Source: Synechococcus sp. KORDI-100
GTDB taxonomy: Bacteria > Cyanobacteriota > Cyanobacteriia > PCC-6307 > Cyanobiaceae
Assembly (NCBI RefSeq): GCF_000737535.1
Contig: NZ_CP006269.1
Span: 2,046,001-2,110,000, forward strand
Direction: 5' to 3'
DNA: 64,000 nucleotides
Shown here piece by piece: positions 1 to 64,000 of the stretch; position 1 is the stretch's first letter, and each line of letters starts with the position of its first letter. Made by a program: the position numbers and the translations under genes. The notes beneath the pieces are model-generated. The model worked only from the letters and a program-made list of their open reading frames with translations. It searched no databases and was not told the origin of the DNA.

Positions 1-26
1 CATCGACACAAACTCAAATCTCCTTT

Positions 27-252
27 TTAAACACACTGCTCAGAGTTGCCAACTGAGGTGAAGAGCTCACTGAGAAGGTCGAGGAGGTCCAAGGCCAAGG
101 CTGTGAGCAGCTGCTGTAGCGGCGACGGCAGATCACCAATGAGGTGACGCCCTCCACAAACCGAGACCTTGTCCACGGAGTATGTCCCCGAGACGTCAAC
201 AAAACGCCTCCAACATCCGTCGAGTCGGCTTCTGTTCCAATTCCAGCTTCAT
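27..252 (-). pseudogene. possible small hypothetical gene with a +1 frameshift
   Basis: Two minus-strand reading frames join into one plausible small protein of about 74 residues. The first begins at ATG 252 (MKLELEQKPTRRMLEAF) and the second runs to TAA at 27-29, ending in a Leu-rich stretch (LLTALALDLLDLLSELF). The frame change falls at a run of four A on the plus strand (201-204); dropping one base would restore a single frame. The 3' half alone could start at GTG 176. The family is not recognised. It may be a strain-specific pseudogene, a sequencing indel, or two chance frames. The longer open frame over the same stretch has a much less protein-like composition. Confidence 0.3.
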
Positions 253-311
253 GGTGGCCTAGTGGGTTGAGCAGTGATCGGTCCCCGCCCTTCAGAGACG
301 GCCGACGCAGA

Positions 312-1319
312 TCAGAACTGTTCAAGAAAACGCAAATCGCTCGTGTAGAGCCGGCGGATGTCGTCGATGCCGTGACGCACCATGCAGAACCGTTCGACGC
401 CGAGGCCTGCGGCGAAGCCGCTCCAGCGCTCCGGATCCAGTCCCAGACCCTGCAGAACGGCGGGGTCCACCATGCCGCACCCCATCACCTCCAGCCAGCG
501 CCCCCGCCACTGCACATCCACCTCGGCCGACGGCTCGGTGAAGGGGAAGTAGCTGGCACGGAAGCGAATGGGAACGTCTCCGAAGAATGCCTTCAGAAAG
601 GCCATCACCGTGCCGCGCAGATGGCTGAAATCGAGACCTTCGTCGATGGCGAGAACCTCAACCTGATGGAACACCGCAGAGTGGGTCGCATCGGCCGCAT
701 CACGCCGATACACCCGTCCTGGCGCGACGATCCGCGTTGGAGGCGGGTTCTGCTCGAGGTAGCGGATCTGAACAGGTGATGTGTGGGTGCGCAGCAGAAG
801 ATCGTTCCGCAGGTAGTAGGTGTCCTGCATATCCCTTGCGGGATGGTCCTCAGGGATGTTCAGGGCCGTGAAGTTGTAGTGGTCCTGCTCGACCTCAGGG
901 CCTTCGGTCACGCTGTATCCGAGCCCAAGAAAGAGATCAACGATCTCTTCGGTGGTGGTGATCAGAGGATGGCGATGGCCCATCGGCGTGCCGGACGCCG
1001 GAGCGGTGACGTCCAGACGTTCCCTGGCGATCCGTTCCTCCATCGCCACCTGCTTCACGACCTGCAGTCGATCGGCCAGCAGGCTTTGCACCTGGGTTTT
1101 CAGCACATTGGCCCGCTGGCCCACCACGGGCCGTTCGTCGCCGGGCAACTTGCCCATGGCGCCAAGCACCGCAGAGATTCGTCCCTTCTTACCCAGCAGC
1201 CCAACCCGCAACTGCTCCAGCTGCTGGGCGTCGCTGGCCCCAGCGATATCAGCTGCTGCTTCCTGCTCCAATGCCTCCAGCTGATCGGTGATCTGCTGCA
1301 ACGTGACCGGGGCGCTCAC
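312..1319 (-). CDS. pheS: phenylalanyl-tRNA synthetase alpha subunit
   Basis: Catalytic subunit of the cytoplasmic (alpha-beta)2 PheRS that charges tRNA-Phe. At 335 aa it has the usual bacterial length. The N-terminal ~100 residues are charged and helical (the tRNA-binding coiled coil). The class II core follows, with the [14 protein letters not shown] entry and the motif-2-like stretch [16 protein letters not shown]. Motif 3 is near the C-terminus ([18 protein letters not shown]), and a Phe-binding aromatic patch precedes it. The ATG start gives the complete family N-terminus. It is divergent from surE across a 71-bp gap. The beta-subunit gene pheT is not in the window, so the two subunits are unlinked here. 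Confidence 0.97.
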
Positions 1320-1390
1320 AGGGTTTGGGCTGGTGGCAGCTGACTGTAAGCAGCCGGCCCGCTTAAGTTCCCACCACCACTAGGCGTCCG

Positions 1391-2191
1391 ATGCGGATCC
1401 TGATCAGCAATGACGATGGGGTGTTTGCCGAGGGCATCCGGACCCTGGCCGCGGCAGCGGCGGCCCATGGGCACAAGGTCACCGTGGTATGCCCGGATCA
1501 GGAGCGTTCGGCGACGGGCCATGGTCTGACCCTGCAGACACCCATCCGGGCGGAACGGGCGGATGAGCTTTTTGTCCCTGGCGTAACCGCCTGGGCCTGC
1601 AGCGGAACGCCCGCGGATTGCATGAAGCTGGCGCTGTTCGAGTTGGTCGAAGAGAAACCCGATCTAGTGCTGTCCGGCATCAATCACGGTCCCAACCTCG
1701 GCACGGACGTGTTCTGCTCCGGCACGGTGGCGGCAGCCATGGAAGGCACGCTGGAAGCCATCCCCTCCATGGCCGTCAGCAGCGCCTGTTTCCAGTGGCG
1801 TCAGTTTCAGGCGGCAGCGGACCTGGCCGTGGAGATCGCCGAGCAGGCTTTGGAGGACGCATGGCCGAACAATCTGCTGCTGAATCTCAACGTCCCTCCC
1901 TGCGCCCGAGAGGCCATGGGAGCTCTGCGCTGGACGCGCCTGTCGATTCGTCGTTACGACGAACAGTTCAGTCGCCGCGTTGATCCCCGCGGCCGCCATT
2001 ACTACTGGCTCGCCGGCGAAGTGGTGAACGACCTCGAATCCGCCGGCGAAGGTCCTCGCGACTGGCCCAGTGACGTGGCCCAGATCCATGCCAACGCCCC
2101 TTCAATCACACCGATCCAGCCGGATCTGTTCTGGCGCGGCCCCCTGGCAGGCCTTCCCGAGCTGAAACTCTCCGGTCAGTTGGTGCGGTAA
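1391..2191 (+). CDS. surE: 5'/3'-nucleotidase SurE
   Basis: Metal-dependent nucleoside monophosphate phosphatase of the SurE family, cytoplasmic, linked in other bacteria to stationary-phase survival. The metal-site motif ISNDDG is at residues 5-10 (Asp8, Asp9), Ser40 is in DQERSATGH, and Asn98 is in SGINHGPN; these are the expected ligands. The 266 aa length is normal. The ATG start lies directly at the N-terminal beta strand ([10 protein letters not shown]), so no earlier start is needed. Its 3' end overlaps the convergent DUF3611 gene by 16 bp. Confidence 0.96.
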
Positions 2192-2730
2192 ACCCGCTGC
2201 AGCAACCAGAGTGAACAACACAGTCCGATCAGGTGGGCGAAGAGCGCCTGAGCGTTTCCGAGGACGACCACGATTTCCGTCGCGGTGATCGGCAGGTTGT
2301 CCACCTGAACACCTGGGGTCTGAGAGGCGGCCTGAATAAACAGGGGTCCCGCCAGAGCCTGGTAACCGAGCAGCGCCAGAACCAGACCGATCAGGTCAGC
2401 GAGAAGACTGCGTTTGATTCGACGCGCCGTTTCCCCGCGCGAGGGGCGGGCTGCGCTGTCGATGGCGCGCCCGGTGCGGACCACAAGCCAGCTCTGCCAG
2501 AGGCTGAACAGCAGAACAACAAACGCCAGGGTGGTCAGCGAGATCCCCGTGCCCAACCCTACGGAACGGGCGGCATCCCGAACCGTGCTGCCACCGATGG
2601 CAGCGAAGACAAGGACTCCAAGAACCACGGTTCCGAGGACCAGCTGACTCCAGAAGCGGATCCAGCCCATCCGCCTCAGTCCGGAGGACAACTGCTGGAA
2701 ATCAAGTCGATCCGGCATGCCTGGCCCCAT
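2176..2730 (-). CDS. DUF3611 family membrane protein
   Basis: Cyanobacterial/plastid DUF3611 membrane protein of unknown function. The sequence shows an N-terminal soluble segment with the [15 protein letters not shown] entry typical of the family. Four hydrophobic segments follow (roughly residues 27-47, 61-81, 110-130 and 155-178), separated by a basic cytosolic loop ([14 protein letters not shown]). The start may be ATG 2730 or, four codons in, ATG 2718 (MPDRLDF). It converges on surE with a 16-bp overlap and its 5' end faces ribF. Nothing in the context suggests a substrate. Confidence 0.85.
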
Positions 2731-2775
2731 TCATCGTTCAAACTTGGCATCAAAGGCATCCATACGCATCTCGCG

Positions 2776-3711
2776 TTGATCCCCCTCTGTTCCCCCCAGG
2801 ACGCACGACGGCCCACGGCCCTGGCGCTCGGCAGCTTCGACGGCCTCCATGCCGGGCACAGGCAAGTGATCGCGCGGGCCATCGATGGACACTGCGGAGT
2901 GCCGACCGTGGTCAGCTTCTGGCCCCATCCGCGGGAAGTGTTGTTCGGAGAAGCGCGCCTGCGTCTCGATCTTCCCAGTGAAAAACTCGAGTTGCTGGAG
3001 CCTCTGGGCATTGAGCAGCTTGTGCTGGTGCCCTTCAACCTTGAGCTGGCACAACTCAGCGCCGAGGCCTTCATCGATCAGGTCCTCTGCGAGGCGCTGG
3101 CTGCTCAGCGAATCGCCGTCGGCGCCAACTTCCGTTTCGGGCACAACCGGGAGGGGGATGCCTGCATACTCCAGAGCCTCGGCGAAGCGAGAGGAATCGC
3201 GGTTGATGTGGTGGAGATCATCGAAGATGACGCCGGTCGCATGAGCAGCAGCCGCATCCGATCAGCCCTCGAGGCTGGCGACCTGGAGACCGCCAGGGCA
3301 CTGCTTGGACGCCCGTTTCGCTTTCAGGGGCGCGTGGTGCGCGGTCGCGGCTTGGGCCGGGAACTGGGCTGGCCGACGGCCAACCTTCAGGTGGACGGCC
3401 GCAAGTTTCTCCCCGCACTGGGGGTCTACGCCGCCTGGGTTGAACTGGATCGGGCTGAGGGTCGACTGCCGGCAGTGATGAATCTGGGCCCGCAACCGAC
3501 CGTGGATCCCACCTCGCCCTCGGCCGTGGAGGTGCATCTGCTCGATCGCAGTCTGGAGCTGGAAAATCGTCTGCTCACGGTGGAACCCGTCCTGCGGCTG
3601 CGGGGTCAGAAAAAATTCGACGGACTGGATGCCCTCAGCGAACAGATCGGACGGGACGCTGATCAGGCACGCCAATATCTGCAGGCGTCGGCTCAGACCG
3701 GCGTGGGATAG
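2776..3711 (+). CDS. ribF: bifunctional riboflavin kinase / FAD synthetase
   Basis: Converts riboflavin to FMN and then FAD in the cytoplasm. The N-terminal nucleotidyltransferase domain carries ALGSFDGLHAGHRQV (the HxGH motif). The C-terminal flavokinase domain carries GWPTANLQV and NLGPQPTVD. The reading frame is open far upstream, but homology-like sequence begins at the TTG codon 2776 (translated MIPLCSPQDARRPTALALG), and no ATG or GTG occurs in frame close by. That start gives 311 aa, the family norm. The gene runs convergently into a 39-aa membrane protein gene, overlapping it by 19 bp. Confidence 0.93.
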   Translation: MIPLCSPQDARRPTALALGSFDGLHAGHRQVIARAIDGHCGVPTVVSFWPHPREVLFGEARLRLDLPSEKLELLEPLGIEQLVLVPFNLELAQLSAEAFIDQVLCEALAAQRIAVGANFRFGHNREGDACILQSLGEARGIAVDVVEIIEDDAGRMSSSRIRSALEAGDLETARALLGRPFRFQGRVVRGRGLGRELGWPTANLQVDGRKFLPALGVYAAWVELDRAEGRLPAVMNLGPQPTVDPTSPSAVEVHLLDRSLELENRLLTVEPVLRLRGQKKFDGLDALSEQIGRDADQARQYLQASAQTGVG

Positions 3712-3812
3712 GCATTGGCGAGACCCCACACGATGAAGACGCCGATACCGCCCAGAAGGACAATGCCCCAGACCAGAACATGCATCGTGCTGTCGGATCC
3801 GCTGTTCTCCAT
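3693..3812 (-). CDS. 39-aa single-pass membrane protein, unknown
   Basis: A short minus-strand frame from ATG 3812 to TGA 3693 encodes 39 aa: a polar N-terminus (MENSGSDSTMH), one clean transmembrane helix (LVWGIVLLGGIGVFIVWGL) and a short tail NAYPTPV. The shape matches the small single-helix subunits of thylakoid complexes, but it is not one I can name (it does not look like PetN, PetM, PsbM, Psb30 or PsaM). It overlaps the 3' end of ribF by 19 bp and is divergent from thiE. The helix is too regular to be a chance frame, but coding status rests on composition alone. Confidence 0.6.
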   Translation of the reverse strand: MENSGSDSTMHVLVWGIVLLGGIGVFIVWGLANAYPTPV

Positions 3813-3856
3813 GCCTCAGGTGGAAGTGCGATCCTCCACAAGATGACACGGAATTG

Positions 3857-4906
3857 ATGGGCTGCGACACCCCAGCGGATCCTCGTGTGGCCAGGTTGAT
3901 CGACGCCAATCTCGATCGAGCCAGGGAGGGGCTGCGCGTCGTTGAGGACTGGTGCCGGTTCGGGCTGGAACGGGACGACCTTGTGAAGACCCTCAAGGAT
4001 TGGCGCCAGCGACTCGGGGCACTGCACGCCGACAGCTATAAGCAGGCCCGCTCCACGGCGACCGATCGTGGTGCAGGCCTCGGCCACCCTGCCCAGCTGG
4101 ATCGCCGCAGCCCGCGCGCCGTGGTGGCTGCCAATTGCGGCAGGGTTCAGGAGGCCCTTCGCGTTCTCGAGGAATACGCCCGTTCTTCGGATCCCACACT
4201 CGCCTCCGAAGCCGCAGTGATCCGCTACGGGCTCTACGACCTTGAGGTGACCTGCCTCAACGCCAGCGACGGCCTGCAACGCCGCAATCGGCTGAAGGGC
4301 TGCACGCTCTGCCTGATCACATCCCCCACAGACAAGCTGCTGCTGCAGGTGAGTGCAGCACTTCGCAGCGGCGTCTCGATGGTCCAGTACCGATGCAAGC
4401 ATGGTGACGACCGGGAACGGCTGAAGGAGGCCATCGCTGTTCGGGATCTCTGCCGGACCCACGGAGCGTTGTTCATCGTGAACGACCGTGTGGATCTGGC
4501 GATGGCTGCAGATGCGGATGGCGTCCATCTCGGCCAGGACGACATTCCAGTCGATGTCGCCAGGTCCTTAATCGGTGCGGATCGACTGCTGGGACTGAGC
4601 ACCCACAGCCTGCGTGAGGTGCAGGGCGCCATGGAGGAGCCCGTCGACTACATCGGACTCGGCCCCGTGTTCTCAACAGCTGTCAAACCAGATCGTGCGG
4701 CGACGGGAACAGCACTGATTGAGCAGGCCATGACCTGCACACCGATGCCGTTGTTTGCCATCGGCGGCATCAACAGCTCGAATTTGAGCGAACTCACGGC
4801 TATCGGCTGTCGTCGCATCGCTGTGATCGGCGCAATCATGTCGGCATCCGATCCTTCAGCGGCGAGTTTGCAGCTGCTGGAGAGCCTGTCCAGTCCTCGC
4901 GATTGA
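3857..4906 (+). CDS. thiE: thiamine-phosphate synthase with N-terminal ThiD2-like domain
   Basis: Joins the HMP-pyrophosphate and thiazole-phosphate halves of thiamine. The C-terminal ~200 residues form the TMP synthase TIM barrel, with SGVSMVQYRCK, FIVNDRVDLAMAADADGVHL and YIGLGPVFSTAVKPD. The N-terminal ~130 residues (RLIDANLDRAREGLRVVED) form the extra domain found on cyanobacterial ThiE, which explains the 349 aa length against about 210 in E. coli. ATG 3857 is preceded by an in-frame TTG; the ATG is preferred. It is followed four bases later by thiS, so the two are probably co-transcribed. Confidence 0.95.
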   Translation: MGCDTPADPRVARLIDANLDRAREGLRVVEDWCRFGLERDDLVKTLKDWRQRLGALHADSYKQARSTATDRGAGLGHPAQLDRRSPRAVVAANCGRVQEALRVLEEYARSSDPTLASEAAVIRYGLYDLEVTCLNASDGLQRRNRLKGCTLCLITSPTDKLLLQVSAALRSGVSMVQYRCKHGDDRERLKEAIAVRDLCRTHGALFIVNDRVDLAMAADADGVHLGQDDIPVDVARSLIGADRLLGLSTHSLREVQGAMEEPVDYIGLGPVFSTAVKPDRAATGTALIEQAMTCTPMPLFAIGGINSSNLSELTAIGCRRIAVIGAIMSASDPSAASLQLLESLSSPRD

Positions 4907-4910
4907 ATCA

Positions 4911-5135
4911 ATGCCCTTGACCCTCAGCGTGAACGGTGAGCCGCAGCTTCTGGAGCCGTCACCCGATCCTGCCTGTCTCAGCACGGTGATTCCTGCTCTG
5001 GGACACAATCCGGCGCTTGTGGTGGTCGAGCTCAATGGGGTGATCATCCCGAAGAGTCGCTGGCCGACGGAGCCTGTCGCAGAGGGCGACACTCTGGAAA
5101 TCGTCACCATCGTTGGAGGAGGTTCCTACAGTTAA
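4911..5135 (+). CDS. thiS: sulfur carrier protein ThiS
   Basis: A 74-aa ubiquitin-fold sulfur carrier for thiazole synthesis. The C-terminus reads EIVTIVGGGSYS. In the family the Gly-Gly end is adenylated and thiocarboxylated, so the four residues after the diglycine would either be trimmed or mark a lineage-specific tail. It starts 4 nt after the thiE stop with ATG, an arrangement consistent with one operon. ThiF and ThiG partners are not in the window. Confidence 0.9.
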   Translation: MPLTLSVNGEPQLLEPSPDPACLSTVIPALGHNPALVVVELNGVIIPKSRWPTEPVAEGDTLEIVTIVGGGSYS

Positions 5136-5138
5136 TCA

Positions 5139-6092
5139 GTGATATCAAGACGCATGGTCGCGAAACGTCAGTCCTGGCATCGCCGATTGCTGGCAACCGT
5201 GCTGTTGCCCCTGGTGATTGCAGGGTTGTGTCTGATCCAAGCCGAGCCGGCTTCCGCGGCGCGCGGTGGACGCATCGGTGGTGGCAGTTTCCGGGCACCA
5301 TCAATGCCGCGATCAGGAGGTGGATACCGCAGCAGCTACGGCGGCGGATACCGCGGTGGAGGGGGATTCGGCTTCCCGTTTCTGATCCCTATTTTCGGAT
5401 TCGGAGGTGGTGGTCTCTTCGGACTCCTGATCCTGATGGCGATCGCAGGTGTTCTCGTGAACGCCATTCGAGGAGCAGGAAGCGGTGCTGCGCTCAACGG
5501 CTACAGCGAACCGGTGCCAGCGATTCCAAGCAAGGTGAACATGATTCAGGTGCAGGTCGGTTTGCTGGCGAGCGCGAAGCAGGTGCAGGAAGACCTGCGT
5601 GCCCTGGCAGCGTCCTCCGACACCTCCTCATCGACCGGCTTGCAGCGCCTCCTGCAGGAAACAACCCTCGCGCTGCTGAGGCAGCCCGAGCTCTGGGTTT
5701 ATGCAAATGCTGAGAACGGAACCGTTCCATTCAGAGCTGCTGAGTCCACCTTCAACCGCCTCTCGATGAGTGAGCGCAGCAAACTCCAGGCGGAAGTGAC
5801 CTCCAACGTCGGCGGCCAGAAACTCTCTGAACCGACGCTGAAAGCTTCGGTGGGTGATGCCGATGCCACCAATGAGTTCATCATCGTGACGTTGCTGGTG
5901 GCTTCAACGGCCACAGCCAAGCTCCAAGGCGCGGACACCGGAGAGGACCTCCGCCAGACCCTGAGAATCCTGGGTTCAACCTCCTCCTCTGAACTGATGG
6001 CCCTGGAGGTGATCTGGCAGCCTGAGGGTCGCGGTGATGTATTGAGCGCTGAGGAACTAATCACCGCTTATCCAAACCTTCAGCACCTCTGA
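5139..6092 (+). CDS. DUF1517 family membrane protein
   Basis: Conserved cyanobacterial/plastid protein of unknown function. A hydrophobic N-terminal segment (residues ~16-36) ends in AEPASAARGG and looks like a signal or anchor. It is followed by a Gly/Ser/Tyr-rich low-complexity stretch (residues ~40-75), a second hydrophobic segment (GGGLFGLLILMAIAGVLVNAI) and a ~190-residue soluble domain (KVNMIQVQVGLLASAKQVQ to the end) that defines DUF1517. The start may be GTG 5139 or ATG 5154; the latter gives MVAKRQSWHRR. It begins 3 nt after thiS, suggesting shared transcription, but no thiamine role is implied. Confidence 0.87.
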   Translation: MISRRMVAKRQSWHRRLLATVLLPLVIAGLCLIQAEPASAARGGRIGGGSFRAPSMPRSGGGYRSSYGGGYRGGGGFGFPFLIPIFGFGGGGLFGLLILMAIAGVLVNAIRGAGSGAALNGYSEPVPAIPSKVNMIQVQVGLLASAKQVQEDLRALAASSDTSSSTGLQRLLQETTLALLRQPELWVYANAENGTVPFRAAESTFNRLSMSERSKLQAEVTSNVGGQKLSEPTLKASVGDADATNEFIIVTLLVASTATAKLQGADTGEDLRQTLRILGSTSSSELMALEVIWQPEGRGDVLSAEELITAYPNLQHL

Positions 6093-6211
6093 CGATCTTC
6101 AGAAAGTCTTCGGGTCAAGACTCGATACGTAAGTGTTTTTTCTCAGGACATTTTCTTAGCTTCTCTGCAAGGAACTTGTTTGCTTGCGTCTTGGCCCCAG
6201 ACCCTCGCTCG

Positions 6212-6346
6212 ATGGAATGGCAGACCGATGGAGAACTGTCAGCGACAGATCTTCATGATCTTGTCAACCGTCTCCAGCGGGTTGACGCCGATGCCAACAG
6301 TTCTGAACTCGCCCGCATGAGCCGAGTCGTCGACGACGCAGCCTGA
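6212..6346 (+). CDS. 44-aa acidic hypothetical protein
   Basis: ATG 6212 to TGA 6346 encodes 44 residues rich in Asp/Glu with an amphipathic centre (ATDLHDLVNRLQRVDADANS). Similar tiny acidic proteins are common in marine picocyanobacteria, but I do not recognise a family, and no clear ribosome binding site precedes the ATG. It lies in an otherwise empty 410-bp gap between the DUF1517 gene and larB. The frame composition is protein-like; the gene call is tentative. Confidence 0.4.
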   Translation: MEWQTDGELSATDLHDLVNRLQRVDADANSSELARMSRVVDDAA

Positions 6347-6504
6347 TCGACAACCGGCCACCTTGCCGGGACGTTCAAGACACAGCACTCTGCGAAGGCT
6401 GCACAGCTTTGATGGCTTCTCAAAGCATCACCTGGGTGAACAACCTTGTGATTGCTGAAGCGTTGCACCGCTACGGCGAGAGACGCTTATCGCGCTCATT
6501 GACG

Positions 6505-7176
6505 TTATGGATCGAGCAACTTCTCGAGATCTCCCCGGAGGATGCGCAATGCAGCCATGGCGGCGCCGTAGCCGTTGTCGATGTTGACCACCATCAGCCC
6601 CGGCGCGCAGCTGGCCAACATGCCGTCGAGAGCCGCACGTCCGCCTTCACTCACCCCATAGCCCACCGACACCGGCACGGCGATCACCGGTTGAGGCACA
6701 AGGCCGGCGAGCACGGTGGGCAGAGCTCCCTCCATTCCGGCGCAGGCAATCAGTACCCGAGCTGATCGCAGCCGCGGCAAGGCATCCATCAGTCGATGCA
6801 GACCCGCCACGCCCACATCCATCACCTCATCAACGGGGATGCCGTGGCAGCGCAACGCCAGCGAGGCCTCAGCCACCACGACACGATCACTGCTGCCGCC
6901 GCTCACGATCGCCACACCAGCCCCGATCGGCAATGGGGCTGGCAGAGCGCCGAAGGACAGACAAGCCGACTCTGGATGATGCAAGGCCCCATCAACCTCG
7001 GCGATCACCTCGGCCGCCTTGGAGGGCTGCACGCGCGTGACCAGGGCCAGCTCATCAGCATCCTGAAACCGCCTCAGGATCGCAATGATCTGATCAGCAG
7101 TCTTGTGCTGCCCCCAGATCGCTTCGACCATGCCAAGCCGCTGCCGTCGCTGAAAGTCGAGACGCGCTTCGCTCAT
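6505..7176 (-). CDS. larB: LarB-type AIR carboxylase-like protein
   Basis: PurE-related family. The characterised LarB carboxylates and hydrolyses nicotinic acid adenine dinucleotide to P2CMN, the first step of the nickel-pincer cofactor. The C-terminal two-thirds carry the family signatures LIACAGMEGALPTVLAGL, AVPVSVGYGVSEGG and SCAPGLMVVNIDNGYGA, including a Cys in SCAPG at the position expected for the nucleophile. It is 223 aa, slightly shorter than lactobacillar LarB. No larC, larE or larA is visible in the window, so the cofactor pathway cannot be confirmed here. It overlaps the next gene upstream by 4 nt. Confidence 0.87.
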   Translation of the reverse strand: MSEARLDFQRRQRLGMVEAIWGQHKTADQIIAILRRFQDADELALVTRVQPSKAAEVIAEVDGALHHPESACLSFGALPAPLPIGAGVAIVSGGSSDRVVVAEASLALRCHGIPVDEVMDVGVAGLHRLMDALPRLRSARVLIACAGMEGALPTVLAGLVPQPVIAVPVSVGYGVSEGGRAALDGMLASCAPGLMVVNIDNGYGAAMAALRILRGDLEKLLDP

Positions 7177-7592
7177 CCGCTCCGGCCGGTCAACAGCTGA
7201 GGCATCAGTTCAGTCGCTTCAAGGAGAGGAAAAGCTGATCCCGCGTCCAGCTCACGCCCGATGGAGCTGTTCACCTCCGCATCAAACCGCTGCTGCACCT
7301 GATCGACCGCCTCGGCCCCAATCGCCTTCCACTGATCGCGGCTGGCCCATCGAATCAGCAATATGCCCTGTTCCAGCTTGGGATCCCAGTAAAGATCGCG
7401 GCCAAGGAACCCGTCCTGGCGCTCCAGCCAGGGTTGCCAGGTGCTCGCCTCCGCCTCCAGCCAGATCTGACGTTGCGCCGCAGGAACATCCAGCCGCAGC
7501 ATTTCAACAACGAACTCGGAAGCCAACACCGGGGACACCCACATGGTCAGGGCCACCAGCATCGCCAGGCAACCAGCGCTGATGCGGTTCAT
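7173..7592 (-). CDS. TIGR03792 family exported protein
   Basis: A 139-aa protein with an N-terminal signal peptide ([18 protein letters not shown], cleavage after VLA near residue 24). A compact domain follows ([42 protein letters not shown]) that resembles the uncharacterised cyanobacterial TIGR03792 family and ABM-like ferredoxin folds. It overlaps trmD-ispF upstream and larB downstream by 4 nt each, so it sits in a tightly coupled minus-strand operon. Function is unknown; the location is probably periplasm or thylakoid lumen. Confidence 0.78.
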
Positions 7593-8800
7593 GCCTTCTC
7601 AAGCAGCGCGACGGCATGGCAGCTGATTCCCTCCTCTCGTCCCTCAGCGCCGAGTTGCTCATTGGTGGTGGCCTTCACTCCAACAGCATCGGCTGCAATG
7701 CCGATGCGCTGGGCGATGTTCCCTCTCATCGTCTCAACATGCGGTTTGAGCTTGGGCCGCTCGGCAACCACGACAGCATCCACATTGGCCACACGCCAAC
7801 CCCGCTCACCCACCAGCGCCACCACCTGCTCCAGCAGCTCCAGGCTGTCGGCCCCCTTCCATTTCGGATCAGTGGGGGGGAAATACCTGCCGATATCTCC
7901 CAGGGACAGGGCGCCGAGCAGAGCATCCATCACGGCATGAACAAGCACGTCAGCGTCGCTGTGACCATCGAGCCCAAGCCCCTTGGGATGCTCAAGGCTG
8001 ACGCCTCCAAGGATCAGAGGTCGACCCGGAACAAGACGATGAATGTCGTAGCCATTGCCGATGCGCAGCTGCATGGCCTCGCTTGCGTCGGGCTCCATTG
8101 TCTCGTCTTGCCAGCGTGCATAGAGATCAGGTCTGCGTTCCTGGGTACGGTGCTCACGCTGCTGCTGCCTCCAGGCCGCAATCTGACCATGGTCGCCACT
8201 GCGCAACACCTCCGGCACGGCCATGCCCTGAAACACCGCAGGCCTGGTGTAGTGGGGATGCTCCAGAAGCAGGGCACTGTGGCTTTCCTCCACCAGTGAA
8301 TCCGCCGTACCAACGGTGCCTGGCAACAACCGCAGCACGCCGTTGATGATCGTCATTGCCGGCAGCTCACCACCGGTGAGCACGAAATCACCGATCGACA
8401 CCTCTTCATCGGCCAGGGAGCGAATCCGCTCGTCAAAGCCTTCGTAATGGCCACAGAGCAGCAGCAGCTGGTCGTGGTCCCTGGCCCAGCGCTGAAAGTC
8501 GCTCTGTTGGAGAGGTTGTCCCTGGGGTGACATGAGCAGCACCCGAGACTGTTCACGACGGGGAATGGATTCCACCGCGGCAAACACCGGCTCGGGTTTC
8601 AGCACCATCCCGGCACCACCGCCATAGGGCTCATCGTCAACCTTGCGGTAGCGGTCGACGGTGAAGTCCCGAGGATTATGTCGATGCAGTTCCGCGATTC
8701 CTGCGCTGAAGGCTCGCCCGAGCACTCCGAGCTGCAACAAGCTGTCGAAACAATGCGGCGCCAGGCTCACCACATCGAATCGGTATGGCGCCCTCGCCAT
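7589..8800 (-). CDS. trmD-ispF: TrmD-IspF fusion: tRNA m1G37 methyltransferase + MECDP synthase
   Basis: One 403-codon frame holds two complete enzymes. Residues 1-~230 are TrmD, the SPOUT methylase making m1G37, with [11 protein letters not shown] and the knot sequence [15 protein letters not shown]. From Met243 the sequence is a complete IspF (161 aa) for isoprenoid synthesis, with [11 protein letters not shown] (metal Asp/His), [13 protein letters not shown] and [13 protein letters not shown]. No stop lies between them. The internal ATG (8072-8074) is preceded only by GAGG at very short spacing, so internal initiation is possible but weak. Either a genuine fusion protein is made or two products arise from one frame. 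Confidence 0.93.
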
Positions 8801-9270
8801 CAGCTGGCCGGTTTCGAGACGCGCCGGATGTCCGTGCAGAAACTTCCCTGCAGAGGATGGCCCTCCCCATCCACGGCCGTGGTGCTGCGCAGGCGCAGGT
8901 TCGCGCGGGTGAACCAGATGCGTTCCTGCACCACCACCCCATCAGCCTGGGGCAGGGTCAACTCCATGCTTCCATCGGGCCAGAAGCGCCAAAGGCCAGT
9001 CGTCTCCTGAGCACCGCCTTGGATCGCAAGACGACCATCCGCCGAGAATTCGAGCCTGCTGGCGTGTCCCGAGGGAGGCACCACCTCCAGTCGCCCGACG
9101 CTCTGGTCCGCACCCTGGTCGTAGCTGACTTTGAGCTCCCCCCGTTCACTGGCGTGCCAGTCGTCGTCCCCTTCACTGAGCTCAAAACTGCTGCGCAGGC
9201 TCATCCATTCACCAGCGCAGAGCGTCAGGAAGGTCTTCGGATCCTCAGGTGGAAAGGGGTGATCACTCAT
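8800..9270 (-). CDS. phycobiliprotein lyase, CpcS/CpeS family
   Basis: A 156-aa lipocalin-like protein. The N-terminal [17 protein letters not shown] matches the lead motif of CpcS/CpeS/CpeU bilin lyases, which attach phycocyanobilin or phycoerythrobilin to Cys-82-type sites on phycobiliproteins. Later strands ([41 protein letters not shown]) fit the beta barrel. Which subfamily (CpcV, CpeS, CpeU) cannot be decided by eye. It overlaps trmD by one base and is translated in the same direction; no phycobilisome structural gene is nearby. Confidence 0.72.
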
Positions 9271-9292
9271 CGATCCATCCTCTCAGCCGGCT

Positions 9293-10195
9293 TCACCAGC
9301 TCATTGGCAGGAAGGGATAGGGACGATTCCAGCCATAGAGGGCCAGGCGCTCACGCCCCGGCAAGGCCCGCCCCCTGCGATGGAAGCCGAACACGTCTGC
9401 CAACACAAGGGTGTTCGCCGGGCAGGTGAGCGCCATAGGTGGGGGCAGGCCGAGGGAGTCGAGGTCTTCTTCACGGATGCGAAACGAACCGGAAACGTCA
9501 GGCTGTTGCTGATGCTGAATTGCCGCACTGGCGGTGGCCTGTTCCCAGCGCAACCGGGCCGTTGTGAGGCGGTGGCTGCCCGGCACCATCTCGAAGGGGC
9601 CATCCTGCTCCGTCACTGGGCGCAGAAAGATCCAGAACTTCAAGGCCCTGAAAAACGTATCGCGGTGGAGATCCTTCTGAAGATCGGGGATGCGGCTTTC
9701 CTCGCCGTGCACGGTCAGGTAAATGTCCAGCTTGCGGTGGTCTGCCGGCAGGCCGATCACCTGACGGGAGCAATCACTGAGGCGAGGGTCATGGCTGAGA
9801 GCTGCACTGCAGGGAAGCTGCTCAGGATCAATGTGCAGAAATCGGTTGAGCGTGCCGCCGTCATAACGATCGAAACCGCCGGGGAAGGGCTGCTTCGGCT
9901 GAAAGCCAGCTTGATCGTTCGATGCGAGCGGATGGGCAGCATTGGCCCTGGCCAGGTGCTCCTCCACCTCGTTTCGGAGCGCAACGAAGGCGGAGTCCGG
10001 CAGAAGGTTGGGAATCACGAGAAAGCCATCGCGCTCCAGGCTCTCCCAGTGACTGGGCTTCAGCCAACGCCTCCAACGACAGAAGGTGTCGGCCAGCTGC
10101 ACGCGACGGCGATGCAACTGCCAACGCCGGTTCAGCATCGGGTGTCCCACCCAGGGGTCCCGGAAGCTCTTGGTGCGCGTGAGCAAAGAGAGCAT
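9293..10195 (-). CDS. phytanoyl-CoA dioxygenase (PhyH) family oxygenase
   Basis: A 300-aa putative Fe(II)/2-oxoglutarate oxygenase. The N-terminal basic region is followed by the PhyH entry (LERDGFLVIPNLL). The metal pair appears as HxD in LQKDLHRDTFF, and the distal His in DVFGFHRRGRALPG is followed by an Arg suited to 2-oxoglutarate. GPFEMVPGSHRL is a typical PhyH strand. The substrate is unknown. It is the most upstream gene of the minus-strand group running down to larB, with a 22-bp gap to the lyase gene. Confidence 0.8.
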   Translation of the reverse strand: MLSLLTRTKSFRDPWVGHPMLNRRWQLHRRRVQLADTFCRWRRWLKPSHWESLERDGFLVIPNLLPDSAFVALRNEVEEHLARANAAHPLASNDQAGFQPKQPFPGGFDRYDGGTLNRFLHIDPEQLPCSAALSHDPRLSDCSRQVIGLPADHRKLDIYLTVHGEESRIPDLQKDLHRDTFFRALKFWIFLRPVTEQDGPFEMVPGSHRLTTARLRWEQATASAAIQHQQQPDVSGSFRIREEDLDSLGLPPPMALTCPANTLVLADVFGFHRRGRALPGRERLALYGWNRPYPFLPMSW

Positions 10196-10269
10196 GGGCC
10201 GGAGATTAGGCGGGTGATCGACGGATCCAATCGCGTTGGCTAGTTCTTCAGAAGACCAGCGATCGGATC

Positions 10270-10812
10270 ATGCGCACCCACTGGCGAGTCCAACCCCTCG
10301 CAGCGGCCCTGATCATGCTCAGCGTCAGCGGCTGCGCCACTGACCAGACCTCGAAATAGACCTCTCCAGACGCTGAGGAAACGACAGAGGTTGTTCAGAA
10401 CAGCACGACAGCCGAAACAAGCGAGGCTGCGCCAACAAACGAGGCCGATCAATCCGTGGAGACCGTGGAATCGGCGGAGGCTTCCCAGGACAAGGGGAAC
10501 GCTGACAGTGAACCAACCGCCAAGGTCGTTGAAGGGAAAGCCTCCTGGTATGGCCCAGGCTTCTACGGCAACAAAACCACCAGCGGCGAAGTTCTCGAAA
10601 AGGGCACGATGACGGCCGCCCACAGCAGCCTGCCGATGGGGACGGAGGTGAAAGTCACCAGACTTGATACCGGCGAGAGTGTGACTGTGGAGATCAATGA
10701 CCGAAAGCCGTTCAAGGAAGGAACCGTGATCGACCTGGCCCACGGCGCAGCGGAAGCCCTCGACATCGATGACGACGGCACTGCCAGCGTGAGCATCGAG
10801 GTGCTTGACTGA
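10270..10812 (+). pseudogene. rlpA: RlpA-like lipoprotein with in-frame amber codon 30
   Basis: ATG 10270 opens a lipoprotein signal (LIMLSVSGC, lipobox Cys at codon 22), but codon 30 is TAG (10357-10359). Beyond it the same frame continues to 10812: a Glu/Thr/Ala-rich linker, then the RlpA double-psi beta-barrel (GKASWYGPGFYGNKTTSGE, MTAAHSSLPMGTEVKVT, VEINDRKPF). Without the stop the protein would be 180 aa. RlpA proteins are outer-membrane lipoproteins acting on denuded peptidoglycan glycans. As written, only a 29-aa peptide or an unexported domain from GTG 10456 can be made. It could be a recent pseudogene, a sequencing error or amber readthrough. Confidence 0.75.
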
Positions 10813-10834
10813 GACCTCGACGCGAAGGTGACGC

Positions 10835-11773
10835 TCAGGGCGCATTGACGCCGTACCCGAGTTCGCTCAGCCGTTGTGGCTTGCTGCGCCAATCTGGCAC
10901 AACCTTCACGAACAGCTCGAGGTACACCGGCCCATCGATCAGGGTCTGCATTTGCAGGCGGGCACCCTGACCGATCGTTTTGAGCATGCCCCCCCCCTTG
11001 CCGATCAGGATCCCCTTCTGGCTTTTGCGTTCCACCAGCACAGTCGCCAGCACAGCCGTACGCCCGTTGCCTTTGCCCTTGGCTGGTATCTCCTCAACGC
11101 GGTCGATGGTCACCGCCACGCTGTGGGGAACCTCCTCGCGGGTGTGCAGCAGCACCTGCTCCCGGATCAGCTCCCCCATCAGCACCCGCTCAGGCTGATC
11201 ACACACCATCTCCGCTGGATAGAGCTGGGGACCAGACGGCAGCATCGCCGCCATGTCCACGGTCAGGGCAGAGCATCCCTCCCCAGAGAGCGCACTGCAT
11301 CGATACCTGGGCCAATCCAATCCAGAGAGCAACTCGTCGTACGCCGCTTCAGAGGGCTCCTGCTGGTCGGGCGCAACCTTGTCCCATTTGTTCAGGACAA
11401 CGATCACGGGAAGCGGCTGCTGGCGCAGCAGGTTGACGATGAAGGCATCGCCGCGGCCCGGTCGCTCACATCCCTCCAGCAACAGCACCACCAGATCCAC
11501 TTCACCGATGGCGCTGCGGGCGCTTTGCACCAGACGCTCTCCCAGCAGGTGGTGGGGCTTGTGAATTCCGGGCGTGTCCACCAGAACCATCTGCGCCACA
11601 TCCGTCGTGAGGATGGCCCGCAAACGATTGCGGGTGGTCTGGGCCACAGGAGAGGTGATCGCCACCTTCTCCCCCACCAACTGGTTCACCAGGGTGGATT
11701 TGCCCACGTTGGGCCGGCCGATCAGAGCGATGAAACCGGAGCGATGGTCCTCCGGCAACGGTGTGCTGAGCAT
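10835..11773 (-). CDS. era: GTPase Era
   Basis: Ribosome-assembly GTPase that binds the 3' end of 16S rRNA. G motifs are intact: GRPNVGKST (G1), DTPGIHKP (G3) and NKWD (G4). The C-terminal KH domain contains LIGKGGGMLKTIGQGARLQMQ in shortened form and ends in WRSKPQRLSELGYG. At 312 aa it is the normal length. It converges on the rlpA remnant and diverges from the hypothetical gene at 11834. Confidence 0.96.
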   Translation of the reverse strand: MLSTPLPEDHRSGFIALIGRPNVGKSTLVNQLVGEKVAITSPVAQTTRNRLRAILTTDVAQMVLVDTPGIHKPHHLLGERLVQSARSAIGEVDLVVLLLEGCERPGRGDAFIVNLLRQQPLPVIVVLNKWDKVAPDQQEPSEAAYDELLSGLDWPRYRCSALSGEGCSALTVDMAAMLPSGPQLYPAEMVCDQPERVLMGELIREQVLLHTREEVPHSVAVTIDRVEEIPAKGKGNGRTAVLATVLVERKSQKGILIGKGGGMLKTIGQGARLQMQTLIDGPVYLELFVKVVPDWRSKPQRLSELGYGVNAP

Positions 11774-11833
11774 GGTTCAAGTCTGCGCCGTCATCTTCCG
11801 GGCCATAACCTGCGCCCACTGGAGTGGCGTGCC

Positions 11834-12352
11834 ATGGCCGATCTGCAACCCACCTTTCAGCAGGCGATGGAGATCACGGCCTCCTGGCTGCGCCAGTGGG
11901 AGAATGAGGAGATCAGCGATGAGGTGCTGGCGGATCGCATCGGCGAGATGGTGGCCAGCAGGGATGGAGCTCGCGGATTCTTTGTGGTGAGCCTGGCGGG
12001 AGACAGCGCCCTGATGGATCGGCTGCCCGATCCGGTGGTCGGCCAGCTGCGCGCTGCAGGGGAAGGGGTGGTGGATCTCAGCGTGCGCAACCTGGCGATG
12101 AGTTCCGCGATGGCGCTGCAGCATCAACGCACCGGTGATGAAGCCCAGCAGGCAGGGTCGGAGCAGGTGAGAGCGCGCTGCACCGAATTGCTGCGATTGC
12201 TGGAACCGGATCTCGTCAAGCAGCGGCTCGAACAGCTACTTGAAGGTTGCGATAACCGGGGGGACGACGTCAGTTTTCTGAAGCGATGGGGTTACGACGA
12301 CGGACAGATACGAGCCATCAGCGCCAGTGCCCTTGCTGTGGCGCATGACTGA
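11834..12352 (+). CDS. conserved hypothetical protein (172 aa)
   Basis: The frame is open upstream, but protein-like sequence starts at ATG 11834 (MADLQPTFQQAMEITASWL). The product is soluble, acidic and helical, with a conserved-looking core DEVLADRIGEMVASRDGARGFFVVSL and a C-terminal helical part (ELLRLLEPDLVKQRLEQLLEGC). Proteins of this type occur in marine picocyanobacteria without assigned function. It is divergent from era with a 60-bp gap and converges on the porin remnant. Confidence 0.72.
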   Translation: MADLQPTFQQAMEITASWLRQWENEEISDEVLADRIGEMVASRDGARGFFVVSLAGDSALMDRLPDPVVGQLRAAGEGVVDLSVRNLAMSSAMALQHQRTGDEAQQAGSEQVRARCTELLRLLEPDLVKQRLEQLLEGCDNRGDDVSFLKRWGYDDGQIRAISASALAVAHD

Positions 12353-12357
12353 GCGAC

Positions 12358-12612
12358 TCAGAAGGTGATGCTCATCTGAAGCCCGAGCACAAGCGCATCA
12401 TCAATCTCGCCCTGTCCCATCGGATTGAAAACGTATTGAACACTTAACTGAACCGAAGCGTTACCGCCCAACATCACCTGATATCCCAGCTCCAACACAG
12501 ATTCCCAGATCGGTCCGTCAGGGATGGCACGACTCCAGTTGGCATTGCTCAGACCGACGACGATGGCATCAAACGGTCTGCTGCGGATCACGCCCTTGCC
12601 CACCCAGCCGCC
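12358..12612 (-). pseudogene. 3' remnant of an OprB-type porin gene
   Basis: About 83 codons encode only the C-terminal end of a carbohydrate-selective outer-membrane porin: alternating beta strands (WESVLELGYQVMLGGNASVQ, SVQYVFNPMGQG) and a terminal Phe (ALVLGLQMSITF), the outer-membrane insertion signature. Upstream the frame reads GGWVGKGVIRSRPFD and then loses porin character, because the sequence becomes the MFS gene below in another frame. The porin's signal peptide, SLH domain and most of the barrel are missing. Confidence 0.78.
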
Positions 12613-13045
12613 CCCGCTGATCGGCTGGTGACACCTCCGCGATGTAGGCGGGCGTCAGAATGCTGGCAAAGCCGACACCCAGGCCGCCGATCACCCTCCA
12701 GCTGATCAAGGCGAACAGAGACTGCGCCAAAGCCGAGCCGATCGCGCTGGCCAGGAACAGGACCGCCGCCACCACCATGCTGTGGCGACGTCCGATCCGA
12801 TCCGACAGCCATCCTGCAGAAAGGTCACCAACAGCTGATCCCAGCAGGGCTGCCGCCACCGACCGACCGAGATCATCAGACGAAATATTGAACACCTCGC
12901 AAATCGCACCGACGGCACCATTGATCACGGTGGTGTCGTAACCGAAGAGAAAACCGCCCAAGGCCGCCGACAGGGCGATCTGAAGAATGAAACGCCATCG
13001 TTTGCGTTGGCGTTTCTGTTCAGGGAGTGAAAACGAAGGCTCCAC
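12569..13045 (-). pseudogene. 5' remnant of a sugar-porter MFS transporter
   Basis: From ATG 13045 the frame gives the first five or so helices of a sugar porter (GlcP/GalP/XylE type): GGFLFGYDTTVINGAVG in TM1, the loop motif GWLSDRIGRRHSM, then RVIGGLGVGFASILTPAYIAE and the PADQRGRLG motif after TM4. Family members continue for about 300 more residues. Here, after RGRLG, only ten unrelated residues follow before a stop. The frame runs straight into the porin remnant, so a deletion removed the 3' two-thirds of this gene and the 5' part of the porin gene. Confidence 0.82.
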
Positions 13046-13131
13046 CGGTACATCTGCGTCGTCTCAATGCAGCGCGGATGAGTCGGCCTGCCATCCATGC
13101 CGCAAGCAAACGAAACGGTAATTTCAGTCAC

Positions 13132-13154
13132 AAAAAAGCCCCAGACAAACTGGG
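13132..13154 (-). terminator. Rho-independent-like terminator of the Bax-inhibitor gene
   Basis: Read on the minus strand: stem CCCAG, loop of five, stem CTGGG (13140-13154), then GC and six T (13132-13137). It lies 38 bp past the stop codon of the gene at 13192-13953. The stem is short (5 bp), so strength is uncertain. Confidence 0.5.
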
Positions 13155-13191
13155 ACGCAAGTGATGTTGAAACTCAGATCAACTGAATCGA

Positions 13192-13953
13192 TCAGTCTCT
13201 TCGTCCACCACCGTTGATGACAATGATCAATCGAAGGATGAAGATAAAAAGATTGATGTAAGTGAGATACATGCTTAGGGCGCCGGCCAGGTACTGCTCG
13301 TCCTGGTAGGTGCGAGGCATCGTGTAGAAATCGACGAAAGCGGCGCCGATGAACAGCACTGTGCCGAAGCCCGCGATCATCAGCTCAAAGCTGGTGCCGT
13401 GGAACATCTCGGGAGCAAAGAATCCGCCGATGAATTGGACCACCATCGCCAGGATCAAACCGATCAGTCCGAGCCCGACCACTCCCGAGAGGGCCTGTCC
13501 GACGCTGTCGCTCATCCGGCGACCCACCACTGAGGCGATCACAAACGTGATTCCAGTGGCAAGAGCAGCTGTTCCGACAGCGCCAATGCCGGCGACAGCT
13601 CCTGCGTAGGCCACCAGGCCGCTCAACGTGAAGCCTGTGATCAAGCTGTAAACGGCAAGCAGAGGAAGTGCCGTGGAGTTGTTTCCTTTCATCGCCACGT
13701 TCTGAGCGACGAAGAAAAGAATCAGGTTGCCGATGAGAGCGACCAAGAAGAGGGGCAGGAACAGGGGCGTTGCCATCAGCGAAAGCCCGCCGATCACGCC
13801 GACCGAGGTGAGCACCATGCCGCCCCCCACATAGGGAAGGGCTTTGTTGACCACATTGGGGCCGACCAGGGCACTCGATTGAGCCTCGCGAATGGCCTGT
13901 TGAAAATTGCTGCTGGCTGGCATGTTGACCGAACCATTCGTCACTTCAGACAC
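13192..13953 (-). CDS. Bax inhibitor-1/YccA family membrane protein
   Basis: A 253-aa polytopic inner-membrane protein of the BI-1/YccA group (possible calcium-leak or stress-regulatory channel; the function in cyanobacteria is not known). After a soluble N-terminus of about 40 residues there are seven hydrophobic segments, with family features such as VYSLITGFTLSGLV, VDFYTMPRTY and YLTYINLFIFILRLI near the C-terminus. The ATG start is unambiguous. It is a single gene with a terminator-like hairpin 38 bp downstream. Confidence 0.88.
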   Translation of the reverse strand: MSEVTNGSVNMPASSNFQQAIREAQSSALVGPNVVNKALPYVGGGMVLTSVGVIGGLSLMATPLFLPLFLVALIGNLILFFVAQNVAMKGNNSTALPLLAVYSLITGFTLSGLVAYAGAVAGIGAVGTAALATGITFVIASVVGRRMSDSVGQALSGVVGLGLIGLILAMVVQFIGGFFAPEMFHGTSFELMIAGFGTVLFIGAAFVDFYTMPRTYQDEQYLAGALSMYLTYINLFIFILRLIIVINGGGRRD

Positions 13954-13991
13954 TTTGCCAGTGCTGACAAGGGTTTGAAGTGTGGATCCCC

Positions 13992-14987
13992 CTAACGGTG
14001 CATTGACCGTGACACTTTGCCGCTGTCCCGCTTCGCATAAGCCTCGACAACCCGTTGCACCAGCGGGTGACGCACGACATCCGCAGACGTCAGACGACAG
14101 ACGGCGACACCCTCCACACCATCGAGAACCTCCGAGGCTTCGACAAGACCGCTGAGCTGTCCAGAGGGCAGATCCACCTGTGTGGTGTCACCGGTGACGA
14201 CCATGCGAGATCGTTCGCCAAGCCTGGTGAGCACCATGCGCATCTGCGCCGGCGTGGTGTTCTGTGCCTCATCGAGGATCACGAACGCCTCACTCAGGGT
14301 CCGGCCACGCATGTAGGCCAGAGGGGCCACTTCAATCACACCCTTCTCGAGCAACACCGTGGTTTTTTCAGGCCCCAGCAGGGAATGCAGCGCGTCGTAA
14401 AGGGGCCTCAGATATGGATCCACCTTCTGTTGAAGATCGCCTGGCAGGAATCCCAGACGCTCCCCAGCCTCGACAGCTGGCCTGGTAAGAATCAAGCGCT
14501 CCACCTTGCGTTCGGTAAGCATCCGGACGGCCAGAACGGTGGCCAGAAACGTTTTTCCTGTGCCGGCAGGACCCAGGGCAAAGGTGAGGTCGTGACGCTC
14601 CATGGCATCGACATACTTCTTCTGCCTCAGGGTTCGAGGCCTGAGGAGATTGCCTCTCTGGCTTCGTGCCAGAACCTGCTCGCCCATGGCGGCATGGTCA
14701 TCGGCACGGCCGGTGTTCAGCGCCCCGAGGGCCGTCTGCAGATCCACAGCCGTAATCGCCTGGCCGTCCTGCCAGATCGGTCTCACCAGCTCCACCACGG
14801 CTGCGGCCCGTTCGATCTGGGTGGGACGGCCGGTGATCACCAGTTGAAGGCCGCGCAACACCAGGGCGGCACCAGTGAGTGCCCCCAGACGATGCAAAGT
14901 CGCTTCCGCTTCCCCGGCCAGAGCCAGAGCCGCGTCGGGATCAGGAAGGTCGAGAACGAAGCGGCCGTTGTCGCCGTCGTCAGACAC
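13992..14987 (-). CDS. phoH: PhoH-like ATPase
   Basis: A 331-aa cytoplasmic PhoH/YbeZ-family protein, implicated in other bacteria in RNA and ribosome quality control with YbeY. It has an N-terminal KH-like region, Walker A ALGPAGTGKTFLA and Walker B AFVILDEAQN, followed by TRLGERSRMVVTGD. The catalytic residues are all present. It lies 8 bp downstream of rpsP on the same strand, so it probably belongs to the ffh-rpsP-phoH unit. Confidence 0.92.
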   Translation of the reverse strand: MSDDGDNGRFVLDLPDPDAALALAGEAEATLHRLGALTGAALVLRGLQLVITGRPTQIERAAAVVELVRPIWQDGQAITAVDLQTALGALNTGRADDHAAMGEQVLARSQRGNLLRPRTLRQKKYVDAMERHDLTFALGPAGTGKTFLATVLAVRMLTERKVERLILTRPAVEAGERLGFLPGDLQQKVDPYLRPLYDALHSLLGPEKTTVLLEKGVIEVAPLAYMRGRTLSEAFVILDEAQNTTPAQMRMVLTRLGERSRMVVTGDTTQVDLPSGQLSGLVEASEVLDGVEGVAVCRLTSADVVRHPLVQRVVEAYAKRDSGKVSRSMHR

Positions 14988-14995
14988 TGCCTGGA

Positions 14996-15388
14996 TCAGG
15001 CTTCAGTGGTCTCAGCCGCGTCGCCGTCTGCAGCAGGCGCTTCAGATTCAGCAGCTTTCGCCGCAGCAGCCTCCTTGGCGGCCTGCTTCGCATCCGCCTC
15101 ACGTTTGGCAGCCTGCTTGGCCTTTCCAACAATCTCTGCGGATCGAACGGTCTTCTCGATCAGGCCTCCACGCTCCAGAAGGGTGCGCACCACATCGGTG
15201 GGCTGGGCACCCTGACTCAACCGCTGGCGGATGGCCTCGGTATCGAGACGGGTTTCCTTGGTGCGGGGGTTGTAAAAGCCGAGCTCCTGCAACGGACGGC
15301 CATCCCGGCGGGACGTGCTGTTGCAGGCCACGAGGCGGAAGCTCGCTTCCCGCTTCTTGCCGAACCGCTTCAGGCGGAGCTTGATCAT
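14996..15388 (-). CDS. rpsP: 30S ribosomal protein S16 with Ala-rich C-terminal extension
   Basis: The first ~85 residues are S16 ([43 protein letters not shown]). Bacterial S16 is usually 80-90 aa; this one continues to 130 with an Ala/Lys/Glu-rich tail ([17 protein letters not shown]) ending in acidic residues. The tail is unlikely to be part of the ribosomal fold. The gene lies between ffh and phoH on the same strand, 79 bp after ffh. Confidence 0.95.
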
Positions 15389-15467
15389 TGTGGCGCTGGA
15401 GTGAGGAGTGGTCGTCGTTCAGGCTGCGCCGTAGCGCCCGCCAAACAGCAACTTTACCGTTTCGCCA

Positions 15468-16958
15468 TCACAGCTCTCCAAAACCCTTCTTTTTCTTGGC
15501 CGGACGCTGCCGCTTCGGCGCGCCGCCGCGGCCAGGCCGTCCGCCCCCACCAGCGGGCATACCACCCATGCCGGGCATACCACCCATGCCCGGGAACCCT
15601 CCCATTCCAGGTATGCCTCCCATTCCGGGCATTCCCGGCATTCCTCCCATCCCCGGCATGTTGCCCTGGCTCATCTGCTGCATGAAGCCGCGCATTTTCT
15701 GGAAGTCGGCCAGCACCTTGTCCACATCAGCGGGCTGATGACCACTGCCGCCGGCGATCCGCCGACGTCTTGAGGGTTGGCTTGCGAGCAGATCCGGGTT
15801 TTCCCGCTCCTGCTGCGTCATCGAGCCGATCATCGCCTCAATGCGCTTGAGCTGCTGCTCACCCTGCTTGAGCATGCCGTCGTCGATCTTGTTCATGCCC
15901 GGGATCATCTTCATCAGGCCTCCAAGAGAGCCCATCCGCTTGATCAGGCGCATCTGCTTCACGAAGTCTGAGAAGTCAAACGTCGCCTCCTGCAGCTTCT
16001 TCTGCATCTTTTCAACGTCGGCGAGTTCGACCTCCTTCTGGGCCTTCTCCACCAGCGTCAGCACGTCGCCCATGCCGAGGATTCGGCTGGCCATCCGTTC
16101 GGGATGGAACGGCTGCAGGGCCTCCACCTTCTCGCCGGTGCCGATGAACTTGATCGGCTGACCGCTCACCTTGCGGATCGACAGGGCGGCACCGCCGCGG
16201 GAATCACCATCGAGTTTGGTGAGCACCGCTCCGGTGATCCCCACCTGATCGTGGAAGGCACGGGTGAGTTCGGCCGCCTCCTGGCCGATCATCGAATCCA
16301 CCACCAGCAGCACCTCATCGGGCTGCACGGCAGTGCGGATCCGCACCATCTCCTCCATCATCTCGGTGTCGATCTGGAGGCGACCGGCGGTGTCCACCAG
16401 GAGCGCGTCGAACCCTTCCTCTTTCGCCTTGGCCAGACCAGCGGCCGCGATATCTTCGGGCTTGGCCTCAGCACCAAGGCTGAACACCTCTACATCGATC
16501 TGAGCACCGAGTGTTTTCAGCTGCTCGATGGCCGCTGGTCGGTAGACATCTGCACCCACCATCAGGGCACGGCGCCCCTGATCCTTGAGGTGAAGGCCCA
16601 GCTTGGCCGTGGCCGTGGTCTTACCAGCACCCTGAAGACCGGCCATCAGAACAACGGTGGGCGCTTCAGCCGCCTTGGCCAGAGGAGCGTTATCGCCCCC
16701 CATGACCTCCACCAGCTGTTCATGGACCACCTGGATGAACTTCTGATCCGGGCTGACCCCGCGCACCACCTCGGCACCGACGGCTTTGTCGCGGACCTCG
16801 GCGACGAAGTCCTTCACCACCGGAAGGCTCACATCCGCCTCAAGAAGCGCCCGACGAACGTCCTTCAGGGCTCCTTCAACATTGGTTTCGCTGATCGCGT
16901 CCTGGCCTCTGAGGCCTTTGACCGCATCTTCGAATCGGGCTGAAAGCTCATCGAACAT
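15468..16958 (-). CDS. ffh: signal recognition particle protein Ffh (SRP54)
   Basis: GTPase of SRP that targets nascent membrane proteins, working with the SRP RNA gene at 45.4 kb. It has the N domain, the G domain (GLQGAGKTTATAKL, DTAGRLQ, LTKLDGDSRGG) and the Met-rich M domain (MRLIKRMGSLGGLMKMIPGM). It ends in a long Gly/Met/Pro repeat region (about residues 420-470, units like GMGGMPGM) and a Lys-rich tail. At 496 aa it is longer than E. coli Ffh (453) because of that repeat region. Confidence 0.97.
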   Translation of the reverse strand: MFDELSARFEDAVKGLRGQDAISETNVEGALKDVRRALLEADVSLPVVKDFVAEVRDKAVGAEVVRGVSPDQKFIQVVHEQLVEVMGGDNAPLAKAAEAPTVVLMAGLQGAGKTTATAKLGLHLKDQGRRALMVGADVYRPAAIEQLKTLGAQIDVEVFSLGAEAKPEDIAAAGLAKAKEEGFDALLVDTAGRLQIDTEMMEEMVRIRTAVQPDEVLLVVDSMIGQEAAELTRAFHDQVGITGAVLTKLDGDSRGGAALSIRKVSGQPIKFIGTGEKVEALQPFHPERMASRILGMGDVLTLVEKAQKEVELADVEKMQKKLQEATFDFSDFVKQMRLIKRMGSLGGLMKMIPGMNKIDDGMLKQGEQQLKRIEAMIGSMTQQERENPDLLASQPSRRRRIAGGSGHQPADVDKVLADFQKMRGFMQQMSQGNMPGMGGMPGMPGMGGIPGMGGFPGMGGMPGMGGMPAGGGGRPGRGGAPKRQRPAKKKKGFGEL

Positions 16959-17003
16959 CAGCGGAAACCAATAACGCTGCTGCGATCGTAAAAAGAGACC
17001 CGA

Positions 17004-19001
17004 TCAGCCTTCGCTGGCGGGGATGTACGCCTGGAGCCTCCACTGGTCTCCATCCCGTCCAAAGATGTAGCGAACGCTCAACGTGCCTGGTGGCGTTTGC
17101 TCGGTTACGGCGCCCACTCCGTTGATGGTTTTGTCGGAATAGGCGATCTGCGCCAACACCTCGATGCGCTGCGGTGTCCGACTGACCAGCTCAACCGACG
17201 TCACAGAGGCGTCAATGGCTTTGCTGAGTCCTGCAGATGCATCGGCGGCCTGCTCCTGCAACACCTTTTGGACCATGTGGTCACGGGCGACCACGGAGAG
17301 GTCTGCTCCCTGGTCTGGCTCCGCCGCCAGAGAGGCAGCCTTGAGATCCAACCAGCCCTGAATCAGAGCCTGCAGGTTCGCTTCTGAAGGCTGATCGGCT
17401 GTGAGGGGTTTGGGTTTGAGCTGCTCCCGAGGCTTCGGTTCCGGTTTCAGGGCTGCATCAGGTTGGGCAGGGGTGTCCTCAACGTCAGTTTCAGGGGCTG
17501 GATCAACCGGATCAACAGGCTCTTCCGTGTCGCTTGGATCGCCAGAATCAAGCTGGGCAGACGGCTCGGGGAGTGGGTCGAGAGTGTTCTGTCTCGAACT
17601 GATCACGGCCGCCAGCACACCCAGGACGGCAAGGCCGGAACCGATCGCAATCAGCACCGACCGTGGAACCGCGATGTGGAATCCTTCGCTGTCCTCACTC
17701 AGACCGTCGGGTTCACCGAGCGCAGAGGCGGCCGACTCTTCCGAAGCAGAGGCGGAGTCTTCAGCGAACAAATTGGGCCAATCTCCCGACGACACAGGGG
17801 CTGGATCGGATCGGCGGGCTTCCTGACGATCGAGTCGTTCCACGTAGGCCTGAACATCCCGATCCGCAAACCAGGCATCCAGATCAACATCCGAGGCCTC
17901 CACATCCCTGTAGCCGGGAAGCACATCCCGCTCCAGCCAGACACGGCAGTACTCACACTGCGCTGAAAGCTGGTCGCCAGGATGCTGATCCAGCCACAGC
18001 CTCAACTCGCGATCACGAACTGAAAGAAAGTGATTGCCAGCAGAGGCGACATTTCCCAGCAGCAGGTCGAGACAACCCAACAACGGCATTGGATCGAGAT
18101 CCGCCGCCGCCAGCGACTTCACCTGATCACGGGCCTGCTCCAGCAGTTCAGGCTTCCTGCGTGAGAACCCGGAGGCTGTAAGCGCGAGAACTGCAAGAAA
18201 ACCGGCTTCTCCAGAGCCCTCAAGCTGCCAATTGCTGAACAGATCAATCTGCTCCTGAACGGTGAGGAAACGTCGGATCTGCTTGAAAAACGGTTCGAAA
18301 TCCTCCTGTCCGAATGCTGCCTCGGGCGCACCTTCCAAACCCCCGCGATCCTTCACCAGTCGATCCAGCAACCGCAGACCCTGCTGGTGAGACTCCTGAT
18401 CGCTGAGGTCTCTGCTCAACAGATCCAGAATCCTGTAGGGAAGAAGGGACTCCAGATCCCTCTCCAAGGCTTGCAGCTGGTCAGGCAGCTTGCCCATGCG
18501 TCTCTGCAGCTCAATGCCGGCTGCCAGCACCTGAGCCGCCGATTCATAGCGCCTCTGGCCCTGCTCTTCCTTCGACGCATCACGGCAAGCCAATGCAGCC
18601 AGAAGCGTGAGGTCGGCTTCACGGCCGCTGCCCAGTGCAGGAGCCTGGGGAGGCTGAAGCCCCTGGCAGGCCATTTGAAACGCCTCCAGCGCTGACCCTG
18701 CCTCCCACAGCAACAGCAGGCCAGCGGCCTCACTGCTGCTGGGAAGGTCCAGTCCCACGGTGTCGCCTGGGTGATGCTGAGACAGATCCAGCAACTGCGC
18801 CTCGTACTCAGACCGCCGCACGGAGTCGGTCAACAGGTCCGCCGACTGCCTGAGCAGCTCATCACGCTGAATCAGCACCTCGTGGGTGAATCCCTGATCG
18901 GGCGGGCTATCACAACGACTCTGAAGCTTTCTCAGAATCGCGTCGGCTGCAGCGGAAGGACTGACACCCAGCAGTCGGAAGTGATCGATGGGCAGGTCCA
19001 A
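17004..19001 (-). CDS. ftn2: Ftn2/ZipN (ARC6-like) cell division protein
   Basis: Membrane-bound Z-ring organiser specific to cyanobacteria and chloroplasts (Ftn2/ZipN/Cdv2, plant ARC6). The N-terminal J-like domain (MDLPIDHFRLLGVSPSAAAD) leads into a long helical region. A single transmembrane helix lies around residue 460 (VLIAIGSGLAVLGVLAAVI), followed by a Pro/Glu/Asp-rich linker and a C-terminal IMS/DUF4101 domain (ANLQALIQGWLDLKAASLA to the end). The N-terminal part would be cytoplasmic and tether FtsZ. It is divergent from pdhA across a 99-bp gap. FtsQ and FtsZ are encoded 25 kb away. Confidence 0.9.
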   Translation of the reverse strand: MDLPIDHFRLLGVSPSAAADAILRKLQSRCDSPPDQGFTHEVLIQRDELLRQSADLLTDSVRRSEYEAQLLDLSQHHPGDTVGLDLPSSSEAAGLLLLWEAGSALEAFQMACQGLQPPQAPALGSGREADLTLLAALACRDASKEEQGQRRYESAAQVLAAGIELQRRMGKLPDQLQALERDLESLLPYRILDLLSRDLSDQESHQQGLRLLDRLVKDRGGLEGAPEAAFGQEDFEPFFKQIRRFLTVQEQIDLFSNWQLEGSGEAGFLAVLALTASGFSRRKPELLEQARDQVKSLAAADLDPMPLLGCLDLLLGNVASAGNHFLSVRDRELRLWLDQHPGDQLSAQCEYCRVWLERDVLPGYRDVEASDVDLDAWFADRDVQAYVERLDRQEARRSDPAPVSSGDWPNLFAEDSASASEESAASALGEPDGLSEDSEGFHIAVPRSVLIAIGSGLAVLGVLAAVISSRQNTLDPLPEPSAQLDSGDPSDTEEPVDPVDPAPETDVEDTPAQPDAALKPEPKPREQLKPKPLTADQPSEANLQALIQGWLDLKAASLAAEPDQGADLSVVARDHMVQKVLQEQAADASAGLSKAIDASVTSVELVSRTPQRIEVLAQIAYSDKTINGVGAVTEQTPPGTLSVRYIFGRDGDQWRLQAYIPASEG

Positions 19002-19037
19002 CAGAGACAGTCTTGATGACGCTGGACTTTAGTCAGA

Positions 19038-19070
19038 GTCAGGGATTTTGCCCAATTTCAGTCCCCTGAC
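19038..19070. promoter_or_regulatory. inverted repeat in the ftn2/pdhA divergent promoter gap
   Basis: A perfect 7-bp inverted repeat (GTCAGGG at 19038-19044, CCCTGAC at 19064-19070) with a 19-nt A+T-richer spacer lies midway between the divergent starts of ftn2 and pdhA. The position suits an operator, but a small RNA hairpin or chance symmetry is equally possible. No bound regulator can be named. Confidence 0.3.
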
Positions 19071-19100
19071 CCTTACAGTCGGATTCCCAGAAGATCGGTC

Positions 19101-20189
19101 ATGGGCCAGGACCTAGCTGTCGAGACTGCACCCCATGGCACTGCCGCGGCTGGCGGAGCCCATGGCGAAAGGCTCTCGTCTCTTATCACGGCTCAACGAG
19201 CAACCGTGGATCGCGATACCGGCCTGGCTCTTTACCGCGACATGACCCTCGGTCGACGCTTTGAAGACAAATGCGCCGAGATGTACTACCGCGGCAAGAT
19301 GTTTGGCTTCGTGCACCTTTACAACGGTCAGGAAGCCGTCAGCACCGGGGTGATCGGTGCGATGAAACGCCAGCACGACTGGTTCTGCAGCACGTACAGA
19401 GACCATGTCCATGCCCTGAGCGCCGGCGTTCCCGCCCGCGAAGTCATGAGTGAGCTGTTCGGCAAGGCGACCGGATGCAGCAAGGGCCGGGGTGGCTCAA
19501 TGCACCTGTTCTCGAAGGAGCACCATCTCCTCGGTGGTTTCGCCTTCATCGCCGAAGGAATTCCAGTGGCACTCGGGTCCGCATTCACCAGCCGCTACAA
19601 ACGCGATGCCCTGGGGGATTCATCAAGCGACGCAGTGACAGCAGCCTTTTTCGGAGACGGCACCTGCAACAACGGTCAGTTCTTCGAATGCCTGAACATG
19701 GCGCAACTCTGGAAGTTGCCCATCGTTTTCGTGGTGGAAAACAACAAGTGGGCCATCGGCATGGCGCATGATCGAGCCACAAGTGATCCGGAAATCTGGA
19801 GAAAGGCCGCCAGCTTCGGCATGGCGGGGGAAGAAGTTGATGGAATGGACGTTCTGGCCGTTCGCGCCGCCGCTGAACGGGCTCTGGAGAGAGCCAGGGC
19901 TGGAGAGGGTCCAACATTGCTGGAGTGCCTGACCTATCGCTTCAGGGGCCACTCGCTGGCGGATCCGGATGAACTGCGATCCGAGCAGGAAAAACAGTTC
20001 TGGGCCCAGAGAGATCCGTTGAAGGCCTTCGAGAACGATCTCGTTTCGGCAGGAATGGTGAGCGCAGATGAACTCCGCGCGATCGAGAAGGAGATCGATC
20101 AAGTGGTTGAAGATTGCGTTGAATTTGCTCTTGCGGCACCCGAGCCGGAAGCCGAAGAACTCACGAGCTACATCTGGGCCGAAGACTGA
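19101..20189 (+). CDS. pdhA: pyruvate dehydrogenase E1 component, alpha subunit
   Basis: ThDP-dependent decarboxylase subunit of the pyruvate dehydrogenase complex. The ThDP motif [17 protein letters not shown] runs into the typical [15 protein letters not shown], and [19 protein letters not shown] is the conserved substrate/phosphorylation-loop region. At 362 aa it has the cyanobacterial length, including an N-terminal ~35-residue extension. The start is ATG 19101. Its E3 partner lpd lies at 27.7 kb; E1-beta and E2 are not in the window. Confidence 0.96.
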
Positions 20190-20247
20190 TTGTTTCGAGC
20201 TGGCTGACCCAGACAGAACAAGTCAATTCGATCGTGTCGCGGGGGAT

Positions 20248-21189
20248 TCAGATGCCTCCAGGCAGACGCCTTGTGAGATTGCGCAGCTTGCGGAGAGCCT
20301 TGAGCTCCACCTGGCGGACGCGCTCCCGAGACACTTCCATCAGCCGGCCGATTTCGGCAAGTGTGTGGCGTTCATTGCCCTCAAGCCCAAAACGCAACCG
20401 CAGAACATGCTGCTCCTGCTCGCTGAGGTGACTCAACCAGCGACCCAACTGCTCATGATGAATCCGCTGCTCGACCATGTCGAGCGGCTCTTCCAGGGAC
20501 GAGTCGGCTATCAAGTCGCCCAGGAAGCTGCGTCCCTCCTCGCCGTTGACGGGAGCATCAAGGCTGCTGGTGGTGAGCGCCTGCCGCAGCAGAGAATCGA
20601 GTTCATCGAGGGGGATGTCCATCGCTTCGGCGATTTCAACCCGGCTTGGCATGGCTCCGAGTTTGTGGGCCAAGTCGAGACTGACCTTGCGAATCGTTGT
20701 AAGCCGCTCACTCAGATGAACGGGCAGGCGAATCGTTCTGGATTGACAGGCGATCGCCCTAGTCATGCTCTGGCGGATCCACCAGAAGGCATAGGTCGAG
20801 AACTTGTAGCCACGGGTGGGATCAAATTTCTCGACCGCACGTTCAAGACCCAGAGAGCCTTCCTGAATCAGATCGAGCAGTTCAAGACCTTTTCCCTGGT
20901 ACTTCTTCGCCACACTCACAACCAAGCGAAGATTGGCCTTCATCATCCGTTCCTTCGCTCGGCGACCGATCCGAATTGAACGGCGCTGCTGTGTGGTCAG
21001 CTGGGATTCATCAAAATCACGGGAGCCATCCTCCGTGAGCTGCATCATCGTCTGAACCTGATTGCCCAGCTCGATCTCTTCAGCAGGCGTGAGAAGAGGA
21101 ATCCGCCCGATGGTGGCCAGGTACCAACTCACGGGGTCGCTACTTCGGCGACGCTGCGTATCCAGTGGCTTGGAGGCGGTGGAAACCAT
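20248..21189 (-). CDS. group 2 RNA polymerase sigma factor (RpoD-like)
   Basis: A 313-aa sigma-70 protein lacking region 1.1. It shows region 1.2 (DPVSWYLATIGRIPLLTPAE), region 2 (LRLVVSVAKKYQGKGLELLD, RGYKFSTYAFWWIRQ), region 3 (RLPVHLSERL) and region 4 HTH (TLAEIGRLMEVSRERVRQVE). Cyanobacteria carry several such non-essential group 2 factors for stress and light responses; which one this is cannot be told from sequence alone. It is convergent with pdhA and divergent from mnmA across a 342-bp gap. Confidence 0.93.
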   Translation of the reverse strand: MVSTASKPLDTQRRRSSDPVSWYLATIGRIPLLTPAEEIELGNQVQTMMQLTEDGSRDFDESQLTTQQRRSIRIGRRAKERMMKANLRLVVSVAKKYQGKGLELLDLIQEGSLGLERAVEKFDPTRGYKFSTYAFWWIRQSMTRAIACQSRTIRLPVHLSERLTTIRKVSLDLAHKLGAMPSRVEIAEAMDIPLDELDSLLRQALTTSSLDAPVNGEEGRSFLGDLIADSSLEEPLDMVEQRIHHEQLGRWLSHLSEQEQHVLRLRFGLEGNERHTLAEIGRLMEVSRERVRQVELKALRKLRNLTRRLPGGI

Positions 21190-21531
21190 GTCGACGCCGT
21201 ATACGTGGGATGACTTTCTTACGTTCAGAAAGAAAAGCGAAGTGATTTCAACAACCTTTCAGATTCGAACGAGCAAACCGAAACATTCACGGGATTTCCT
21301 CACAAATCACTGATCCGAACACAAGTGCCTGAAAGGGGTTGGCCTTGGAGTATTTCGCTACCCAACAACACAAGTTGGTGTTGATTTCACAACCCCGACA
21401 CTCATTTTTTTCTCACGACCGAACGCCAATTGACGAAGCAAGATTAAAAATCACTGGTCAGTTGAAAAACTGTCTTGCATTTGCCCGGGGAAGGTGAGAT
21501 CGCAGGATGGAGAGATTGAAACGGTCCCGAG
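21190..21531. other. 342-bp intergenic region with hairpins, no gene
   Basis: This A+T-rich divergent promoter region between the sigma factor gene and mnmA has no convincing frame. It holds nested inverted repeats: GGGGTTG (21335-21341) with CAACCCC (21390-21396), enclosing CCAAC/GTTGG (21362-21378). A run of seven T follows at 21405-21411. Read on the plus strand this could be a small structured RNA or leader, but the outer stem is distant and the call is speculative. Confidence 0.3.
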
Positions 21532-22683
21532 ATGACCACCGCCCCCTCCATCACGCCTGCAGGTCGGGCTGCGCTGGAGCGTCTCCAGACGTTGCCGGGC
21601 GAGCACCGCGTCGCCGTCGGCCTCTCCGGCGGCGTGGACAGCTCACTGACGGCAGCCCTGCTGGTGGAGAGCGGCTGGCAGGTGGAAGGGCTGACGCTCT
21701 GGCTGATGAGCGGCAAAGGGGCCTGCTGCGCCGAAGGGCTTGTGGATGCTGCCGGTATCTGCGATCAGCTGGGCATCCCCCATCACGTCGTCGATTCCCG
21801 CGACACCTTTCAAGAGGAGATCGTGCAGCGACTGGTGGAGGGCTACAGCAACGGCATCACCCCCTTGCCCTGTTCCCAGTGCAACCGTTCGGTGAAGTTC
21901 GGGCCAATGCTCAGATGGGCTGAACAGGAACGCGGCATCGCGCGCATCGCCACCGGTCACTATGCGCGCATCCGCCACGGCCGCGGCGTTGGTCGTCATC
22001 AACTGCTGCGCGGTCTGGATCACCAGAAAGATCAGAGTTATTTCCTTTACGACTTATCCCAGGAGGCACTGAGCAGAGTTGTGTTTCCCCTTGGAGAACT
22101 CACCAAACCGGATACCCGGCGGGAAGCCGCTCGCCATGGTCTGCGCACAGCGGACAAACCGGAAAGCCAGGATCTCTGCCTGGCGGATCACCACGGATCG
22201 ATGCGGGCCTTCCTCGATGCTTATCTGCCCCCACGCACCGGTCAGATCGTGCTTAACGACGGCACGGTTCTCGGCGAACACGACGGGATTGAACACTTCA
22301 CCATCGGCCAGCGGCGCGGACTCGGTGTCTCCTGGAGTGAGCCTTTGCATGTTGTACGCCTCGACGCAGCGATGAATCGGGTTGTCGTCGCCCCGCGGGC
22401 CGAGGCTGGCTGCCATTGCTGCAGCGTGGGAGCCGTGAATTGGATCTCCATCGAACCACCATCGGATTCCATCAGCGTGGAGGTGCAGATTCGCTATCGC
22501 AGTGCACCGGTCGTCGCCCAGCTGACGCCAGCTGAGCCGAACGACAACGATCGCCAGAGATCACGTCCCCATCGTTGTCGACTGGAGTTCGCCGAGGAGC
22601 AGTTCTCGATCACGCCCGGGCAAGCAGCGGTTTTCTACGACGGTGAAACCGTTCTCGGCGGTGGACTGATCAGCGTGGACTGA
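21532..22683 (+). CDS. mnmA: tRNA-specific 2-thiouridylase MnmA
   Basis: Thiolates U34 of Lys, Glu and Gln tRNAs. The PP-loop [15 protein letters not shown] is near residue 29. The catalytic Cys lies in [13 protein letters not shown], the adenylate-binding ATGHYARI follows, and the second catalytic Cys is in [11 protein letters not shown]. At 383 aa it is slightly longer than E. coli MnmA, with an N-terminal leader of about 25 residues before the PP-loop. The ATG start follows a purine-rich stretch. Confidence 0.96.
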
Positions 22684-22718
22684 TCAGCGCGGATCCGTCC
22701 TCCCCGACGCGTCCGGGC

Positions 22719-24191
22719 TCAGCCTGACCGGCGGCTGAGAACCCCTTGAAACAGGCTTATGCCAAGCAGCAGTTGCATGGGCAGGTCCAACCAGCGGGCG
22801 TAGCCCGTCAGCCCCTGCCGCGTTTGGATGTCGGCCGCCGCAACGCCTTCCTCTCCGGAAGGCAACAGCTGATCAACGCGGCCATCGGGATGCACAACAA
22901 CCGTTGGGCCAGTATTGGCCACACTGAACAGATCCCGTCCAACCTCAATCGCCCTCAGCTGTGCCATGGCCAGAAACTGGCGTTGAAGCAGGACTGGATA
23001 CGGATCAAGGTTGGCGATGGACAGCATCCATTGACCGCCCTCAGCCACGGCCTTGGCCAGGGATCGGCCATCGCTGATCTCGTAGCAGATCGCCACCGCA
23101 GCAGGAACGGAAAAGCCTGTCTGCAGGCGTGATGCCTGTCCGGGCATCAATCCGCCGACAGCGGAAAGCCCCCCGGCCAACCTTGGCGGCAAGGGGGGAA
23201 GAGCCTCTCCCAGAGGAACGAGTCTGTGTTTGTCGAGCAGGGGCACAGGGCGATCGTCATCGGGCTCGACCAGAAGAAGACTGCTGCGCAGCTGGCCATC
23301 CTGGCGACGGAATCCACCTGCCAACAGCGGTACATCCTGCGCCTGGGAAGCAACAGTCCAACCCGACGGCAGAGTGCCTTCAGGAGCAACCAACGCCGTC
23401 GCATCCAACGCTCTCGCTGTGTCGAGAGCCCGCCGCAGGGCCTCTGGCAGGCGACGTTGCTGGGCCGTGCTGAACTTCTCTCTCGTTGGAATCACAGGCT
23501 GCCAACCGGCCAGCGACAGCTCGCCTTGGGATACCGGAGGACGGGAGAGCGCTGCAGCGCCGAGAAGATGGGCGAGGAACAACGCCATCAACCAGATCAG
23601 GACCAGACGCAGGGCAAACCGCTGCCGGGCCAACTGATGCAGTCCCCAGCCAGAGATCAGCAGCAGCGCCGCCAACCCACTGCCGCCCACCCAGCAACTG
23701 AGGCCGGCCAACGCCGGATCAATCGGCAGGATGCTGCCGCTGATCCCGATCCAGAAGAGGGGGCCACCGGCAAGGCCCACTTCGATGAGTCCCCAGATCA
23801 ACGCCAGAATCAGCACTGACATCGGTGACAGCTCTTCTCTGCTGCCGGGTTGAGACGTCAAAACCCAGCGAGCGGCGCTTGCCCAGACGGCCAGTAGAAC
23901 CGCAGCCGCCAATCCACAGACCAGCCAAATCGCCCCTGCGATCGGAAGGCTGAGCAGAGCAGGCACGCCCATCCAGGTGAGAGGGTGCAGCGCCAGGAGC
24001 CAACGGTGGCTCAGGAGCACAGCCAGCAGCCCCCAGATCGCTGCATAACGAGGTCGATCGGCAATGCCCCAGAGCAGGGCCAGAGCAGGGATCAGAGTCA
24101 ACGGTCCAGCCCATGCCGGAGAGAGTCCTGCCAGCACTCCACCTCCGACGGCCAAGCCGAGCGAGGCAGATCGGTGATCGCCCATGGTCAT
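22719..24191 (-). CDS. lnt: apolipoprotein N-acyltransferase
   Basis: Inner-membrane enzyme adding the third acyl chain to lipoproteins. The N-terminal ~190 residues hold six hydrophobic segments, then a nitrilase-type domain with the catalytic triad: Glu in LVAPEGTLPSGW, Lys in LLDKHRLVPLGE and Cys in AVAICYEISDG. At about 490 aa it has the typical length. Possible starts are ATG 24191 and ATG 24185. It is divergent from the phasin-like gene with only a 44-bp gap. Confidence 0.93.
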   Translation of the reverse strand: MTMGDHRSASLGLAVGGGVLAGLSPAWAGPLTLIPALALLWGIADRPRYAAIWGLLAVLLSHRWLLALHPLTWMGVPALLSLPIAGAIWLVCGLAAAVLLAVWASAARWVLTSQPGSREELSPMSVLILALIWGLIEVGLAGGPLFWIGISGSILPIDPALAGLSCWVGGSGLAALLLISGWGLHQLARQRFALRLVLIWLMALFLAHLLGAAALSRPPVSQGELSLAGWQPVIPTREKFSTAQQRRLPEALRRALDTARALDATALVAPEGTLPSGWTVASQAQDVPLLAGGFRRQDGQLRSSLLLVEPDDDRPVPLLDKHRLVPLGEALPPLPPRLAGGLSAVGGLMPGQASRLQTGFSVPAAVAICYEISDGRSLAKAVAEGGQWMLSIANLDPYPVLLQRQFLAMAQLRAIEVGRDLFSVANTGPTVVVHPDGRVDQLLPSGEEGVAAADIQTRQGLTGYARWLDLPMQLLLGISLFQGVLSRRSG

Positions 24192-24235
24192 CAATCCCGG
24201 CCAGGGTCATCCTGAAGCCAAGCCAACTGCTTCCG

Positions 24236-24568
24236 ATGGACGCCGGCAATCCCCTTCAGCAACTGCTGCTCCGCGGCCTTGGGACCACCACCCTGGTCGC
24301 GGAGCGCCTCAGAGGTGTCTCGCAGCAATGGGTCAGCAGCGGCCGTCTGGATCCAAATCAGGCCTCGGCCCTGGTTGAAGACGTCCTCAAAGCCCTGCGC
24401 GGGGAAACACCTGAGCTTGAAGAGCAGATGGAGCGGAATCTCGAGCGGAACCGCGACCACTTTCTTCAGGACCTGGGAGTGGCCAGTCAGAAAGAGGTTG
24501 ATGAACTGCGTGGTCGCATCGATCGTCTCGAGCAGCAGCTCAGGAAGTCAGAATCACGGGAGATCTGA
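24236..24568 (+). CDS. phasin-family-like helical protein
   Basis: 110 aa, starting at ATG 24236 ([20 protein letters not shown]). The sequence is all-helical with a C-terminal coiled coil ([19 protein letters not shown]), and a middle helix ([19 protein letters not shown]-like) fits the small phasin/PhaF-type proteins annotated widely in cyanobacteria. No PHA synthase is nearby, so a granule role is doubtful and a scaffold role is equally possible. The FKBP gene starts 7 bp downstream. Confidence 0.6.
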
Positions 24569-24575
24569 GTTCAAC

Positions 24576-25178
24576 GTGCGAGACATCCTGATCAGCTCAA
24601 CCGTCTGCGTTCTCTGCCTGCTGCTGGCGCTGGTGAGCCAGTTGATCTCGCCTTCCACCGTGATCGCCTCCACCACAACAGCTCCGGTTCCGGCAGCCGT
24701 GGTCCAATCGGAGCCTCGTCAGCAAGCCGGCCGGATCGAACTGGATCCCGATGACCCCAACCCCACCCTGTTCGCCATGGCTCCCAACGACACAACCGCT
24801 GATGCATCCGCCCTTGGAGGCCCTCTCGAGACTCCCGACACAACCCTGACGGCCAGTGGGCTCAGCATCACCGAGTTGGAGCTCGGTGATGGTGCTGTTG
24901 CTGGTCCAGGCCAGACCGTGGTGGTCAACTACCGCGGAACGCTGGAAAATGGCAAGGAATTCGACAGCAGCTACGGCCGCGGGCCCTTCAGCTTCCCGCT
25001 GGGTGCTGGACGGGTGATCAAAGGCTGGGATGAGGGCGTGGCCGGAATGAAGGTTGGAGGAAAACGCCGACTGGTGATCCCTCCCGACCTGGCCTACGGC
25101 ACCCGTGGCGCCGGTGGAGTGATTCCTCCAAACGCCACTCTCATTTTTGAGGTGGAACTTCTCGACATCCGTCAATGA
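24576..25178 (+). CDS. FKBP-type peptidyl-prolyl isomerase, membrane-anchored
   Basis: 200 aa. An N-terminal hydrophobic segment ([16 protein letters not shown]) is followed by a Pro/Asp-rich linker. The C-terminal ~110 residues are a complete FKBP domain: [51 protein letters not shown] and [16 protein letters not shown]. It would act in the periplasm or thylakoid lumen. No ATG is available upstream of the signal, so the start is taken as GTG 24576. It is followed by sodN after 42 bp. Confidence 0.92.
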
Positions 25179-25220
25179 TCGACAGTTAGGCTCTCAATCA
25201 GCCTCTGTACCTCTGTTCCG

Positions 25221-25694
25221 ATGCTGCGCTCGGCCCTTTCCGCCATCGTCCGCGTCCTCCCCGCCTCCGTCGCTCATGCCCATTGCGACGGACCATGCGG
25301 CGTCTACGACCCAGCCTCCGCCCGTGTGGCCGCCGAGGCTGTTCTGTCGATGACCAAGAAGCTCAAATTCCTTGAAGCCCCTGCCAATGGCGATGCTGCT
25401 GCCATGGCTGCCTACAACAACACCTTCTCCCGTTACGTCGCGATCAAGGAGGATCAGGCCAAGGAAACGAAGAAGGAACTTCTGATCCTGTGGACGGACT
25501 ATTTCAAGCCCGATCATCTCGCGACCTTCCCCGACCTGCACGACACCATCTGGAAAGCCACCAAGCTCTGCAGTGCCTGCAAGGTCCATATCGACCAGGG
25601 CAAGGCTGAGGAACTGATGGCTGCCGTGGAGAAGATCCACAACATGTTCTGGCAATCCAAGGGACGGAGCGACGCCTGGGTCACTGCCTCCTGA
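25221..25694 (+). CDS. sodN: nickel-containing superoxide dismutase
   Basis: The 20-residue leader ends immediately before HCDGPCGVY, the nickel hook. After removal of the leader, the new N-terminal His, Cys2 and Cys6 bind Ni. The rest is the four-helix bundle (LKFLEAPANGDAAAMAAYNN, ILWTDYFKPDHLATFP). The 157-aa precursor length is normal for cyanobacterial NiSOD. The maturation protease gene follows within 8 bp, and a candidate nickel permease lies beyond it on the other strand. Confidence 0.97.
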   Translation: MLRSALSAIVRVLPASVAHAHCDGPCGVYDPASARVAAEAVLSMTKKLKFLEAPANGDAAAMAAYNNTFSRYVAIKEDQAKETKKELLILWTDYFKPDHLATFPDLHDTIWKATKLCSACKVHIDQGKAEELMAAVEKIHNMFWQSKGRSDAWVTAS

Positions 25695-25702
25695 ATCGTT
25701 CA

Positions 25703-26050
25703 GTGCCCCCTGCCATCAACCTCAGGGAACTGCTGCTGCTCGCCGTTCGTCGCCGTCGACACCTGCGTGTCGACGGCTTTTCAATGGCTCCGACATTGAT
25801 CCCCGGCGATCGGGTCCTGATCAGTCCGTCGTCGGCCGATGACCCTTTGCCGATCATTGATTCCATCGTGGTGGCCTGGCATCCAGACAGAACCGGCACC
25901 AGAGTGATCAAGCGGTTGACTGGCTTCAGCCAGGGACGCCTGCTGCTGCACGGAGACAATCCTGCAGAAAGCAGCGACAGTCGGCAGTTCGGTCCGCTGG
26001 AACGTCGTCATCTGATCGGCGTCGTCACATCGGTTGTTCATCGCGATTGA
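25703..26050 (+). CDS. sodX: NiSOD maturation protease SodX
   Basis: A 115-aa S24/S26-type peptidase expected to remove the SodN leader. The nucleophile Ser is in VDGFSMAPTLIPGDRV and the general-base Lys is in TRVIKRLTGF; GDNPAESSDSRQFGP is the signal-peptidase box. Unlike LepB it has no obvious N-terminal transmembrane helix, only a weak hydrophobic patch. The GTG start at 25703 lies 8 bp after sodN, consistent with one transcript. Confidence 0.93.
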   Translation: MPPAINLRELLLLAVRRRRHLRVDGFSMAPTLIPGDRVLISPSSADDPLPIIDSIVVAWHPDRTGTRVIKRLTGFSQGRLLLHGDNPAESSDSRQFGPLERRHLIGVVTSVVHRD

Positions 26051-26080
26051 GCGACCAGCGTCAATGCCCTGGCCAGGCCC

Positions 26081-26749
26081 TCAGAACACTGCCGCTGAGG
26101 TCTTCTGCAACCAGATCATCCCCGTCAGGATGGACAGCCCCCCCGTGACGCCCACCAGAACCGGGAGACAACGGGCACCGGTGCGCAGGGTCAACAGTGA
26201 CAATGCAGTCGCCACCAGCAGCATGGCTGCGATCGAGCCGCCGAGATAGGCGAGCAGATAGATCAGAGCTCCCAGTGGGGGGAGCGCCAAAGCGGGAATC
26301 ACAGCCAGAACATGACTGGCGCCGGCCAGACCATGCAGGAGTCCCAGGCCAGAAGCGGCGTGGGCATGGCGGCGGTGATTGCTCTGTCCGCGGACGTGCA
26401 GGTGGAGATGGCGGTGTTGCCGTTCGCCGTCATGACGATGCTCATGGGTATGCAACTCCAGTCCGAAGGCTGTGCGTATGGCCAGGGTGCCGACCACCAG
26501 CAAGGACACGCCCACAAACCATTCAGCCCAGGCAGACATGGCCTCCAGATGGGCCAGATCCTTGATCAGCAGAGCCATCAGGGCCAGCAGCACCACTCCC
26601 GCAGCATGACCAACCCCCCAGGCCAAACCCGATCGCAGGGCCTGCATCGGACGGTTGAGCGACAAGGGGGCCATGGCCACCAGATGATCGGCTCCGCCGA
26701 CAACATGCAGCGCTCCGGCGGCGAACCCCGTCAACAGACTGATCAGCAT
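26081..26749 (-). CDS. putative nickel permease associated with NiSOD
   Basis: A 222-aa membrane protein of the NicO/HupE-like type with about six helices. TM1 carries HVVGGADHLVAM, resembling the metal-binding H-x4-D motif of nickel permeases. A His-rich cytosolic loop (LHTHEHRHDGERQHRHLHLH, residues ~100-120) suits nickel or cobalt binding, and a second motif HGLAGASHVLAV occurs in a later helix. It is convergent with sodX, 30 bp away, which supports nickel supply to SodN. Confidence 0.75.
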   Translation of the reverse strand: MLISLLTGFAAGALHVVGGADHLVAMAPLSLNRPMQALRSGLAWGVGHAAGVVLLALMALLIKDLAHLEAMSAWAEWFVGVSLLVVGTLAIRTAFGLELHTHEHRHDGERQHRHLHLHVRGQSNHRRHAHAASGLGLLHGLAGASHVLAVIPALALPPLGALIYLLAYLGGSIAAMLLVATALSLLTLRTGARCLPVLVGVTGGLSILTGMIWLQKTSAAVF

Positions 26750-26792
26750 TGCGCCTCTTCGCCGGCCATCAATTCTGCAGGAGCGCCGCAGC

Positions 26793-27677
26793 TCATCCGT
26801 TGATCAGTGATCGCAGCCCCGCCTCAACATCCGGCTGTCGCATCAGCGCTTCTCCCACAAGCACCGCGCTGGCTCCTGCCGACTGAACACGATCCAGATC
26901 ATGGCGCGTGAACAGGCCGGATTCGCTCACCAGAAGACAGTCGGACTGCCTGAGCTGCTGTCCGAAACGCTGCATCAACCGTTCCGTGGTGGCGAGGTCG
27001 GTCTCAAAGCTGGCGAGATCACGGTTGTTGATCCCGATCAGGGGGAATCCACCCAGGTTCAGCACGCGCTCCAGCTCCTGCTCGTCATGCACCTCCACCA
27101 GCACATCAAGGGTGAGTGCTTTCGCTGCTTTCCGCAGGTAGTCCAGATCCTGGTCCGAGAGAATCGCGGCGATCAGCAAAACGGCGTCGGCGCCAGCTGC
27201 CCGGGCCTGATAGAGCTGATAAGGACTGAGGATGAACTCCTTACAGAGCAAGGGGATGTCGACGGCCTGTCGTACATCCACCAGAACCTCGAAACCTCCC
27301 TGGAAAAAGGTTCTGTCGGTCAGCACCGATAAACAGCTGGCTCCACCGCTGGCATAGGCGCGTGCAATCGCAACCGGATCGAAGTCCTCTCGGATCACGC
27401 CCTTGCTGGGGCTGGCTTTCTTGACCTCAGCGATCACGGCCGGTGGGGTCGTCACCGACCGGAGTGCTGCAATGAAATCTCGGGTTGGAGGCAGATCCTG
27501 AATCTGTGATCTCAGCGTCTCAAGAGGTACCTTCTGACGCGCCACATCGATTTCACGATCCTTCTCCCAAATGATTTCCTCCAGGATGTGCCGTGGCTTC
27601 TCGTCGTCATGGGGGACGGCGTACTCCAGGTGTGCAACACGCACCTTGGGGTTGGGGGGGCGGCGACGGATCTCCAT
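26793..27677 (-). CDS. trpC: indole-3-glycerol phosphate synthase
   Basis: TIM-barrel enzyme of tryptophan synthesis. Catalytic stretches are present: [46 protein letters not shown] and LVSESGLF. The frame is open to 27830, but the extra residues are the shadow of lpd; ATG 27677 ([19 protein letters not shown]) gives 294 aa, the cyanobacterial length with its N-terminal extension. It follows lpd by 34 bp on the same strand. Confidence 0.95.
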
Positions 27678-27711
27678 GCTCTGGTTCCTGCTCAGATTTC
27701 TGAAAAACGAC

Positions 27712-29154
27712 TCAGCCGACGAGCTGGCCAGCGGCCTGCTTGTAAGCAACCTCAACGACTTCACTGAGGGTGGGGTGGGTGTGCACTTCCGTGGATAACT
27801 GGCGCACGCTCTGGCGACGTGCCACGGCATTGGCCACCTCCTGGATCAAATCGGCGGCATGCAGGCCATAGATGTGGGCTCCAAGCACTTCACCCGACGA
27901 TTTGTTGAACAGAAGTTTCATCAGACCATCGCTTTCGAGTTCGGCAAGTGCTTTGGAATTGGCCTTGAAATAGCTGCGGACAGCACCCAGCTGAAAACCC
28001 TCCTGTTCGGCCATCTGCTTGGCATCAACTTCCGTGAGCCCCACCGAGCTGATCTCTGGATGGGTGAAGGTTGCGGCGGGAATGCTGCGGTAATCAATCT
28101 GCCGGTCGAGTCCAAGAATGTTGTCAATCGCCACGGTGCCCTGAGCCGCCGCGGTGTGGGCCAGCATCAGTTTTCCGGTCACGTCGCCAACGGCCCAGAG
28201 ATGGGGCACAGGCTGACCGTTCACCAGGACACGCATTGCGTCGTCGATCGGGATGAATCCACGGTTGGTCTCGACTTGAAGCGATTCCAGGTTCAGACCC
28301 CTGCTGCTCGGAACGCGACCCGTGGCAACAAGAACGGCATCCACCTCCAGGGTCTCCACCAACTCACGCGAGTTGAAATCGGCCAGCTCGATCTGAACCG
28401 GACAACCTGGGGTGACCTTGCGGGCCAGCACACCGGATCTGGCATCGATGTCGCGACTGTCAATCAGGTTTCTCCCGGCAATCTTGGCGATGTCAGGGTC
28501 GAAGGTCGGCATCACCCGATCCAGGGCTTCGATCATCGTCACTTCGCAGCCGAGCGCTGTGTAGACGTCGGCGAACTCCAGGCCGATGTAGCCACTGCCG
28601 ACGATCGCGATCCAGCGAGGTAGCCACTCCAGATTGATGGCTTCATCACTGGTGAACACCGTGCGGCCATCCGTCTCGATGCCGGGAGGGACGAAAGGGT
28701 CGGACCCTGTGGCGAGAATCACATCCTTCGCAGTCAGCACCCGGTCCACACCGTTGGGCTCGCGCAGGCCCACCTTTTGCTCGCCCTCCAGGCGACCGAG
28801 GCCACGCAGGATCGTGACACCGGACCGTTCGAGGGTCTTCGTGAGATTCGTTCGAATCGCCTGCACGAGCTGGTTGGCATGGTCAGCGATTTTCTGCCGT
28901 TCGAAGCGCACCGGCGCGGCATGAATGCCAAAACTGGCGAGATGCTTGTCGTCGGCCAGTTCACGAACCTTGCCGCTGGCTGCCAGCAGTGCCTTGGAGG
29001 GGACGCAGCCCCGGTTCACACAGGTTCCGCCCATGTCGCGCGATTCGATGATCGCCGTCTTCAAACCGTGCTCGGCTGCGTGTTTCGCTGCGTCAAAACC
29101 GCCATAACCGGCACCAATGATGATGACGTCGAAATCGAAACTGGCGTCGCTCAC
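27712..29154 (-). CDS. lpd: dihydrolipoamide dehydrogenase (E3)
   Basis: FAD disulfide oxidoreductase of the pyruvate dehydrogenase and glycine cleavage complexes. It shows the FAD-binding [19 protein letters not shown], the redox disulfide in [15 protein letters not shown], the NAD-binding [15 protein letters not shown] and the C-terminal His-Glu pair region ([13 protein letters not shown]). At 480 aa it has the normal length. It overlaps the TrmH-type methylase gene by 4 nt and precedes trpC, forming a minus-strand run. Confidence 0.96.
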
Positions 29155-29999
29155 ACCGACTGCTGCGTTGAGACAGTCATTCTCGCCCTTCGTCGCTCCA
29201 GCAGGAGTGGAACGGCGGCGGCGGCAACATTCAATGACTCCACCCGTTCGCTGTGAGGGAGGGTCACGGAATGGGTGCAGCAGGCCCGCAACCGCTGGTG
29301 CAGCCCTTGTCCCTCATTCCCGAGAACAAGCGCTGTCGGACGTTCCCAGTCCAGCTCCCAGTAGGGAATGGCCCGCTGGGCGTCGCCGGCCTCCGGAACG
29401 AGCGTTGCGACCACCTGAAGACCGCGTTCCCGCAGCTGTTGGAGGTTGGCTTCAAGCTGATTCAGTGCTCTGTCTTCATCTGGACCGAGCCGCGTGTGGG
29501 GCAGGTGCAACAGGGCCCCCGCCGAGGAACGCAACGCCTTCGGGCTGAGCGGATCAGCGCCCGATCCGAGCCAGACCGTCTCAACCTCAGCGGCGAGGGC
29601 CGTGCGCAACAGCGTTCCGAGGTTTCCAGGATCCTGCAGCCGATCCAGGACAAGAAGAAAGTTAGGTTCAGAGGGGGCAGCAGGCAACTGGGACAGCGGC
29701 AAAAGGCTCGCCACGCCATCAGGGCTGACTGTGCTGAGCGCCGCGCTGAGCACCTCCTGAGAGACCGGTTGAATGCTTGTTCCGTTCGGCAACCTGGACA
29801 ACAGGGCAGGATGCCGTTCAATCCACGGTTCGGTCGCAATCAGCGAAAGCTTTGGCGGTTCTGTCTGCAGTGCCTCCTCAAGCAGATGGGTTCCCTCGAG
29901 CAGCAGAATCTGCTCCAGATCACGACCCTCACGTCGGGTGAGAGCCCGCAGTCGTCTGACCAGAGGATTCCTCCGACTCGTGATGACGGGTGAAACCAA
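29151..29999 (-). CDS. TrmH/SpoU family RNA 2'-O-methyltransferase
   Basis: 282 aa. It has an N-terminal substrate-binding domain (ITSRRNPLVRRLRALTRRE) and a SPOUT knot domain with motifs I-III: VLDRLQDPGNLGTLLRTA, ALVLGNEGQGL and SVTLPHSERVESLNVAAAA. The target nucleotide (23S rRNA or tRNA) cannot be fixed from sequence. The start codon precedes VSPVITSRRNPLV. It overlaps lpd by 4 nt. Confidence 0.92.
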   Translation of the reverse strand: MVSPVITSRRNPLVRRLRALTRREGRDLEQILLLEGTHLLEEALQTEPPKLSLIATEPWIERHPALLSRLPNGTSIQPVSQEVLSAALSTVSPDGVASLLPLSQLPAAPSEPNFLLVLDRLQDPGNLGTLLRTALAAEVETVWLGSGADPLSPKALRSSAGALLHLPHTRLGPDEDRALNQLEANLQQLRERGLQVVATLVPEAGDAQRAIPYWELDWERPTALVLGNEGQGLHQRLRACCTHSVTLPHSERVESLNVAAAAVPLLLERRRARMTVSTQQSV

Positions 30000-30019
30000 G
30001 GCGTCGAGTCCTGCGAGGG

Positions 30020-30268
30020 TCAGAAGCTGGAGTGACGACGCACCTTGAGACCTTCGGCAATCAGAAGCTCATCACCGTTGATGTCGAGCCCGTTGATCGA
30101 GGCGATCTCTCCCTTGAGACCTTCAGCCGCGAGATTTTCCACCAGCTTTTTAATCACCTGATCTTCGACAGCAGCGTGATCGACGGAATCAGGTGTCAGG
30201 AGCTCTAAAAAACGCCCGACTTTTGATGCAACAACTTCGGAAGCGTTCGAGATCTTGAGGACGATCAT
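30020..30268 (-). CDS. conserved 82-aa hypothetical protein
   Basis: From ATG 30268 (MIVLKISNASEVVASKVGRF) the frame encodes a compact, likely soluble alpha/beta protein. Short segments DQVIKKLVENLAAEGLKGEI and SINGLDINGDELLIAEGLKV suggest a helix followed by strands. Proteins like it occur in cyanobacteria without a known role. It lies between tRNA-Leu(CAG) and the methylase gene, 20 bp upstream of the latter. Confidence 0.65.
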   Translation of the reverse strand: MIVLKISNASEVVASKVGRFLELLTPDSVDHAAVEDQVIKKLVENLAAEGLKGEIASINGLDINGDELLIAEGLKVRRHSSF

Positions 30269-30301
30269 GGAGACGTTGTCGACACACAACCGTCAAACTA
30301 A

Positions 30302-30385
30302 TGCGGATGGGGAGACTTGAACTCCCACAGCATTGCTGCCACTAGTACCTGAAACTAGCGCGTCTACCAATTCCGCCACATCCGC
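30302..30385 (-). tRNA. tRNA-Leu (anticodon CAG)
   Basis: A class II tRNA cloverleaf on the minus strand. The acceptor GCGGATG pairs with CATCCGC. The anticodon arm CTAGT/ACTAG holds the loop TTCAGGT (anticodon CAG). There is a long variable arm and the T-loop GTTCAAGTC. CCA is not encoded. Confidence 0.95.
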
Positions 30386-30541
30386 TGGCGTCTGTCGCAT
30401 TGCGACACCGATGAACATACGGCATCGCTTTATGAATTCCCGTCTGACAACCGGTGCGGTCTGATCCAGTTTGAACGCCGGCCGTCTAGACGGTCTCATT
30501 CAGCCTTGTCAAGATGCTGTGAGAAAAGCGAGATTGCAGAA

Positions 30542-31843
30542 ATGACGGTTGCGGCCGCTTCGTCTCAAGGGATTCTCAAGCCGCATCTTTCAATTGACGG
30601 AGACTCTGGCCTGAACGGTGTTCTCAAAGTCAGCGGAGCCAAGAATTCCGCCCTTGTCCTGATGACGGCGAGCCTCCTGACCGAGGAGACCGTGGAGATC
30701 AGCAATATCCCCAACCTCACGGACATCATCGGAATGCAGGCCATCCTGGAATCCCTGGGGGTGTCCGTGACACGGCGAGGCGACCGCATCAGCCTCACCG
30801 CCGCAAACCTGTCGTCGTCACAACCCCCTTACGAACTCGTCAACAGCCTGCGGGCCAGTTTTTTCAGCATCGGCCCCCTGCTCGGCCGTCTCGGCCATGC
30901 CCGCGTTCCGCTGCCCGGTGGCTGCCGGATCGGTGCCCGACCAGTCGTTGAACACATCCGTGGCCTCAAGTCGCTCGGAGCAGTCGTGAATGTGGATCAG
31001 GGCCTCGTCACAGCATCCCTCCCCGGTGGACTGCGTCGACTCCAGGGCGCTGAAATCGTGCTGGATTGCCCGAGCGTGGGTGCCACCGAAACGATTCTGA
31101 TGGCGACCGTTCTGGCCGAAGGAACCAGCATCATTGAAAACGCCGCCAAGGAGCCGGAGGTTCAGGACCTCGCCAACCTGCTCAACCGGATGGGAGCAAA
31201 AATCTCCGGTGCCGGCAACTCCACCATCAAGATTGAGGGTGTTGAACGTCTTCACGGCTGCCAGGACTATTCCGTGATCCCTGATCGGATTGAGGCCGGA
31301 ACCTTTCTGATGGCAGCTGCAATCACCGGGTCAACCTTGAGAGTTGAACCTGTCGTTCCGGAGCATCTCAGCTCCGTTTTGCAGAAACTGCGCGATTGCG
31401 GCTGCGATCTCAACATCGACAGTGGCGGCATCACCATCACTCCTGGAGACCTGCGAGCCGTCGATGTGACAACCCAACCCTTTCCTGGATTCCCGACCGA
31501 TCTCCAGGCTCCCTTCATGGCTCTGATGGCCACAGCCAAGGGAACCAGCGTGATCAGCGAGAAGATCTACGAGAACCGCATGCAGCACGTGGCAGAGCTG
31601 CAACGGATGGGAGCGTCGATCCGCCTGGAAGGCAGCACCGCCATCGTCGAAGGGGTTCCCTCACTTTGTGGTGCGCCGGTCACTGGAAGCGATCTCAGAG
31701 CCTCAGCCGCCATGGTTCTGGCCGGCCTCGGGGCCCAGGGCAACACCAAGGTTTGTGGCCTCAAGCACCTCGATCGCGGTTACGACAACATCGAAGCCAA
31801 ACTGCTCGGCGTCGGAGCCAGGATCGAGCGTCAGAACGGCTGA
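30542..31843 (+). CDS. murA: UDP-N-acetylglucosamine 1-carboxyvinyltransferase
   Basis: First committed step of peptidoglycan precursor synthesis (enolpyruvyl transfer from PEP). The KNSAL motif is in VSGAKNSALVLM. The catalytic and fosfomycin-sensitive Cys is present in PGGCRIGARPVVEHI, and DRIEAGTFLMAAAIT and FPTDLQAPFMAL are conserved. ATG 30542 gives 433 aa; an in-frame TTG 12 codons upstream is less likely. tRNA-Leu(CAA) and argD follow on the same strand. Confidence 0.96.
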   Translation: MTVAAASSQGILKPHLSIDGDSGLNGVLKVSGAKNSALVLMTASLLTEETVEISNIPNLTDIIGMQAILESLGVSVTRRGDRISLTAANLSSSQPPYELVNSLRASFFSIGPLLGRLGHARVPLPGGCRIGARPVVEHIRGLKSLGAVVNVDQGLVTASLPGGLRRLQGAEIVLDCPSVGATETILMATVLAEGTSIIENAAKEPEVQDLANLLNRMGAKISGAGNSTIKIEGVERLHGCQDYSVIPDRIEAGTFLMAAAITGSTLRVEPVVPEHLSSVLQKLRDCGCDLNIDSGGITITPGDLRAVDVTTQPFPGFPTDLQAPFMALMATAKGTSVISEKIYENRMQHVAELQRMGASIRLEGSTAIVEGVPSLCGAPVTGSDLRASAAMVLAGLGAQGNTKVCGLKHLDRGYDNIEAKLLGVGARIERQNG

Positions 31844-31887
31844 CATCCACTGACCCGATTTCCGACGGCTACTTACAATCCATAGAC

Positions 31888-31969
31888 GGGAGCGTGCCGG
31901 AATTGGTAGACGGACTCGACTCAAAATCGAGCGCCTTCGGGCATGTGGGTTCAAGTCCCACCGCTCCCA
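31888..31969 (+). tRNA. tRNA-Leu (anticodon CAA)
   Basis: Acceptor GGGAGCG pairs with CGCTCCC. The anticodon stem CTCGA/TCGAG holds the loop CTCAAAA (anticodon CAA). A long variable arm and the T-loop GTTCAAGTC make it class II. It lies only 8 bp before the argD start codon and 44 bp after murA, and an open reading frame in the argD frame passes through it. Confidence 0.95.
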
Positions 31970-31977
31970 CTGCCGTC

Positions 31978-33165
31978 ATGAACACCTACAACCGATTCCC
32001 GCTGAGGCTGGAACGCGGTTCAGGTTGCTGGGTTTGGGATCAGAACGGTCGTCGCTTTCTTGATGCGGTCGCAGGCATCGCAACCTGCTGCCTGGGTCAC
32101 AGCGACCGTGCCATGCGCCGTGCCCTCAGTCGGCAGCTCGGACGTCTGCAACATGTTTCCAACCTCTACAACATTCCTGAGCAGGAGGAGCTCGCGAACT
32201 GGATCGTGCAGCACAGCTGCGGCGACAGTGTCTTCTTCTGCAACTCAGGGGCTGAGGCCAATGAAGCCGCCATCAAGCTGGCGCGCAAACACGGCCATCT
32301 CAGACGTGGCATTGAGCGCCCCGTCATCCTCACGGCTGCAGCCAGCTTTCATGGGCGCACCCTGGCGGCCGTCACGGCAACAGGGCAACCGAAATACCAC
32401 CGCGGTTTCGAGCCCGTTGTCGATGGGTTCGACTATTTCCCTTACAACGACCTCGCTGCCTTCCAGTCCCTGCTGAACGAGCACGAATCCAACGGCCCAG
32501 CGGTTGCCGCCGTGCTGATCGAACCGCTTCAAGGCGAAGGTGGTGTGAATCCAGGCGACAGGAGTTTTTTCAAAAAGCTGCGTCGCCTCTGCGACGCCAA
32601 CGGGATCCTGTTGATCCTTGATGAAGTCCAGGTCGGGATGGGAAGAACCGGATCTTGGTGGGGCTATGAGCAGCTGGGGATCGAACCGGATGCTTTTTCC
32701 CTGGCCAAGGGCCTCGGGGGCGGTCACGCCGTTGGGGCACTGGTTGTTCGCGGAGATGCCGACGTCTTTGAACCCGGTGATCACGCCAGCACGTTCGGAG
32801 GCAACCCATTCGCCTGCAGGGCCGGGCTGACGGTGGCTCGAGAGATCGAGCGGCGCAATCTGCTGCGCAATGTCCAGGACAGGGGGACACAGCTGCAGGA
32901 GGGATTGGAGGTCCTGGTCAGGCGCTACCCGCATCTGTTTCTCGCCGTCCGAGGCTGGGGACTGTTGAAGGGCCTGGTTCTCCGTCCCGAGTGCGGGGTC
33001 ACCGCTGCCGACCTCGCTGCAACGGCCCTTGAGCATCAGCTTCTCCTGGTGGCAGCAGGGCCCGACGTGTTGCGCATGGTGCCTCCACTGATCATCAGCG
33101 CCCGCGAAGTCCGCTTGCTGCTGCAACGGCTGGACGCCACATGCAGGACGACTTCGCCGACCTGA
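31978..33165 (+). CDS. argD: acetylornithine aminotransferase
   Basis: PLP class III aminotransferase of arginine (and probably lysine) synthesis. FFCNSGAEANEAAIKLARKH binds PLP phosphate, ILDEVQVGMGRTG contains the ring-contacting Asp, and the Schiff-base Lys is in FSLAKGLGGGHAVGAL. ATG 31978 (MNTYNRFPLRLERG) gives 395 aa, normal for the family. The upstream open frame crosses a tRNA and is not coding. It overlaps folC by 25 bp. Confidence 0.94.
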   Translation: MNTYNRFPLRLERGSGCWVWDQNGRRFLDAVAGIATCCLGHSDRAMRRALSRQLGRLQHVSNLYNIPEQEELANWIVQHSCGDSVFFCNSGAEANEAAIKLARKHGHLRRGIERPVILTAAASFHGRTLAAVTATGQPKYHRGFEPVVDGFDYFPYNDLAAFQSLLNEHESNGPAVAAVLIEPLQGEGGVNPGDRSFFKKLRRLCDANGILLILDEVQVGMGRTGSWWGYEQLGIEPDAFSLAKGLGGGHAVGALVVRGDADVFEPGDHASTFGGNPFACRAGLTVAREIERRNLLRNVQDRGTQLQEGLEVLVRRYPHLFLAVRGWGLLKGLVLRPECGVTAADLAATALEHQLLLVAAGPDVLRMVPPLIISAREVRLLLQRLDATCRTTSPT

Positions 33166-34361
33166 TCCCGCGCTTCGACACGCGGGGCATGGATCTTCAA
33201 CTGGATCGCATGCAGGCTGCCCTGAACGCACTGGGTGGTCCCTGCGCCTCGGTTCCAGCTATCCAGGTGGCGGGTACAAACGGGAAGGGGTCCATCGCCG
33301 CCTTTCTGGCGGCTGCTCTGAAGCGGGCTGGGATCACAACAGGCCTGACCACCTCCCCCCATCTGGTGAGCTGGTGTGAACGCATCAGCATCGACGGCGA
33401 ACAGATTTCCGAGCTCACCCTTCGCAAGCGGCTGATCGAGCTGCAATCGATCAGCAAGGAGCACCAGCTGACTCCGTTTGAACAACTCCTGGCCGTGGCA
33501 TTCGTTCACTTTCAAGCCAATGCAGTGGACTTGCTGGTGCTGGAAGTGGGGCTAGGGGGACGCCTCGATGCCACCACTGCCCATCCCGATCGGCCTGTGA
33601 TCGCGATGGCGGCGATCGGCCTGGACCACTGCGAACACCTTGGAGACACCCTGACGGAGATCAGCCACGAGAAAGGGGCAGTGATCAGCCCGAACGCAAC
33701 GGTGATCAGCGCTCCACAGCATCCGGAGGTCAGGGATGTTCTCGAACGCCTCTGCAGGGAGCGATCAGCACAACTGCATTGGGTGGATCCACTGCCGCAG
33801 ACGTGGCAGCTGGGTCTGGCTGGCACGATCCAGCGCAGCAATGCCGCTGTGGCCCTCGGAGCCCTCCAGGCACTGAACGCCCGTGGCTGGGCCATAGCGG
33901 ACACAGCCATTCGCTCGGGGTTTGCTGAAACCAGCTGGAGCGGCCGCCTGCAAACGGTCCGATGGCGAGGCCTGGCGCTGCGGCTCGATGGAGCTCACAA
34001 TCCGGCGGCGGCAGAACAACTCGCCCGAGAGCGATTGGATTGGCCTGCGCAGGAGCTCGGGGTGACCTGGCTGCTGGCCATTCAGGCTCACAAACAGGCC
34101 GAGGCGATGCTGAAGGCCTTACTGCAGCCGCTTGACCAGGCCTGGATCATTCCTGTGCCAGGACATCGCAGCTGGGACGTGAACGCTCTGCTGCAGATCA
34201 ATCCCGACTGGCACAGTCAGCTTCATCAGGGAGAGGACGCTGACTCGGCACTGATGCAGATCGAAGCTCAGGGGGGCTGGAGCGATCCGATACCGGTGGT
34301 GGCCGGCTCGCTCTATCTGCTGGGAGATCTGTTTCGCCGGAACCTGGTGACGGCAGAGTGA
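33141..34361 (+). CDS. folC: dihydrofolate/folylpolyglutamate synthase
   Basis: Mur-ligase-family enzyme adding glutamate to (dihydro)folate. It has the P-loop VAGTNGKGSIAAFLAAAL, the omega-loop neighbourhood TGLTTSPHLVSWCERIS, VLEVGLGGRLDATTA and a C-terminal LDGAHNPAAAEQL. At 406 aa it has the usual size. The start lies inside the argD 3' end, suggesting coupled translation; the pentapeptide gene begins at or just after its stop. Confidence 0.94.
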   Translation: MQDDFADLIPRFDTRGMDLQLDRMQAALNALGGPCASVPAIQVAGTNGKGSIAAFLAAALKRAGITTGLTTSPHLVSWCERISIDGEQISELTLRKRLIELQSISKEHQLTPFEQLLAVAFVHFQANAVDLLVLEVGLGGRLDATTAHPDRPVIAMAAIGLDHCEHLGDTLTEISHEKGAVISPNATVISAPQHPEVRDVLERLCRERSAQLHWVDPLPQTWQLGLAGTIQRSNAAVALGALQALNARGWAIADTAIRSGFAETSWSGRLQTVRWRGLALRLDGAHNPAAAEQLARERLDWPAQELGVTWLLAIQAHKQAEAMLKALLQPLDQAWIIPVPGHRSWDVNALLQINPDWHSQLHQGEDADSALMQIEAQGGWSDPIPVVAGSLYLLGDLFRRNLVTAE

Positions 34362-34381
34362 CATCACGTTGTGCGAGGCCC

Positions 34382-34900
34382 ATGGGACCCCAGATCGTTT
34401 CCCTTCTGATCGGAGCTGTCCTGATCGTGATCAGCCCGGTCCAGGCTCTCGACACCTCCGCCGGTGTTGGTCTGCAGGATCGCGCCCTGTTTCAGGAAAC
34501 CGTCGATTACACGCTCACCAACCAGAGCGGTGGGGACTTCCACAATCAAAACCTGGCCAACACCTCCTTCGCCGGGGCTGTTGGACGCAACGCCGACTTC
34601 CGCGGCGCCAATCTGCACGGTGCGATCCTCACGCAGGGTGCCTTCGCAGAGGCGGATTTCCGTGGTGCTGATCTCTCCGATGCCCTGATGGATCGCGCCG
34701 ATTTCGTCGGCACCGATCTACGCGATGCCGTTCTCACCGGAATCATCGCCTCGGGCAGCAGTTTCACCGATGCCCGCATTGATGGTGCGGATTTCAGTGA
34801 TGCTCTCCTGGATCGGGACGACCAACGACGTCTCTGCCGTGACGCAGAAGGCATCAACCCGTCCACCGGTGTCTCCACGCGAGACAGCCTGGGCTGCTGA
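34382..34900 (+). CDS. pentapeptide-repeat lumenal protein
   Basis: 172 aa. A signal peptide (IVSLLIGAVLIVISPVQA) is followed by about eight A(D/N)LXX-type repeats (FRGANLHGAIL, FRGADLSDALM, DLRDAVLTG, RIDGADFSDALL) that would fold as a right-handed quadrilateral beta helix, and a Cys-containing tail. Similar proteins are found in the thylakoid lumen; the function is unknown. The start may be ATG 34382 or GTG 34358, which would overlap folC by 4 nt. Confidence 0.85.
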   Translation: MGPQIVSLLIGAVLIVISPVQALDTSAGVGLQDRALFQETVDYTLTNQSGGDFHNQNLANTSFAGAVGRNADFRGANLHGAILTQGAFAEADFRGADLSDALMDRADFVGTDLRDAVLTGIIASGSSFTDARIDGADFSDALLDRDDQRRLCRDAEGINPSTGVSTRDSLGC

Positions 34901-34902
34901 GA

Positions 34903-36255
34903 TCAGGAGCGCTCCGCCCAGCCGCGAAGCTTTCCAGGGTTGAGCAGACCAGCAGGGTCAAACCGTTGCTTGGCAGCCACCTGATCGGCGTCGACCACCC
35001 CCAAACCACCGTCTTCAACGGTCAGCACATGGGGATTGAACAGAACGGCACCGGCATCACGGCAGTCGTTCATCAGTTGCTCAAGGCGCTGGGGATCTGA
35101 CCAGCGCACGAGAGGCAAGGCCGCAAGGCGCACACTGCCCTGTTGCCGCACCGCTTCGAGGTGCCACAGCAACGCGTCGCCCCAGCGCTGCCGCAACCTG
35201 GCCATGGCGACCAACTCCGGCTGGGGCAACAGCATCTGCAGATACGTCCAGCTGGGGTCAGCGGAGCGCAGATGCAGGGTGGTGTGATTCCAGGTCAACT
35301 CCCGCAATCCATTGCCGCCATTGAGATCTTCGGGGCCAAGATCCCGAAGCTCAGCGGCATGGGCATCAGCGAGACGCTGCACGCTGCTCACACCATCCGG
35401 AGACACCAGCAGGAGCAACCGGTGCCCTGCTCCGGCCGGACCGCTCCATTTCGGCAAATGCTGCAAAAGCGGCTGCTCCAGCAGGGTGACGAGATGGAGA
35501 GAGATGGCGGATCGTCCGCAGGCCAGCATCAAGGCGACGGCGTCGTCCCAGGTTTTGCAATCGATCGCCAGTTGGTGCCAGTCCACGGCGGGAGCCGTTG
35601 CGAGCTGCAGAGCCGTGATGATGCCGTTGGTGCCGTAGGCATGATTCAGGGCCTCCGCCTGATGGGCCGGCAGCGTCAGGCGCTGGGGCCGGTTCTCCAT
35701 CGTCACCACCTCAAGACCGAGCAAATGCCCTGGGTCGCGCAGGAATCCCCAGCGGATCGAGCCGATGCCGCCTGAGCCACCGGACACAAAACCGCCGATG
35801 CTGGCGCTGCGCCAGGTGCTGGGCAGCAAGCGAAGCTGGCGTCCATGACGCCGTAACCACTGGTCGAGATCCCGCATTGCACATCCGGGTTCCACCGTCA
35901 CGACCCCACTGATCGGATCGAGGTTTCGAATCGTCTGCAGCTCTGCCGTCAGCATCACCACGCCCCCCTCGAGGGGAACGCACTGGCCGTAATTGCCTGT
36001 CCCCGCGCCGCGCACAGTCAGAGGCACCTGATGCCTTGAGCAAGCGGCAGCCAGCCGCTCCACGGCGGCAACATCACGGGGCCGGACCACAAGGTCGGCA
36101 CAACAGCCAGCGAGCTGATCCTGCAGCACCGGTGAGTAATCAAAGCAGTCGCGTGACAGACGCCTGAGGTCGGAGGGGTCCTCCAGGAACTCAAGTCCCT
36201 CATCAACGAGCAGGGTTCTCCTCAGGGACTTGATCGTGTCGGACACGAGGCTCAT
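34903..36255 (-). CDS. FAD-binding oxidoreductase, GlcD/D-lactate dehydrogenase type
   Basis: 450-aa protein of the VAO/PCMH flavoprotein superfamily. The PCMH domain has LTVRGAGTGNYGQCVPLEGG (FAD pyrophosphate contact) and WRSASIGGFVSGGSGGIGS. The C-terminus is a cap domain ending in the typical QRFDPAGLLNPGKLRGW. The substrate (glycolate, lactate or another 2-hydroxy acid) cannot be set from sequence. ATG 36255 (MSLVSDTIKSLRR) is preferred. It follows the amidohydrolase gene by 29 bp on the same strand. Confidence 0.87.
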   Translation of the reverse strand: MSLVSDTIKSLRRTLLVDEGLEFLEDPSDLRRLSRDCFDYSPVLQDQLAGCCADLVVRPRDVAAVERLAAACSRHQVPLTVRGAGTGNYGQCVPLEGGVVMLTAELQTIRNLDPISGVVTVEPGCAMRDLDQWLRRHGRQLRLLPSTWRSASIGGFVSGGSGGIGSIRWGFLRDPGHLLGLEVVTMENRPQRLTLPAHQAEALNHAYGTNGIITALQLATAPAVDWHQLAIDCKTWDDAVALMLACGRSAISLHLVTLLEQPLLQHLPKWSGPAGAGHRLLLLVSPDGVSSVQRLADAHAAELRDLGPEDLNGGNGLRELTWNHTTLHLRSADPSWTYLQMLLPQPELVAMARLRQRWGDALLWHLEAVRQQGSVRLAALPLVRWSDPQRLEQLMNDCRDAGAVLFNPHVLTVEDGGLGVVDADQVAAKQRFDPAGLLNPGKLRGWAERS

Positions 36256-36284
36256 GGCTGAACCGCTTGGGTTGCCTGGCAGGT

Positions 36285-37532
36285 CTAACGGGTTGTCGAC
36301 GACCACCAGCGCCCGCCGATCAGGATGCGGCGCTCTGGAGGACGCATCAACGCCTCCGACCAGCTGCTGACGTCCAGCACGATCAGATCGGCTGGAGCGC
36401 CTTCAGCGACCACCCCGTCCCAGTCGAGATCCATCAGCGCTGCAGCGGCCGTGGTGAACGGCATCAGACCAAGCCGTTGCCAGGGAGCCAGCTGCGCCAG
36501 GGTCAAACTGCTCGCCATCAAGGCAAGTGGATCAAAGCTGCCCGCTGGAAACCAGGGATCAGCAACGTTGTCGGCTCCCACAGCCACGCAGACGCCGGCA
36601 CGCTGCAGGCGCCGGATCGGAGCGAGCGGCCGGGTGACCGGTGTGTCGCCCGGCTGACGGCCAAGTAGCCAGGCGTTGGTCAGGGGCAGGGCAACCGCCT
36701 TGATGTGCTGCCGAGCCATCCGTTCACAGAGGCGTTGGCGGACGCGGCGGGGGGCCAGCCCAAGACTGCTGAGATGGCTGCAGGTGATCGGGACCGACGC
36801 TCCCTCCTGCTCCACCACGGCCAGCAGTTGCTTCAGGCCCGCGGCCGGATGGGCATCGCTCTCATCGATGTGAAGGTCGATCCCACAGCCAAGCTCCTGA
36901 GCCAGGCGAATCTGGGCTCTCAGGGCCTCCCTGACGCGAAATCCATCGAAGGGCGGCACGACAACACCGCCGAGCTGACCACTCGCCGCGGCGACCTCCC
37001 GGGCCAGGGTCTGTCCCGCTGACGTCGACCAGTGCTCGATCGGAACGAGGGCAACGAGCTGCAGCTCGATCCTGTCGCGCCAACGGGCACGCAACTCGAG
37101 CAAGGCCTGCCAGCTCCCCTCCGCTCCAGGCCCGAGGCTGTCGATATGGCTTCGCAGGGCGCGCAGTCCATGGCCGCAGGCCAGCTGCAGGGCCCGCTCG
37201 CCTCGCTTCAGAACAAGCTCCCGGGTCCGCGAGATGTGCTCCACGAGATTGGCGGCCATCGCTCCGCCGTAGGTGCCGGCCGGATTGGGGTGCTCCGCCC
37301 AGGTGAAAGCCTTATCAAGATGGACATGGGGATCCGCCAGCCTGGGCAGAACAAGAGGCAAACCGGCCGGGGGATGAGGCAAGGGGGCAGGCGCTCTCAG
37401 GCGGCCATCGCTCCACTGCAGTCGGACCGCACTCAGCCCATCGGATCCGGCCACGGGAATCATGTGACCCGATTGCGGCTCGAGCAGACTCCGCGGCATC
37501 CAGGCTTCAAGGATGCCTTCAGCAGCACTCAC
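36285..37532 (-). CDS. amidohydrolase, cytosine-deaminase-like
   Basis: A 415-aa metal-dependent hydrolase. It has the HxH motif in RLADPHVHLDKAF, later metal His in CGIDLHIDESDAH and CSHLSSLG, and the catalytic Asp in VAVGADNVADPW. The HxxLDKAF form and overall order match the cytosine deaminase / N-isopropylammelide hydrolase subgroup. The exact substrate is unknown. It overlaps the DUF4359 gene by 4 nt upstream, so the minus-strand genes from 37.96 to 34.9 kb probably form an operon. Confidence 0.85.
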   Translation of the reverse strand: MSAAEGILEAWMPRSLLEPQSGHMIPVAGSDGLSAVRLQWSDGRLRAPAPLPHPPAGLPLVLPRLADPHVHLDKAFTWAEHPNPAGTYGGAMAANLVEHISRTRELVLKRGERALQLACGHGLRALRSHIDSLGPGAEGSWQALLELRARWRDRIELQLVALVPIEHWSTSAGQTLAREVAAASGQLGGVVVPPFDGFRVREALRAQIRLAQELGCGIDLHIDESDAHPAAGLKQLLAVVEQEGASVPITCSHLSSLGLAPRRVRQRLCERMARQHIKAVALPLTNAWLLGRQPGDTPVTRPLAPIRRLQRAGVCVAVGADNVADPWFPAGSFDPLALMASSLTLAQLAPWQRLGLMPFTTAAAALMDLDWDGVVAEGAPADLIVLDVSSWSEALMRPPERRILIGGRWWSSTTR

Positions 37533-37960
37533 TCGCTTCCACCGGTAAAGGTCTCGGTTCGCAACGGTAGAAATCGACCGGCGACTGCGAGGGTGATCAC
37601 TTCAGCTTTGGGAAGGCGAAGGCCAGGCAACACTTCCTGCCCGCCGATTTTGGTGATGTACACACTGCCGATGGCGAAGTTCCAGCGGGTGGTGAAACGC
37701 CCGGACAGATCCGCCAGGAGCTGTTTCTGGGAGGCGATGAGATCAGGACAGTTGCGGATCCACAACTTCAGAAGCATCGGAAGTCCGTTCTCGCCGCAGA
37801 GCTCGCGGGTGGCGAACTCCACCAACTGCTCGCTCGCATGGTCCTGGTAGTCCTCGCTGGAGGGATTGGTCCAGGCCAGAGCGGCAGCGCAGGCGGCACC
37901 GACACCGAGGGCTGACAGTGCTGCAAACGGGATCCGCCGTTGATGAACAGAAGGCGGCAC
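37529..37960 (-). CDS. DUF4359 family exported/anchored protein
   Basis: 143 aa. An N-terminal hydrophobic segment (FAALSALGVGAACAAALAW) is followed by SEDYQDHASEQLVEFATREL and, near the end, RWNFAIGSVYITKIGG, all typical of the uncharacterised cyanobacterial DUF4359 family. It is probably membrane-anchored and faces the periplasm. It is the first gene of a minus-strand group and is divergent from tRNA-His. Confidence 0.78.
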   Translation of the reverse strand: MPPSVHQRRIPFAALSALGVGAACAAALAWTNPSSEDYQDHASEQLVEFATRELCGENGLPMLLKLWIRNCPDLIASQKQLLADLSGRFTTRWNFAIGSVYITKIGGQEVLPGLRLPKAEVITLAVAGRFLPLRTETFTGGSE

Positions 37961-38002
37961 CGGGTTGACTGCAGCACGAATTGGTAGATTCTCACCGACG
38001 CG

Positions 38003-38075
38003 GCGGGCGTCGCCAAGTGGTTAAGGCAGCGGCTTGTGGCGCCGCTATTCGGGGGTTCGAATCCCCTCGCTCGCC
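38003..38075 (+). tRNA. tRNA-His (anticodon GTG)
   Basis: Acceptor GCGGGCG pairs with CGCTCGC (one G-U pair). The anticodon stem GCGGC/GCCGC holds the loop TTGTGGC (anticodon GTG), and the T-loop is GTTCGAATC. A G at 38002 provides the encoded G-1 opposite C73, the hallmark of tRNA-His. Confidence 0.95.
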
Positions 38076-38078
38076 CTT

Positions 38079-39146
38079 CTATTTCATCCGGGATCGCAGC
38101 ATGGCCTCGAGCAGAGGGTCTGCACCCCATCGAACGGGATCCGTGCAGGGGAGTGACAACTCATCGCTCAGAGCCTCCACAGCGCTGCGTGCAGCGGTTG
38201 CGTCCAAACGAGCGGTATTGAGGGCGACCCCGCACACCTGGGGCGGCACGGTGCCAGCCGGTTGCGCCAGCCGTGCTAGGCCCTCCGTCAGCGCCACCAG
38301 CTCGGACAACGGAGGCAGGGGAATGGCTGTCAGCCGCTCGATCGTGCTCTGCCTGGCCCGATGCACCAGTAACAGCGCCGTGGGCTGAGCGCCACGCAGC
38401 AACGGCAAGGTTGCGCTGGAGCCTGGATGGCAGAGAGACCCCTGACCCTCAACGAACACCAAGCCATCGGCCGGCAGTGTCGAAGCCGCGGACATCACAG
38501 CCGCTTCAACGGCACCTGCGGCGTAATCCACGCGCACGGCATCGAGAGCGACACCGCCTCCCTCGATCAGGATGCCGGCCTGACCGGTGCCAACGAATTG
38601 ACAGGGCAGTGACCGTTGCCTGGCCGCTTTCAGCAACTCGAGGCAAGCACTCATCTTGCCGACGGCCATGTCCGTGCCAACCGCCAGCAAGCGATGACAG
38701 GACAACGCCGCTGCCCTGGCCTGGGCCACCTGAAGCTGCTCGGGCTCTTGGCGCAGATCCCAGATCCAGCGATCATCCCGACAGGCGGCCTGAAGCTCGG
38801 CGTCATCGGAGAGACGAGTATGGAGGCCGCTGGCAAGGTTGAGTCCGCGTTGAAGAGCCACCAGGACATCACGTCGAACGGGGTCGGGCAGTCGACCTCC
38901 CGATGGCGCCAGACCGATCACAGCCACCTCAGGGTCCAGGGGAAGAGCCTCTTCAACGGTGCCCACGACGGGCACCTCGCGTTCAATCCCTGTGATGGCT
39001 GGCAGCGAACCGCCGGCCTGGGAGGGATCCACCACCGCCACGATCGGACCTGGACGATGGCGAAGCATCGCCAGGCCCGTCTTGCCGGTGAGGCTCCTGA
39101 GGCCGTCGTGCTGAAGCAGCACAACACGATCACTGGCCGACAGCAT
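38079..39146 (-). CDS. DUF1611 protein, DgcN-like
   Basis: 355 aa. The C-terminal P-loop-like domain carries LLAVGTDMAVGKMSACLELL and LPCQFVGTGQAGILIEGGGV, both characteristic of DUF1611, and FVEGQGSLCHPG. Members paired with an enolase-superfamily racemase were described as DgcN, an N-acetyltransferase in D-glutamate catabolism. The adjacent gene is exactly such a racemase, sharing one base with this start codon. The D-glutamate role is inferred from that pairing. Confidence 0.75.
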   Translation of the reverse strand: MLSASDRVVLLQHDGLRSLTGKTGLAMLRHRPGPIVAVVDPSQAGGSLPAITGIEREVPVVGTVEEALPLDPEVAVIGLAPSGGRLPDPVRRDVLVALQRGLNLASGLHTRLSDDAELQAACRDDRWIWDLRQEPEQLQVAQARAAALSCHRLLAVGTDMAVGKMSACLELLKAARQRSLPCQFVGTGQAGILIEGGGVALDAVRVDYAAGAVEAAVMSAASTLPADGLVFVEGQGSLCHPGSSATLPLLRGAQPTALLLVHRARQSTIERLTAIPLPPLSELVALTEGLARLAQPAGTVPPQVCGVALNTARLDATAARSAVEALSDELSLPCTDPVRWGADPLLEAMLRSRMK

Positions 39147-40228
39147 CAGGCGACCTCCGCTCGTGTGATCCCCAGTCCATGACCACTGGAAGGCTTCAGA
39201 ACATCACCCACCAGAGGCAGTCCCTCAAAAGGATCATCGATGAGGTTGAGATGGCTGTCGAGATCCGGCCAACGGATCAGGGACAGCAGCTGGGCCGCCG
39301 AGCCGTTCAACAGCCGACTGTCGGAGTAGCACCCCACCATCAGGGAGAGGCCGAGCTGCCGCGACACGCGGGCCATCAGCAACGCCGGTGACAAGCCACC
39401 CGTTTTCAGAAGCTTGAGATTCACCCCATCCACATGTGGTGCCAGGCGAAGCAGATCCCGCAAATCCCAGCAGCTCTCGTCCGCAACCAGGGGAATGGGA
39501 CAGTTCGGCTTCAAGGCTGCGAAACCGGCCGTGTCCAGATCAGGATCAGGATGGGGAGCCAGGGGCTGCTCGAGCAGGACCACGCCATGGCCGACGAGCG
39601 AGCCAAACATGGACTTGGTCTGATCCTGACTCCAGCCCCCATTCGCATCCACCTGCAGTTCCAGGCCTGTGCCGATGGCGTTGCCGCGTTGGTCAAGGGC
39701 CTCTGCCACTGCTGCCAGGAGTGCCTGGTCATGATCGAGCCCATCCGGGCTGCCCAGCTTCAGCTTCACGCGCGTGGCGGGCAGCTGGTCCCACCAACGA
39801 TGCAACCGCCGGACCACATCGCTCACGGAGCCGAGTCCCAGGGTGACGCTGGTGGCCACGGCGTGATCACCAACCAAGCCCTGCAGTCGCCAGAACGGCT
39901 GCTGCAGTCGGCGACCGTACCAATCCAGCACCGCCAGATCGACGGCACAGGCCGCCGGCGGACTGAGAGACGTCAGCAGCGGTTCGAAGGCATCGGGATG
40001 TTCAGGATTGAGCGCCTCCAGCTCGGCCAGCACCGCCTGCAGCTCACGCTCCACCGCGTCGGTGCTGAAGCCGCGATGGCCCGTCTCAAATCCTCCGGTC
40101 TCGCCGCGACCTGTCAGGCCATCCCGGACCAAAGTCAGCTCGAGACGTTCCACTGAGGCGGTCGTTCCACGACTGATGGCCAGCGGGACCGCCTTGGTGA
40201 GCGAAAACCGTCGCAGGGCCCATGCCAT
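39146..40228 (-). CDS. enolase-superfamily epimerase (dipeptide epimerase / DgcA-like)
   Basis: 360 aa, muconate-lactonizing/dipeptide epimerase group. Catalytic features are the KxK acid/base in RVKLKLGSPD, metal ligands in LQVDANGGWS, LLEQPLAPH and VADESCWD, and the opposite Lys in NLKLLKTGGLSPAL. L-Ala-D/L-Glu epimerases recycle peptidoglycan peptides; DgcA racemises N-acetyl-D-glutamate. Next to a DgcN-like gene the latter is attractive but unproven. ATG 40228 (MAWALRRFSLTKAVPL) is preferred over 40252. Confidence 0.83.
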   Translation of the reverse strand: MAWALRRFSLTKAVPLAISRGTTASVERLELTLVRDGLTGRGETGGFETGHRGFSTDAVERELQAVLAELEALNPEHPDAFEPLLTSLSPPAACAVDLAVLDWYGRRLQQPFWRLQGLVGDHAVATSVTLGLGSVSDVVRRLHRWWDQLPATRVKLKLGSPDGLDHDQALLAAVAEALDQRGNAIGTGLELQVDANGGWSQDQTKSMFGSLVGHGVVLLEQPLAPHPDPDLDTAGFAALKPNCPIPLVADESCWDLRDLLRLAPHVDGVNLKLLKTGGLSPALLMARVSRQLGLSLMVGCYSDSRLLNGSAAQLLSLIRWPDLDSHLNLIDDPFEGLPLVGDVLKPSSGHGLGITRAEVA

Positions 40229-40269
40229 GACCGCCAACACTGCGATCACCAACCTGACACAACACCCTG

Positions 40270-41715
40270 GTGGACGACACTGGAGACGATTGCTCGCGAT
40301 CCGCTGACGCCGTGGTTGTCTCCGCCCCGACCATCACCGCTGCCCAGACTGCTGAACGCAGCAGCTACTGGATCACCACGTTCGGCTGCCAGATGAACAA
40401 GGCGGATTCCGAACGCATGGCCGGAATCCTGGAAGCCATGGGCTATCGACAGGCCAGTGCTGAGCTGGATGCTGATCTCGTTCTGTACAACACCTGCACG
40501 ATCCGCGACAACGCTGAGCAGAAGGTTTACAGCTACCTGGGGCGTCAGGCGCAGCGGAAGCGCAGCAATCCGAATCTGACGCTGGTCGTTGCCGGCTGCG
40601 TTGCCCAGCAGGAGGGAGAAGCACTGCTGCGACGTGTGCCCGAACTCGATCTGGTGATGGGGCCGCAACATGCCAATCGCCTGGAGACTCTGTTGCAGCA
40701 GGTGCAGAGCGGACAGCAGGTGGTGGCCACCGAAGACCACCACATCCTCGAAGACATCACCACAGCAAGACGCGACAGCTCCATCTGTGGCTGGGTGAAC
40801 GTGATCTACGGCTGCAACGAACGCTGCACCTACTGCGTCGTGCCCTCCGTTCGCGGCAAGGAGCAGTCCCGCTGGCCTGAGGCGATCCGGCTGGAGATGG
40901 AAGGGCTGGCGGCTCAGGGATTCAGGGAGATCACCCTCCTGGGCCAGAACATCGATGCCTATGGACGCGACCTACCGGGGATCACCCCCGAAGGCCGCCG
41001 GCAACACACCCTCACCGATCTGCTCCATCACGTTCACGGCGTCGCGGGCATCGAACGCATCCGATTCGCCACGAGCCACCCCCGTTACTTCACTGAACGC
41101 CTGATCGACGCCTGTGCCGATCTCCCCAAACTCTGCGAACACTTCCACATTCCCTTTCAGAGCGGAGACAACGACGTCCTGCGTGCGATGGCAAGGGGCT
41201 ACACCGTGGAGCGTTACCAACGGATCATTGACCGCATCCGGCAGCGCATGCCTGATGCAGCCCTGAGTGCGGACGTGATCGTCGCGTTCCCCGGAGAAAC
41301 GGATGCCCAGTTCCGCAGAACCCTGCGGTTGGTCGAGTCGATCGGATTCGATCAGGTGAACACCGCTGCCTATTCGCCGCGGCCGAACACTCCGGCTGCC
41401 AGCTGGGGGGACCAGCTGCCCGAGGCCGTTAAGGTGGCACGGCTTCAGGAACTCAATGCCCTGGTGGAGACCTCCGCCCGCCAGCGCAATGCCCGCTACA
41501 CAGGACGCGTTGTGGAGGTGCTTGCAGAAGGCCTCAATCCCAAGGATCCGTCACAACTGATGGGACGCACCCGCACCAACCGACTGACGTTTTTCAATGC
41601 CAGGGGTTGCGATGAGAGCAGCCATCAACCCGGCGATCTGGTCAGGGTGCGCATCGACGCGGTGCGCCCCTTCTCCTTGACCGGCACCCCCCTCCCTGAG
41701 TCCGGGGAACACTGA
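40270..41715 (+). CDS. miaB: tRNA-2-methylthio-N6-dimethylallyladenosine synthase
   Basis: Radical-SAM methylthiotransferase acting on i6A37. The N-terminal UPF0004 domain has three Cys for an auxiliary cluster ([33 protein letters not shown]). The radical-SAM motif is in [18 protein letters not shown], and a C-terminal TRAM domain follows. The 481 aa length is normal for cyanobacteria. The start is GTG 40270, giving a ~30-residue leader. It is divergent from the epimerase gene and followed by ddl after 30 bp. Confidence 0.96.
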
Positions 41716-41745
41716 TACGTTTGGCGCGCTCTCCAGCTCGTCAAC

Positions 41746-42810
41746 GTGCCGAAGACCTCCACACCTGTCCAGATCGGTCTGGTCTTCGGAGGTGATTCCG
41801 GCGAACACGCCGTCTCGATCCGGTCGGCCATCACAGTTCATCAAGGTCTGAGACGTGGAGACAATCGCCATCGGTATGAGGTGGTGCCCGTCTACATCGA
41901 CCGGCAGGGGCGGTGGTGGGGCCCTGCTGTCGCCGATGCGGTCCTGGCATCCGGCCAGCCGGCTGATGAACATGACCTGCCGCAGCCTTTGCCACCATCA
42001 GGTTTTCGCTCCCTGCCCAGGGAAACCGACGCCGTGGACGTCTGGTATCCGGTGCTGCATGGCCCGAATGGTGAAGACGGCACGGTCCAGGGGCTGTTCA
42101 GGCTGATGCAGCGTCCCTTCGTTGGCGCCGCTGTGCTGGGTTCCGCCGTCGGCATGGACAAGCAGGCGATGAAAGCAGCCTTTGCCGCTGCTGATCTTCC
42201 CCAGGTTCCCTATGTCTGTCTGCAGGCGAACGAGTTGATGAGTGATCCATCCCGGGAACAACTCTTCAAACGCATCGAAACCCTCGGCTACCCCTGCTTC
42301 GTGAAGCCTGCCAACCTGGGCTCATCCGTGGGCATCAGCAAGGTTCGCAACCGACAGGAGCTCGAGATCGGCCTGCAGCAGGCCGCGGAACTCGATCCAC
42401 GTCTGGTGGTTGAACAGGGTGTGTCAGCCCGGGAGCTCGAATGCGCCGTGCTGGGGCGGGATCAGCTGAAAGCGTCCGTGGTTGGGGAGATCCTCTTTGA
42501 CGCGGACTGGTACGACTACGACACCAAATACACCTCGGGACGCAGCACGACCCTGATTCCAGCGCCGCTTCCCGACGATGTGAGCCAACGCGTGCGTGAG
42601 CAGGCTCTTCTCGCCTGTGAGGCGGTTGGTGTGCATGGCATGGCACGTGTTGATTTCTTCTTCAGCGCAGAGACCAACGAGCTTTGGATCAACGAGATCA
42701 ACACCCTCCCCGGTTTCACAGATCAGAGCATGTACCCCATGCTCTGGGAAAACAGCGGCTTAACACTCGAACAGCTCGTGCACGAACTGGTGCAAACCGC
42801 TGGACAATGA
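41746..42810 (+). CDS. ddl: D-alanine--D-alanine ligase
   Basis: ATP-grasp enzyme making the D-Ala-D-Ala terminus of peptidoglycan stems. It shows [50 protein letters not shown] and the metal site [20 protein letters not shown]. The 354 aa length is normal. The start is GTG 41746. A small membrane protein and ftsQ-ftsZ follow on the same strand, a division/cell-wall cluster order common in cyanobacteria. Confidence 0.96.
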
Positions 42811-42843
42811 TCCGAAGGACCTGTCGGATCGCCGCTTGAATTC

Positions 42844-43254
42844 ATGAGTCACGGCTTGCTCTGGTTACCACTGCTGCTGGCCTTCGTTCTGCTGGCTGCC
42901 CTTGGCTGGTTGGAACGACGCCGGCAGAACCTGTTTCGGACCTGGGCGGAAGGATCTGAACTGGCCAAGCTCGATGGCTGTGGCGGTGCACGCCTCAAGG
43001 ATGGCCAGCTGATCTGGAGCAGCTTCGAGGCAGGTCATTTTCAGGACAGGGGAACGTTTGATGTCTGCAAGCTGGAATTGGTGGAATTGATGGCTCTGGC
43101 CTCTGGTGATGCACCGTTGACCAACGAATCCCAGGGCCGCTGTCGTTTGCGTCTTGTCGGCAAGGGAGTTGAGATGGATGTGCCTTTTGCAGATGCCGAC
43201 AGGGCAAGGCGCTGGGGAGAGCAACTGATGGCGCGTGCACGCTGTGATCTGTGA
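42844..43254 (+). CDS. single-pass membrane protein upstream of ftsQ
   Basis: 136 aa with an N-terminal transmembrane helix (LLWLPLLLAFVLLAALGWL) followed by basic residues, then a small beta-rich cytosolic domain (GCGGARLKDGQLIWSSFEAG, CRLRLVGKGVEMDVPFAD). The family is not recognised. It overlaps ftsQ by 4 nt and lies between ddl and ftsQ, so an envelope- or division-related role is possible from context only. Confidence 0.65.
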   Translation: MSHGLLWLPLLLAFVLLAALGWLERRRQNLFRTWAEGSELAKLDGCGGARLKDGQLIWSSFEAGHFQDRGTFDVCKLELVELMALASGDAPLTNESQGRCRLRLVGKGVEMDVPFADADRARRWGEQLMARARCDL

Positions 43255-44099
43255 CTAGACGCACAACAGACGCTCGAGCGCAGTCGAAGGGTGCACGATC
43301 ACCTCAACTCGAACGCCGTCGTCAGCTTCGCAGGGAGAAACGTCAGGATCTTCTGATCCAGTGCTGGCGCGTCGTAGCCCTGCTCACGGCCAGTGCCAGT
43401 CTCGGCTGGTTGCTGCTCCGGCACGGCTGGACGCTCGAGGAAAGCAGCCAGGTTGTGATCCACGGTGACACGGGTCTGCGGCCCGAGCTGGTGGCCCGTG
43501 TTGGAGGCCTGAACTTTCCACAACCGCTTCTGGATATCAGCCCCGCTGAGCTGGAGCGCCGCCTGCTCCGTGACCTACCGGTCCGCTCGGCCAGTGTGGA
43601 ACGACGAGGACTGCCAGCTCAGCTGGTGATCGCACTGGAGGGGCAGCTCCCGATTGCCCATGCCACCCGACAGCGCGAGAACCGCTCGGAGAAAGGAATG
43701 GTGGATGCCCGCGGTCACTGGATCCAACCGAGCGCTGACGCCTCCAACCGGGTTCCCTCCGATTCCCTCATCGTTAATGGCTGGACGGATGACCGACGCG
43801 CCGTCATCGCCGCCCTGTTGGAGGAGCGCAATGACTTCGGCAGTCCTCTGATCAGCATCACTCTGGATCCAAACGGCAAGATCACGATGACGACCAAGAT
43901 GCTCGGATCAGTCGATCTCGGTGACGACCTCAGTCGGCTCCCGGAACAGATCGCCGTCATCAAGGAACTCAGCCGCAGCATGCCGGCTCACCTCGGGCCG
44001 AAAGGCAAGGGAACCCTCGATCTCAGCAACCCGGACAGACCCGAACTGGAACTCCCCTTGAAGCCTGCTGTTCCGAAGCCAGCTGCGGCAGCGAACTGA
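43251..44099 (+). CDS. ftsQ: cell division protein FtsQ
   Basis: A 282-aa bitopic divisome protein. It has a basic cytosolic N-terminus, one transmembrane helix (ALLTASASLGWLLLRHGW, residues ~42-60), a POTRA domain (SQVVIHGDTGLRPELVARV, SPAELERRLLRDLPVRSASV) and the beta domain, then a Pro/Ala-rich tail. The start is GTG within the overlap with the preceding gene. It is directly upstream of ftsZ, as in many bacteria, but ftsA is absent, which is normal for cyanobacteria. Confidence 0.87.
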   Translation: MTRRTTDARAQSKGARSPQLERRRQLRREKRQDLLIQCWRVVALLTASASLGWLLLRHGWTLEESSQVVIHGDTGLRPELVARVGGLNFPQPLLDISPAELERRLLRDLPVRSASVERRGLPAQLVIALEGQLPIAHATRQRENRSEKGMVDARGHWIQPSADASNRVPSDSLIVNGWTDDRRAVIAALLEERNDFGSPLISITLDPNGKITMTTKMLGSVDLGDDLSRLPEQIAVIKELSRSMPAHLGPKGKGTLDLSNPDRPELELPLKPAVPKPAAAAN

Positions 44100-44218
44100 G
44101 CAGGAAATCCTGACGGATCGTTGCAGATTATTTGCTTCGGCAGGAACGTAACTCAAATCGGATGGATCCCTTGAGCGCGGACATAATGCATCCACATCAC
44201 AACGGTTCAGCCTCAACG

Positions 44219-45337
44219 ATGGAAATTGTGTCCACGTCCATGGAGGCTGCCGGGATCCAGCCAAGCCAGTCGGCGCGGATTGAGGTGATCGGGGTCGGCG
44301 GAGGCGGCAGCAACGCTGTGAACCGCATGATCATCAGCGAGCTTGAGGGCGTCTCGTACCACGTTCTGAATACCGATGCCCAGGCTTTGATTCAGTCCCA
44401 GGCTCAACGCCGACTGCAGCTGGGCCAAACCCTCACACGAGGTCTCGGAGCCGGTGGCAATCCCACCATCGGTCAGAAAGCTGCAGAGGAATCCAGGGCT
44501 GATCTCCAGCAGGCACTTCAGGGAGCGGATCTCGTCTTCATCGCAGCCGGCATGGGCGGAGGAACAGGAACAGGAGCCGCTCCGGTGGTGGCTGAAGTCG
44601 CCCGAGAGGTCGGTGCTCTCACGGTCGGCATCGTGACGAAGCCCTTTGGATTCGAAGGTCGCCGACGCATGCGTCAGGCCGATGAGGGCATCTCCCGTCT
44701 CGCGGAACATGTCGACACGCTGATCGTGATACCGAACGATCGCCTGCGCGATGCGATTTCCGGAGCCCCGCTGCAGGAAGCCTTCCGCAGCGCGGACGAT
44801 GTCCTGCGCATGGGCGTCAAAGGCATCAGCGACATCATCACCTGCCCCGGACTGGTCAATGTTGACTTCGCTGATGTCCGATCGGTGATGACTGAAGCCG
44901 GAACTGCACTGCTCGGCATCGGCATCGGCTCAGGCCGCTCCAGAGCGATCGAAGCTGCTCAGGCAGCGATCAGCAGTCCTCTTCTGGAAGCAGAACGCAT
45001 TGACGGCGCCAAAGGCTGCGTGATCAACATCAGTGGCGGCAAGGACATGACCCTCGAGGACATGACGGCGGCTTCGGAGGTCATCTATGACGTCGTCGAT
45101 CCGGAAGCCAACATCATCGTTGGAACCGTGGTCGATGAATCCCTCGAAGGGGAAGTTCACGTCACTGTGATCGCCACTGGTTTCGACAATGGCCAGCAGT
45201 ACAAAGGCGAGCGTTCCACAACCCGCAATCTGGCCAGTCAGGCTTCGATGCAGCGCAAGAGCGAACCCCAGGACAATGGCGCTCGCATTCCTGAATTCCT
45301 GCGCCAACGCCAACAACAAACCGGCTCGGACAGCTGA
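44219..45337 (+). CDS. ftsZ: cell division protein FtsZ
   Basis: Tubulin-like GTPase of the Z ring. It has [18 protein letters not shown], the signature [30 protein letters not shown] and a C-terminal peptide [13 protein letters not shown]. The frame is open to 44132; candidate starts are ATG 44162 and ATG 44219 ([16 protein letters not shown]). The latter is chosen because it leaves a plausible upstream promoter gap of about 120 bp after ftsQ. Product 372 aa. Confidence 0.95.
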
Positions 45338-45364
45338 TCGTCTCCTGCCCAGCGTCATAGGGGT

Positions 45365-45458
45365 GACTCGGAGTCCACGCCTGCCCTGAGCATCCCGTGT
45401 GGCTGCTCCCTTCCGGTCCTGACCAGATTTGGGCGTCCGAGCCGCATGGGTCCGAGTC
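45365..45458 (-). ncRNA. ffs: bacterial small SRP RNA (4.5S-type)
   Basis: On the minus strand the conserved SRP domain reads GGTCAGGACCGGAAGGGAG and continues CAGCC, essentially the E. coli 4.5S tetraloop/asymmetric-loop region that binds the Ffh M domain. The ends pair perfectly: GACTCGGA (5', 45458-45451) with TCCGAGTC (3', 45372-45365). It lies between ftsZ and panB, antisense to both. The mature ends could extend a few bases. Confidence 0.92.
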
Positions 45459-45501
45459 GGTCGGATGCTAGCAAGGTCCCTTCAGGCCCCCCGGATGGTC
45501 G

Positions 45502-46314
45502 ATGCGCCCCGCCGATCTGATCCGGTTCAAGCAGACCGGTCGATCCATCACCATGCTGACGGCCTGGGACAGCCTTTCTGCGGCCTGGGTTGAGGCGGCT
45601 GGCGCCGATGCCGTTCTGGTGGGGGACTCCCTGGCCATGGTGGCTCTCGGTCATGCCACGACCCTCCCCGTCACCCTTGAGCAGATGCTGCTGCACACGC
45701 AGGCCGTCGAGCGAGGCTTTCAGTCGCTGCCGTCAGCGCAGCCTCTGCTGATCAGTGATCTTCCCTTTCTCAGCTATCAGTGCGGCGAAGATCTCGCGGT
45801 GCGGGCCGCCGGAAGACTGCTGAAGGAATCGAGTGCCGCCGCTGTGAAGCTGGAGGGATCGGAACCGGAAGTGGTGTCGGTGATCAATCGCCTGGTGCGC
45901 ATGGGGATCCCCGTCATGGGCCATCTGGGACTGACCCCTCAGGCGGTTCACCGCATGGGGTATCGCAGACAGGCTGAAGATCCCGTCAGCCAGGAACGGT
46001 TGCTCTCACAGGCGTTGGAGCTGGAACAGGCGGGCTGTTTCTCCCTGGTTCTGGAACACGTCCCAGCTGACCTTGCCGGCAAGGTCCGGCGTCAACTGAC
46101 GATCCCCGTGATCGGGATCGGGGCTGGCGACGACTGTGATGGCCAGGTGCGCGTGACCGCTGATCTGCTGGGTCTCACCGCCCAGCAACCTCCCTTCAGC
46201 CCAGCGCTGCTTGCGGGTCGAGAGCTGTTCGAGCAGGCTCTGCGGAGCTGGGTGTCGCAGCAGTCGTCTGCTCCTCCCACCACAGAAGCACCTCCACCAG
46301 CACCTGGTTGCTGA
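45502..46314 (+). CDS. panB: 3-methyl-2-oxobutanoate hydroxymethyltransferase
   Basis: Makes ketopantoate for pantothenate/CoA. It has [50 protein letters not shown] and [13 protein letters not shown], with the late motif [14 protein letters not shown]. The core ends near residue 250; the last 20 or so residues are Ser/Pro/Ala-rich ([16 protein letters not shown]) and overlap the 3' end of hemW on the other strand by 119 bp. That tail may be a stop-codon-loss extension. Confidence 0.94.
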
Positions 46315-47437
46315 GAGCCATTCCCGCTGGATCGCAGAGGCGCCAACGTCCAGCAGCGCACTCCAGCAAGCCCCTGTCGATGAATGGCTGCCAGCGCTGC
46401 AGCAGGTTCCCAATGGCTGGACATCCCAGTGCCTCGAGATTGACCCCTTCGCGCCGTCGCAAACCCACCAGCAACAGATCATCCAGAGGCAGCCTGCGCC
46501 GCTCGCCGCTCCCGCTGCCCTGATTCAGCCAGTCCCGATAGGTCTCACGGGTGCGGGGCCGGGCGATGCGTTCTCCCCATGGAGCGGCTGTCGACCCCAT
46601 TCCGAATCCCCACCAGCCGGCACCACTCCAGTAGACGCGGTTATGACGCGAGGCGTGCCCGGGCCGGGCATGGTTGGAGATCTCATAACAACTGAGGCCC
46701 GCATCAGCCAGATAGGTACTGGTCAGTCCCATCAGCTGCACCGCATCCTCCTCCTCGGGTAAATCCAGCTCCCCTCGCTGTTGGAGCCGTTCAAACACCG
46801 TTCCCGGTTCCACGGAGAGGTCGTAGACCGAAATGTGGGGAGCCCCGGTCTGAACCGCCTGATGCAGCTGCAGCTGCCAGTGATCAAGCGTCTGCCCAGG
46901 CAGGTTCTGAATCAGATCCAGGCTCCAGGAATGCAGGGTTCCGTCAGACCATGCCGCTTGCAGCCAGCCACAGGCGTTCTGGAGATCGCAGCTCCGGTGA
47001 CGCCGCCCAAGCTGTTGCAAGACCAGGTCATCAAAGCTCTGGCCTCCCAGGCTGACGCGATTGATGCCTGCGGCGAGCACCGCCTGCAGCTGCCGTTGAT
47101 CGAAGCTCGCGGGATCCATCTCCAGGGTGATTTCCGCCCCCTGCTGAATGCCGAAACGACAACGGAGGCTGTCAAGCAATGCACCTATCTGATCAGGGCT
47201 GAGCAGGGAGGGAGTTCCCCCTCCGATGTAGATCGTGGAGAGGGGAGGACCGCTGTCTGAGGCTGCGATGTCCCGATGGAGCAGAGCCAGGTAGTCGCGG
47301 ATGGATGCACTGCCCGGACCAGCCTCTCCACTGGCTTTGTCCCCCAGGGGAACCACTGCGAAATCGCAGTAGTAGCAGCGTCGATGGCAGAAAGGAATGT
47401 GGAGATAAGCGCTGCGTGGCGGGAAGGGATGGGGCAT
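46196..47437 (-). CDS. hemW: HemW-like radical SAM protein
   Basis: Radical-SAM heme chaperone (formerly oxygen-independent coproporphyrinogen oxidase-like). The cluster motif is [16 protein letters not shown], followed by [23 protein letters not shown] and LIQNLPGQT. The C-terminal HemN domain contains [15 protein letters not shown]. The extra Cys of true HemN is absent, as expected for HemW. The start is ATG 47437 ([16 protein letters not shown]). The last ~40 residues overlap panB convergently and look non-conserved. Confidence 0.9.
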
Positions 47438-47476
47438 GCTGCGATCACTCGGACTGATCTGCCACGACCGGAACCC

Positions 47477-48595
47477 ATGGTGGATCCCCTCATCCTGCTG
47501 CTGTTCATGGCATCCGGCGCAGCTGCGGGCTGGATGGGCGTCCATCTGCTGCCTGCGGAATTGCTGGATGAGACCACCAATGCTGAAGGGGTCCGCTGGG
47601 TGCTCACCGGTTTTGGATCCTTCTTCGGGCTGATCGCGGGCCTGGTGTTTCAGCGGTTGCGTCAGCGCCTGATGCAGCAGGTCCGCACCATGCCCACCGA
47701 TCTGCTGATCAGCAGGGCCGTGGGTCTGATTCTGGGGTTGCTGGTGGCCAACCTCCTGCTTGCGCCTGTTCTGCTGCTGCCGTTACCGGGTGGCGTGTCG
47801 CTGCTGAAGCCCCTGATTGCCATCCTCAGCAATGTGTTTTTCGGGGTGCTCGGAACCAACCTGGCGGAGGTGCACGGCCGCACCCTGCTGAGGCTGTTCA
47901 ACCCTGCCAGCACTGAAGCCCTGCTCGTAGCCGATGGTGTGCTGACGCCCGCAAGCGCCAAGATCCTCGACACGAGTGTGATCATCGACGGCCGGATCCG
48001 GGGGATGCTGGCCTGCGGGCTGCTGGAAGGGCAGGTGATCGTGGCCCAGAGCGTGATCGATGAGATGCAGCAGCTGGCGGATTCCACCAATGTTGAAAAA
48101 CGCGCGAAGGGACGGCGAGGGCTGAAGCTGCTGAAGGACCTGCGTGAGACCTACGGCCGGCGCCTGGTGATCAACAGCACCCGCTATGACGGCGAGGGGA
48201 CGGACGACCGCCTGCTGCAGCTCGCAGCCGACACGAGAGGAACACTGGTCACCGCTGATTTCAACCTCGCCCAGGTGGCTGAAGTGAAGGAGCTCAAGGT
48301 GATGAACCTGAGCGAACTCGTGATTGCCCTGCGGCCCGAGGTCCAGCCGGGTGATGAGCTGAGCCTCAAGATCGTCCGGGAAGGCAAGGAAGAGAGCCAG
48401 GGCGTCGGCTATCTGGACGACGGCACGATGGTGGTGGTTCAGGATGCCCGTGCCCTGATCGGGCAGCGCAAACCGGTTGTCGTCACCGGTGCACTGCAGA
48501 CCCCGACCGGCCGCATGGTGTTTGCCCGTCTCGAGGACAGGCGCAAGAGCAAGCCAACCAAAACCGCCGAGCGCCGGTCCGCAGACCCCCGCTAG
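47477..48595 (+). CDS. PIN/TRAM domain membrane protein
   Basis: 372 aa. Four hydrophobic segments in the first ~140 residues precede a PIN nuclease-like domain with acidic sites (KILDTSVIIDGRI, VIDEMQQLAD, DDRLLQLAADTRGTLVTAD). A TRAM RNA-binding domain (RPEVQPGDELSLKIVREGKE to RMVFARLED) and a basic tail follow. Members are widespread in cyanobacteria and Firmicutes; the function is unproven, with membrane-linked RNA processing a guess. The start is ATG 47477, divergent from hemW with a 39-bp gap. Confidence 0.9.
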   Translation: MVDPLILLLFMASGAAAGWMGVHLLPAELLDETTNAEGVRWVLTGFGSFFGLIAGLVFQRLRQRLMQQVRTMPTDLLISRAVGLILGLLVANLLLAPVLLLPLPGGVSLLKPLIAILSNVFFGVLGTNLAEVHGRTLLRLFNPASTEALLVADGVLTPASAKILDTSVIIDGRIRGMLACGLLEGQVIVAQSVIDEMQQLADSTNVEKRAKGRRGLKLLKDLRETYGRRLVINSTRYDGEGTDDRLLQLAADTRGTLVTADFNLAQVAEVKELKVMNLSELVIALRPEVQPGDELSLKIVREGKEESQGVGYLDDGTMVVVQDARALIGQRKPVVVTGALQTPTGRMVFARLEDRRKSKPTKTAERRSADPR

Positions 48596-48625
48596 GCTCC
48601 ATCCACCTGAAATGGCCTGCGCAGG

Positions 48626-49294
48626 ATGACCACATCGGCCCCCTATTACGGCGACTCCGCCGTGATGCGTACGCCGCCCCCCGACCTTCCTTCATTGCTG
48701 CTCAAGGAACGGATCGTTTATCTCGGCTTGCCTCTCTTCTCCGATGACGACTCCAAGCGTCAGCTGGGCATCGATGTGACGGAGCTGATCATTGCCCAGC
48801 TGTTGTATCTGGAGTTCGATAACGCCGAGAAGCCCATTTATTTCTATATCAACTCAACAGGAACCAGCTGGTACTCCGGAGATGCCATCGGCTTTGAAAC
48901 CGAAGCCTTCGCCATCTGCGACACGCTCCGCTACGTGAAGCCTCCGGTCCACACCATCTGCATCGGCCAGGCGATGGGAACCGCCGCCGTGATCCTTTCG
49001 GCCGGCACCAAGGGACAGAGGGCCGCGCTGCCCCACTCCTCGATCGTGCTGCATCAGCCCCGCAGCGGAGCCCAGGGCCAGGCCACCGACATCCAGATCC
49101 GGGCGAAGGAAGTGCTGCACAACAAGCAGGCCATGCTTGAGATCCTCTCCAATAACACGGGTCGCAGCGTGGAAGAGCTCAGCAAGGATTCCGATCGGAT
49201 GAGCTATCTCACCCCCGAGCAGGCCGTCGACTACGGACTGATCGACCGCGTTCTCAGCAGCCGGAAGGAACTTCCCGGCAGCAACAACTCCTGA
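48626..49294 (+). CDS. clpR: ClpR, non-catalytic Clp protease subunit
   Basis: 222-aa ClpP homologue. Aligned against ClpP3 downstream, the nucleophile region [14 protein letters not shown] becomes GQAMGTAAVILSAG, so the catalytic Ser is replaced by Gly; the His in SIVLHQP is kept. A ~30-residue N-terminal extension and the insertion INSTGTSWYSGDAIGFETEA are typical of ClpR. It forms the mixed ClpP3/ClpR ring working with ClpC. clpP3 follows after 31 bp. Confidence 0.92.
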   Translation: MTTSAPYYGDSAVMRTPPPDLPSLLLKERIVYLGLPLFSDDDSKRQLGIDVTELIIAQLLYLEFDNAEKPIYFYINSTGTSWYSGDAIGFETEAFAICDTLRYVKPPVHTICIGQAMGTAAVILSAGTKGQRAALPHSSIVLHQPRSGAQGQATDIQIRAKEVLHNKQAMLEILSNNTGRSVEELSKDSDRMSYLTPEQAVDYGLIDRVLSSRKELPGSNNS

Positions 49295-49325
49295 CCCGTC
49301 GCCATCCCCTTCCGTTTTCTGAATC

Positions 49326-49928
49326 ATGCCAATCGGTACCCCCAGCGTTCCCTATCGCCTCCCCGGCAGCCAGATGGAGCGCTGGGTCGACATCTACACC
49401 CGCCTTGGTGTGGAACGCATCCTGTTCCTTGGCTCGGAAGTCAATGACGGCATCGCCAACAGCCTCGTGGCCCAGATGCTGTATCTCGATTCCGAAGACA
49501 GCAGCAAGCCGATCTATCTGTACATCAATTCACCAGGCGGTTCTGTGACGGCCGGACTGGCGATCTACGACACGATCCAGTACGTCAAAAGCGATGTGGT
49601 CACCATCTGCGTCGGCCTGGCCGCCTCGATGGGCGCCTTTCTGCTGGCAGCGGGGACCAAGGGCAAGCGACTCGCCCTGCCGCACAGCCGGATCATGATC
49701 CACCAACCCCTCGGAGGTACCAGCCGTCGTCAGGCAAGTGACATCGAAATCGAAGCCCGGGAGATTCTGCGTATGAAGGAGATGCTGAACCGCTCGCTGG
49801 CTGACATGAGTGGCCAGAGCTTCGACAAGATTGAGAAAGACACCGACCGCGACTACTTCCTGAGCGCCGAGGAAGCCAAGAACTATGGCCTCATCGACAG
49901 AGTCATCTCCCATCCCAACGAAGCGTAA
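49326..49928 (+). CDS. clpP3: ATP-dependent Clp protease catalytic subunit ClpP3
   Basis: 200 aa with a complete triad setting: Ser in [19 protein letters not shown], His in [11 protein letters not shown], and Asp in the [13 protein letters not shown] region. [18 protein letters not shown] is the oxyanion/handle motif. Immediately downstream of clpR, which identifies it as the ClpP3 partner of the essential ClpP3/R protease. ilvC begins 36 bp later. Confidence 0.94.
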
Positions 49929-50960
<1,032 letters not shown>

Positions 50961-51039
50961 ACCCAGCCCGACAGATCTGTGGTGGCGGTGACAATCCCCA
51001 CCGCAGGCACCATCGTGCAATGAGCCAGATCAAGGGCCG

Positions 51040-52119
51040 GTGAGCAGCTCGATCAAACTTCTGAGCTGGGCGAGCTGGATGGCCTCGATGAGTGTCGTGG
51101 CCATCACATCAGCCTGGTTGCTCGCTGAGCTGTCCACATCACCGCTGATCAACAGCCTCTTGATTGGAGCCCAGAACCTGCCGGCTTTCCTTCCTCTGGC
51201 TCGCTCCATCAAAGGGGTTGGGGTGTTCCTGGGAGCGACTCTCCTGCTGGAGCTGCTTGTCGTCTGTCTGTACTTCCAACTCCTTCCCAACTGGATTCTC
51301 ATTGTCAGCACGCTGGCGGTTGCATTGTTGGCCTCATCTGGCAGCATCATCGGCCTGCTTCCGATGACAGGGATTGTTCTGAAAGATGATGCAATCACCA
51401 ACCAGTCCCTGCAACAGAGTTCTGATGTGGGCAGCCTGAGCGGCACCCTGATTGGCGGCATTATTTACCCATACCTGAAGCTTTTTCCTCCTTCCATTCT
51501 GCTTGTACTGGCTCCGGCCTGGCTGAGCAGAAGCAGTTTCAAAAAGAGTCAGATCAGATCCACAGAGGACATCGCGTCCACCCCGGGCGTGCCGCCGACT
51601 GATCGCTGGTGCCTGCTGCAGGGTCTATGCATCGGCACCCTTTTCGCTCTTTTACCTCTCTGGGTTCTCAGCCTCAAAGACGGGTCATCGGTTGATTATT
51701 CGTTCATCCTTGGCGCCTTCATGTTGGGCCGGGTCTTCACAAACAGGCTCCTGCCCAAATTGTCAGCCGTCGGCCTTTATCTCGTCTGTGCAGTTCTGAT
51801 TTTCATAGCCTTTTATCCCAACGTTCCGATCTGGCTGGATGTTCTGATCTTCATTCCATTGGGAGCGTCCGTGACACAAATTGAATTTGATCTGATTGAC
51901 CATCTTCAAGGGCATGGCGATCTTCCTCTGCGCAGGGACATCCTGTTTCGCTCCTTAGCCATTGCATCGGTCCTCGGCAGCCTGTTCATGGGAATGATCG
52001 GTCAGGCCATCGGCATTCAAATTTCGCTGCTTCTGGTGGCCCTGATCTACGGACTGGCGGCTCTGATCACATGGCGTTTTCGACGACGTCGATCGACACA
52101 TGCCACCACCACCAACTGA
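51040..52119 (+). CDS. MFS-like multi-pass membrane protein
   Basis: 359 aa with about ten hydrophobic segments, including WLLAELSTSPLINSLLIGAQ and GTLIGGIIYPYLKLFPPSIL, and a basic C-terminal tail (WRFRRRRSTHATTT). The layout is that of a shortened major-facilitator protein, but no signature loop motif is clear and the substrate is unknown. The start is GTG 51040. It lies 80 bp after ilvC and its 3' end overlaps a possible early start of cbiB. Confidence 0.6.
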   Translation: MSSSIKLLSWASWMASMSVVAITSAWLLAELSTSPLINSLLIGAQNLPAFLPLARSIKGVGVFLGATLLLELLVVCLYFQLLPNWILIVSTLAVALLASSGSIIGLLPMTGIVLKDDAITNQSLQQSSDVGSLSGTLIGGIIYPYLKLFPPSILLVLAPAWLSRSSFKKSQIRSTEDIASTPGVPPTDRWCLLQGLCIGTLFALLPLWVLSLKDGSSVDYSFILGAFMLGRVFTNRLLPKLSAVGLYLVCAVLIFIAFYPNVPIWLDVLIFIPLGASVTQIEFDLIDHLQGHGDLPLRRDILFRSLAIASVLGSLFMGMIGQAIGIQISLLLVALIYGLAALITWRFRRRRSTHATTTN

Positions 52120-52126
52120 CAGCGAC

Positions 52127-53128
52127 ATGGTGCCGCCGATAGCGCTGGTGATCACGGCTGGCGGGATCGACCGACTCTTCGGCGACCCCCTCTGGTGCCT
52201 TCATCCTGTGCAGGTGATGGGGAAGGCGATCTCTGTGCTGTGTCAGCGCGTTGAAGCGTTCGCCGGCGATCGGCCCTGGGCTTTGAGGCTCGGTGGAGTG
52301 CTGATCACCCTGGTGTTGGTGACATCCAGTGTCCTGGCGGGATGGAGCCTGGAGCAACTCAGCCTGCACAGCGCCTTTGTCCTGCCGCTGTTGGTGATCG
52401 GATTGGCCAGCGCTCTGGCAGCGCGCAGCCTGCGCCAAGGCGTTCTGGCCGTCGTCCAGGCTCTGCCAAGGCCACCGCAGCACGACCTCGCTGAAGCCCG
52501 CCAGCGGTTGAGCTGGATCGTGGGCCGTGATGTGACACAGCTGAACGAAGCGGAGATCGTCAGAGCCGCTGCCGAGAGTGCGTCTGAGAATGCCGTCGAT
52601 GGCGTCTTCGCACCGCTGTTCTGGATGTTGCTGGGAGCTGGTCTCTGGCAGATCAACAGCAGCTGCCCTGGCCCACTCGCCCTGGCCTGGGGGTTCAAAG
52701 CCGCCAGCACCCTCGATTCCATGCTCGGCTACAGAACTGGACGACTGCGCTGGCTGGGAACCGCTGGTGCAAGACTGGACGATCTGCTCACCTGGCTGCC
52801 CTGCCGCCTCGTGATGCTGACCTTGCCCCTGATCAGCAGACCCTGGGGGCAACTGATCAACCTTGTTCAGGCGGCCGAACGGGATGGATCCAACGATCCA
52901 TCCCCCAATGCCGGACGATCAGAAGCCATCTATGCCCATTGCGTGGGCATCAGCATGGGAGGAGCCAATCGCTATGGCGATCGTTGGGTCAACAAACCCT
53001 TGATCGCCGCAGACCAGCCACCACCCGATCGGGCGTCGGTCGAGACGATTCTCAGGCACACCGACCAACTTCAGTTCACCTGGATCACAACGGCTGTCGT
53101 TCTAGGGATGATCACACCCCTTGGGTGA
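52127..53128 (+). CDS. cbiB: adenosylcobinamide-phosphate synthase CbiB/CobD
   Basis: Integral membrane enzyme attaching aminopropanol phosphate to adenosylcobyric acid. It has GGIDRLFGDPLWCLHPVQVMG near the N-terminus, IVRAAAESASENAVDGVFAPLFW and FKAASTLDSMLGYRTGR, and the late PNAGRSEAIYA. Five or so membrane segments. Starts at ATG 52127 or ATG 52100 (20-nt overlap with the preceding gene). The stop codon lies inside a 21-bp tandem duplication. Confidence 0.93.
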   Translation: MVPPIALVITAGGIDRLFGDPLWCLHPVQVMGKAISVLCQRVEAFAGDRPWALRLGGVLITLVLVTSSVLAGWSLEQLSLHSAFVLPLLVIGLASALAARSLRQGVLAVVQALPRPPQHDLAEARQRLSWIVGRDVTQLNEAEIVRAAAESASENAVDGVFAPLFWMLLGAGLWQINSSCPGPLALAWGFKAASTLDSMLGYRTGRLRWLGTAGARLDDLLTWLPCRLVMLTLPLISRPWGQLINLVQAAERDGSNDPSPNAGRSEAIYAHCVGISMGGANRYGDRWVNKPLIAADQPPPDRASVETILRHTDQLQFTWITTAVVLGMITPLG

Positions 53129-53163
53129 TGGCTCAGTAAGCGTGGGTGATGGCTCAGTAAGCG
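53122..53163. repeat. 21-bp perfect tandem duplication
   Basis: TGGGTGATGGCTCAGTAAGCG occurs twice in succession (53122-53142 and 53143-53163), quoted here as a 21-bp unit starting TGGGTGATGGC. It spans the cbiB stop (TGA 53126-53128) and the stop of the convergent sugar transferase (TCA 53154-53156, also present in the first copy). Both genes remain intact, because each stop falls at the first copy met. Confidence 0.9.
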
Positions 53164-53912
53164 CCGCGGTCCATCGGCAGGAGCAACACCCCGAAGGTGC
53201 GAAGGATGATCGCCAGATCAAGGCTGAAGGAGCGGCCTCGGGCATAGGCAAGATCCAGCTTCACGCGCTTGCGGTAGCTGAGGTTGTTGCGACCGCTCAC
53301 CTGCCACAGTCCCGTCAGGCCAGGGCGGACGGCTGCCACCTCATCCATGTAGTGGCCGTAGCGCGTCAGCTCCTTGTCCACAATCGGGCGAGGACCCACA
53401 ACACTCATTTCTCCAAGAAGAACATTCAGGAACTGAGGCAGTTCATCCAGGCTGGAGCGGCGTAGGAAGCTCCCCACCCAGGTGATGCGTGGGTCGCGGC
53501 GAAGCTTGAAATCGCGTTCAAATTCAGCCTGAAGGCCAGGATCCTCAGAGAGAACATGCGCCAGAACCGCATCGGCATCCGCACGCATCGTGCGGAACTT
53601 GATGCATCCGAACCGTTTGTAATTACGCCCAACCCGCCGCTGCACGTAGAAAACAGGTCCCGGTGAGCTCAGCTTGACCATGGCTGCGAGGAGCAGCAGT
53701 GCCGGAGCACCAACGCTGAGAACAGTCAGCGAAAACAGGACATCACCTGTTCGCTTGAGACCCCGACCGAACAGACTCTGCTGGCGAATCAGGCTGTAGG
53801 CGTTCAGCGACGACGGCGGAGCAGTCGTCACGGCCAGGTGAGGCCTGTAAGAGCCGCGACCGATCGCCAGTCGGGCTGTCTGAGCGAGTGATGGCCGGGA
53901 GGCCGTCGTCAA
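53154..53912 (-). CDS. undecaprenyl-phosphate sugar-1-phosphate transferase
   Basis: 252-aa bacterial sugar transferase (WcaJ/ExoY/monotopic PGT type), initiating polysaccharide repeat-unit assembly on the lipid carrier. A reentrant/transmembrane helix (residues ~58-78) is followed by PGPVFYVQRRVGRN, FGCIKFRTMRADAD, RSSLDELPQFLNVLLGEM and SVVGPRP, then RPGLTGLWQVSGRN. The start appears to be TTG 53912; no better codon is in frame nearby. A glycosyltransferase gene lies 30 bp upstream on the same strand. Confidence 0.92.
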   Translation of the reverse strand: MTTASRPSLAQTARLAIGRGSYRPHLAVTTAPPSSLNAYSLIRQQSLFGRGLKRTGDVLFSLTVLSVGAPALLLLAAMVKLSSPGPVFYVQRRVGRNYKRFGCIKFRTMRADADAVLAHVLSEDPGLQAEFERDFKLRRDPRITWVGSFLRRSSLDELPQFLNVLLGEMSVVGPRPIVDKELTRYGHYMDEVAAVRPGLTGLWQVSGRNNLSYRKRVKLDLAYARGRSFSLDLAIILRTFGVLLLPMDRGAY

Positions 53913-53942
53913 GGCTCAATCTGTGTCTCGGCATACTCAACG

Positions 53943-55175
53943 TCACACCTGCAGCCCTGGCATCCCGGCAGGGTCACTCGCCGCAACGGCACAGTTGTGC
54001 TGATGCAGCGTCCAGGCGCGTCGCAGAGCGTCTTCAAATCGGGCTGAGAAGGCCTCAGGACGGAAGCGCTCGGCCCACTGGCGAATCGCGGCAGCATCGA
54101 GCTGGCGCCAGAGACGCGCCTCCTCGAACCAACCAACCGCCTCGACCAGAGACGCCACGGTCTGATCCGGAAACAGAAGGCCAGTCGGTTCCGAGGGATG
54201 CCGGCGGAGACAGCGAACGGTGTCGAGCAGGCCACCTCGCCCGAACCCGATCACGGGGGCCCCTGCGGCCATGGCTTCGACTGGGGCGATTCCAAAATCC
54301 TCAAGGCCGGCAAACACAAAGGCTCGGCAGCTGCTCAGCAACCCCTCGACCTGCTGGCGGGACTGACGCCCGAGGACGGTGACCGTTGGACCGGCGAGCT
54401 GCTTCAGACGACTCCGCTCGGGTCCATCACCGACCACCAGCAGAGGCAGTCCCAAACGGTTGAAGGCCTGCACCACCAGATCCACCCGTTTGTAAGGGAC
54501 CAATCGGCAGAGGCAGAGATAGAAGTCATCACGTGGAACATCCCAACGGAACCGCTCCACAGCCACAGGAGGATGAATCACCTCCGCGGTCCGGCCCCAG
54601 TACCGACGAATCCGACGGGCCGTGAACCGCGAGTTGGCGATCAGATGATCGACCCGCTGCGCGCTGAGTTGATCCCACTGGCGCAGGACGTGCAATTGCC
54701 AGCGGATCAGGGGTCCAAGCCCCCTGCGCACGAGGGCGGAACGCTCCAGATAGGCATGCATCTGGTCCCAGGCGTAGCGCACAGGAGTGTGCACATAACT
54801 GACATGCAACTGATCTGGAGATGTCAACACGCCCTTGGCCACAAGGTGACTGCTGCTGATCACGAGGTCAGCGCCTGAAAGGTCGATCTGCTCAATCGCC
54901 AATGGCAGCAACGGCAGATACTGCTGAACATGGCTGCAACCCCAGGGCAGTGCCTGAATCGGGCTGGTGAGGACGGAACGACCCGCCAACCAGCTGCCTG
55001 AACAGCCGCTTTCCCCATCCACCAAGGCGGCGAGCTGAGGTTGTCGTTCCAGACCGGTCAGCAGGCGATCGATGGCCTCAACCACCAACTCGGCACCGCC
55101 GCTGGATCGTGGCGTGAACCACTCATGCACCAGAGCAAGACGTTGCGGCAGATCAGGGGGCACCGGCACGATCAA
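53943..55175 (-). CDS. glycosyltransferase family 4
   Basis: About 410 aa, GT-B fold. The N-domain starts LALVHEWFTPRSSGGAELVV and the C-domain has VGDGPERSRLKQLAG, VFAGLEDFGIAPVEAMAAG and APVIGFGRGG (nucleotide-sugar EX7E site). The next gene downstream is the initiating sugar-phosphate transferase, so the two probably act in one exopolysaccharide or O-antigen pathway. Start TTG 55175 or GTG 55169. Confidence 0.9.
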   Translation of the reverse strand: MIVPVPPDLPQRLALVHEWFTPRSSGGAELVVEAIDRLLTGLERQPQLAALVDGESGCSGSWLAGRSVLTSPIQALPWGCSHVQQYLPLLPLAIEQIDLSGADLVISSSHLVAKGVLTSPDQLHVSYVHTPVRYAWDQMHAYLERSALVRRGLGPLIRWQLHVLRQWDQLSAQRVDHLIANSRFTARRIRRYWGRTAEVIHPPVAVERFRWDVPRDDFYLCLCRLVPYKRVDLVVQAFNRLGLPLLVVGDGPERSRLKQLAGPTVTVLGRQSRQQVEGLLSSCRAFVFAGLEDFGIAPVEAMAAGAPVIGFGRGGLLDTVRCLRRHPSEPTGLLFPDQTVASLVEAVGWFEEARLWRQLDAAAIRQWAERFRPEAFSARFEDALRRAWTLHQHNCAVAASDPAGMPGLQV

Positions 55176-55252
55176 CGACCCATGACTGCAACGTCACGAA
55201 GTCTCTCAGCTGATTGCGGCCATAGCGTTGGCTCACGATGCTGGTCTCCATG

Positions 55253-55507
55253 GGCAGTTCAAGTCTCACCATCAACGGTTTCCTGGAGGATTCGCTCAGT
55301 GAACCGGACATTGGAGTGACCGATCGGTTTCGCTGGCACGCGACCCCGGTCGGCATCGCAGCCCTCTGGACTGATGCTTCGCAGCCATCCACCCCACCCT
55401 TCGAAGAGGCCGTTGAGGAAGGCCTGAATGTTGGCCTTGATCTCAGCCGCGAAGAGCGTGAATTTCATCAGGTCCAGCAAGGTCTCGTGCTGCTGTTTCA
55501 CTCCTGA
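55253..55507 (+). CDS. small acidic hypothetical protein
   Basis: ATG 55253 opens an 84-aa frame (MGSSSLTINGFLEDSLSEPD, then VTDRFRWHATPVGIAALWTD, and an acidic helix EEAVEEGLNVGLDLSREER). Composition is more protein-like than the competing minus-strand frame 55259-55501. No family is recognised. It is divergent from the GT4 gene. A 7-bp inverted repeat TCCTGAT/ATCAGGA (55503-55518) follows the stop region and could help termination. Confidence 0.42.
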   Translation, partial: GSSSLTINGFLEDSLSEPDIGVTDRFRWHATPVGIAALWTDASQPSTPPFEEAVEEGLNVGLDLSREEREFHQVQQGLVLLFHS

Positions 55508-55613
55508 TTGATCAGGAATGGCCGCAGGTTGGAATCAAGTCGACAGAACAATCCGGCGTCGCAAATCGTGGAACCCGTGAGGTTGCTATGGTCCCGGCAA
55601 TTTTTCTGGATTG

Positions 55614-56003
55614 ATGCCCTCCCCTTCACCGACCGCCTTCATCGTTCTGGCAAGGATTCGGATCAAGGCCGGCTGCGTTGATGACTACATTTCGATGAGC
55701 AAGGCCACCGATGATCTGGTCCAACAGAATGAATCCGGAACAGCACACCATGTCTTCGTCTCAGACCCAAACGACCCCCTGTTGTTCACCTGGGCAGAGG
55801 CATTCGTGAATGACGAAGCCTTTCTGGAGCATTTGAACGCCCCCCATATTGCCAATTATTTCAAGGAGCATGAACGGCTTGGAGAGGCCTTCAGCCTTGA
55901 GTTTTACGGAAGCATCGGTGAGGCCAGTCTCAAAGCGATGGAGCAAACCGGAATCACCTTCACGGTTTACGAAACAGCCTGTGGATTCTCACGATTGCAA
56001 TGA
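55614..56003 (+). CDS. ABM-domain putative quinol monooxygenase
   Basis: 129 aa, a single antibiotic-biosynthesis-monooxygenase (ferredoxin-like) domain: FIVLARIRIKAGCVDDYISM, GTAHHVFVSDPNDPLLFTW and FLEHLNAPHIANYFKEHE (the conserved His near the helix). The C-terminus is longer than in YgiN. The role is unknown; such proteins act on quinols or small aromatic compounds. ATG 55614 is chosen over an in-frame TTG at 55611. Last clear gene before the gene-free stretch. Confidence 0.8.
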   Translation: MPSPSPTAFIVLARIRIKAGCVDDYISMSKATDDLVQQNESGTAHHVFVSDPNDPLLFTWAEAFVNDEAFLEHLNAPHIANYFKEHERLGEAFSLEFYGSIGEASLKAMEQTGITFTVYETACGFSRLQ

Positions 56004-56968
56004 CACTTGAACCGTCAAGTTCCAAGCAGCCAGGGGCCAGACTGAGGCATGCCTCTGGGGGCCTGACTGAGATCTCCAGGCTCCTGAACAGCAACACGCC
56101 ATTCGGGAACGCGAACCGAGACAAACGATGGATGCTCGATGCGAATGCCGCCTTCAGGAGCGGCAGTACCAACGAAACCGGGCTTCCAGTGGCCTCCATC
56201 GGAAAGCCCACCACGGAACCAGACCCAGCAGCGTTGTTTGTGCAAACCACCTATTTATTCTTATGGACCTTAGGGACGCCAGAACTGAGCTGCACGAGCT
56301 TTCAAACCTTTGATATCAAGAGCGCGCAGATTGAATTCAAATCATGAATTTCAAGATCCATGCAGAATTGGCATCCGAAGGGCACACGTCAACCGTCTTT
56401 AAGCACAAAAAGAATAAAACAATCAAGTGAAGGCAACACCAGACATTATTAGCGCCGAGATACTTTCAACACACCGATGCTAAAAATCCGCGCAGACATC
56501 AAAGCAGAACTATCGAACTAAAGACGAACAAGAATCGCAGGCAACCAAGCCATTCTATCTTCAAAAAAGCAAACCAATACCTCCCACTATCAATTTCCTA
56601 AAAAAATCACAGCGACGTGCATGTTGCGCCAAAAGCTTGAATCATAAATTTTAAAAATACACGCTTGACACTGCCAGAGCGCCCACAAATTGCACTCAAA
56701 AGACATCTCCATCAGCGAAAAATCAAACTGTCGATCAAATAGCGACCCAAAAAGCTTTCAATTAAACAAAACCCTGCAATGCCAGCAGCGCATTGATTCA
56801 GTTGACAATAATGGACCACTCAGCAGTCAGATCAACAAAGCTCGAGGAAACTTGCCAAAATCACACGCTGTCAGGCAAAGCATTGAAAGGAAGTCGCAAA
56901 AGCGCCCACCAGAAAAGATTCAAAAATGACTTTTTACAGTCCTGGCTTCACTTGCAATGAACACACAA
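56004..56968. other. gene-free, A+T-richer kilobase before tRNA-Ser
   Basis: No frame here has convincing composition. From about 56340 the sequence becomes visibly A+T- and A-rich compared with either flank, with many short A runs and no detectable homology to known genes. It may be decayed coding sequence, an insertion footprint or a transcribed noncoding region. Two weak frames (56000-56347 and 56690-56929) were considered and not accepted. Confidence 0.6.
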
Positions 56969-57055
56969 CGGAGAGGGTGGGATTCGAACCCACGAGGGTG
57001 TGACCCCTACACGATTTCGAGTCGTGCGCAATCAACCGGACTCTGCCACCTCTCC
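56969..57055 (-). tRNA. tRNA-Ser (anticodon CGA)
   Basis: A class II tRNA on the minus strand. The acceptor GGAGAGG pairs with CCTCTCC, discriminator G. The anticodon arm CACGA/TCGTG holds the loop CTCGAAA (anticodon CGA), and there is a long variable arm and T-loop GTTCGAATC. The comEC-like remnant's reading frame terminates inside its 5' end (stop at 57032-57034). Confidence 0.95.
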
Positions 57056-57756
57056 AGACGCCTGCTGGCGCTTACACACACTAGATCCTGATCTGAGCTC
57101 TGCCTTGCGGCAATCGAGCCATCGACGATCAGTTCGACTCGGTTGAAACCCCAGCCAGTAGCCCCTGATGGATCTGTGGGGACGATCGGAACCCGTTGCT
57201 TGCAGGGACCACAAGGCCTGCGGACTCGGCAGGACCCACCAACGCTGGCGACCGGCTGTCAGAAGCATCGGCTGCCCACGTTGTGCCAGCAGTTGCACAG
57301 ACAGTCCGGAGCTGACCAGCCTTTGCCCCATCTCCAACGGCATCTGCCCCTGATGTTCCGCCAGCACCGTTCGAGCCAGGTGCTGCCAGCAGGGAAGCGT
57401 GTCCGTCGCAACGGGATCCAGCAACAGCACCCAGTCGAGTTGGTGATGGCCATGAACTTCAGCGAGGCGTCTGGCCACACGGCAGCCCTGGTGATCGCCG
57501 CTGCTGCTGATCAAGGCGGCACGCCCCCGGTGGCGAGCCAGCAGCCAGGAGCGGCGGAACTGGCGAACACTCACAACGCCATCGGCCAGTTGCCCATGGC
57601 TGTGGATCAGCACCGCCGACAACACCAACAGCGGCCCAAGCCAACGCCATGGAGGGATGCATGCGCGCCACCACAGCAGCAGACCCAGCACCAGCAGCCC
57701 CACCATCCAGGGCTGGGGGTATCCCGTGAGCAACTGGGCTCCAGGCCGGCAAAGCG
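57032..57756 (-). pseudogene. 3' remnant of a ComEC/Rec2-like competence gene
   Basis: Minus-strand frame with two hydrophobic helices (PWMVGLLVLGLLLWW, WLGPLLVLSAVLIHS) after GAQLLTGYPQPW, then a soluble C-terminal domain (RRSWLLARHRGRAALISSSG, RRLAEVHGHHQLDWVLLLDP, AGRQRWWVLPSPQALWSLQ). This resembles the C-terminal third of cyanobacterial ComEC, the DNA-uptake channel. Homology-like sequence stops near 57750; beyond it lie non-conserved codons and the divergent serine recombinase. The N-terminal domain and most channel helices are missing. It also runs 24 bp into tRNA-Ser. Assignment is from recall. Confidence 0.62.
57743..57753. other. candidate attachment-site junction (attL-like)
   Basis: The comEC-like frame loses identity here, 39-49 bp before the serine recombinase start codon, the usual place for an attachment site. 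The 11 bases AGGCCGGCAAA occur again at 59318-59328, just past the recombinase gene. After that second copy the sequence is not comEC-like, so the pair is not a simple attL/attR. Confidence 0.3.
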
Positions 57757-57791
57757 TTGAACGAATATCCACCGCGTGGCAAGTTGAGCTC

Positions 57792-59240
57792 ATGGGGATG
57801 CTCATCAATTACGGACGGGTCAGCAGTCCGCAACAGGCGAATCAAGGAGCGCTTGAGCGGCAGGAGAAACAGCTGCTCGCCAGCGTCCCGGCGGATGAAT
57901 CAATCCTGGATGTCGGCAGTGGCACCAACACCAACCGCGTCGGCTATCAGCGGCTCTGTCAGCTGATTGCTGATGGTGTCGTCGACGAGGTTCGTGTCGC
58001 GGATCAGGACCGCTTGAACCGTGATGTCTCGGCAGACATTGAGTTCTTTCAGCTCGCTCAGGCCAACGACACGAAGATCACGGATCTGAATGGCCGTGAG
58101 CTGGAGATGCGCACGCCGGATGGTGAGCTGCTTTCAACTGTTGTCTCTGCCCTGAATCAGCATCGCTCGAAGCTTTACCGGCAGAAGGTGAAGCGGGCGC
58201 TGGAACAGGCCAGGAAGGACGGCAAACCAGCGGTGGCGCAGGTGCCATTTGGTTTCCGGAAAGTGCGTGATTCCGGTGGCCGGCTCATTGGCATCGAGCC
58301 GGATCCGACCAGGTTGCCGGAGGTTCGTGATCGTGTCCGCTGGTTTCTCGCCGGCAAGAGCCTCTCCACGGTGGTGAAGCTCATTGCCGACAAATACGAA
58401 AAGCAAGTCAGTGTGACGGCCCTGAAGCGCTGGTTTCTGGCCACTCCACAGCTCACAGGACGTCTTGCCTGGCTTCGGGACAAGACAACTGGTGAATTCA
58501 CCGAGGTGGCCAAAGAGCAGTCGTTTGAGCCATTAATCAGCGATCACGAAGCCGAGCAGATCAGTCATCGCCTCTCTCAGTCCAGAACAACCAAGGGTCT
58601 GGCTGGGAAAACTCCGCGAATGTTCACCGGCCTATGTCGTTGCAACGCGTGCGGAGGCGTACTGACGAATCGTCAAAGCCGGCAGAGCACTCTTTACCTG
58701 CGATGCCACACCCGAACGTGTTCGTTCTACGGGCGAAGCATCCGTACGGATGTCGTTTTTGGCGTGACGCAATTTGCCTTGGCTGAACACGCGAAGAGGC
58801 TTTACCCGCTTCTGACGGCTCCAAAGGCAGAGCCTGGAGGCGTTGCGGAGCTTCGCGCTGAAATCAAGATGCTTGAGGCCATCAGCGGCACAGAAACGCT
58901 TATCGCAATTAAGCGCCGGCAGATCAATGATCTGCGCGCCAATCAGACCGACACGCCGAGCTGGGTGCTGATTGGTGCGTTGCGGTCGCCGACCTTCTGG
59001 TTGCAGAACGAAGCCAAGCTGAATCGGATCCTGCGGTTTCTGATCGATCAGATTGACGTGACAATCGGATCGACGCCAACAACTGGCACGATCAGCGCCG
59101 TCCGTTGCAGAACAGCACCGGCCCTCGCGCCGCTGCCTCCAGATCAAAACGACATCCAGTTGAAACACGGCTTGCCCGGCCTGGTTTTCGCAGCGAGACA
59201 CGCTGAGCAGATGTCCGCAGCGCTTGAATCCTTCGATTAG
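57792..59240 (+). CDS. large serine recombinase (integrase)
   Basis: 482 aa. The N-terminal resolvase domain has NYGRVSSPQQANQG (nucleophile Ser) and VADQDRLNRDVSADIEFF. It is followed by the recombinase domain (PFGFRKVRDSGGRLIGIEPD, WFLAGKSLSTVVKLIAD), a zinc ribbon (CRCNACGGVL with YLRCHTRTCSFYG) and a C-terminal helical region. This is the architecture of serine integrases and of cyanobacterial XisF-type excisases. It starts at ATG 57792 or 57798, divergent from the comEC-like remnant it apparently disrupted. Confidence 0.93.
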   Translation: MGMLINYGRVSSPQQANQGALERQEKQLLASVPADESILDVGSGTNTNRVGYQRLCQLIADGVVDEVRVADQDRLNRDVSADIEFFQLAQANDTKITDLNGRELEMRTPDGELLSTVVSALNQHRSKLYRQKVKRALEQARKDGKPAVAQVPFGFRKVRDSGGRLIGIEPDPTRLPEVRDRVRWFLAGKSLSTVVKLIADKYEKQVSVTALKRWFLATPQLTGRLAWLRDKTTGEFTEVAKEQSFEPLISDHEAEQISHRLSQSRTTKGLAGKTPRMFTGLCRCNACGGVLTNRQSRQSTLYLRCHTRTCSFYGRSIRTDVVFGVTQFALAEHAKRLYPLLTAPKAEPGGVAELRAEIKMLEAISGTETLIAIKRRQINDLRANQTDTPSWVLIGALRSPTFWLQNEAKLNRILRFLIDQIDVTIGSTPTTGTISAVRCRTAPALAPLPPDQNDIQLKHGLPGLVFAARHAEQMSAALESFD

Positions 59241-59411
59241 CGCCGCAAATCAATAATCAACGTGCCACAGCTAGCTAGCTTGTAAGACTTCAGTGTCAGC
59301 CTTGCATGTCAACGATTAGGCCGGCAAAATAACAAAAATTTGAATGCAATATTGCGCCTTGATGGGCGACAAAAATTGATTAGCGTTGAAATACGAACCC
59401 TTGTGAAACCC

Positions 59412-59577
59412 GGCGGTGCTGGCGTTTTCTGAGGGCCCCTGACCGGCGGTGCTGCGAGGGAATCCAGGCCATTTTTTCAAAAAAAATACCCCAGAGGGAC
59501 CAACCTCTGAGGCCTGGGAAGGACTGATGGCTCTAACTTAGCGGCTTGTCAGTCCACGTCCAAGGGCGGTGCTTGCG
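59412..59577. repeat. iteron-like repeats upstream of the primase gene
   Basis: GGCGGTGCT occurs three times in direct orientation (59412-59420, 59445-59453, 59565-59573), two of them followed by a TGCG/GGCG-like triplet. The 7-mer GGACTGA also occurs at 59521-59527 and 59600-59606, and inverted (TCAGTCC) at 59549-59555. Such clusters in front of a replication gene suggest an origin or a repressor-binding array. Confidence 0.5.
59479..59509 (-). terminator. minus-oriented terminator-like hairpin
   Basis: Read on the minus strand: CAGAGG, six-base loop, CCTCTG (59509-59492), GGGTA, then eight T (59486-59479). No minus-strand protein gene lies to its right, so it may end an antisense RNA covering the leader of the small acidic gene. 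It could also work weakly in the other direction. Confidence 0.45.
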
Positions 59578-59579
59578 GA

Positions 59580-59600
59580 CGAAAAGAAATTCTCTTTTCG
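59580..59600 (+). promoter_or_regulatory. 8-bp perfect hairpin in the leader of the primase operon
   Basis: CGAAAAGA (59580-59587) and TCTTTTCG (59593-59600) form a perfect stem with loop AATTC, ending 12 bases before the ATG of the small acidic gene. It could hide the ribosome binding region or form part of the origin. Confidence 0.45.
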
Positions 59601-59612
59601 GACTGACGAATA

Positions 59613-59810
59613 ATGAAACCGATCACAAATAGCACGCAGAAGCTGCTCGATGCAGGCGCGCTTGTTGATGAGCACTACGAACGCTGGGACCTTGGGATCA
59701 GCCTGCGAGTTGATCGCCTGCTTGTGGAAGCGGAGACGCTGGCGGAGGAGGAGCGGCAGTCCGAAGACGAATGGAGCTGGGCCTTTGAAGAGCCTGCGGA
59801 GGCGGCCTGA
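59613..59810 (+). CDS. 65-aa acidic protein coupled to the primase-helicase
   Basis: Starts with ATG 59613 (MKPITNSTQKLLDAG). The sequence is helical and strongly acidic in its C-terminal half (AETLAEEERQSEDEWSW, then FEEPAEAA). No family is recognised. Its TGA overlaps the ATG of the primase gene by one base, so translation is coupled and a role in replication control or as an accessory factor is likely from position only. Confidence 0.68.
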   Translation: MKPITNSTQKLLDAGALVDEHYERWDLGISLRVDRLLVEAETLAEEERQSEDEWSWAFEEPAEAA

Positions 59811-62026
59811 TGGATTGGGCTACTCTGATTACCGAAGCTCCCTTCGATTGGGCGCTGATTCCTCTCGACGGCAACAAACGCCCGATTGATCCAGAAACCG
59901 GCCAGCCGCTGGTCAAGTGGCAGTCAAGCCCTGGATATGACATCGATGGCTTGTCTCAGCTCAATGGCTGCGTCAAGGCTGTGGGCTTGAAGCTTGGCCC
60001 TGATTCCGGCGGGGTTGTCGCTGTTGACTTTGATGGCCCACCAGCGGTCGGCAAGTTCAAAGAAATCTTCGGCCGCCCACCGACAGATCTGCCGCCAACG
60101 ATCGGCTGCACGTCCGGCAAGCCTTCACGCGGTCAACGGTTTTTTTTGGTTGATCAGGACTGGTGGCCCGCCATGCTCAATGGCCGCAAGTGGAAGGACA
60201 ACGGCAGCGTTTGCCTCGAGCTTCGTTGGGCAGGCCATCAATCGGTGATCGCCGGCGCTCATCCGGAAACCGGTTCGTATCGGTGGCTGCCCCACAGCTC
60301 CCCAGCAGAGCGAGAGATGGCGACCGCACCGGATTGGTTGCTGGAGCCACTCATCCGCAATGAATCCAATCTCGAGCCCTACATCCCCACCGGTGAAGAC
60401 TCCACCCGAGCGGTGGCGATGCTCAAATTCGTAGACCCGCTCCAGCGCAGCAGTTACGACGACTGGCTCACGATCGGCATGGCACTGCATCACACCGATC
60501 GTGGGTTGTTGTCGACCTGGGTCGATTGGGCTCGGCCGATGCCCAACTTCGATGAGGCTGAATGTCTGGCCAAATGGGCGTCGTTCGGCTCTGAATATCG
60601 CGGCAAGCCCGCGACGATTCGATCCCTGCATCACCACGCCAAGGCTGGCGGGTACAAAGAGGCGAGGCGCAAGATAAAAGACCGTCTCTCTCTACAGGCT
60701 GAGACAGCGACTCCAAAGGGAAAGGGCGAAGAGGCGAAAAAAGAGCTTCCACCGATTGATCAGTGGGACTTGATGCTCAAAGGTTTGGTGGATCCAAACC
60801 ACCCCTCGTTCGAGAAGAACACCATTCGCCGGCAGATTCGTGCGGCAACTGCTGCCCGAGAACTTGGCGTTTCCGCCAGCCCTCAAAACGTTCGCGCCAC
60901 CTTGTTGCAGCATCAGCGCAACCTGATCGCTGGGACCGAAGAGAAGGGCACCCGTGGGGGAGAGAAGGCCAAGTTCAAGTCGAAGGAATTCCTGATCAAC
61001 AACCTGATCGCATTGCGATGCCTCACCGGCATTGCAGCGTTCAACAAGGTCGGCAAGACCAAGCTCGCCACGGAGTTGGTGGCATCACTGATCCATCAGC
61101 AACCTTTCATGGGCAACCCGGAATGGATGCCTGCATCGTCACCCCCTGGGGGTTGGAAATTCATCCTTTGGTGGGTCGATCAACCCGGTGCTGATTCCTC
61201 GAGTTATTTGAAGGCCCGAGGCCTGATGGACGACGACGGCACTCTTCATCCGCAGATCGTCAAGCTCTACACCGAAGAGGATGACCTCGCCTGGGATGAC
61301 GCCGGTATGGATCGATTGATCCAAGACACGGCAGAAACTCCCGGCGTTGTGCTGATCACTGACTCCTTTTTTCATTCCATTCAGCGGATTCATGGAAGTG
61401 ATCAGGAGCCCGAGGCCGGTGGTGCGCTGATCGACGTGCAGACGCTCCTCAGCCAAACGGAAACCACTCACGTCTGCCTGTTCCACTCACCAAAGGAAAC
61501 TGGCCCTGTGGGGATCAATGCGATCCGTGGTCACAGTTCTGCCGGTGGCGCTGTCTCCGGGACCATCAGCCTGCACTTTCTCGAGAAGAGGGATCCACAA
61601 AGCTCTAAGTGGGTTGCCGACAAAGAAAACCCACATCGCCGGATGGTGTTTGAAGGCCGGGGCCCCTATTCCGACCTCTTGATCCGTGGTGATTGGGAGA
61701 AGGGCACTTTCAATGTTCTCGGAAACTTCCAGCAGAAGCTCAGTGAGTTGACCGACGACGATCGCAAAGCATCGGCTCTCGAAGAACTCACCGAAGGCCA
61801 GCGCCAAACTCTCGAATGGGTTGGAACTGCCATCGGCATGTGGAACGCAAACGATGGCGTCACTGTTTCGCAGGTTGCTGGCGCCATGGTTCACCCGCGC
61901 AAGCCAACACATTCCGAAGTTGAAAACACACGCAAGCAACTCAATGCACTGGTGAAAAAAGAGCTGCTGTCACCCATCAAAGGGGCGCTAAGCACGCGAT
62001 ACAACTATCGATCTGTTGATGGTTGA
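59810..62026 (+). CDS. PrimPol / PriCT-2 / RecA-fold primase-helicase
   Basis: 738 aa. Residues ~10-180 resemble a bifunctional primase-polymerase (PrimPol) domain, with acidic metal residues in VVAVDFDGPPAVG and later GQRFFLVDQDWWPAM. Residues ~195-285 look like PriCT-2 (YDDWLTIGMALHHTDRGLLS, WASFGSEYRG). The C-terminal half holds a RecA/RepA-type ATPase: Walker A AAFNKVGKTKLATELV and Walker B VVLITDSFFHSI. Such proteins initiate replication of phages, satellites and plasmids. Family assignments are by motif and not searched. Confidence 0.83.
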   Translation: MDWATLITEAPFDWALIPLDGNKRPIDPETGQPLVKWQSSPGYDIDGLSQLNGCVKAVGLKLGPDSGGVVAVDFDGPPAVGKFKEIFGRPPTDLPPTIGCTSGKPSRGQRFFLVDQDWWPAMLNGRKWKDNGSVCLELRWAGHQSVIAGAHPETGSYRWLPHSSPAEREMATAPDWLLEPLIRNESNLEPYIPTGEDSTRAVAMLKFVDPLQRSSYDDWLTIGMALHHTDRGLLSTWVDWARPMPNFDEAECLAKWASFGSEYRGKPATIRSLHHHAKAGGYKEARRKIKDRLSLQAETATPKGKGEEAKKELPPIDQWDLMLKGLVDPNHPSFEKNTIRRQIRAATAARELGVSASPQNVRATLLQHQRNLIAGTEEKGTRGGEKAKFKSKEFLINNLIALRCLTGIAAFNKVGKTKLATELVASLIHQQPFMGNPEWMPASSPPGGWKFILWWVDQPGADSSSYLKARGLMDDDGTLHPQIVKLYTEEDDLAWDDAGMDRLIQDTAETPGVVLITDSFFHSIQRIHGSDQEPEAGGALIDVQTLLSQTETTHVCLFHSPKETGPVGINAIRGHSSAGGAVSGTISLHFLEKRDPQSSKWVADKENPHRRMVFEGRGPYSDLLIRGDWEKGTFNVLGNFQQKLSELTDDDRKASALEELTEGQRQTLEWVGTAIGMWNANDGVTVSQVAGAMVHPRKPTHSEVENTRKQLNALVKKELLSPIKGALSTRYNYRSVDG

Positions 62027-62273
62027 TTTGGTTGGAATCCAGTCTCTGACTGCTTTGTCATGGTTGGAACAATCGCCGGAATTTGGCCCCTATATGGAGA
62101 TAGTGAGTTCAAAACAGTTGATTTGGTTGGAATCCAGTCCCTCACTGCGTTCTCTTGGTTGGCTCCAACCGTTGCCAACCGTTGCCAACCGTTGGCCCCA
62201 ACTATCAAATCCCTCTCCACCACTTCATTCCAACCACATCAACCCTTCTAGAGGACTCTCCCCTATATAGAGA
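62022..62273. repeat. two-family repeat cluster downstream of the primase
   Basis: A 22-bp sequence starting GTTGATTTGGTTGGAATCC is repeated exactly at 62022-62043 and 62117-62138, and a near-identical 17 bp occurs inverted at 62227-62243. A second family, CCCCTATATGGAGA (62087-62100) and CCCCTATATAGAGA (62260-62273), alternates with it. The cluster fills most of the gap before the next gene. Confidence 0.7.
62165..62194. repeat. three perfect 10-bp tandem repeats
   Basis: CCAACCGTTG is repeated three times without spacer (62165-62174, 62175-62184, 62185-62194). The 10-bp period equals roughly one helical turn, so the copies would lie on the same DNA face, as iterons do. Confidence 0.75.
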
Positions 62274-62324
62274 CTGATCCAAAACAGCCCGCCAAAATAG
62301 TTTCGGAAAGTTCATTTTTTGCCC

Positions 62325-62840
62325 ATGGCTGGCAGACCTTCAATCAGAAAGTCGCAAGAGCGCGCTGAGAAGGCCTTTGAGTGGCACATCAAGGGCCAGT
62401 CCAACAAAGAAATCGCAAAGAGGCTTGGCGTTTCTGAGACGGCCGCAGGGAAACTGGTGCGAAAAATGGCTCGAGAACATCCGCTCACGACGATGTCAGC
62501 GGCAGAACGGGCTGGCGTTTGCGCCGCAATGATGGCAGCGATCAGCCGTGAGCTTTGGCAAGAGATCGCTGATGCGAAACAACGTGGAGCTCGGGATGAG
62601 CTGAGGTCGCTGCTCGGTATCGCGAGCTTGCATTCACAAAGGGTCTCGAGAGTGATGCTGGATCAAGCCGACGTTGCGATCAGCGTCGTAAATGTCAGTG
62701 AGAGCACCGTAAATAGCCTGGCTCCGATGGGTGCCGATTGTTATCAAGCGTGGCTTCAAAGCGGTGGACCCGGAGCTTTGACAGCGATGCCACCGCAGGG
62801 TCTGACGGTGGAGACCAGCCCAGTTCCTGACGTGCCGTAA
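62325..62840 (+). CDS. HTH protein, possible small terminase subunit
   Basis: 171 aa from ATG 62325 (MAGRPSIRKSQERAEKAFEW). The N-terminal ~60 residues contain a helix-turn-helix (SNKEIAKRLGVSETAAGKLV). A helical middle (ISRELWQEIADAKQRG, LHSQRVSRVMLDQ) precedes a loose Pro-rich tail. Phage TerS proteins share this HTH-plus-helical layout, and PICI-type satellites commonly encode one. A transcriptional regulator is an equal alternative. Confidence 0.5.
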   Translation: MAGRPSIRKSQERAEKAFEWHIKGQSNKEIAKRLGVSETAAGKLVRKMAREHPLTTMSAAERAGVCAAMMAAISRELWQEIADAKQRGARDELRSLLGIASLHSQRVSRVMLDQADVAISVVNVSESTVNSLAPMGADCYQAWLQSGGPGALTAMPPQGLTVETSPVPDVP

Positions 62841-62873
62841 TTCAACAGTTGCGGCATGCGACTCCACTAACCT

Positions 62874-62920
62874 CCAGCATTGAGTTCTTGCTATGCCGTA
62901 AGTATATGTCACAATGCTGG
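62874..62920. promoter_or_regulatory. inverted repeat upstream of the resolvase gene
   Basis: CCAGCATT (62874-62881) and AATGCTGG (62913-62920) form a perfect 8-bp inverted repeat directly before the resolvase ATG at 62922. TGCCGTAA also occurs at 62833-62840 and 62894-62901. It could be a resolution site or an autoregulatory operator. Confidence 0.45.
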
Positions 62921-62921
62921 C

Positions 62922-63488
62922 ATGGCAAAGACGATCGGTTACGCCCGGTGCAGCACCAACGGCCAAGACCTCACCATCCAGCGGCAGGCCCTGACGGATG
63001 CCGGAGTTGATCAGCTGTTTGCGGAACACATCAGCGGAGCGGCGGCCTACTCCGAACGACATGAGCTTCAGGCCGCGATTGGTGCATGCAAGGCAGGCGA
63101 CGTTCTGCTTGTGGCCAAGCTCGACCGCCTTGGCCGGACGATGGAGGCTTGCGTTGCCCGTGTGGCCGAGCTGCTGGATGCAGGGATTCACGTCAAGACC
63201 CTGGACGGCAGGGTCGACACCAAAGGCTTGGGAAAAATGGCGAAGTTGGTGGTCGGCATCCTGGCCGCTGCTGCTGAGATCGAAAGGGAGTTGATCCTGG
63301 AGCGGACGCAGGAGGGCATCAGAGAAGCCCGCGCCAAAGGTGTGCCGTTTGGCCCCAAGCGCAAGTGGAGCGATGAAGAGCAGGCGCTGGTGCAGCAGCT
63401 TCGCAGCCAGGGCAAGAGCTATGGAGCGATCAGCAAGGCGACAGGGAAGACGATCAGCACGATCCGCCGAATGCTGGGCGCGAGCTGA
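62922..63488 (+). CDS. small serine recombinase (resolvase/invertase)
   Basis: 188 aa. The resolvase domain has IGYARCSTNGQDLTIQRQAL (nucleophile Ser), VLLVAKLDRLGRTMEACV, the long E-helix (GILAAAAEIERELILERTQEG) and a C-terminal HTH (SYGAISKATGKTISTIRRM). Pin/Hin/gamma-delta family. Cys in place of the usual Val before the nucleophile is slightly unusual. A second recombinase in the same element suggests dimer resolution or inversion as well as integration. Confidence 0.93.
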   Translation: MAKTIGYARCSTNGQDLTIQRQALTDAGVDQLFAEHISGAAAYSERHELQAAIGACKAGDVLLVAKLDRLGRTMEACVARVAELLDAGIHVKTLDGRVDTKGLGKMAKLVVGILAAAAEIERELILERTQEGIREARAKGVPFGPKRKWSDEEQALVQQLRSQGKSYGAISKATGKTISTIRRMLGAS

Positions 63489-63508
63489 TCAGATCCCGTT
63501 CGTTCCGG

Positions 63509-63838
63509 ATGCCCCGCGTTGATCCGGGTGGAGCTGTTAGTACAGCCGATCCATGCGCGGTGCCCTTGTCAGTTGATCACTCCGCACCCTTCCCGATCAG
63601 AGCGGCGGATCCGTTGTTCCTTTCAGTGAAAGCGGGAATGACCGTCATCGTTCGGCATTTGCCGCCATGTGGGTTGGACACGGAAGAAGACCGGTGGTGG
63701 ATGGCCGACGTGATCCACGTTGACGGTGGGGCTCGAAACCCAAAGATGCCGACGTTGTTTCAGGTGGCCGACGTGGACACCGGGACGGTGCAGTGGATCA
63801 ATGCCGACCTTGTGACTCACATCGTCCCGCGGGTGTGA
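63509..63838 (+). CDS. DUF3104 family protein
   Basis: 109 aa. The C-terminal two-thirds (FLSVKAGMTVIVR, WWMADVIHVDGGARNPKMP, FQVADVDTGTVQWINADLV) match the DUF3104 small beta-domain family, largely confined to marine Synechococcus and Prochlorococcus. The first ~35 residues are not conserved-looking; ATG 63509 is used. Function unknown. It may be a picocyanobacterial accessory gene carried by or next to the element. Confidence 0.75.
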   Translation: MPRVDPGGAVSTADPCAVPLSVDHSAPFPIRAADPLFLSVKAGMTVIVRHLPPCGLDTEEDRWWMADVIHVDGGARNPKMPTLFQVADVDTGTVQWINADLVTHIVPRV

Positions 63839-63844
63839 CCCCGT

Positions 63845-64000
63845 TCAATTGGGGCGGGGATCGGCGGGTGGCGTCCAAGTCCAGCTCAGGGTGCCGTCGT
63901 CCCAGTGCTCGGAACGCCAACGCTGCTGCTGACGGCCATCGGCCAGGTGCCGCTCGGCCAGCGCCAGGATCCGTCGACGATCTTCATCACGTCGGCTGCG
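63845..64000 (-). CDS. 3' end of a gene cut by the window edge
   Basis: Minus-strand frame ending at TGA (63845-63847), entering from the right edge. The 51 visible C-terminal residues are charged and helical, then Trp-rich (RRDEDRRRILALAERHLADG, WDDGTLSWTWTPPADPRPN). Family not recognised. It is not comEC, so the right boundary of the element is not here. Confidence 0.55.
   Translation of the reverse strand, partial: RSRRDEDRRRILALAERHLADGRQQQRWRSEHWDDGTLSWTWTPPADPRPN

Follow-up and report, generated by a model that had tools for sequence, protein, structure and literature searches.

The window analysed here is a 64,000-nucleotide stretch of the Synechococcus sp. KORDI-100 chromosome. On its minus strand, the ORFs and their alignment confirm that the beginning of a sugar-porter MFS gene runs directly, in a different frame, into the end of an OprB-type porin gene, as had been proposed from the sequence alone. 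The features of the locus are as follows; the YccA-like, PhoH-like and Era-like names of the neighbouring genes are ones that we take to apply.

10835..11773, minus strand, right neighbour, Era-like GTPase gene, placed by synteny (near the locus in some relatives, not all)
11834..12352, plus strand, right neighbour, conserved gene without a Pfam match, matched beside the pair in relatives
12358..12612, minus strand, OprB-type porin gene, 3' remnant comprising its last 84 codons and the stop, matching the end of the Pfam OprB profile
12569..12601, minus strand, out-of-frame tail of the MFS-remnant ORF, lying in porin DNA (ORF list and alignment)
12603..12612, minus strand, the join, ten bases GGCGGCTGGG that fit either MFS or porin, where the DNA homologies end
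12603..13045, minus strand, sugar-porter MFS gene, 5' remnant comprising its first 148 codons (Pfam Sugar_tr/MFS_1, NCBIfam SP)
13131..13156, minus strand, terminator-like hairpin and T-run in the spacer that separates the MFS remnant from the YccA-like gene, found by eye
13192..13953, minus strand, left neighbour, conserved YccA-like membrane protein gene, adjoining the pair in relatives
13992..14987, minus strand, left neighbour, PhoH-like gene, placed by synteny

An Rfam scan of 11000-14500 returned no family at threshold. Two further observations were made on this side of the window. At 10270-10812 (plus strand), a gene for a lipoprotein-like product whose DPBB_1 domain is of the lytic-transglycosylase kind carries one in-frame stop soon after the signal region, and its homologue in the genome G023 (L029, 1800-2297) is open. 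At 7589-8800 (minus strand) a single ORF of 403 aa comprises what are presumably a TrmD-like part and then an IspF-like part, and a similar single ORF of 399 aa is found in genome G002.

The MFS-remnant ORF (13045-12569, 158 aa) matches Pfam Sugar_tr over residues 24-149 with an E-value of 7.3e-29 (101.4 bits, the cut-off being 22.3). The match covers positions 2-141 of the 452 in the profile, and intact relatives are 472-518 aa long, so the window copy is a remnant and not a complete SP transporter. Its score against the SP subfamily model TIGR00879 (E 3.8e-31, 108.2 bits) lies below the whole-protein cut-off of 237.8. The piece was matched in 17 of 59 genomes, the window's own included, at E <= 0.001. 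The best five matches outside the window genome (G009, 81%; G002, 80%; G018, 79%; G054 and G049, both 55%) each end at query residue 149. The porin ORF (12603-12358, 81 aa) aligns with OprB at the C-terminal end, with an E-value of 1.4e-9 (38.3 bits, the cut-off being 22.9). It spans profile positions 280-372 of 372 and the G018 copy is 453 aa long, which makes the window copy a remnant rather than a full-length barrel. At E <= 0.1, 7 of the 59 genomes gave a match to this piece, which besides itself was matched strongly only in G023 (79%) and G018 (75%); a scan of the 81-aa remnant against the named genome contigs found no relative. The earlier estimates of about 150 MFS and about 83 porin codons need small corrections, the MFS count to 148 and the porin count to 84 if the ambiguous bases are included.

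DNA homology with the MFS genes of G009 and G018 stops at 12603, and homology with the G023 porin extends to 12612. The join therefore lies inside 12603-12612, which narrows the interval of about 12595-12615, readable as either gene, that the sequence-only reading had given. The two parts of the fused stretch are in different frames and both are highly identical to real genes, so that the match is not due to chance. At the homologous place, the ten join bases agree with the porins of G023 at 10/10, MIT 0701 at 9/10 and MED650 at 7/10 positions, and with the MFS gene of G009 at 8/10 and those of three other relatives at 6-7/10. The MFS and porin sites of relatives other than G023 agree with each other at 4-7/10; when MFS and porin positions are paired at random, about 0.06-0.08% of the pairs attain 8/10. 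Microhomology at the breakpoint, read through the relatives' sequences as proxies, is plausible rather than proven.

If the two remnants were left by a deletion, strains with the intact adjacent genes should exist, and such strains were found, with the pair in the same order and on the same strand beside the same neighbours. G018, whose porin is identical to the MED650 copy, is Synechococcus sp. MED650, of the same genus, represented by a draft MAG (75% complete, 5% contamination). It encodes an intact MFS protein of 472 aa and, after 24 bases, an intact OprB of 453 aa, in the order PhoH-like, YccA-like, MFS, OprB, conserved gene, Era-like; the same neighbours flank the scar in the window. In MED650, 2,106 bases separate the two points that meet in the window, which is thus missing about 2.1 kb. 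Prochlorococcus sp. MIT 0701 likewise has the adjacent pair, with the same left neighbours (YccA-like and PhoH-like); on its right side the conserved gene is matched at residues 109-170 only. The MIT 0701 and MED650 records came from a scan of named genome contigs with the MFS alignment, in which the best 80 of 528 were kept.

Altogether, the intact adjacent pair is present in seven genomes: G018 (MED650), G063 (whose porin is identical to that of MIT 0701), G074, G103, G104, G168 and G245. Position, order and strand are the same and the left neighbours are alike in all seven, and the conserved gene on the right is also matched in these genomes. An Era-like match adjoins the locus in G018, G103, G104, G168 and G245, and the parts read of MIT 0701/G063, G074 and G136 showed none. 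In a 399-genome draw of the order, an MFS match at E <= 1e-60 was obtained in 13 genomes, one match being the window stub and the other 12 long copies. Among the long copies, seven have an adjacent OprB gene (G063, G074, G103, G104, G136, G168 and G245) and five do not (G002, G009, G120, G192 and G262). The pair in G136, which belongs to another genus (L160, L174), is nearly full-length with in-frame stops, one in the MFS gene and two in the porin gene; provided that the sequence is correct, this would be a further decay of the same MFS-OprB pair. Two genomes of the same class, G049 and G054, have MFS proteins 55-58% identical over 447 aa, and the 8.5 kb read there yielded no match to the MED650 porin at E 1e-3.

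Within the genus, the YccA-like gene served as the anchor for the locus and was present in 30 of 34 genomes. The draft genome G012 (6% contamination) has two YccA-like copies, on contigs C27 and C30, the second of which possibly reflects mixed strains. Across the 30 loci the pair is intact in one (G018), the MFS gene stands alone in two (G002 and G009), and two are scarred, namely those of the window genome (G000) and G023. At the other 25 no trace of the pair remains and the neighbours lie 62-315 bases apart. A search of these 25 sites for traces of the pair gave weak hits at nine, which were counted as empty. In seven (G031, G033, G020, G021, G005, G007 and G016; best E 9.6e-5, in G016) the hit lies within residues 1-22 of the G009 ORF used as query, which precede the start common to relatives, and is read as probable terminator-like DNA after the YccA-like gene rather than MFS sequence; the other hits comprise 6-7 aa with E-values of 0.085-0.21. 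Elements resembling the 13131..13156 hairpin can be seen by eye in empty sites.

A tree built from as many as four genes neighbouring the locus, each present in 24-34 of the 34 rows, places the window genome and G023 as sisters with a support of 1.0; several of its deep branches have low support. On the assumption that the pair was present ancestrally and was at no point regained, this tree requires at least seven losses of the intact MFS gene, or eight with the window scar counted apart, and at least four losses of the porin gene, or five on the same basis. Regain by recombination would reduce these counts. The scar in the sister G023 differs from that in the window. Its MFS gene is entirely gone, and porin residues 150-173, approximately 174-205 and 365-453 persist, spread over three reading frames and interrupted by stops. 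Judging from the sequences, the internal porin break in G023 (L029, 3843-4275) ends at most about 10 bases from the porin breakpoint of the window. Because the window deletion and a separate porin deletion in G023 both end there, about 10 bases apart, the GC-rich porin stretch around GGCGGCTGGG could be a deletion hot spot at a locus under recurrent loss in marine Synechococcus, a suggestion that we regard as doubtful.

Neither remnant in the window contains a stop or a frameshift, and so a deletion would have to be fairly recent. Over the first 148 codons, the window MFS gene differs from three same-genus copies with a dN of 0.138-0.143, compared with 0.060-0.097 among those copies. With MIT 0701 as the reference, the increase is small (0.243 for the window, 0.206-0.231 for the same-genus copies). 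The porin remnants of the window and G023 give a dN/dS of 0.19, against 0.04-0.08 for four neighbouring genes of the same genomes and 0.08 for the intact porins of G018 and MIT 0701. These observations are consistent with a deletion that took place in the window lineage once it had diverged from that of G023, the genes having been free of constraint during only a part of the interval since. This estimate is rough, dS being saturated in most pairs and the stretches short.

Bacterial deletion pseudogenes can form at short direct repeats. The scar in the window resembles these in having a short shared stretch at the join and in that both end genes leave remnants, and nothing essential differs; the ancestral repeat of the window is one that we infer. 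We consider it highly likely that the intact pair was ancestral here and that one deletion of about 2.1 kb, probably via a short repeat, left two dead stubs; the proposal that a single deletion between neighbouring genes accounts for both remnants is thus supported by the intact pair in relatives and by the length missing relative to MED650. The ancestral unit would have comprised a XylE/GlcP-type inner-membrane sugar transporter followed by an OprB outer-membrane porin, flanked by the YccA-like gene on one side and, on the other, by the conserved gene that adjoins era. The deletion would have taken the MFS gene from about codon 149 onward, the spacer and the porin gene to about codon 369, probably by replication slippage, or some other route independent of RecA, at a GC-rich repeat of 8-10 bp. 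The transporter would thereby have been shortened by about two thirds, and the porin deprived of its start, its signal peptide and most of its barrel. Relaxed selection may have been the underlying cause.

Three other accounts of the fused stretch were weighed. A mis-assembled join that skips about 2.1 kb might be suspected where the join sits in a short, GC-rich shared stretch. However, the genome is a single contig of 99.96% completeness, it holds no strong Sugar_tr match elsewhere (the sole other match is weak, at 47.8 bits over profile positions 48-353), and the sister genome carries a scar of its own at the same place; an artefact is very unlikely. That the pair was never complete here, and that the two fragments arrived separately, would suit its patchy presence and the many empty loci in the genus. 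It is hardly credible given that order, strand and position agree with the intact pair in three genera and that the MFS and porin homologies meet within ten bases.

The fused stretch might instead be a working gene, or two small working genes, as both pieces are open and their pairwise dN/dS values against intact copies are low (0.10-0.13), although such values are also expected if most of the divergence predates the deletion. A working fusion was rejected on the grounds that the two pieces are out of frame with each other and the greater part of each gene is missing, the profiles being covered only in part. Moreover, the dN/dS of the sister porin remnants is approximately two to five times that of the four neighbouring genes, in contrast to the intact porin pair, and a functional product of either form is extremely unlikely. 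Very probably, then, the locus holds an ordinary deletion pseudogene pair at a site from which the pair has been lost in relatives too. Among the matches listed in the literature, titles and abstract openings make no mention of this scar.

The closest solved structures to the intact G002 MFS protein are XylE (PDB 4gby, E 1.5e-77) and then GlcP (4lds, E 2.7e-58). It aligns over nearly its full length with both the D-xylose:H+ symporter XylE and the glucose transporter GlcP, whereas the window keeps the N-terminal third alone. The natural reading of these sequence likenesses is that the lost unit was a putative sugar importer with its own outer-membrane porin. According to a review (PMC10515406), glcP of Nostoc punctiforme has an adjacent oprB (Ekman et al., 2013), and a strain without glcP and oprB does not grow on glucose. 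The ancestral arrangement resembles that system as described there, a sugar-transporter gene lying beside a putative carbohydrate porin gene; unlike it, the window holds stubs only, and the sugar substrate of the picocyanobacterial pair is putative. Marine picocyanobacteria are described, in PMC6330958, as taking up glucose with very high affinity via GlcH (Pro1404), which is treated there as distinct from GlcP and would share with the lost pair the broad function of sugar uptake.

The window genome retains six other OprB matches, five of which span nearly the whole profile; at 2300063-2301334 it also has a gene that matches MFS_2 (GPH-type) strongly. The loss of a sugar-uptake locus that had been read from the sequence therefore stands for this locus and does not extend to uptake overall, since other OprB porins and a GPH-type transporter are kept; sugar uptake itself was not necessarily lost. 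The finding leaves the known mechanisms unchanged. The gene decay seen here is ordinary, and the parallel loss is mildly interesting. What the window offers is a view of a picocyanobacterium part-way to losing a probable sugar-uptake unit. Taken together, the intact pair, the MFS gene alone, the two scars and the empty site form a series for studying how mixotrophy genes get discarded.
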